26,292 nt of DNA, taken from IMG/VR virus record IMGVR_UViG_3300032282_002276, positions 1 through 26,292 of that record; one strand, written 5' to 3'. Every line of letters begins with the position of its first letter. The first letter of the stretch is position 1. This document shows, one piece after another, positions 1 through 26,292 of the stretch. Source of the stretch: a virus. A program made the translations under genes and the position numbers. The notes under the pieces were generated by a model. The model did not search any database. It was not told where the DNA came from and saw only the letters and a program-made list of their open reading frames with translations.

Positions 1-9
1 ATTAAAATG

Positions 10-40
10 AAATCTCCTTATAAATAATATAAGGAGATTT
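10..40 (+). promoter_or_regulatory. Hairpin overlapping the late promoter and RBS of the gp13 gene
   Basis: Bases 10-22 and 28-40 are a perfect 13-bp inverted repeat with a 5-base loop. The late-promoter octamer TATAAATA (19-26) runs from the 5' arm into the loop. The ribosome-binding site AAGGAG (31-36) lies wholly in the 3' arm, 8 bases before the ATG at 45. By analogy with T4 late promoters, transcription would start near base 32, inside the 3' arm, giving an unstructured leader. Readthrough RNA from upstream would carry both arms and could hide the RBS. The repeat and motifs are seen directly; the switch is inferred. Confidence 0.75.
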
Positions 41-44
41 TCAT

Positions 45-851
45 ATGTCGGCACAAAATCCAGATTCAAGACAAACTCTTATTGAGTATGCTCTTCGCTC
101 CTTGGGACATCCAGTTGTCCAGGTAAATGTTGATTGGCAACAGTGTGAAGATCGCCTCGAAGAAGCACTTCAATTTTTCTCTGAATATCATTTTGATGGT
201 GTTCAAAAATGTTTCTTTAGATATCAACTTACCCAGGAAGATATTGATAATAGATACATTTCAACAACAAACATTCAATCGCCAATTGGTGGAATAGATC
301 GCCCAAATGGAACCGATATCGTGACTGTAGTCAAATTATTCAGATTCGGCAGTCTAACGGGAACCAATATGTTTGATGTAAAGTATCAAATGGCATTGAC
401 CGATTACTTTGGCATCAACAGAGGATTGCAGGGAAACACATCCATACCACTTGCTGGATATGATTCCACCATGCAATACATTAGTTTGATTGAACAATTC
501 TTTGATCCAGAAAAAGCAATTCGTTTCAGCAAAGTGACCGATAAGATATACATTGACAGCGATATGATGGGCATTGTTCCTGGAGAATATGTTATAGTAG
601 AGGCATATGCTGTCTTGGATCCAGACGATTATCCAAAGATATACAATGATCGTCTTTTGAAGAAATATGTCACTGCACTCGTAAAGAAGCAATGGGGTGC
701 AAACATGTCAAAGTATGATGGCGTTCAATTGCCAGGTGGAATCACATTCAAGGGTGCTGTCATATACCAGGAAGCAGTAAATGAATTGGCAATAATAGAA
801 CAAGAATTACGCGATTCGTATGAATTGCCAGTAAACTTCATGTTAGGTTAA
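45..851 (+). CDS. gp13: gp13-like neck / head completion protein
   Basis: 268 aa, somewhat shorter than T4 gp13 (about 309). In T4, gp13 and gp14 form the neck that closes the filled head and receives the tail. The N-terminal region (about residues 9-60: LIEYALRSLG, VNVDWQQCEDRLEEALQFF, YHFDGV) has the look of marine T4-like gp13 proteins, and the gene directly precedes gp14, gp15 and the terminase genes as expected. The ATG at 45 has a strong RBS (AAGGAG, 31-36) and a perfect late promoter, both within a hairpin. No signal peptide or membrane segment is seen. The assignment rests on sequence resemblance and gene order. Confidence 0.88.
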   Translation: MSAQNPDSRQTLIEYALRSLGHPVVQVNVDWQQCEDRLEEALQFFSEYHFDGVQKCFFRYQLTQEDIDNRYISTTNIQSPIGGIDRPNGTDIVTVVKLFRFGSLTGTNMFDVKYQMALTDYFGINRGLQGNTSIPLAGYDSTMQYISLIEQFFDPEKAIRFSKVTDKIYIDSDMMGIVPGEYVIVEAYAVLDPDDYPKIYNDRLLKKYVTALVKKQWGANMSKYDGVQLPGGITFKGAVIYQEAVNELAIIEQELRDSYELPVNFMLG

Positions 852-854
852 TAT

Positions 855-1733
855 ATGGCAACAAATCCATACTTCAAAGATTATTCTGGAGAGCAAAGAT
901 TACTCAATGATCTAACCATTGAAACCATAAAGGCGATGGGTAGGGATCACATATATTTGCCAAGAGAATATTTCAATCTTGATACCATTCTTGGAGAAGA
1001 TCCAAAAAGTTCATTCAAGCGTGGCTATATTCTTGAGATGTATGTGGTGGAAACATTGAAGTTTGGTGGAAATAAGGATATCATAACCAAATTTGGTATT
1101 GCAATTACCGACAGATTGACAATGGAATTTGCAAAAACTAGATTCTATGAAGAAGTGACATCAAAACAATCAGATATCACCAGACCAAGAGAAGGTGATT
1201 TAATCTATTATCCACTATCTGGATCTATATTTGAAATCAATTATGTAAAGGACGAAGAACCATTTTATCAATTTGGTACTCTTACGACATTTACAGTTAA
1301 TTGTGAATTGTTCACATATTCACATGAAGAAATTGATACAGGATTTACAGAAATTGACAGCGTATTTGAAAAACGCACAGATTATGCAACAATGGTGGGA
1401 ATCACTGGTTCAAGTCTATCTGGAGTCACACATTATGTTGGTGGTGAAATCGTTGAACAATCCACAGGATCTGCTACTCTCATTGAATCAATTTCCAGTG
1501 CAGGAAAACCAAAGACATTGTATCTTGCAAATATAACTGGAACTATTACTCCAGGAATGACTCTTGCTGGAGTTGAATCTGGAGCAGTATACACTGCATT
1601 CAGCGCAGAAACGACAAATGTAAATATCACCAAGGATCCTGTAAATAATGCGTTGAGAAATAATGATACACTTCAAAGGCAATCATTTGCTATTGAATTT
1701 TCCACAGATAATCCATTCTCCGAGAACTGCTAA
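855..1733 (+). CDS. gp14: gp14-like neck protein
   Basis: 292 aa (T4 gp14 is about 256). Partner of gp13 in the neck joining head and tail. The N-terminal half (YFKDYSGEQRLLNDLTIETIKAMG, ending near residue 30, then IYLPREYFNLDTILGED) matches the usual start of T4-like gp14, which reads through a conserved Y-LPRE segment. Residues about 175-260 are rich in Gly, Ser, Thr and Val, look like a beta domain, and account for the extra length. The start is 3 bases after the gp13 stop; the stop overlaps the first base of the gp15 ATG, indicating translational coupling. Function is inferred from the family and order. Confidence 0.87.
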   Translation: MATNPYFKDYSGEQRLLNDLTIETIKAMGRDHIYLPREYFNLDTILGEDPKSSFKRGYILEMYVVETLKFGGNKDIITKFGIAITDRLTMEFAKTRFYEEVTSKQSDITRPREGDLIYYPLSGSIFEINYVKDEEPFYQFGTLTTFTVNCELFTYSHEEIDTGFTEIDSVFEKRTDYATMVGITGSSLSGVTHYVGGEIVEQSTGSATLIESISSAGKPKTLYLANITGTITPGMTLAGVESGAVYTAFSAETTNVNITKDPVNNALRNNDTLQRQSFAIEFSTDNPFSENC

Positions 1734-2452
1734 TGTTATCAATAGAAAACACATACTACAACGAATCTATACGAAAACTGGTAACAGCATTCGGTGCATT
1801 GTTCAATTCAATCTATGTCGTTAGGCGTGACGAAAATAAGGAAATAACTGAAAAAATCAGAGTTCCACTGATGTATGGACCAAAGGAAAAGTTCATATAC
1901 AGATTGAAGAATGAAAGTCAGATCTCTGACGAAACCCATGTCCAAACAACATTACCATTAATGGGTTTTGATATGACCAGTATAATGTACGATGTCAATA
2001 GAAAAATTAATAGATTGACTCGCAAGGTTCAACAGGGAAGATCGACCTATTCAGAAGTTCCATATAATATAAACTTTGGTCTTTATGTATTTACAAGAAA
2101 TATTGACGATAATCTGCAAATCGTGGAACAAATACTTCCATATTTTGCTCCAGAATTCATGATATCTATAAGTATAGATGAATTATACCCATCTGTAGAT
2201 ATACCAATCGTATTGAATAGTGTTGCTATGAATGAGGATTATGAAGGATCTTATGATGTTAGAAGATCAGTCACAAGTCTTTTTGACTTCACAGTCAAGG
2301 GTTATGTGTATAATAAGTTCTGCGATTCCACTACAGGAATAATCAAGAACATAGAATTGGGAATGGGAATCACCGCAGAAGGATTCACAGGAACATCAAA
2401 TTATCTAACAGATTACAATGAACCAGTTTATTACATAAACAACGAGGGATAA
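1733..2452 (+). CDS. gp15: gp15-like tail sheath stabiliser / tail completion protein
   Basis: 239 aa (T4 gp15 is about 272). In T4, gp15 forms a ring on the top of the tail that binds gp18/gp3 and later docks to the neck. Recognisable segments are YNESIRKLVTAFGALFNSIYV (about residues 8-28), RVPLMYGPKEKFIYRL near residues 43-58, and a long central stretch typical of the family (PLMGFDMTSIMYD, about 76-88). The start overlaps the gp14 stop by one base, and gp16 starts immediately after the gp15 stop, so 13-14-15-16-17 look like one translationally coupled unit. Confidence 0.9.
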   Translation: MLSIENTYYNESIRKLVTAFGALFNSIYVVRRDENKEITEKIRVPLMYGPKEKFIYRLKNESQISDETHVQTTLPLMGFDMTSIMYDVNRKINRLTRKVQQGRSTYSEVPYNINFGLYVFTRNIDDNLQIVEQILPYFAPEFMISISIDELYPSVDIPIVLNSVAMNEDYEGSYDVRRSVTSLFDFTVKGYVYNKFCDSTTGIIKNIELGMGITAEGFTGTSNYLTDYNEPVYYINNEG

Positions 2453-2941
2453 ATGAACGAAGACAGTGACAAATATTTATCAGAAATTCTAGATCTTCCT
2501 GAAATTTCAACTAAACAAGAAACAAAGGAATCAGAGATCAAAGAGATTGCAATACCAACAGATGTAAAATCCATCAAAAGACAAAAGAAAGATCTTGTTC
2601 GTCAAGATTTCAACGAAGCAAGAAAAAACATGAAAGAATTGATATCAACTGGTTTTGATGCAATTGATGGAATGATGAAAGTTGCAACAGCGAGCGATTC
2701 ACCAAGAGCATATGAAGTTGTTTCAATTTTGTTGAAAACAATGACCGAAATGAATACTGGACTGGTTGAGTTGCATGAAAAGGCAAACAAAGCAGAACCA
2801 GAAATAACAAAACAAATAAAAAACACAACAAACAATTCCATATTTGTTGGTTCTACAAAAGATTTACAAAACATAATCAATCAATCTAGAAGTCAATTGA
2901 AGTCTATAAATCATGAAGAGTTAACAAATGACGAAACATAA
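2453..2941 (+). CDS. gp16: gp16-like terminase small subunit
   Basis: 162 aa, almost the length of T4 gp16 (164). The small terminase recognises replicated concatemeric DNA and stimulates the gp17 ATPase. The protein is charged and predicted to be largely helical: Lys/Glu-rich N-terminus, then a central region (about 50-110) with FDAIDGMMKVATASDSPRAYEV and MTEMNTGLVELHEKA, the usual oligomerisation region of this family. Its 3' end overlaps the gp17 start by 14 bases in another frame. Assignment is from length, helical pattern and position directly before the large terminase. Confidence 0.85.
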   Translation: MNEDSDKYLSEILDLPEISTKQETKESEIKEIAIPTDVKSIKRQKKDLVRQDFNEARKNMKELISTGFDAIDGMMKVATASDSPRAYEVVSILLKTMTEMNTGLVELHEKANKAEPEITKQIKNTTNNSIFVGSTKDLQNIINQSRSQLKSINHEELTNDET

Positions 2942-4682
2942 AGATGGTTATCTAGGAAATCCAAATCTTAAACCAGTAGGTGTACAACAACAATTTACAC
3001 CAGAACAGGTTCAAGAATATATTAAATGCGCAACTAATCCTATTCATTTTATTAAAAATTATGTAAAGATCGTTGCTGTGGATCAAGGATTGGTTTCCTT
3101 TAATATGTATGATTATCAGGAAAATTTAATCAAGACTCTTCACGACAATCGCTTCGTCATCGGAAAACTTCCTCGTCAGACAGGAAAAACGACAACGGTC
3201 GGTTCGTATCTACTCCATTATGTTTTGTTCAACCAAAATGTAAATGTCGCTATTCTGGCAAACAAGCAAGCAACCGCGATTGAAATTCTCAGCAGAATCA
3301 AGATGGCATTTGAATATTTACCAAAATGGTTGCAGCAGGGCGTAGTTGAATGGAACAAGGGTTCTATAGTCCTTGAGAATGGGTCTAGGATTTTAGCAGC
3401 GGCGACTTCTTCATCTGCCATCCGTGGTGGATCCTTCAACTGCATTCTCCTTGACGAGTTCGCACACATCCCTATTCAAATTGCTGAAGACTTCTTCTCA
3501 TCCGTATATCCAACCATTACATCTGGTCAATCTACCAAGATGTTCATAATTTCAACTCCTAATGGATTGAATATGTTCTATTATTATTGGAAGGGTGCGA
3601 TCAATAAGCAAAATGGTTATGTTCCAGTAGAAGTCCATTGGAGTCAGGTTCCATTATATCCAGGTGGTCCACTTAGAACTGATAAGTGGAAACAGGAGAT
3701 GATCAGCAAGACTTCCGAAAAGCAATTCCAGAGTGAGTTTGAATGTGATTTCGTAGGTTCGTCAAATACTTTAATTTCTTCTCAAAAATTACATACAATG
3801 GTTTTTTCTAAACCTCTGATGAGAACAAAAGAGGGATTAGTTATACATGAGGAACCAATAAGAGAAAACGAAGAAACAAAAACACAGGATCATATTTATT
3901 TTATAACTGTAGATACTGCTCGGGGTCAGGGAAAAGATTACAGCGCGTTCGTGGTTGTTGATGTAACTCAATTTCCATATAAAATAGTTGCTACTTATAG
4001 GAACAATACAGTATCTCCATTATTATATCCATCGGTAATAAAAACAGTTGCCAAAAAATATAATAATGCATATGTTATGATTGAAATCAATGACATTGGA
4101 TCTCAAGTTGCTGATATTCTTCATACGGATCTAGAATATGAACATTTAATCAAGACTAGTTTCCTTGGAAGAAAAGGACAAGTCATCACTGAAGGATTTG
4201 GTGGTGCAAAACAAAATCATCTTGGATTGAAAACTTCAGTTGCAACAAAAAAAGTAGGATGTGCAGTTTTAAAAAATTTAATAGAAGAAGATAAATTAAT
4301 TGTTGAAGATTTTGATGTCATCAATGAGTTGACTACTTTTGTCGCAAAGAAGAATAGTTATGAAGCAGATGATGGTCACAACGATGACTTGGTATCCTGT
4401 TTGACAATGTTCTCATGGTGTACACGACAGGATTTCTTTAAAAATTTAACAGATATGGATGTTCGTCTTGCGATGTATTCTCGCGAAATTGAAAAAATTG
4501 AAGACGATTTGTTGCCATTTGGATATTATGATGATGGATCCAACGATCAACCAACAGAAACAGAAGAGGAAGAATGGACTGGCGACAGTGGTGATCGTTG
4601 GTTGATACGAGATAAGAAAGATATCAAAATCTCGTTTAATCTAAATAGTACAGATATGGACAATTACAGTGGTTTATTTTAA
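2928..4682 (+). CDS. gp17: gp17-like terminase large subunit (packaging ATPase/nuclease)
   Basis: 584 aa (T4 gp17 is 610). Motor that cuts concatemers and pumps DNA into the prohead through the portal. N-terminal ATPase: Walker A LPRQTGKTT (81-89), Walker B ILLDE with D176/E177, coupling motif STPNG (209-213). C-terminal RNase H-like nuclease: VDTARG (D329), MIEIND (E386) and DGHNDD (D486/D487), matching the three acidic residues of T4 gp17. All catalytic residues are present. The gene overlaps gp16 by 14 bases. The acidic C-terminal region (about 530-565) is likely flexible. Confidence 0.97.
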   Translation: MTKHKDGYLGNPNLKPVGVQQQFTPEQVQEYIKCATNPIHFIKNYVKIVAVDQGLVSFNMYDYQENLIKTLHDNRFVIGKLPRQTGKTTTVGSYLLHYVLFNQNVNVAILANKQATAIEILSRIKMAFEYLPKWLQQGVVEWNKGSIVLENGSRILAAATSSSAIRGGSFNCILLDEFAHIPIQIAEDFFSSVYPTITSGQSTKMFIISTPNGLNMFYYYWKGAINKQNGYVPVEVHWSQVPLYPGGPLRTDKWKQEMISKTSEKQFQSEFECDFVGSSNTLISSQKLHTMVFSKPLMRTKEGLVIHEEPIRENEETKTQDHIYFITVDTARGQGKDYSAFVVVDVTQFPYKIVATYRNNTVSPLLYPSVIKTVAKKYNNAYVMIEINDIGSQVADILHTDLEYEHLIKTSFLGRKGQVITEGFGGAKQNHLGLKTSVATKKVGCAVLKNLIEEDKLIVEDFDVINELTTFVAKKNSYEADDGHNDDLVSCLTMFSWCTRQDFFKNLTDMDVRLAMYSREIEKIEDDLLPFGYYDDGSNDQPTETEEEEWTGDSGDRWLIRDKKDIKISFNLNSTDMDNYSGLF

Positions 4683-4753
4683 ATGTATGCTTTTGCGCAA
4701 AAAATAAAATATCCTATATATCAATAGGTAAACATTTAAAAGGAGAGAGATAA
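4683..4753 (+). other. Non-coding gap before the tail sheath gene
   Basis: The 71-base gap holds a 12-bp palindrome TTTTGCGCAAAA (4691-4702), a small CCTAT/ATAGG hairpin (4713-4717 with 4724-4728) and a strong RBS, AAAAGGAGAGAG, just before the gp18 ATG. No convincing late-promoter octamer is seen; the nearest is an A-rich AAAATAAAATAT stretch. gp18 may therefore depend on readthrough from gp17 or on a degenerate promoter. Confidence 0.4.
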
Positions 4754-6064
4754 ATGGCCAGACCAAATGTAACATTTAAACTGAACGATCTGTCAATCGT
4801 AGGACCAGCAACTGAATCCCAAAGCACAAAATGCCTAGGTGGTATGTTGGCATCAGATTGCCACATAGGAGCACTCGCAACCGTACAAGAAAGAGTTAAT
4901 GGGTTGATGTATATTCCAAATACAAACGACCTATACGCAAGACTTTCTAAGATGGTAACTGAATTTGCAGGTGGTGTCACCTATCTAGCAGGTGCTACCC
5001 TCTATTCACCAGGCGCATGTGCAGCAGGATATATCAACAACACATACACAGGCCTTGCATTCAATGGTGGATCAAAGATTCCATATCTGTTTGGCGATGC
5101 TGGCGTTTCCATGGCTGGATTTACTGGTGGCAGAACCGCATTCGCCGCAGAATTCTGGGCAATCAACAACTTCCTCGAATACGGTTCACCAGTTTATGTT
5201 GGTATTGGTGGTAGCGGTCTTTGCGGTGGTCTTTCAGGTTATCAAGCAATTTCTGACAATGCTATATTCGATGTCATGTTCCAGGGCATTTCTTCTGATG
5301 CTGGCGTTGCTAATGTTGTCAATGTCGTTGAAGGCAAGAAGGCAAATGAACTTGCAGTCATGGGTATCTTGAATCTTCCATCCGTTAGCACAGCACTCAC
5401 CACTGCTCCATCTGGAAATGGAACCACATTTGATGATTATCACTACACCATAGTTTATGGTGAGAAGGTTCATCTTGGTGCAAACGGTGCAGACCAAACC
5501 TTCATCACAACCATTCTTGCTCCAGATGTTGCTGGTTGCATGGCAAGAACCGACAGAGATTATTATCCTTGGTTCTCTCCAGCAGGCACAAAGAGAGGTA
5601 AGATTCTCAATGTTGCTAGACTTAATAGAAACCTCAGAGCAGCAGAACAAGATCTCCTCTATGATGCTGGAATTAATCCAGTAGTCACATTCCCAGGAGA
5701 AGGTACATTCCTCTTCGGTGATAAGACTACAACTCCAGCAACTTCTACTCTCTCTAGAGTAAATGTTGCTAGACTCTTCATCAATCTTAAGAAGACTCTT
5801 GGTGCAGTTGCACGCAGAACTCTCTTCGAAGTAAATAACGGAGCAACTAGATCTGCATTCAAGGCAACCGCTGAGAAGATTCTCCAAACTGTTCAAGCAC
5901 AAAGTGGTATTTCAGATTACAAGGTAATCTGCGATGAATCAAACAATCCATCATCTGTTGTTGAAGCAAATGAATTTTATGCTGAAGTTCTGATCAAACC
6001 ACTCACTTCGATCAACTTCATCACAATTACTCTAACTAATGTTGATCTTCAAACTGTGATTTAA
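4754..6064 (+). CDS. gp18: gp18-like contractile tail sheath protein (compact form)
   Basis: 436 aa, much shorter than T4 gp18 (659). Subunit of the contractile sheath around the gp19 tube. The C-terminal ~100 residues (NVARLFINLKKTLGAVARR, then FEVNNG, and the final YAEVLIKPLTSINFITITL) are the conserved sheath core that interlocks subunits. The N-terminal half is Gly/Ala/Ser-rich. The gene lies between the terminase and the tube gene, as in T4. The reduced length suggests that surface-exposed insertion domains of T4 gp18 are missing and the assembly/contraction core retained; this is inference. The start has a strong AAGGAG RBS. Confidence 0.87.
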   Translation: MARPNVTFKLNDLSIVGPATESQSTKCLGGMLASDCHIGALATVQERVNGLMYIPNTNDLYARLSKMVTEFAGGVTYLAGATLYSPGACAAGYINNTYTGLAFNGGSKIPYLFGDAGVSMAGFTGGRTAFAAEFWAINNFLEYGSPVYVGIGGSGLCGGLSGYQAISDNAIFDVMFQGISSDAGVANVVNVVEGKKANELAVMGILNLPSVSTALTTAPSGNGTTFDDYHYTIVYGEKVHLGANGADQTFITTILAPDVAGCMARTDRDYYPWFSPAGTKRGKILNVARLNRNLRAAEQDLLYDAGINPVVTFPGEGTFLFGDKTTTPATSTLSRVNVARLFINLKKTLGAVARRTLFEVNNGATRSAFKATAEKILQTVQAQSGISDYKVICDESNNPSSVVEANEFYAEVLIKPLTSINFITITLTNVDLQTVI

Positions 6065-6081
6065 ATTAAGTCTAGATTCAA

Positions 6082-6089
6082 AATAAATA
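6082..6089 (+). promoter_or_regulatory. Candidate late promoter upstream of gp19
   Basis: AATAAATA matches 7 of 8 bases of the T4 late-promoter octamer TATAAATA, read by RNA polymerase carrying gp55. It lies in the gp18-gp19 gap, 42 bases before the gp19 ATG, which has its own RBS (AGAAGAGGT). Confidence 0.55.
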
Positions 6090-6131
6090 ATATATAAGTT
6101 AGTAGTAACTACAAATAAGAAGAGGTAAAAC

Positions 6132-6776
6132 ATGCCAGAATTTCAACCAAATACACTTAAAATCTTTAGAGAAAATTTCAAAGGTGTTCGTCAGAATAGA
6201 TTCTTGGTCAAGGTCAAGTGGCCAACATTAGGAACTGGTGGTTCTAACAGCGGCGGCGGTACAAGTATCGTTGACGGTTCTGAGAATCCAAACGAAACAT
6301 CAATTTATATCAAGGCAGCAGATGTTCCAGAATCAAGCATCGGAGTCATCACTGTACCTTGGATGGGCAGAGCAATCAAATTCTCAGGTGAAAGAACCTA
6401 TGTTGATTGGTCTATTCAAATCTATGAATCCAATAATTCTATCGCAGATCTTCGCAGAAATTTCGAAATCTGGATGGAAGCAATGGATAACAGAAACACC
6501 CACAACATCAGCTACAATGTAACTGCTGACTGGGAAGTTTGGTACAACGATGTTAAGCAAAATGATACTGTTACCAATCCAAACGGTTTCACCAGAGGAA
6601 TTAAACTGAAGAACTGCTTCCCAATTAACATTGGTACTCTGCAAATGGATTATGACCTTGCAGATAGCTTCTCAGTATTCCCTGTTACCCTAGGATTTGA
6701 TTACTGGATTCCACTTGAAGATCTTCAAGGTTCTCCAAATATTCCTGGTTACAGCGTTAACGAAAATACTAGATAA
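6132..6776 (+). CDS. gp19: gp19-like tail tube protein
   Basis: 214 aa (T4 gp19 is 163). Forms the inner tail tube through which DNA passes. Family signatures include NRFLVKVKWP (about 22-31), VPWMGRAIKFSGERTYVDW (75-93) and LRRNFEIWMEAMDN (107-120). A Gly/Ser-rich loop at about residues 34-50 (GTGGSNSGGGTS) and extra C-terminal residues explain part of the greater length; they would be on the tube surface or lumen. It directly follows the sheath gene and precedes the portal gene, the standard T4 order. Confidence 0.93.
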   Translation: MPEFQPNTLKIFRENFKGVRQNRFLVKVKWPTLGTGGSNSGGGTSIVDGSENPNETSIYIKAADVPESSIGVITVPWMGRAIKFSGERTYVDWSIQIYESNNSIADLRRNFEIWMEAMDNRNTHNISYNVTADWEVWYNDVKQNDTVTNPNGFTRGIKLKNCFPINIGTLQMDYDLADSFSVFPVTLGFDYWIPLEDLQGSPNIPGYSVNENTR

Positions 6777-6802
6777 TCAAAATTTAAGAAAGTGATTTTT
6801 AT

Positions 6803-8365
6803 ATGGCATTTGAATTGTTTGGATTTTCATTTAACAAAAAGTCAAATGAAGTAACGAGTACGGGGGAGGGCCTTTCAGGAGGCTCTCCCTCTACTTTGTC
6901 ATTTGCAGCACCTGATAATTTTGATGGAACGAATGTACTAGAGACAGGCGGATTTATGAGTTCCGTCTACGACTTTGGTGGATCATTCCTCAATGAGAAC
7001 TCATTGATCCATCAATATCGTTCTATGTCACTCTATCCAGAGGTTGACATGGCAATTGAAGATATCGTTACCGAATCAATTGTTTTTGATTCGGATGGTG
7101 TCGCAGTCAAACTAAATTTAGATAATGTTAATTTATCTGATAATATTAAAAGTAAAGTATTGAATGAATTTGATAATATCATCAAGATGTTAGACTTTAG
7201 AAATAAAGGTTATGAAATTTTTAGAAGATGGTATATCGAAAGTAAAATATATTATCAACTCATAATAGATACAGAACAACCAGAAAAAGGCATATTGGAA
7301 CTTCGTTCAATCGATCCAACCAAGATCACTAAGGTTAGAAAGATTGAAAAGGAAATGAAAAAAGTTGGAAATATGCAAGTACCGCTCATCAAGAAAGTTG
7401 ATGAGCATTATGTGTATACGGATTTAAGCACAAGTTCAATCACATCAACTACTGCTGCTGGTATTAAGATTAGTACAGATTCTATTGCATATTGCAATTC
7501 TGGATATGTGGATCAAACGACAAAACGAGTTGTTGGATATCTGCATAAGGGAATTCGTCCATTAAATATGCTTCGTCAGATTGAAGATGCTGTAGTAATT
7601 TATAGAATTTCTAGAGCACCAGAACGAAGAATATTTTATGTTGATGTCGGTAATCTTCCAAAACAAAAAGCAGAGCAATACATCAAGGATTTGATGAATC
7701 GATATCGAAATAAATTGGTATACGATTCTGCAACTGGTGAGATTAAAGATAGCAGAAACCATATGTCCATGCTTGAAGATTTCTGGATTCCACGCAGAGA
7801 AGGTGGAAGAGGAACTGAAATCTCCACCCTTCCAGGTGGCCAAAATCTGGGAGAAATGGAAGATGTTGAGTATTTGCTTCGTAAATTATACCGAGCATTG
7901 AATGTTCCACTTACCCGAATGGAAGTTCAGACAGGATTTAATTTAGGAAGAAGCAGTGAAATTACCAGAGATGAAGTCAAGTTCTATAAGTTCATAGAAC
8001 GACTCAGAAGTAAATTTTCATTTTTATTCATGGATATTTTAAAGAAACAATGCATACTGAAGGGCATAATGACCGCAGATGATTGGAATGTAATATATCA
8101 TGATATTAAATTTGACTATTCCAAGGATTCATATTTTACGGAATTGAAAGAAAATGAAATATTAAGAGAAAAAGTTGAAATGTTGACCACATTAGCAACA
8201 TATAGCGGTACATTATTCTCCAATAAGTACATCAGAAAGCACATTCTCAAGCAGACTGATGAAGAAATGGCACAGATGGACAAGGAAATGGATGAAGAGC
8301 GGCAAAAGCAGTTGCAGCAACAAATTCAAGTGCAGCAAATGGGACTTGAGCCAGAACAAAAATAA
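6803..8365 (+). CDS. gp20: gp20-like portal protein
   Basis: 520 aa, close to T4 gp20 (524). Forms the dodecameric portal at the head vertex and starts prohead assembly. Recognisable parts: YRSMSLYPEVDMAIEDIVTE (about 72-91), IFYVDVGNLPK, then ISTLPGGQNLGEMEDVEYLL (about 342-361), a strongly conserved T4-like portal segment, and a Gln-rich C-terminus. The region upstream of the ATG lacks a good Shine-Dalgarno (only AAGAAAGTGA). Codons about 21-30 contain an unusually GC-rich hairpin, listed separately. Confidence 0.97.
   Translation: MAFELFGFSFNKKSNEVTSTGEGLSGGSPSTLSFAAPDNFDGTNVLETGGFMSSVYDFGGSFLNENSLIHQYRSMSLYPEVDMAIEDIVTESIVFDSDGVAVKLNLDNVNLSDNIKSKVLNEFDNIIKMLDFRNKGYEIFRRWYIESKIYYQLIIDTEQPEKGILELRSIDPTKITKVRKIEKEMKKVGNMQVPLIKKVDEHYVYTDLSTSSITSTTAAGIKISTDSIAYCNSGYVDQTTKRVVGYLHKGIRPLNMLRQIEDAVVIYRISRAPERRIFYVDVGNLPKQKAEQYIKDLMNRYRNKLVYDSATGEIKDSRNHMSMLEDFWIPRREGGRGTEISTLPGGQNLGEMEDVEYLLRKLYRALNVPLTRMEVQTGFNLGRSSEITRDEVKFYKFIERLRSKFSFLFMDILKKQCILKGIMTADDWNVIYHDIKFDYSKDSYFTELKENEILREKVEMLTTLATYSGTLFSNKYIRKHILKQTDEEMAQMDKEMDEERQKQLQQQIQVQQMGLEPEQK
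6862..6891 (+). other. GC-rich RNA hairpin inside the 5' part of gp20
   Basis: Bases 6862-6872 can pair with 6881-6891 (11 pairs, two of them G-U) around an 8-base loop. The arms contain the only conspicuous G-run and C-run of the neighbourhood (GGGGGAGGG and CTCTCCC) in an AT-rich gene. It encodes a Gly/Ser-rich linker of the portal. No U-tract follows, so it is not a typical terminator. Confidence 0.55.
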
Positions 8366-8373
8366 CATAAATA
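8366..8373 (+). promoter_or_regulatory. Candidate late promoter upstream of the 67-like gene
   Basis: CATAAATA, 7 of 8 matches to TATAAATA and followed by C as in many T4 late promoters. It starts right after the gp20 stop. The predicted start of transcription (about 8379) coincides with the RBS AGGAG (8379-8383), giving a very short leader before the ATG at 8390. Confidence 0.65.
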
Positions 8374-8389
8374 CGATTAGGAGATTAAA

Positions 8390-8836
8390 ATGTCAAACGC
8401 AAAAAATATAATCAAAAACCTCATGGAAGAGAATCTTGTTGATGCAAAATCAATGATCAAGCAAGATCTCATTCAAAAACTTGGTGTAATGTTGGAAGAA
8501 AAAATAGAAGAAGTTGCTCCCAGCATGATCTCTGAGAAGAAAGACCCAGCACCAGAAACCAAAGAAAAACAAGAAAATAAAAATCTCAAGAAAAAGAGAG
8601 CAGTAACAAACTTTGCCAAAACAAAGGGTAAAGACAAAGAAGAATTAAAGGATTCGGTTGAACACGAAATTGAAGAAGAAGACGACACCGATGAAGATTT
8701 CGAAGCATTTGTTGATCAAATTCAAGAAATTGTAGAAGAAATCGAACAAGAAACTGGCGAAGAACTCACAGATGATGAAATCGCAATGCTCGGTGAGCAA
8801 TATCTTGAATTTCTTTCAGAAGAATCAGAAAACTAA
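8390..8836 (+). CDS. Acidic prohead core protein, gp67/gp68-like
   Basis: 148 aa, very acidic in its C-terminal half (runs of Glu and Asp at about 85-148) with a Lys-rich middle (about 45-80), and no membrane segment. It lies between the portal and prohead protease genes, where T4 has the small prohead core genes 67 and 68. The N-terminus (ENLVDAKSMI, EEKIEEVAPSMI) resembles core proteins of other T4-like phages. Residues L11-M12-E13 match the (L/I)-x-E consensus cut by T4-type prohead protease, so processing or ejection of the tag is plausible. The exact T4 counterpart is uncertain. Confidence 0.65.
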   Translation: MSNAKNIIKNLMEENLVDAKSMIKQDLIQKLGVMLEEKIEEVAPSMISEKKDPAPETKEKQENKNLKKKRAVTNFAKTKGKDKEELKDSVEHEIEEEDDTDEDFEAFVDQIQEIVEEIEQETGEELTDDEIAMLGEQYLEFLSEESEN

Positions 8837-8850
8837 AAATTAGGAACCAC

Positions 8851-9495
8851 ATGAAACTCATAACAGAAACAGTAGAAGATATACAAACAATTGTGGAATC
8901 CAATGAAGCGGGTGGAAAAAACTACTTCATCAAGGGTGTTATGATGGAAGCTGGTGTGGTCAATCGTAATAAAAGATTGTATAACGAAGATGTTCTCAAG
9001 AATGAAACAAAGCGTTATATTACAGAATATGTAAATAAAAATAGAGCTCTTGGTGAATTAAATCATCCATCAGGACCAACAGTCAACCTTGATCGTGTTT
9101 CTCACATGATCGTTAATCTCAACGAGAGTGGACGACAAATTCATGGCAAGGCAAAGATCATAGACACTCCAATGGGCAGAATCGTAAAGAATCTAATTGA
9201 CGAGGGTGCTCAACTTGGAGTTTCTTCTCGCGGTATGGGTTCATTGAAGTCCCAAAACGGAGTCAATGTCGTTCAAAATGACTTTACTCTTGCTGCTATT
9301 GATATTGTTGCAGACCCATCTGCTCCAAATGCCTTTGTTAATGGCATTCTGGAAGGCAAGGAATGGATCTGGGATAATGGACTCTTAGTTGAAAAAGAAA
9401 TAGCAAGATACGAAAAGGAATTGAAAAAAACCCCAAAGAGAAAATTAGAAGAAAATGCAATTAAATTATTTGCTGATTTCTTGAGGAGAATTTAA
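8851..9495 (+). CDS. gp21: gp21-like prohead core protease
   Basis: 214 aa (T4 gp21 is 212). Serine protease that cleaves scaffold, core and capsid proteins during head maturation. Motifs seen: GELNHPSG with H72, GVSSRGMGS with S125/S126, and DIVADPSAPNAF (about 151-162), the pattern of the herpesvirus/T4 prohead protease clan. The N-terminus contains self-cleavage-like (I/L)-x-E sites (for example I14-V15-E16). The ATG at 8851 follows a weak TAGGAA RBS. The stop overlaps the start of the next gene by one base. Confidence 0.95.
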   Translation: MKLITETVEDIQTIVESNEAGGKNYFIKGVMMEAGVVNRNKRLYNEDVLKNETKRYITEYVNKNRALGELNHPSGPTVNLDRVSHMIVNLNESGRQIHGKAKIIDTPMGRIVKNLIDEGAQLGVSSRGMGSLKSQNGVNVVQNDFTLAAIDIVADPSAPNAFVNGILEGKEWIWDNGLLVEKEIARYEKELKKTPKRKLEENAIKLFADFLRRI

Positions 9496-10295
9496 TGACA
9501 GATCGCCAACACACAAAACATGTATTGAATGAATTTTTCGGTACTTCACTGGCACTTGGTGGTATTGTTGGTGCTATAGGTGCTGGCATATATGGAGCAA
9601 AAAGACAATTAAATATTGGTGCTCAAAAGCAAACTGGATTTCGTTATCGCCTAGGTCAAAGATTAGAAAATCAACTTGGCAATAAACTTGTAAGGCATGG
9701 TCGCGAGACATTGATGAAATACAGCGACAAAATGCAGGGAGAGACACATGATAAAATTGCTCAAGAATATGGATTAAGTGCAAATCGATATGCTCAAGCT
9801 CTTGCTCAACAAGAATTAAAATCAAAAGCACAAAAAGCACATTCTATATTATCAACAAAAGGAATAGATCCAGCAACAGTTCATGTAAATGACATTGACA
9901 ATATAATTTCAGGAAAACCATCGAGATGGCAAGTTGGTAACAATTATGGTCATTCCATAGATCATCATTCTCAAGCACCAACTGAATTTGAGCGATTGGA
10001 TGCTGCAAATCCCACCGCTGCAAGATTTAGAAAAGAAATGGCACAACGAGTATTTGGTGCTCAATTGCAATCAAGAGAAAAATTAACTGGTCAAATTGCA
10101 GCTGCTGATCGTCTTTCGTCTATTAGGAATGCTGGTCTGGAACAAGATCGCGCGAGACAAAAAAGAAAATTGGACAGAAGAAGACAAACTATGCCAAGTC
10201 CATTAGAGCCAAATATTCCTGCAAGGGAAAGAGTCAGCAGAATTGTAAACAGAACATTCCAAAAAGCAGTAGATACCGTAAGAACAATCGTGTAA
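9495..10295 (+). CDS. Unknown basic protein with N-terminal LxE tag and glycine-rich hydrophobic segment; possible internal head protein
   Basis: 266 aa; I do not recognise the family. The start is set by GAGGAG (9483-9488) and a one-base overlap with gp21. Residues 11-13 are L-N-E followed by FFG, matching the (L/I)-x-E cleavage consensus of T4 prohead protease at the same position as in the 67-like protein. Residues about 17-35 form a hydrophobic glycine-zipper-like segment (LALGGIVGAIGAGIYGA). The rest is strongly basic and Gln/Arg-rich, with helical regions about 100-120 and 180-240. A basic, tagged protein next to the protease resembles T4 internal proteins packaged with DNA; that role is inferred. 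Confidence 0.6.
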   Translation: MTDRQHTKHVLNEFFGTSLALGGIVGAIGAGIYGAKRQLNIGAQKQTGFRYRLGQRLENQLGNKLVRHGRETLMKYSDKMQGETHDKIAQEYGLSANRYAQALAQQELKSKAQKAHSILSTKGIDPATVHVNDIDNIISGKPSRWQVGNNYGHSIDHHSQAPTEFERLDAANPTAARFRKEMAQRVFGAQLQSREKLTGQIAAADRLSSIRNAGLEQDRARQKRKLDRRRQTMPSPLEPNIPARERVSRIVNRTFQKAVDTVRTIV

Positions 10296-10319
10296 CGATA
10301 ATGTGGAATATTATTTTAT

Positions 10320-10327
10320 TCTAAATA
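10320..10327 (+). promoter_or_regulatory. Candidate late promoter upstream of gp22
   Basis: TCTAAATA matches 7 of 8 bases of the late octamer. It lies in the 59-base gap after the unknown basic gene, 28 bases before the gp22 ATG. The ATG has a clear GGAG RBS at 10345-10348. Confidence 0.5.
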
Positions 10328-10354
10328 GAAATAGACAAAAAATTGGAGAATTAT

Positions 10355-11425
10355 ATGGCAAACGAACAAATGTATTCAGACCCAAACTTATATAATGACG
10401 GAAGTGGTAGAGGTGCTGTTATTAATCAAGCAGTCGCTACTCCACAAAATGCAATGGCAAGTCAGCAATCATTACGACCAGGTGGTGCAGCATATGTCCA
10501 ACTTCCTGGTGGTCCTGGTAAAGTAACCAAGAATGCATCAGCAACAGAATCAATAGAAACTGATGAAACTGATGAAACTGATAATGAAGATTTGCAAGCA
10601 AAAACTTCTGTTGATTATTTGGAAAGTCTTTTTAATGGTGAAAATCTCAGTGAAGAATTCATGGAGAAGGCAGCAACAATCTTTGAAGCAGCAATTCATG
10701 AAAAAGTAACCATTGTTGAGCAATCTATTCTTGAAGCTGCCAAGGAAGTTATTGAAGAACAAGTTGAATCAAGAACCGAGTATCTTACCGAACAGCTTGA
10801 TAATTACCTCAACTATGTCATCACCGAATGGATGGAAGACAACAAGGTTGCTGTAGAACGAGGTCTTCGCACTGAAATTGCAGAACACTTCATGGTCGGA
10901 CTCAAGGAACTTCTAGAAGAAACCTTCATTGATGTTCCAGACGAAAGATATGATGTTCTTGATGAAATGGCACAGGCAAACGAAGATCTTCAGAATCAAC
11001 TCAATGAACAAATTCGTAAGAATGTTGAACTAATGAACGAAAACACTGCCCGTCAATGCGCAGAATCCTTCTTTGAAATTGCAAATGGTCTAACTGACAC
11101 CGAAGTTGAAAAACTTGCAACTCTTGCAGAAGGCATTGAGTTTAGCAATGTTCACCAATATACTGATAAGGTTAAACTTCTCAGAGAATCATATTTCAAC
11201 AGAGCATCTGCAAATAAGACAATTTCTCGACAAAATCTTGTTGAAGAAACAACCAATCCAAATGCAATGAGAGATGTTGCAAATCCAGAGATGGCAGCAC
11301 TCGTAAATGCAATGAGCAGATTCGGTAAATCTACACCAAAACAAACAAATGTTAAGGAAAATTCCAACGCAGGAAAACTCCTAAACATGCTAAACACAAA
11401 CATCGTATCAGATCAGTATATCTGA
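10355..11425 (+). CDS. gp22: gp22-like prohead core scaffold protein
   Basis: 356 aa from the ATG at 10355, chosen because GGAG at 10345-10348 is well spaced; an in-frame TTG at 10343 has no RBS. T4 gp22 (269 aa) is the main scaffold, degraded by gp21. After a Gly/Pro/Gln-rich N-terminus (about 1-65) and an acidic linker with three ETD repeats, residues about 80-290 are acidic and helical, probably coiled coil (DYLESLF, EEFMEKAATIFEAAIHEKV, LNEQIRKNVELMNENTARQ). Its place between protease and capsid genes fits. The C-terminus carries several (L/I)-x-E-type candidate cleavage sites. Confidence 0.9.
   Translation: MANEQMYSDPNLYNDGSGRGAVINQAVATPQNAMASQQSLRPGGAAYVQLPGGPGKVTKNASATESIETDETDETDNEDLQAKTSVDYLESLFNGENLSEEFMEKAATIFEAAIHEKVTIVEQSILEAAKEVIEEQVESRTEYLTEQLDNYLNYVITEWMEDNKVAVERGLRTEIAEHFMVGLKELLEETFIDVPDERYDVLDEMAQANEDLQNQLNEQIRKNVELMNENTARQCAESFFEIANGLTDTEVEKLATLAEGIEFSNVHQYTDKVKLLRESYFNRASANKTISRQNLVEETTNPNAMRDVANPEMAALVNAMSRFGKSTPKQTNVKENSNAGKLLNMLNTNIVSDQYI
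10556..10582 (+). repeat. Three tandem 9-bp units in gp22
   Basis: GAAACTGAT occurs three times in tandem and encodes repeated Glu-Thr-Asp in the acidic linker of gp22. Unit length is a multiple of three, so changes in copy number would keep the frame. Confidence 0.85.
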
Positions 11426-11437
11426 AATATTAAATTT

Positions 11438-11445
11438 ACTAAATA
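11438..11445 (+). promoter_or_regulatory. Candidate late promoter upstream of gp23
   Basis: ACTAAATA followed by CT; it shares TAAATAC with other candidates in this window and with the T4 gene 23 promoter. It lies 23 bases before the gp23 ATG, with RBS AAGGAGAG between. A 6-bp hairpin (11408-11413 with 11420-11425) overlaps the gp22 stop just upstream. Confidence 0.55.
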
Positions 11446-11468
11446 CTAAAGACTTTAAGGAGAGAAAA

Positions 11469-12881
11469 ATGGATTTCAACGGTACAACCCCATATGACAT
11501 GTTAGTGGAAAAATGGTCACCAGTTCTAGATCATTCAGAAATGCCCGAGTTGACTGACCTTCACAAGAAGCGCGTAACCGCTGTTCTTCTTGAGAATCAA
11601 GTAAGAGCAATGCAAGAGGAAAGAGGAGCTCAGAATCTCTTCGAAGCAGCACCAACCGTAAATATGGGTGGTAACTTCGCAGCAGGTCAAGTTGGCGGAC
11701 CAGCAGGTAACTTCGCTGGTTATGATCCAATTCTGATTAGCCTTGTTCGCCGCGCAATGCCAAACATCGTTGCATATGATATTGCTGGCGTTCAACCAAT
11801 GAGCGCACCAACAGGCCTTATCTTTGCAATGCGTGCTAAGTACAATAGCATTGATGGTCCAGAAGCACTATTCGATGAATCATGGCCAAAGTTCTCTGGT
11901 GCATCAGGTGCAGCAATAAATACTGCAATTGGTATCGGTGAAACTGGTATCCTCTCTGGTCACACTCTTGGTGTTGCACCAATTAATGAATCAGCAACTC
12001 GCACTGATCTTTTCTCTGATTTCCGCGCAATGCTCACCGCAACCGCTGAAAAACTCGGAGATGGTTCAAACTACTTCCGTGAAATGGCATTCAGCATTGA
12101 GCGTATCGCAGTACAAGCTCGTTCGCGTGCTCTCAAAGCAGAATACACCACCGAACTAGCACAAGACCTCAAGGCAGTCCACGGTCTTGACGCTGAGTCA
12201 GAACTTGCCAATATTCTCTCAGTTGAAATCATGAACGAAATCAACCGCGAAATTCTTCGCGCAATGTACACCATTGCCAAGACTGGTGCTCAACAAACTG
12301 ACCTTGCAAATGCAGGTGTATATGATCTTGTTGCAGACTCAGACGGTCGTTGGTCAGCAGAACGCTTCCGTGGTCTGATGTTCCAGATTGAACGCGAAGC
12401 AAATCAAATTGCTAAGGATTCTCGTAGAGGTCGTGGTAATTTCATCCTTTGCTCATCTGATGTCGCATCAGCACTCGCAATGGGTGGATTCCTCAACATA
12501 TCACCAGCACTCAATGTTCAAATGAATGTTGATGACACTGGTAATGTCTTCGCAGGTGTTCTCAATGGTAAGTTCAAGGTCTATATTGACCCCTTCATCA
12601 AGAACAACACCAACTTCGTCACCGTTGGTTATAAGGGTACATCCCCATATGACGCTGGTATGTTCTACTGCCCATATGTCCCACTACAAATGGTCCGTGC
12701 AGTTGGTCAAGACACCTTCCAACCAAAGATCGGTTTCAAGACTCGTTACGGTCTAGTTGCCAATCCATTCGGTAAGGGTCGCGATGCAATCACCACCGAC
12801 ACCGATGGTCTTACTAGCAATAGCAATGTCTACTACAGACTCTTTGCTGTCAAGAACCTCCACGGTAACACTGGTAACTGA
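11469..12881 (+). CDS. gp23: gp23-like major capsid protein
   Basis: 470 aa (T4 gp23 is 521). HK97-fold shell protein. The N-terminal delta segment ends at a clear protease site, NLFE then AAPTVN (cut after E59 of an L-x-E site, comparable to T4 cleavage after E65), giving a mature N-terminus at A60. Core segments PILISLVRRAMPNIVAYDIA, GVQPMSAPTGLIFAMRA and FILCSSDVASALAMGG, plus VNPFGK-like LVANPFGKG near the C-terminus, are typical of T4-like gp23. Strong RBS AAGGAG. Codon use is more C-rich at third positions than in neighbours (many CTC, ACC, CGC), as expected for a highly expressed gene. Confidence 0.98.
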   Translation: MDFNGTTPYDMLVEKWSPVLDHSEMPELTDLHKKRVTAVLLENQVRAMQEERGAQNLFEAAPTVNMGGNFAAGQVGGPAGNFAGYDPILISLVRRAMPNIVAYDIAGVQPMSAPTGLIFAMRAKYNSIDGPEALFDESWPKFSGASGAAINTAIGIGETGILSGHTLGVAPINESATRTDLFSDFRAMLTATAEKLGDGSNYFREMAFSIERIAVQARSRALKAEYTTELAQDLKAVHGLDAESELANILSVEIMNEINREILRAMYTIAKTGAQQTDLANAGVYDLVADSDGRWSAERFRGLMFQIEREANQIAKDSRRGRGNFILCSSDVASALAMGGFLNISPALNVQMNVDDTGNVFAGVLNGKFKVYIDPFIKNNTNFVTVGYKGTSPYDAGMFYCPYVPLQMVRAVGQDTFQPKIGFKTRYGLVANPFGKGRDAITTDTDGLTSNSNVYYRLFAVKNLHGNTGN

Positions 12882-12883
12882 TT

Positions 12884-12898
12884 AGTCTAAAATAGACT
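12884..12898 (+). other. Small hairpin directly after gp23
   Basis: AGTCTA (12884-12889) and TAGACT (12893-12898) form a perfect 6-bp stem with an AAA loop, three bases after the gp23 stop and just before the terminator stem. It may stabilise the 3' end of the abundant gp23 message. Confidence 0.45.
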
Positions 12899-12903
12899 TC
12901 TGG

Positions 12904-12935
12904 AAACCCACAGGGAAACCTGTGGGTTTTCTTTT
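12904..12935 (+). terminator. Intrinsic terminator after the major capsid gene
   Basis: An 11-bp perfect stem (12904-12914 with 12919-12929, core ACCCACAGG/CCTGTGGGT), GAAA tetraloop and a U-rich tail (TTTTCTTTT). This is the clearest terminator in the window. It closes the gp23 transcript and separates it from the next late promoter. Confidence 0.92.
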
Positions 12936-12942
12936 ATAAATA
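12935..12942 (+). promoter_or_regulatory. Perfect late promoter before the tube-like gene; predicted start at the ATG
   Basis: TATAAATA followed by CTC is an exact match to the T4 late consensus. It overlaps the U-tail of the gp23 terminator. T4 late transcripts start about 6 bases after the octamer, which is about base 12948, the A of the ATG itself. No Shine-Dalgarno lies between promoter and ATG, so the message may be leaderless. Confidence 0.8.
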
Positions 12943-12947
12943 CTCAT

Positions 12948-13532
12948 ATGGCAGAATCAGCATTTCAAACATATGATGATATTCTAAAGAAACTTGGATT
13001 CTGGACTCCAGGGGATTTGTATACTACAAATCCCAATCAACCAACTAATACAAATTTTCTTACCAACAATAAGTTTCAATTCAAAATAACTCGTTGTCCA
13101 ACGGTTACTTATTTTTGCCAAAGAGCAAATGTTCCTTCGATTAGTTTTGGAGTTTCCATTCAAGCACAACCTGGTGGTGTGGTTATAAAAAGACCAGGAA
13201 CTGCATATAATTACGAAGACCTTCAGGTTGGATTTGTCGTTGATGAAAATCTAGCAAATTGGTTGGAAATCTACGAATGGATAAAGCAGATTGGCATTTC
13301 ATATGATACCTCGGTTGAAAGAATTGCAGAGCATCAGAAAGTTGCAACTGGATTGATGCTGATAACCGATAGCAAATATAAACCAATTATTTCCATAACT
13401 TATCAGAATATGTTTCCTACATTCCTATCTGGATTGGATTTTGACAGCGCACTTACGGACACAGATGCTGTTGTTGCCACTTGCACATTTTCGTATACAC
13501 ATTATGAAATAAATGTATTGACAAATCCCTAA
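12948..13532 (+). CDS. Tail-tube-family (gp19-like) structural protein
   Basis: 194 aa. Segments FLTNNKFQFKITRCP (37-51), CQRANVPSISFG (57-68), GFVVDENLANWLEIYEWI (95-112) and a final beta-rich part (FPTFLSGLDFDS, then CTFSYTHYEI) follow the pattern of tube-fold proteins found in marine T4-like phages as a second gp19-like gene. A likely role is a tube, tube-end or baseplate-tube component. By position (after gp23, before uvsY) it could instead be annotated as tail completion protein gp3; a profile search would decide. It has its own perfect late promoter and no Shine-Dalgarno. Confidence 0.65.
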   Translation: MAESAFQTYDDILKKLGFWTPGDLYTTNPNQPTNTNFLTNNKFQFKITRCPTVTYFCQRANVPSISFGVSIQAQPGGVVIKRPGTAYNYEDLQVGFVVDENLANWLEIYEWIKQIGISYDTSVERIAEHQKVATGLMLITDSKYKPIISITYQNMFPTFLSGLDFDSALTDTDAVVATCTFSYTHYEINVLTNP

Positions 13533-13545
13533 TTTAAGTTATTAT
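13518..13545 (+). promoter_or_regulatory. Sigma70-like promoter for uvsY, predicted start at the ATG
   Basis: TTGACA (13518-13523, perfect -35), 16-base spacer, TATTAT (13540-13545, 5 of 6). The -35 lies in the last codons of the tube-like gene. Initiation 7 bases after the -10 would be at 13552, the A of the uvsY ATG. No Shine-Dalgarno precedes uvsY, consistent with a leaderless early transcript. Confidence 0.6.
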
Positions 13546-13551
13546 TATATT

Positions 13552-13986
13552 ATGACTCTTGATGAAATCAAAATACAAGCGGAACTTGATGTTGCAATTG
13601 ATGCAAATCATCTAGAAGATGAATCAATTCGCATTCCACAACTACACAATAAATATCTCTGTCTTCTCATGGATGAAAAGATCATTCTTGAGAAAATAGA
13701 ATCAAAGTTGAAGATCTTGAAGAGAGATAAGTGGTTATATTATTCTGGAAAGATGACTAAGGAAGATTTGCAAAAAAGATCATGGGAACCATTTGATCTT
13801 TCCATTCTAAAACAAGATCTAGATCGTTTTATTGAAAGTGACATTGAAGTCATAACTCTTGGAAACAAGGTATTTGTACAGAAGGAAAAGGTATCTTATC
13901 TTGAAAGTGTAGTTAAGATTGTCTCCAATAAGATATGGAATATTCGTTCAACAATTGACTGGATCAAATTCACTCAAGGTTCATGA
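13552..13986 (+). CDS. uvsY: UvsY recombination mediator
   Basis: 144 aa (T4 UvsY is 137). UvsY loads UvsX recombinase onto gp32-coated single-stranded DNA. The pattern IPQLHNKYLCLLMDEKIILEKIES (starting near residue 28), then KLKILKRDKWLYYSGKM and a C-terminal helical hexamerisation part (VSYLESVVKIVSNKIWNIRSTIDWIKF), is typical of UvsY. The 3' end overlaps the uvsW start by 4 bases. There is no RBS before the ATG. Confidence 0.93.
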   Translation: MTLDEIKIQAELDVAIDANHLEDESIRIPQLHNKYLCLLMDEKIILEKIESKLKILKRDKWLYYSGKMTKEDLQKRSWEPFDLSILKQDLDRFIESDIEVITLGNKVFVQKEKVSYLESVVKIVSNKIWNIRSTIDWIKFTQGS

Positions 13987-15440
13987 TAAAGATAAAAAAC
14001 ATAGACTCTGTTCACATTGAAATAGATTGTGATAAATCAATCTCAAAGGAATTGAGTATGTTTTTTACATTTAAAGTTCCAAATTCAGAATACAATCCAG
14101 CGTTTCGCAAGAAGAAATGGGATGGAAAGATTCGTTTGTATAATCTATTAACTCAAAGAATATACAAAGGTCTTCTTCCATATGTTCTTTCATTTGCAAA
14201 AGATCGTGGATATAAAGTTGAATATGAATCATCATTGATGAGTGATTCAACCGAGGTGTCGTTTCCAAAGGTATTTTCCAATGGAAAACATATTGAACCT
14301 CATGATTATCAGAAAGAAGCAGTAACACATGCACTCACAAATAAAAGATGCATGTTGATATCTCCAACTGGTTCTGGTAAAAGTTTGATCATATATTTCA
14401 TTCTTCTTGAATTGCTCAAGAGAACAAAGAAAAAGATCTTGATCGTCGTGCCAACCACTGGACTTGTGACACAATTGAATTCAGATTTTCAAGACTATGC
14501 AAATACCAAGGAGATATCCAAAGGCATTCATTTGATATATGGTGGACAGGAAAAACAAACAAATGCAAGAGTGATCATCTCGACATGGCAGAGTCTACAT
14601 GATCAACCAGAAGAATTCTTTTCACAGTTTGATGCCATCATTGGAGATGAATCTCATTTATTCAAGGCAAAATCCCTTACAAAAATAATGAATAAATTGA
14701 AGACATGTGATTATAGAATTGGAACTACAGGAACTCTGGATGGCACACAAGTTCATAAATTAGTGCTTGAAGGATTGTTTGGAACCGTTCATCAGGTTAC
14801 ATCCACAAAAGAACTTATAGATAAAGAAGTGTTAGCTCAGTTGAATATAGAGTGTTTGATTCTTCGCTATCCTGGCAAAGATATACAGGAGATCAAGCGT
14901 GCAAAATATATTGACGAAATTGAGTGGTTGGTTCTCAACGATAAACGCAATAAATTTATTACAGATCTTGCAACTAGCATTCCTGGCAATGTGCTTGTTC
15001 TTTTCAATTTTGTCGACAAGCATGGAATTCCTCTCTATCAGAAGATTTCAAAAGCAAGTAAGAAACAGTCGTATCTCATCTGTGGTAAAACAGAAGTTGA
15101 AGAGCGAGAACAAATAAGAAAGATTGTTGATAAAAGCAATAATAGTGTATTGGTTGCTTCCTTTGGAACATGTAGCACTGGAATCAATATCAAGAATATA
15201 AATGCAATAATCTTTGCTTCTCCATCTAAATCGGTCATTCGTGTACTTCAATCCATTGGAAGAGGACTTAGAAAATCCGACACAAAGGATAAAGTAACCG
15301 TTTATGATATTGGAGATGATCTCAGTCATGGCAAATATCGCAATCATGCTCTCAGACATCTAGATGAACGAACTACCATATATACTAATGAGAGTTTCAA
15401 ATTTGACAAGATCAAGATAAACTTAGGAGAAACTAAATGA
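13983..15440 (+). CDS. uvsW: UvsW recombination helicase
   Basis: 485 aa, near T4 UvsW (about 500). SF2 helicase that unwinds branched intermediates and R-loops, shifting phage DNA synthesis from origin to recombination-dependent initiation. N-terminal DNA-binding domain (NPAFRKKKWDGKIRLY, about 38-53), then Walker A SPTGSGKS (127-134), DESH box (222-225), motif III TTGTLDG (248-254) and motif VI QSIGRGLRKSD (423-433). All helicase motifs are intact. It overlaps uvsY and the next gene by 4 bases each. Confidence 0.96.
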   Translation: MIKIKNIDSVHIEIDCDKSISKELSMFFTFKVPNSEYNPAFRKKKWDGKIRLYNLLTQRIYKGLLPYVLSFAKDRGYKVEYESSLMSDSTEVSFPKVFSNGKHIEPHDYQKEAVTHALTNKRCMLISPTGSGKSLIIYFILLELLKRTKKKILIVVPTTGLVTQLNSDFQDYANTKEISKGIHLIYGGQEKQTNARVIISTWQSLHDQPEEFFSQFDAIIGDESHLFKAKSLTKIMNKLKTCDYRIGTTGTLDGTQVHKLVLEGLFGTVHQVTSTKELIDKEVLAQLNIECLILRYPGKDIQEIKRAKYIDEIEWLVLNDKRNKFITDLATSIPGNVLVLFNFVDKHGIPLYQKISKASKKQSYLICGKTEVEEREQIRKIVDKSNNSVLVASFGTCSTGINIKNINAIIFASPSKSVIRVLQSIGRGLRKSDTKDKVTVYDIGDDLSHGKYRNHALRHLDERTTIYTNESFKFDKIKINLGETK

Positions 15441-16177
15441 ATTTAAAAATATTCAAACTTCGAAGCGGTGAAGAAGTAATTTGTCAAATTATTGAAGAAA
15501 CAAAGAATAAATTCAAAGTTTCCGATCCATTGGTTTTTCGCACATCCACAATGACTGATCATCATGGCACATATGATATGACTGTTCTTCGTGATTGGTT
15601 GACACATACTGAAAATAAAACAACATTCATTCCAAAGAATCATATTGTCGTGCAATGTGATCCAAAGGAAGATACCAAAAAATTATACTCTCTCCAGTTA
15701 GAAACAGAAAGAACAATGTCTGAAAAAGTCGTATCAATCGACAATTCAGCACAGATGGATAATCTTCCTGATGTAGATGCACCACCACAGGATCAAATAT
15801 TCCAGGATTTCCTGGACGCATTGCTCAATAATCCCGAAGCAATGAATGAACAGCAATATGATCCTATGGTTGACAACTACACTCCAAAATCCCCAAGACC
15901 AAGGAGAAGAAAATCATCAAGAAGAAATAATATGCCATCTCCAGAAATGAACCCAAATGAAATGGATCGTCACGGCATATATGTCAGTATGATGCTTCCA
16001 TCCGAGGCAATTATGAATCTAATAACTGCTGGTCTTCTAGATCCAAAGGATATCCTTCGTATGATCAAGGAAGTAAAGAGAAAGAATCGGTTTACTGGAG
16101 ATGAGAAGGATCGTAAGGATTACGGATCCAAGTTCAGTGACTGGAATCCCGATCCAAGCTCAGATGAATATAAGTAA
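15437..16177 (+). CDS. Unknown protein with Sm/Hfq-like N-terminal segment
   Basis: 246 aa. Residues 1-40 (FKLRSGEEVICQIIEETKNKFKVSDPLVF) follow the pattern of an Sm/LSm-type beta barrel: charged strand, SGEEV turn, then strand and DP-L. Similar proteins occur between uvsW and gp55 in other marine T4-likes. Residues about 110-150 are acidic and Pro/Gln-rich. Residues 153-170 contain a basic patch (SPRPRRRKSSRRNN). The end is charged. A possible role is binding RNA or a regulatory partner, but no function is demonstrated. It overlaps uvsW by 4 bases and its stop lies in a weak terminator stem. Confidence 0.6.
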   Translation: MNLKIFKLRSGEEVICQIIEETKNKFKVSDPLVFRTSTMTDHHGTYDMTVLRDWLTHTENKTTFIPKNHIVVQCDPKEDTKKLYSLQLETERTMSEKVVSIDNSAQMDNLPDVDAPPQDQIFQDFLDALLNNPEAMNEQQYDPMVDNYTPKSPRPRRRKSSRRNNMPSPEMNPNEMDRHGIYVSMMLPSEAIMNLITAGLLDPKDILRMIKEVKRKNRFTGDEKDRKDYGSKFSDWNPDPSSDEYK

Positions 16178-16210
16178 GATCTCAAACGGATCTTTTCTTC
16201 TGATTCCCAC
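16160..16210 (-). other. Possible 16-codon leaderless mini-ORF below the antisense promoter
   Basis: On the minus strand the predicted start of the consensus promoter (about 16210) is a GTG that opens a 16-codon frame (MGIRRKDPFEILLIFI) ending with TGA at 16160-16162. There is no Shine-Dalgarno. It may be chance; the transcript could equally be a non-coding antisense RNA. Confidence 0.2.
16176..16199 (+). terminator. Weak terminator after the Sm-like gene
   Basis: AAGATC (16176-16181) pairs with GATCTT (16189-16194), extendable by one G-U pair, followed by TTCTTCT. It overlaps the stop codon of the Sm-like gene and would close the uvsY-uvsW unit. The stem is short, so termination may be partial. 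Confidence 0.45.
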
Positions 16211-16216
16211 ACAAAG

Positions 16217-16246
16217 ATTATACACATACTTCGCATTTCCTGTCAA
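16217..16246 (-). promoter_or_regulatory. Perfect-consensus sigma70 promoter on the minus strand
   Basis: Read on the minus strand: TTGACA (16246-16241), 18-base spacer, TATAAT (16222-16217). Both hexamers match the consensus exactly, which no plus-strand promoter here does. Transcription would start near 16210 and run left, antisense to the Sm-like gene and then uvsW. It diverges from the gp55 promoter across the same gap. The motif is seen; activity is inferred. Confidence 0.65.
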
Positions 16247-16259
16247 GAGTACACCATGC

Positions 16260-16313
16260 TTTTTTTAAAAAAAATGTATAAACGCTTGCAAGATTTTTTG
16301 GATATGCTATACT
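16260..16313 (+). promoter_or_regulatory. Extended -10 sigma70-like promoter for gp55, predicted start at the ATG
   Basis: TTGCAA (16286-16291), 16-base spacer, TGC-TATACT with the -10 at 16308-16313 and an extended -10 TG. A T7A8 tract (16260-16274) sits at about -46 to -60, like an UP element. The -35 lies in the palindrome CTTGCAAG (16285-16292). The predicted start (about 16320-16321) is at the gp55 ATG, with no Shine-Dalgarno. Confidence 0.65.
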
Positions 16314-16320
16314 TGGGTAT

Positions 16321-16890
16321 ATGAAAAACAACCCAGACGAAGAAGAACAGATAATCAAACAAGAAATCAAAAGCGCAAAGCATTACATAGATAATGAACG
16401 GTTTTGCAAATCGATGATTGAATGGAAGAAAACAGTGAAGGAATATGAGGAAACAGGAGAGGAAAAACGACCTCCCCTAACCGATTATATTGCTGAATGT
16501 TTTCTAAAGATTGCAGAACATCTGTCACATCGTCCTAATTTTATAAACTACCCCTTTAGGGAAGATATGGTTGGCGATGGAATAGAAAATTGCATATTAT
16601 ATGCTCATAACTTTGATCCAGATAAATCATCCAATCCGTTTTCATATTTTACACAAATAATTTACTATGCTTTTCTTAGAAGAATAGAAAAAGAAAAGAA
16701 ACAAGCATATGTTAAATATAAATGCTTGCAAATGAATGATTTTGATGGTAAAATTGTAGACTGGTTGAAAAGTCAACCAGATGTAACTTCATATTCTGAG
16801 TTTCTTTCTAAACATTTTTCATTAACTGAAGCAGATATTGAAAAAATGGAACCAGAAAAGAAAAAGAAAAAACGAAGGAAGAAAAAGTGA
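16321..16890 (+). CDS. gp55: gp55-like late sigma factor
   Basis: 189 aa (T4 gp55 is 185). Directs host RNA polymerase to late promoters of the TATAAATA type, with gp45 clamp as activator in T4. The sigma region 2-like core is clear: INYPFREDMVGDGIENCILY (about 79-98), NFDPDKSSNPFSYFTQIIYY (about 101-120), then AFLRRIEKEKKQAYVKYK. The C-terminus ends in a run of Lys and Arg (last 10 residues all K/R). I do not see an obvious hydrophobic clamp-binding end as known for T4 gp55. The GTG start of gp47 overlaps the stop. Confidence 0.93.
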   Translation: MKNNPDEEEQIIKQEIKSAKHYIDNERFCKSMIEWKKTVKEYEETGEEKRPPLTDYIAECFLKIAEHLSHRPNFINYPFREDMVGDGIENCILYAHNFDPDKSSNPFSYFTQIIYYAFLRRIEKEKKQAYVKYKCLQMNDFDGKIVDWLKSQPDVTSYSEFLSKHFSLTEADIEKMEPEKKKKKRRKKK

Positions 16891-17948
16891 AAATTGCTTT
16901 TATCAATGATACGCATTTTGGTGTAAGAAATGATTCTCCTTTTTTCTTACAACACATTTTAAATTATCTAGAAAATACATTCATACCATATCTTGTAGAT
17001 AATAAAATAGATACGGTTATCCATCTTGGTGATTTCTTTGATCGTAGAAAATATGTAAATTTCAATACTCTTTCATCTGTTCGTAAGCAATTCATAGAAC
17101 CTTTACAACAGCATAATATTACGATGTATGTAACACTGGGAAACCATGACACATACTATAGAAACACAAATGAAGTGAATTCAGTCAAGGAATTGCTTTC
17201 CAGATATAGCAATTTTGTATTGCTTGAAGAACCAACTGAAGTAAAATTTGATCATCTGTGCATATCAGTGATTCCCTGGATTACTCCAGATAATCTGGAT
17301 AGCACATTGAGATTCATCAAATCTTCTTCGTGTAGGGTTCTTTGTGGTCATTTGGAGATTGCTGGATTTCAGGTCATGAGTGGTGTAAAACACACTCACG
17401 GTCTTACTGCAAAAGAATTTGATAAATTTGAGATGGTTCTATCTGGTCACTTCCATATCAAGCAAAGTGAAGGTAATATATTTTATCTTGGAAGTCAATA
17501 TCAAATGAATTTTGGTGATGTCAATTCCAAGAAGGGATTCCATGTCCTTGACACATCAACCATGGAATTGGAATTCATTGAAAATGAAAATGATATATTT
17601 CACACATTCACATATGACGATTCAAATGATCAAGGCATTAAGAATATTGCAAACTTTGTCTCTAAATCAGACCTCAAGGGTGGATTTGTTAGAATATTCG
17701 TTAGAATGAAGAACAAGCAAAATGTATTTGATAAATTCCTAGATGCACTATGGGGAAAGCAAGTACAGGATATATCTATTGTTGAGGATGTATCATCTGT
17801 TACATCCAATACTGGTGTTGACTTTGACGAAGGTGAAGATACAATGAGTATCATAAATCGTGAAATTGATGCAATTCAACGAGATATTGATAAACTCAAA
17901 CTCAAGAATATTATCAAAGATCTATATATGGAAAGTTTAAAAATATGA
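16887..17948 (+). CDS. gp47: gp47-like recombination nuclease subunit (Mre11-type)
   Basis: 353 aa (T4 gp47 is 339). With gp46 it resects DNA ends for recombination-dependent replication. Phosphodiesterase motifs: NDTHFG (D8, H10), GDFFDRR (48-54), GNHD (85-88), GHLEIAG (154-160) and GHFH (187-190), so all metal ligands of the Mre11 family appear present. It starts at GTG overlapping the gp55 stop, with AAGGAAG upstream. The 3' end overlaps the SET-domain gene by 4 bases. Confidence 0.97.
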   Translation: MKIAFINDTHFGVRNDSPFFLQHILNYLENTFIPYLVDNKIDTVIHLGDFFDRRKYVNFNTLSSVRKQFIEPLQQHNITMYVTLGNHDTYYRNTNEVNSVKELLSRYSNFVLLEEPTEVKFDHLCISVIPWITPDNLDSTLRFIKSSSCRVLCGHLEIAGFQVMSGVKHTHGLTAKEFDKFEMVLSGHFHIKQSEGNIFYLGSQYQMNFGDVNSKKGFHVLDTSTMELEFIENENDIFHTFTYDDSNDQGIKNIANFVSKSDLKGGFVRIFVRMKNKQNVFDKFLDALWGKQVQDISIVEDVSSVTSNTGVDFDEGEDTMSIINREIDAIQRDIDKLKLKNIIKDLYMESLKI

Positions 17949-18676
17949 ACAATAATGAACCTGTTGAAATTGAAAATGATGAATCAATTAAATTTACAAT
18001 GGATAGATTTTCAGAAGATAATCAAAAGTTAAAAATTGATGAACGAGGACTTCCTGTAAGAACTTCTCATTCAAATTATGTTGGAATTCGCTTGACCAAC
18101 GATGATGGAAAGACAGTATATTCGCATAGCACATTCTATACACCACCAAAGTGTTATGTAAGCAAATCAAATATTCATGAACATGGAGTGTTTGCTGCAA
18201 AGGATTTTGCACCTGGCGAATGCATTGAGGAAATGAAAACCATAATTCTTGACACGACTACAGAATCGTGCAAGGATTGGGTTTTATATCGTTATGCGTG
18301 GGTATGGGATTGTGATTGCAGCATATGCGCCGCAAATGGAAAGACCATGTACATGCCAACTGGAAATGGATTGATCTACAATCATTCGGATAATCCAAAT
18401 GCATATGTTCAACTTGAAAAACCATTCAAACGAGTAAAGATGATTGCTTTGCGTCCGATTAAAAAGGATGAAGAAATCACTTGGTACTATGGAAAGGAAA
18501 TGGCAAAGAGATTCAAGGATATTCCAAAACTACAACCACGATCTGATATTCCAGAAGGTATGCCAGCAACTATTCTACAAACAACAACAAGCACTCCATG
18601 CACTACATGCGGAAACAAGGCAATTGATGAATTGCAATTTCGCTCAATGATCGTGCCAGAAAGTGTCATTGAATGA
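17945..18676 (+). CDS. SET-domain protein (putative lysine methyltransferase)
   Basis: 243 aa. SET signatures in order: SNIHEHGVFAAKDFAPGE (75-92), the SAM-binding start; GLIYNHSDNPNA (142-153), equivalent to the family NHSxxPN motif; and ALRPIKKDEEITWYYG (168-183), equivalent to GEELTxDY. Cysteines C123, C125, C128 (CDCSIC) and C219, C222 (CTTC) could bind zinc as in post-SET regions. Known SET proteins methylate lysines using S-adenosylmethionine. It is inserted between gp47 and gp46, overlapping both by 4 bases, so it is translated with the nuclease subunits. The target is unknown; candidates are a phage replication protein or a host protein. Confidence 0.8.
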   Translation: MNNNEPVEIENDESIKFTMDRFSEDNQKLKIDERGLPVRTSHSNYVGIRLTNDDGKTVYSHSTFYTPPKCYVSKSNIHEHGVFAAKDFAPGECIEEMKTIILDTTTESCKDWVLYRYAWVWDCDCSICAANGKTMYMPTGNGLIYNHSDNPNAYVQLEKPFKRVKMIALRPIKKDEEITWYYGKEMAKRFKDIPKLQPRSDIPEGMPATILQTTTSTPCTTCGNKAIDELQFRSMIVPESVIE

Positions 18677-20403
18677 TCAAATTTGAAAAAGTAAGATTCA
18701 AGAATTTTGGTTCATTCGGAAATACCTTTAATGAAATTATTCTTGATGCTAACAATACAACTCTTATTTGTGGTAATAACGGAAGTGGAAAATCCTTTGC
18801 GTTTCTTGATTCCATAACATTTGCATTGTTTGGTAAGCCATTTAGGAAAATCAATATACCCCAATTGGCAAATTCAATCAATTCAAAGAATTGTATTGTT
18901 GAAGTTGAATTCAGCAAAGGTGCTGATAAATTTACAATCAAGCGTGGAATCAATCCTCGTTTATTTGAAATTTATAAAAACAATGAATTGATCAATCAAG
19001 ATGCAAAGAGTCTTGATTATCAGGAACTATTAGAGACACAAATTCTAAAGATGAATTACAAGACATTCACCCAGGTTGTGATTCTTGGTAGTTCATCTTT
19101 TGTTCCATTCATGCAATTGAGTGCAGCGGACAGAAGAAGTGTTATTGAAAATATTCTTGACATTGATATCTTTAGCACAATGAATGTCGTCTTGAAGGGT
19201 AAGATTCTTTCGCTCAAGGAAGGAATCAAGGAACTCAACACCAAGATTGAAATTGAAAAGAACAAGATCAATGTTCAGAAGAGTTATATTGCCACTCTTG
19301 AAAAGAAGAACAATGAAGATGATGATGGAAAGAATCAACGAATTTCTGAATTGGAAAAAAAGATTCATACAATTCGTTATGATATGATTTCCCAGAATCT
19401 ATCAGTCGAAGGGTTGCAAGCAGATATGAATTTTGTAAAGAAAACCTTAAAGGAAAAGAATACCAAGATTCAAGATGCCCGTGCGCATATCACTACGCTG
19501 AAAAATTCAAAAGAACAGAAGCAGAAGGAAATAAACTTCTTCAAGGAAAATTGTACATGCCCCACATGCACTCAACCTATTGAGGATAAACTCAAGAAGG
19601 AAAAAGTGCTGATGAACAATTACGATATTTCAAATCTAGAAGATGATATGGAAAGAGCAAACAAACATATCACAGATATTCAAGAAGATGTGAATCGGTT
19701 TGACAATAGCATTCAAGAGATAACAAATAGTATGCAAGAAGTATATTCTTTAAACAAAGAAATAGAAGCATACCAAAAGGAAATTGAACGCATTCGCAAT
19801 ACGATGCAAAATTCAGTTATCAAGGATAATATCATAGAGGAAAAGGAAAAGTTGAAACTTCTTGAGGGTGCTTTTTCCACCTTGGAATTGCAAAAGGAAA
19901 AACAATCAGAAGATCTAATGTACCATGACCTTACAAATGAATTGTTGCGTGATGGTGGTGTAAAGACAAAAATCATAAAGTATTATTTGCCATTCATGAA
20001 TAAATTTATCAATAAGTTCTTGGCATCAATGGATTTTTATGTTCAATTTCACATGGATGAAGAATTCAATGAACAAATCAAATCCAGACACCGCGATGAA
20101 TTTTCCTACATGAATTTCAGCGAAGGTGAGAAAATGCGTATAGATCTGGCACTGCTTCTAGCATGGAGGGAGATTGCAAGAATGAAAAATAGTGTAAATT
20201 GCAATCTTCTGATATTGGATGAGGTTTTTGATTCTTCGCTGGACGGTGTAGGTATGGATGAATTGATGAAATTATTGAGAATTGTTTCTGACAAGGCAAA
20301 TGTATATGTGATTAGTCATAAGGCAGATCAATTAGTTGATAAATTTTCTAATATAATTTCATTTGAAAAGAAGAATAATTTTAGTAGAATGATAAATACC
20401 TGA
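18673..20403 (+). CDS. gp46: gp46-like recombination ATPase subunit (Rad50/SbcC-type)
   Basis: 576 aa (T4 gp46 is 560). SMC-like ATPase partner of gp47. Walker A GNNGSGKS (34-41), coiled coil about 180-290, zinc-hook CPTC (C296, C299), second coiled coil about 305-415, ABC signature FSEGE (482-486), Walker B LLILDEVFD (512-520) and VISHK (546-550). Everything needed for ATP binding and hook dimerisation is present. It overlaps the SET gene by 4 bases, so 55-47-SET-46 form one coupled unit. Confidence 0.97.
   Translation: MIKFEKVRFKNFGSFGNTFNEIILDANNTTLICGNNGSGKSFAFLDSITFALFGKPFRKINIPQLANSINSKNCIVEVEFSKGADKFTIKRGINPRLFEIYKNNELINQDAKSLDYQELLETQILKMNYKTFTQVVILGSSSFVPFMQLSAADRRSVIENILDIDIFSTMNVVLKGKILSLKEGIKELNTKIEIEKNKINVQKSYIATLEKKNNEDDDGKNQRISELEKKIHTIRYDMISQNLSVEGLQADMNFVKKTLKEKNTKIQDARAHITTLKNSKEQKQKEINFFKENCTCPTCTQPIEDKLKKEKVLMNNYDISNLEDDMERANKHITDIQEDVNRFDNSIQEITNSMQEVYSLNKEIEAYQKEIERIRNTMQNSVIKDNIIEEKEKLKLLEGAFSTLELQKEKQSEDLMYHDLTNELLRDGGVKTKIIKYYLPFMNKFINKFLASMDFYVQFHMDEEFNEQIKSRHRDEFSYMNFSEGEKMRIDLALLLAWREIARMKNSVNCNLLILDEVFDSSLDGVGMDELMKLLRIVSDKANVYVISHKADQLVDKFSNIISFEKKNNFSRMINT
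20391..20398 (+). promoter_or_regulatory. Candidate late promoter inside the end of gp46
   Basis: GATAAATA followed by CC, 7 of 8 matches to the late octamer, lies in the last codons of gp46. A start 6-7 bases on falls at about 20404-20405, the ATG of the next gene, which has no Shine-Dalgarno. The arrangement repeats the one at 12935-12948. Confidence 0.6.
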
Positions 20404-20404
20404 T

Positions 20405-20728
20405 ATGAACAGTGCAGATAATCTAAATTTTAGAGGTAAGTTTAGACAATACGATGCGGATGGTAAACCATACCTATACCGTATCGGGGATGTGGTAGAA
20501 CATAAAGGAGCAAAATATGTTGCTCTTAAGACCACATCAACCATTGTTCCAGGAGCAAATACAGCAACAGATACTTGGCAAGCGATGGGTGCTGGTGGTG
20601 GTAATTTTTATATTCAAACCACTCCACCAAATTCCGTCACGGAAGGAGATCGTTGGTACAGATCGGATGTATCTGTATTATACACTCTAATTAAACAAGA
20701 AAACAATTTGATTTGGGTTGAATTGTAA
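20405..20728 (+). CDS. Small adhesin-like protein (carbohydrate-binding-module-like plus fibre-tip-like end)
   Basis: 107 aa. Residues about 25-60 (YRIGDVVEHKGAKYVAL, then W after a Pro/Thr-rich loop) resemble the chitin-binding-like modules in which a GD-V--G--Y core precedes a Trp. Residues about 68-107 (FYIQTTPPNSVTEGDRWYRS, then LYTLI and WVEL) look like the short sequence that ends many phage tail-fibre and virion proteins. A virion adhesin role is therefore likely. It sits alone between gp46 and the clamp genes but carries a late promoter, consistent with a late structural gene inside the replication block. Confidence 0.55.
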   Translation: MNSADNLNFRGKFRQYDADGKPYLYRIGDVVEHKGAKYVALKTTSTIVPGANTATDTWQAMGAGGGNFYIQTTPPNSVTEGDRWYRSDVSVLYTLIKQENNLIWVEL

Positions 20729-20745
20729 AATGATTGTGGTATAAT
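20718..20745 (+). promoter_or_regulatory. Sigma70-like promoter before the small charged gene and gp45
   Basis: TTGAAT (20718-20723), 16-base spacer, TATAAT (20740-20745) preceded by TGG, an extended -10. The predicted start near 20752 overlaps the RBS AGGAG (20751-20755), giving a leader of under 10 bases before the ATG at 20761. It probably drives the small gene and gp45-44-62. Confidence 0.65.
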
Positions 20746-20760
20746 ACTATAGGAGAAAAC

Positions 20761-20940
20761 ATGAACAAGGATTATGACAGAGATCGTGACAAAAAGAAGA
20801 AGCGTAAGGAATTTAAATTAAAGTCTGTTGAGAAGAAAGAAAATATTTCAGAACGAAATAAAAGCAAACAAACCCTTAGAGAATATATCAATAAGGGTTA
20901 TGACGATAAAGAATACTACGGCGACGAATATTTTGAATGA
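20761..20940 (+). CDS. Small highly charged protein of unknown function
   Basis: 59 aa, chosen from the ATG at 20761 because AGGAG (20751-20755) precedes it; the upstream in-frame TTG at 20734 lies within the promoter. About half the residues are Lys, Arg, Asp or Glu (DYDRDRDKKKKRKEFKLK), with an acidic, Tyr-rich end (YDDKEYYGDEYFE). No family is recognised. It is the first gene after an early-type promoter and 10 bases upstream of the clamp gene, so it may be an early regulator or replication accessory; this is a guess. Confidence 0.7.
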   Translation: MNKDYDRDRDKKKKRKEFKLKSVEKKENISERNKSKQTLREYINKGYDDKEYYGDEYFE

Positions 20941-20950
20941 AAGATAAACT

Positions 20951-21637
20951 ATGAAACCTGTGACTTTTTCTAAAAACACATTATCAATTCTTAAGAACTT
21001 TTCAAGTCTGAATTCAAATCTCCTGGTTAAGCCAGGAAATGTCATCAAGACAATCACTCCATCAAAGAATGGAATGGCAATTGCCAAGGTTGATGAAAAA
21101 TTTGATGTTGAATTTGGAATCTGGGATTTGAATAAATTCCTTGGGGTTGTCAGTCTATTCAACAATCCAACTTTTGATTTTGGTCAAAAGAGCATGAAGA
21201 TCAAGAATGGTGGTAATTCCATTGTGAATTATTATTATTCAGAACCTAGACTCCTTTCGGTTCCAACCAAGGATGTCATCATGCCAGAAGTTAATGTTAG
21301 CATTATAATGACTGAGAAGCAGTTTTCTGAACTTCAGAAAGCAGCATCCGTCATGCAACTTCCAGATTTGTCGTTTACCACCGACTCTGGACAGATTGTA
21401 GCGATGGTGTCGGATCTTGGGGATCCAACCACGAACACTTATAAGGTGGTTGTCGAGGAGAAATATGATGGACCAGAATTCCTATTCAATTTCAAAATGG
21501 AGAATATCAAGATTCTTCCAGGGGATTACAAGATTAATTTTGCGAAAAATGTTGTTGGTGAATTCGTACATAAAACTATTTCACTGACCTATTGGTTTGC
21601 CATGGAAGCGAACACTTCGAAGTATGGATCTAAATGA
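20951..21637 (+). CDS. gp45: gp45-like sliding clamp
   Basis: 228 aa, the same length as T4 gp45. Trimeric clamp that tethers DNA polymerase and, with gp55, activates late transcription. N-terminal FSKNTLSILKNFSSLNSNLL (about 6-25), then WDLNKFLGVVSLFNNPTFDF (about 58-77), are typical of T4-type clamps. It ends with FAMEANTSKYG near the C-terminus. The gp44 start overlaps its stop by 4 bases. A short hairpin (21021-21037) lies at codons 24-29. No good Shine-Dalgarno is visible before the ATG (AAAGATAAACT), suggesting coupling to the upstream small gene. Confidence 0.94.
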   Translation: MKPVTFSKNTLSILKNFSSLNSNLLVKPGNVIKTITPSKNGMAIAKVDEKFDVEFGIWDLNKFLGVVSLFNNPTFDFGQKSMKIKNGGNSIVNYYYSEPRLLSVPTKDVIMPEVNVSIIMTEKQFSELQKAASVMQLPDLSFTTDSGQIVAMVSDLGDPTTNTYKVVVEEKYDGPEFLFNFKMENIKILPGDYKINFAKNVVGEFVHKTISLTYWFAMEANTSKYGSK

Positions 21638-22581
21638 TGAAACCAGAAAACTTCCTGTGGGTTGAAAAGTATCGTCCGCAGACCATTGAAGAGTGTGTTC
21701 TCCCCATGTCGCTGAAGTCAACCTTCAGCGACATGGTTGCTAAGGGAGAACCACAGAATTTACTCTTTTCTGGTACTGCTGGTGTTGGCAAGACAACGGT
21801 TGCGAAGGCACTCTGCAATGAGATGGGGTGTGACTGGATTATAATCAATTGCTCAGAAGAGGGTAATATTGACACACTGCGAACAAAGATTCGTCAGTTT
21901 GCCAGTACCGTATCTCTGAGTGGTGATTCCAAGAAGGTGGTGATTCTAGATGAGTTTGACTATTCAAATGCTAATAGCATCCAACCTGCTCTTCGTGGTG
22001 CTATTGAAGAGTTTGCAAACAATTGTCGGTTTATCCTTACTTGTAACTACAAATCAAGAATTATTGAACCTATTCATTCTCGTTGCACTTGTATTGACTT
22101 CGTACTTCCTGCCTCCGAGAAACCAACCATTGCCGCAAAGATGATGGAACGGTGTTCTTATATTCTCAATCAAGAGGGTATCAAGGCAGACAAGAAGGTT
22201 CTTGGTCAATTGATCATGAAGCACTTCCCAGATATGCGTAGGATTCTGAATGAACTCCAACGGTATGGGGTGTCTGGCACGATTGATGTGGGTATTCTTT
22301 CTTCTGTGGCAGAGGTGGAGATTAAAACCCTAATGACAGCACTTCGCAATAAAGACTTTGCAACGGTTCGTCGCTGGGCAGCACTCAATGCTGAGACATC
22401 TCCCCAAGAGATTTATAGAAAGGTCTACGATGCCCTTGGCGACCATCTGGAGAATCAGAGCATTCCAGAGGCAATTCTGATCATTGGAGAAGCGCAATAC
22501 CGCTCTGCGTTCGTTGCTGACCAAGAGATTAATCTTGTGGCATGTCTTGTCCAATTGATGATGTCGTGTGCCTTCAAATAA
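21634..22581 (+). CDS. gp44: gp44-like clamp loader ATPase
   Basis: 315 aa (T4 gp44 is 319). AAA+ subunit that, with gp62 (4:1 in T4), opens and loads gp45. Walker A GTAGVGKT (47-54), Walker B VVILDEFD (102-109), sensor-1 FILTCN (133-138) and the SRC arginine-finger motif (149-151) are intact. The start is a double ATG overlapping the gp45 stop; either could be used. Codons 24-34 form a perfect 14-bp hairpin. The region is somewhat richer in G and C than its surroundings. Confidence 0.97.
   Translation: MMKPENFLWVEKYRPQTIEECVLPMSLKSTFSDMVAKGEPQNLLFSGTAGVGKTTVAKALCNEMGCDWIIINCSEEGNIDTLRTKIRQFASTVSLSGDSKKVVILDEFDYSNANSIQPALRGAIEEFANNCRFILTCNYKSRIIEPIHSRCTCIDFVLPASEKPTIAAKMMERCSYILNQEGIKADKKVLGQLIMKHFPDMRRILNELQRYGVSGTIDVGILSSVAEVEIKTLMTALRNKDFATVRRWAALNAETSPQEIYRKVYDALGDHLENQSIPEAILIIGEAQYRSAFVADQEINLVACLVQLMMSCAFK
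21704..21736 (+). other. Perfect 14-bp inverted repeat inside gp44
   Basis: CCATGTCGCTGAAG (21704-21717) and its exact reverse complement (21723-21736) are separated by 5 bases (TCAAC). The predicted RNA stem is strong for this AT-rich genome, lies about 70 bases into the gene, and is followed by no U-tract. It encodes an ordinary stretch of gp44 (about P24-M34). Confidence 0.85.
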
Positions 22582-22582
22582 T

Positions 22583-22954
22583 ATGCTTTCTGATATCCTA
22601 AACTCAATCAATCAGACCAAGGAAAACCTCCTATCCAAAGACCCCCGTCTGGAAAAGGATTATGTTCCCTTTGTCATCAATAAGTGTTTTTCTTACTTTC
22701 CTGATACCATCTTTTATTCCAACCGCATGAATCAGATGGCATTTATGGATAAGAAAATGCAATATGATTATTATATACATTCCATAACCAAGAGGAAACG
22801 ATTCTCTAAATGGATCAAATCAGAGCAAAATGCAGATATAGAAATCATAAAAGAAGTCTATGGTTATTCTGATGCTCGAGCTCGTGAGGTAGTTGACTTG
22901 ATTCCGATGGATAAATTGCGGGATTTTGTCCAAAAAGGTGGTCAAAAACGGTAA
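22583..22954 (+). CDS. gp62: gp62-like clamp loader small subunit
   Basis: 123 aa from the ATG at 22583, one base after the gp44 stop; a GTG at 22568 would add five residues and overlap gp44. T4 gp62 is longer (187), but marine T4-likes have a short form. Segments FVINKCFSYFPDTIFYSNRM, then KKMQYDYYIHSITKRKRFSKW and VYGYSDARAREVVDLI are characteristic of it. No RBS of its own is obvious, so coupling to gp44 is likely, as in T4. Confidence 0.9.
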   Translation: MLSDILNSINQTKENLLSKDPRLEKDYVPFVINKCFSYFPDTIFYSNRMNQMAFMDKKMQYDYYIHSITKRKRFSKWIKSEQNADIEIIKEVYGYSDARAREVVDLIPMDKLRDFVQKGGQKR

Positions 22955-22957
22955 ACT

Positions 22958-22965
22958 TATAAATA
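22958..22965 (+). promoter_or_regulatory. Perfect late promoter before regA
   Basis: TATAAATA, an exact late octamer, 24 bases before the regA ATG, with RBS GGAG (22980-22983) between. It could give late expression of regA and of the glycosyltransferase genes that follow with short gaps or overlaps. Confidence 0.7.
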
Positions 22966-22989
22966 TTTTCTGTCAAACTGGAGTATATT

Positions 22990-23388
22990 ATGACTGAAGA
23001 TATTTTTGAGGGATTGGGTGTAGAGATAAAATTGAGTTCGGAACAAGATTTCCTTAAAGTAAAGGAAACCCTTACTCGTTTAGGTGTCTCGTCCAAAAAA
23101 GAAAAGAAACTGTACCAGAGTTGCCATATATTGCATAAACGAGGTCGTTATGCAATTATGCATTTTAAGGAAATGTTCATCCTGGACGGTCTTGAGAGCG
23201 ATATAACAGTTGACGATATTGCAAGAAGAAACACAATTGTTAAATTACTAGTAGAATGGGGATTGGTAAAAGCGGTTGATCCCGTGAAGTATGCCGATCC
23301 CCAACTTTCTTTGGCAAGATTGAAGATTATTGCTCATAAAGACAAAGACAACTGGGAACTGATACCTAAATACCATATAGGTAAGTAA
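22990..23388 (+). CDS. regA: RegA translational repressor
   Basis: 132 aa (T4 RegA is 122). RNA-binding protein that blocks ribosome access on early phage messages. Very close to T4 RegA: FLKVKETLTRLGV (about 21-33), LYQSCHIL (about 41-48), HFKEM (about 58-62) and a final WELIPKYHIGK. Relative to T4 it has an N-terminal extension of about ten residues (MTEDIFEGLG). The start is supported by GGAG at 22980-22983. In T4 it follows gene 62 and precedes DNA polymerase gene 43; here glycosyltransferases follow. Confidence 0.97.
   Translation: MTEDIFEGLGVEIKLSSEQDFLKVKETLTRLGVSSKKEKKLYQSCHILHKRGRYAIMHFKEMFILDGLESDITVDDIARRNTIVKLLVEWGLVKAVDPVKYADPQLSLARLKIIAHKDKDNWELIPKYHIGK
23365..23372 (+). promoter_or_regulatory. 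Possible late promoter for the glycosyltransferase block
   Basis: CCTAAATA followed by CC, in the last codons of regA and 33 bases before the next ATG. It shares CTAAATAC with the gp23 candidate. It overlaps a TACCTA/TAGGTA inverted repeat (23363-23368 with 23378-23383). Evidence is limited because the bases also encode regA. Confidence 0.3.
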
Positions 23389-23405
23389 CATGAAAGGTTT
23401 ATATT

Positions 23406-24251
23406 ATGGAAAAAGTGCAAGCAATCGGTGCTCCGTTTGTTATAGAGCATTCATCATGTTCTGATTTAAAGACAAGAAAATTTCAATGGACATTGGAAGA
23501 TTGCCCCATCAAGGTATTCATTGATGGTGCTATTATGTCTGGTCTTGAGTATCAAAAGAAAGAAGGCGAGACAAAGGTTGCATGGGTTTGTGAATCCAGG
23601 ACAATCTTTCATGCCATGAGTGTTCCTCGCGATACTTGGGTAAACAATCTTGAAAAAATTTGTGAGCATTATGATGTTGTATACACATCTGAACGAGAGT
23701 TGCTTTCTGTGCATCCTAAGATGCAATTTGCTTATGCTGGTAGCAATCTTCCTTGGATCAAACCACAATCTGAGGATATGTCCATTGAGAAAACCAAGTT
23801 CTGTTCCATAATTTCTTCTCCTAAAAATTATGCATATGGTCATAAGATGCGACATGCTATTGCCACTACATTCAAGGATCACATTGATGTCTTTGGTGGT
23901 GTAAACGATTCTCCAAGAGTTTCTGGTATTGATAAGTGGGACAAGACTCCAGGACTCAAGGATTACATGTTCTCTTTTGTAGTGGAGAACGATAGATATC
24001 CAACATATTATACCGAAAAACTAACCGATTGTTTCATGGTTGGAACCATTCCAATCTATTGGGGAGCTCCCGACATTGGTGATATCTTTGACATCAATGG
24101 ATTTGTCATGCTTACTCCTGATTTTGATTTGAGAACATTGACAAAGGAATTGTTTGAATCTAAGATTGAATCTGCACTTAAGAATTATCAAATCTGCATT
24201 GACTTGGAAATGGCAGATGATTATCTCTATTCTAAAATAAAGCAACTATAA
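23406..24251 (+). CDS. GT10-type (fucosyltransferase-like) glycosyltransferase
   Basis: 281 aa. The C-terminal half carries the family pattern of alpha-1,3-fucosyltransferases: SFVVENDRYP (190-199), YYTEKLTDCFMVGTIPIYWG (201-220) and APDIGDIFD just after. The N-terminal half (VAWVCESRTI, VVYTSERELL) fits the acceptor-side domain. Such enzymes transfer a sugar, usually fucose from GDP-fucose, to glycans. No signal peptide or membrane anchor is seen, so a cytoplasmic enzyme acting on phage proteins or host glycan precursors is likely. RBS AAAGG lies before the ATG; the next gene begins one base after its stop. Confidence 0.85.
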   Translation: MEKVQAIGAPFVIEHSSCSDLKTRKFQWTLEDCPIKVFIDGAIMSGLEYQKKEGETKVAWVCESRTIFHAMSVPRDTWVNNLEKICEHYDVVYTSERELLSVHPKMQFAYAGSNLPWIKPQSEDMSIEKTKFCSIISSPKNYAYGHKMRHAIATTFKDHIDVFGGVNDSPRVSGIDKWDKTPGLKDYMFSFVVENDRYPTYYTEKLTDCFMVGTIPIYWGAPDIGDIFDINGFVMLTPDFDLRTLTKELFESKIESALKNYQICIDLEMADDYLYSKIKQL

Positions 24252-24252
24252 T

Positions 24253-24918
24253 ATGAAAACTGAAATCGTATCCTTTTATTGCGATATAGGCAATAAGACA
24301 TATTACAGCGATCATGCTCGTCGTTTGCGTATAAATTGCAATGAGCATAATATTCCACATGATATACGGGAATTGCCATCTCGCGGTGAATATAGGTTGA
24401 ATTGTCTGGCAAAACCAAAGTTCATTCTTGATGTTCTAATGGAAAAGAAGAAACCATTTGTTTGGTTGGATGTGGATTCATTGGTTCATGGCGAATTGGA
24501 TGTGTTTGATGGATTACATGATAAATGTGATATTGCATTTGCATATCAGGGTATGCCACCCCATATAATTCCAACCACTCCAAAAGCATCTCCAATATAT
24601 CTGACATACAGTGAAATAGTGATTGAATTTCTTAATTTTTGGATTCATGAATGCGAAGAAAATATAAAAACCACTACCGAGAAAAAGGTATTTGATCATG
24701 AAATATTGATGTGGAAAGTTCTTCCAATTTATATTCCAAAAATGAAAGTTGGTGCTCTTGGAATAAATTATGCCATATGGCCTGGAACACATATTCCAGA
24801 AGGAATGAGGCCAATGATCACTATGGGAATCGCAGACAATGAATCCAAGGAACAATCCCTCCGCGATATGGGATTGCCACAGGAAATCATAGATTTTAAT
24901 CTAGTGAGGAATCGATGA
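24253..24918 (+). CDS. Putative nucleotide-sugar glycosyltransferase with DxD motif
   Basis: 221 aa. Residues 69-78 (FVWLDVDSLV) contain the DxD metal/nucleotide-sugar motif (D73, D75) in the setting of a GT-A fold. It is preceded by a Rossmann-like start (VSFYCDIGNKTYYSDHARRL) and CLAKPKFILDVL. VFDHEILMW (about 144-152) matches the conserved D-E region seen in such enzymes. Sugar and acceptor are unknown. It is tightly spaced after the GT10 gene and overlaps the next gene by 4 bases. Confidence 0.7.
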   Translation: MKTEIVSFYCDIGNKTYYSDHARRLRINCNEHNIPHDIRELPSRGEYRLNCLAKPKFILDVLMEKKKPFVWLDVDSLVHGELDVFDGLHDKCDIAFAYQGMPPHIIPTTPKASPIYLTYSEIVIEFLNFWIHECEENIKTTTEKKVFDHEILMWKVLPIYIPKMKVGALGINYAIWPGTHIPEGMRPMITMGIADNESKEQSLRDMGLPQEIIDFNLVRNR

Positions 24919-25583
24919 AATTTTTAACACAATTGAACAGTGGTTGTGTAGACATATGCAAGAACATGCTCAAGTCAGCAGAAAATGTTGGAATCGATAT
25001 GAACGATTTTATCATTGCTTGTTTGGATGCAAATGCATATGAGCAAATGAAGCAATATCCAAATACATTTCTCTATAAAGATCAGCAATATACGGGATAT
25101 CAGGATTGGTCATTCGATAAAGGCAGCAACTTCAGACAGATCGTGAAATTGAAATGGAAATTAATTTCCGACACACATAACAAACACAAAAGACTTTGCT
25201 GGGTTGATACTGATATAGTGTTCAAGCAGAATCCAAAGGATTTCTTTGATGCAAATTCAAAATTTGTGTTGTTTCAAACTGATGTTCCTGGTAGTCTGAT
25301 TTGTTCTGGTCTTATGGTCTTCAACGATACAACGGAATGCTGCAACATGATTGAGGAATGTGGTCTGAACGAGACAGAGGATGATCAGATTCTAATCAAT
25401 CAAATCGCCCTGACAAAGTATTCAACCGCTGTGGCATTACTGCCAATGGAATATTTTCCAAATGGACACTTGTATTATACTATAGGAATGAAAGATAAAG
25501 CACTTATGGTTCACAACAACCATATGGTTGGAATTGAAACCAAGATCAATAAATTCAAACAAGAAGGAATGTGGTACTTATGA
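24915..25583 (+). CDS. Putative GT77-like glycosyltransferase with DxD motif
   Basis: 222 aa. LCWVDTDIVF (94-103) holds the DxD motif (D98, D100). It is followed by the typical downstream segments SLICSGLMVFN, a DDQILIN acceptor-side motif and a final HNNHMVGIETK, close to the H-N-H--G---K ending of nucleotide-diphospho-sugar transferases of this kind. The substrate is unknown. It resembles its upstream neighbour in length and layout, so the pair may be a divergent tandem duplication or may act in sequence. It overlaps both neighbours by 4 bases. Confidence 0.75.
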   Translation: MKFLTQLNSGCVDICKNMLKSAENVGIDMNDFIIACLDANAYEQMKQYPNTFLYKDQQYTGYQDWSFDKGSNFRQIVKLKWKLISDTHNKHKRLCWVDTDIVFKQNPKDFFDANSKFVLFQTDVPGSLICSGLMVFNDTTECCNMIEECGLNETEDDQILINQIALTKYSTAVALLPMEYFPNGHLYYTIGMKDKALMVHNNHMVGIETKINKFKQEGMWYL

Positions 25584-26292
25584 TTTATAGTAAAGAGCAA
25601 TTCAGACCAGCACCCGAATATCCAGTTTATCCACCATATCATCAAGGCGACTATCTTGAGGATTACTTCTATAATAAATTTGCCAAGGAACTGCCAGAAG
25701 TAAGTAGAGACTATATTGGAATCAGTTGGACTACTTTGTATTGTGATAACAAACGCATGGGATTGCAATCATATCTAAACACAATTCCAAAGACTGGAAA
25801 ATATTTTACGGTCAGTCAGCATGATGATGCACCTGTAGAGGATCTTCCTCCAGATACACTTTGCTTTTCTGCGGGTGGAAATGTGAAGGGGAGGAATATC
25901 ATTCCTATTCCCTTGGTGTGTTCCAAGTTGCCAATTCAGTTGCCAGAGAACATGCCTAGAAAATTACTAGCGTCTTTTGTTGGTTCCAATACACATCCCA
26001 TTCGTGTGAAGATGTTTGAAGCGTGTAAGTCATCTGAGAATATTGCAATATACATGAAGGGTTGGACACCAGAAGTTGGTAGACCAGAATTTGAAACATT
26101 TGTGAATGTTACAGCAAACAGCAAGTTTGCGTTATGTCCACGCGGTTATGGACTGAATAGTTTCAGATTGTATGAAGCAATGCAATTGCAGACCATTCCA
26201 GTCATCATCACTAATGAGTATTATCTGCCATGGGAAGATGAGTTGAATTGGGAAGAGTTCTCAGTATTGATTGAGGAAGATCAGATTCCATA
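25580..26292 (+). CDS. Exostosin-like (GT47) glycosyltransferase, partial
   Basis: An open frame runs from the ATG at 25580 (overlapping the previous stop by 4 bases) off the window end after 237 codons. Near its 3' end it has NSKFALCPRGYGLNSFRLYE followed by AMQLQTIPVIITNEYYLPW and ELNWEEFSVLI, the conserved C-terminal region of exostosin-family enzymes. An N-terminal region with SFVGSNTHPIRVKMF-like sequence fits as well. Only the stop is missing; perhaps 30-60 residues lie outside. It is the fourth glycosyltransferase-type gene in a row. Confidence 0.82.
   Translation, partial: MIYSKEQFRPAPEYPVYPPYHQGDYLEDYFYNKFAKELPEVSRDYIGISWTTLYCDNKRMGLQSYLNTIPKTGKYFTVSQHDDAPVEDLPPDTLCFSAGGNVKGRNIIPIPLVCSKLPIQLPENMPRKLLASFVGSNTHPIRVKMFEACKSSENIAIYMKGWTPEVGRPEFETFVNVTANSKFALCPRGYGLNSFRLYEAMQLQTIPVIITNEYYLPWEDELNWEEFSVLIEEDQIP

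Follow-up and report, generated by a model that had tools for sequence, protein, structure and literature searches.

We describe a SET-domain protein encoded between the genes for the two subunits of the recombination nuclease, gp47 and gp46, in the window (the whole 26,292-nucleotide stretch of viral DNA analysed here, from a T4-like phage). The open reading frame at 17945-18676 is a genuine SET-domain gene and is under purifying selection. Sequence, structural modelling and analogy together make it fairly probable that its product is an active protein lysine methyltransferase, vSET-like and SAM-dependent, that is made with the recombination nuclease and directed at a DNA-associated target. 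A motif-complete, long-lived SET family within a core recombination operon seems to be undescribed.

SET methyltransferases are best known as a class for histone modification in eukaryotes. The first-pass annotation of this DNA regarded a phage copy as unusual for a class best known from eukaryotes and their viruses. Yet the class reaches further: short vSET-like proteins, among them the bacterial relatives of this protein, also occur in Bacteroidota and Gammaproteobacteria, as well as in dozens of phage contigs.

A SET gene within the recombination operon

The gene order around the SET gene is UvsY, UvsW, a DUF protein called 'methylamine utilization', gp55, gp47, SET, gp46, an unnamed ORF, the gp45 clamp and the gp44 clamp loader. 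The central genes and junctions are:

16321-16890, + strand: gp55 late sigma factor (phrog_234, E = 1.5e-57); its Lys-rich C-terminus, KKKKKRRKKK, is a substrate candidate only
16887-17948, + strand: gp47, SbcD-like nuclease subunit (phrog_100, E = 1.5e-101)
17945-17948, + strand: ATGA overlap of the gp47 stop and the SET start, read from the sequence
17945-18676, + strand: SET-domain protein gene, 243 aa (Pfam SET, AF2 core, PDB fold matches)
18673-18676, + strand: ATGA overlap of the SET stop and the gp46 start, read from the sequence
18673-20403, + strand: gp46, SbcC-like ATPase subunit (phrog_77, E = 2e-159)

The ATGA overlaps at both junctions bear out the earlier proposal that the SET gene is translationally coupled to gp47 and gp46. 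Such coupling in a gp55-gp47-SET-gp46 operon would make the SET protein appear together with the recombination nuclease. The late-promoter motif ATAAATA was uninformative (10 matches versus 9.4 expected). After the replication cluster, at 23406-25583, the window has three consecutive genes: one for a Glyco_transf_10 protein resembling fucosyltransferases, one unassigned and one for a nucleotide-diphospho-sugar transferase.

The GC content of the SET gene (0.369) is like that of gp47 (0.324), gp46 (0.327) and the window (0.366), in line with the earlier view that the gene is no evident recent arrival. Compared with the nearest relative, L001, dN/dS is 0.085 for SET, 0.073 for gp47 and 0.102 for gp46, and within the protein the SET core is the least changed part (pN 0.060 versus 0.155 and 0.170 for the termini). 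Together with homologues in the same slot and catalytic residues conserved in 42 of 42 sequences, a dN/dS of about 0.085 places the reading frame well beyond chance.

A predicted SET fold with a complete active site

The protein matches the Pfam SET profile PF00856 over residues 80-183 (E = 9.1e-14, 52.2 bits against a curated cutoff of 22.4 bits), spanning profile positions 2-105 of 105. Its closest sequence in the PDB is PBCV-1 vSET, with E = 3.6e-10 for the single sequence and 8.5e-30 for the family profile. The ORF itself has no PHROG family at E = 0.001; 25 of the 42 SET family members match phrog_28741, to which no function is assigned.

The protein can be divided as follows:

17945-18151, + strand: N-terminal extension, residues 1-69, with conserved G-x-P-V-R-T-S-H-S-x-Y-x-G (alignment; low model confidence)
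18152-18499, + strand: SET core, residues 70-185 (Pfam, AF2 model, Foldseek, Z scores)
18311-18328, + strand: CDCSIC cysteine triad in the SET insert, residues 123-128, a candidate metal site common to Bacteroidota relatives
18377-18388, + strand: Y-N-H-S motif, residues 145-148; N146/H147 are the equivalents of vSET N69/H70 (N and H in 42/42)
18485-18493, + strand: Y-Y-G motif, residues 181-183; Y182 is the equivalent of the vSET catalytic Y105 (42/42; vSET alignment)
18599-18610, + strand: C-terminal CTTC, residues 219-222, GCGCG in other members (alignment, motif pattern search)
18638-18658, + strand: C-terminal family-specific F-R-S-M-[IV]-V-P motif (motif pattern search)

The three SET motif regions had been quoted correctly in the first-pass annotation. 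They read K74-S-x5-G81-V-F-A...G91-E92, G140-N-G-x-x-Y-N146-H147-S-x2-P-N and I178-x-W-Y-Y182-G183. By profile alignment, vSET residues Y50, N69-H70 and Y105 correspond to Y117, N146-H147 and Y182. N146, H147 and Y182 are invariant among the 42 aligned sequences, and Y117 is kept in 38 of them.

Structure prediction, which had been suggested as a check, returned a confident SET fold for the core. With the 42-sequence alignment the AF2 model reached a pLDDT of 71 (35 with 6 sequences), with about 80-98 over residues 70-185 and both termini poorly predicted. PBCV-1 vSET, P. falciparum PfSET7 and S. pombe Set7 took the top Foldseek ranks (E from 7e-11 to 1e-8). Z was 15.3 to PfSET7 (108 aligned, 2.0 A), 13.9 to Set7 and 13.7 to vSET (103 aligned, 2.2 A); as these values are close, the placement in the vSET subgroup is made by sequence. 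With a profile score above the cutoff, a predicted SET fold, the N-H motif and the catalytic Tyr, the protein belongs to the SET superfamily, and the earlier reading of it as a putative methyltransferase holds, with the predicted SAM and catalytic motifs present. The nearest solved structure and the Y50/N69/H70/Y105 equivalents place it nearest the minimal vSET-like proteins.

A family kept at one site in related phages

Scans of IMG/VR yielded an 81% identical SET copy in the same slot, followed by 71 loci. The long SET proteins (243-308 aa) form one group, found besides the window in 17 IMG/VR contigs of related T4-like phages, all uncultured; each contig is counted once, several are near-copies, and independent lineages are nearer nine sequence types. 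The same-site check proposed earlier came out in favour, an intact copy lying there in these relatives: SET is 3' of gp47 in 17/17 contigs, and gp46 then follows except in one contig that ends first. Long-family members share the N-terminal motif GxPVRTSHSxYxG (RKNHSYF in L031 and L033) and a C-terminus with CxC or CxxC plus F-R-S-x-[IV]-V-P. The F-R-S-M-[IV]-V-P motif occurs in none of the other ORFs of the retrieved loci by motif pattern search. In the remaining IMG/VR loci the SET proteins have about 130 aa, and many of these loci are on contigs above 100 kb.

A sister lineage (L010-L012) has no SET gene, and there gp47 and gp46 are joined directly by ATGA. The end of gp47 in L012 (GGAAAGTTTAAAAATATGA) is identical to that of the window up to this ATGA, which means that the cassette was gained or lost exactly. 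A tree of gp47 joins L010-L012 to the window and the 81% relative, with nine further SET-carrying rows as their sister group. L090, with a degenerate SET copy, branches earlier, near the SET-less L018, on long branches that make its placement unsure. Because the tail motifs are shared, we favour one old gain of SET followed by losses over repeated gains. A recent transfer from Bacteroidota was rejected: in the SET tree, whose resolution is poor, the phage family is not nested in bacteria. A resemblance of the SET C-terminus to T4-GC142 (LLIPPDNVIL versus MIVPENIL) is faint and too short for use.

Some of the neighbouring gp46 genes are themselves irregular. In L023:5692-6520 (also in L019 and L024) the Walker A motif of gp46 (GSNGSGK/C...VSHN/S) is split by an inserted segment whose ends look intein-like (CLRGSTEVEI ... 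EFYANGIVSHN) and whose middle is not open in one frame. In L013:5065-6748 the gp46 match shifts frame near 5294-5382, perhaps by sequencing error.

A candidate metal site

The protein carries CxCxxC in the insert and CTTC near the C-terminus, where model confidence is low. The window, L001, L031, L033, L036 and L016 all have the triad; it is replaced as a unit in one branch (L034, L039, L042). This joint loss suggests that the three cysteines cooperate, perhaps as a metal site. The first-pass annotation had put CDCSIC and CTTC together as a possible zinc site. The cysteines are real and the triad is lost jointly, but that branch keeps its C-terminal pair, which leaves a single zinc site joining the two clusters unsupported. 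Nor is this a SUV39/Dim-5-type SET protein (NHxC plus a post-SET CxCx4C zinc site): its motif is NHS-D-N-P-N, and the triad lies before NHS, inside the SET insert.

Possible targets and alternative roles

The case for an active enzyme is argued from the complete active site together with selection. It would bind SAM and, we infer, use lysine as the acceptor; its substrate would be a DNA-associated host or phage protein, whose methylation may assist the phage in replicating its genome, recombining or shutting off the host. A DNA-bound target is preferred by analogy with vSET and with Go1-SET acting on MC1-alpha. Binding of the target or a partner probably falls to the phage-specific N- and C-terminal parts. 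More speculatively, SET could provide a dedicated phage methylation step on a DNA-bound phage or host protein, tied to replication, recombination or late transcription; we consider this possible, though improbable. If true, it would be a prokaryotic counterpart of chlorella virus vSET acting on host chromatin.

The earlier suggestion that the nuclease itself is methylated found no support in lysine tests of gp46 and gp47, or in those of gp55 and UvsW. Lysine co-loss with SET absence gave nothing usable in gp47, gp46, gp55, UvsY or UvsW, the comparison resting on a single SET-less lineage. None of the lysines invariant in SET-carrying gp46 or gp55 is lost where SET is missing, and the sole gp47 case lies near the C-terminus and is probably trivial. 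For the protein encoded from 15437, co-loss (3/5 versus 5/37, Fisher p = 0.04) is not significant, this being one of six proteins and again a single SET-less lineage. An RKS motif (H3K9/K27-like) in this upstream protein (15437-16177) was dismissed as the substrate because it is absent from the SET-carrying L013-L044.

These results bear on an active methyltransferase that would modify phage proteins of late transcription or recombination, such as the gp55 Lys-rich tail or gp46/gp47. SET is coupled to the nuclease, gp55 with its KKKKKRRKKK end lies just upstream, and K-rich gp55 tails occur in all SET-carrying relatives. Moreover, in a 595-kb huge phage (L008:3395-4489) SET directly follows an ORF with weak likeness to the gp55 sigma factor (phrog_234, E = 2e-4) and sits beside a UvsW-like helicase gene. 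However, K-rich gp55 tails are also found without SET (L010-L012, Mosig), which removes them as a SET-tracking substrate, and with the lysine results above we regard a target of this kind as unlikely. Somewhat more weight, though still well short of an even chance, goes to SET as accessory cargo, an active methyltransferase on an ordinary host protein that is useful in some hosts only. The gp47-gp46 slot is indeed open to exchange: it holds a 2OG-Fe(II) oxygenase, another possible protein-modifying enzyme, in Pelagibacter phage Mosig (L003:6047-6682), an 82-91 aa ORF (T4-GC142) in cyanophages and a pyrimidine-dimer glycosylase-like ORF in L017, and is empty in Melnitz and L010-L012; short SETs, too, occur in several unrelated contexts. 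Against this, the long family keeps its slot through deep divergence (34% SET and about 57% gp47 identity), and selection in the window lineage is about as strong as on gp47, unlike transient cargo.

SET could also bind or scaffold the gp46/gp47 complex, using its fold with no need for catalysis. The distant same-slot relative L090:2867-3562 fits such a role: it has lost NHS and the catalytic Tyr, yet it keeps the slot, both tail motifs (GCGCG, FKSMV) and a SET fold that Pfam still recognises (E = 9e-7). Motif loss in relatives, named earlier as grounds for refutation, is thus seen in this one distant copy, against catalytic residues in 42/42 aligned relatives. Its persistence indicates that catalysis is not always needed and makes a binding role of the extensions plausible. 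Nonetheless, the catalytic residues are complete in the window and in all 17 other intact same-slot contigs, and a purely structural protein appears quite unlikely. Least probable of all, and very unlikely, is a conventional SET enzyme whose acceptor is something else, for instance histidine or a free amino acid; SETD3 demonstrates that histidine methylation is within reach of SET enzymes (PMC6684798), but vSET, the closest characterised relative, is a lysine enzyme. An active lysine methyltransferase is still the reading we prefer. It has to accommodate the degenerate L090 copy, the sister phages that do without the gene, a lysine screen that yielded no SET-tracking substrate, and a long family that lacks the Y-W found after the catalytic Tyr in vSET and short phage SETs; its nucleoid-type target is proposed by analogy.

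A complete vSET-like enzyme, long held in the T4-like core recombination operon, makes a direct test possible. It raises the question of whether phages rewrite bacterial nucleoid proteins, or their own replication machinery, by methylation.

Comparison with known SET proteins

The presence of SET genes in phages is not in itself novel: one is annotated in Stenotrophomonas phage vB_SmaM_Ps15, and UniProt already lists SET proteins of uncultured Caudovirales phages. In the open-access literature we found no study of the function of phage SET proteins or of phage-encoded lysine methylation; one isolate paper mentions SET. By tblastn, gp47 was found in 2,758 of 50,697 phage records and the SET protein (E up to 0.05) in only 4, all unannotated huge-phage records, a count that covers relatives of this protein only and that the annotated Ps15 protein escapes. 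Ps15 ORF62 ('SET domain protein', PMC9025141) is likewise a SET gene in a T4-like phage, a cultured one. It differs in having 101 aa, NSS rather than NHS, and a place in a small-ORF array outside gp47-gp46; tblastn detected no similarity between it and our SET query.

The short phage SETs of about 130 aa (for example A0A6J5L8Y2 of an uncultured Caudovirales phage, and those on contigs L045-L098) share the core and the catalytic residues and include the top BFVD match (E = 6e-12), but they lack the extensions and lie in other contexts, where an SNF2-like helicase often comes next. This helicase is directly downstream of SET in L054:4992-7141, and similarly in L050, L060-L063, L073, L075 and L092-L094; its recurrence in many large phage contigs may mark a second SET context. 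Another locus, L051:2653-5393, packs into 2.7 kb a pair of SET genes, a gene resembling 2OG-Fe(II) oxygenases and two ORFs that resemble glycosyltransferases. The Bacteroidota proteins L099, L100 and L102 have the CxCxxC and HG/NG insert and 34-39% core identity; they differ in having no FRSMVVP tail, and a tree of weak resolution groups them separately from the phage proteins.

Among characterised enzymes, archaeal Go1-SET of Methanosarcina has been shown in vitro to methylate MC1-alpha, a DNA-binding protein (PMC6776556). By description it is a prokaryotic SET enzyme with a DNA-bound protein target, but it is cellular and archaeal. PBCV-1 vSET (A612L) trimethylates H3K27, is packaged and has been implicated in inhibition of host transcription (PMC7019647). 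It shares the minimal SET core and matching catalytic residues with the phage protein and is the best sequence match, though third-ranked by Z. However, vSET has 119 aa and comes from a virus of a eukaryote, whereas the phage protein has 243 aa, N- and C-terminal extensions and a Cys-bearing SET insert, and bacteria have no histone H3.
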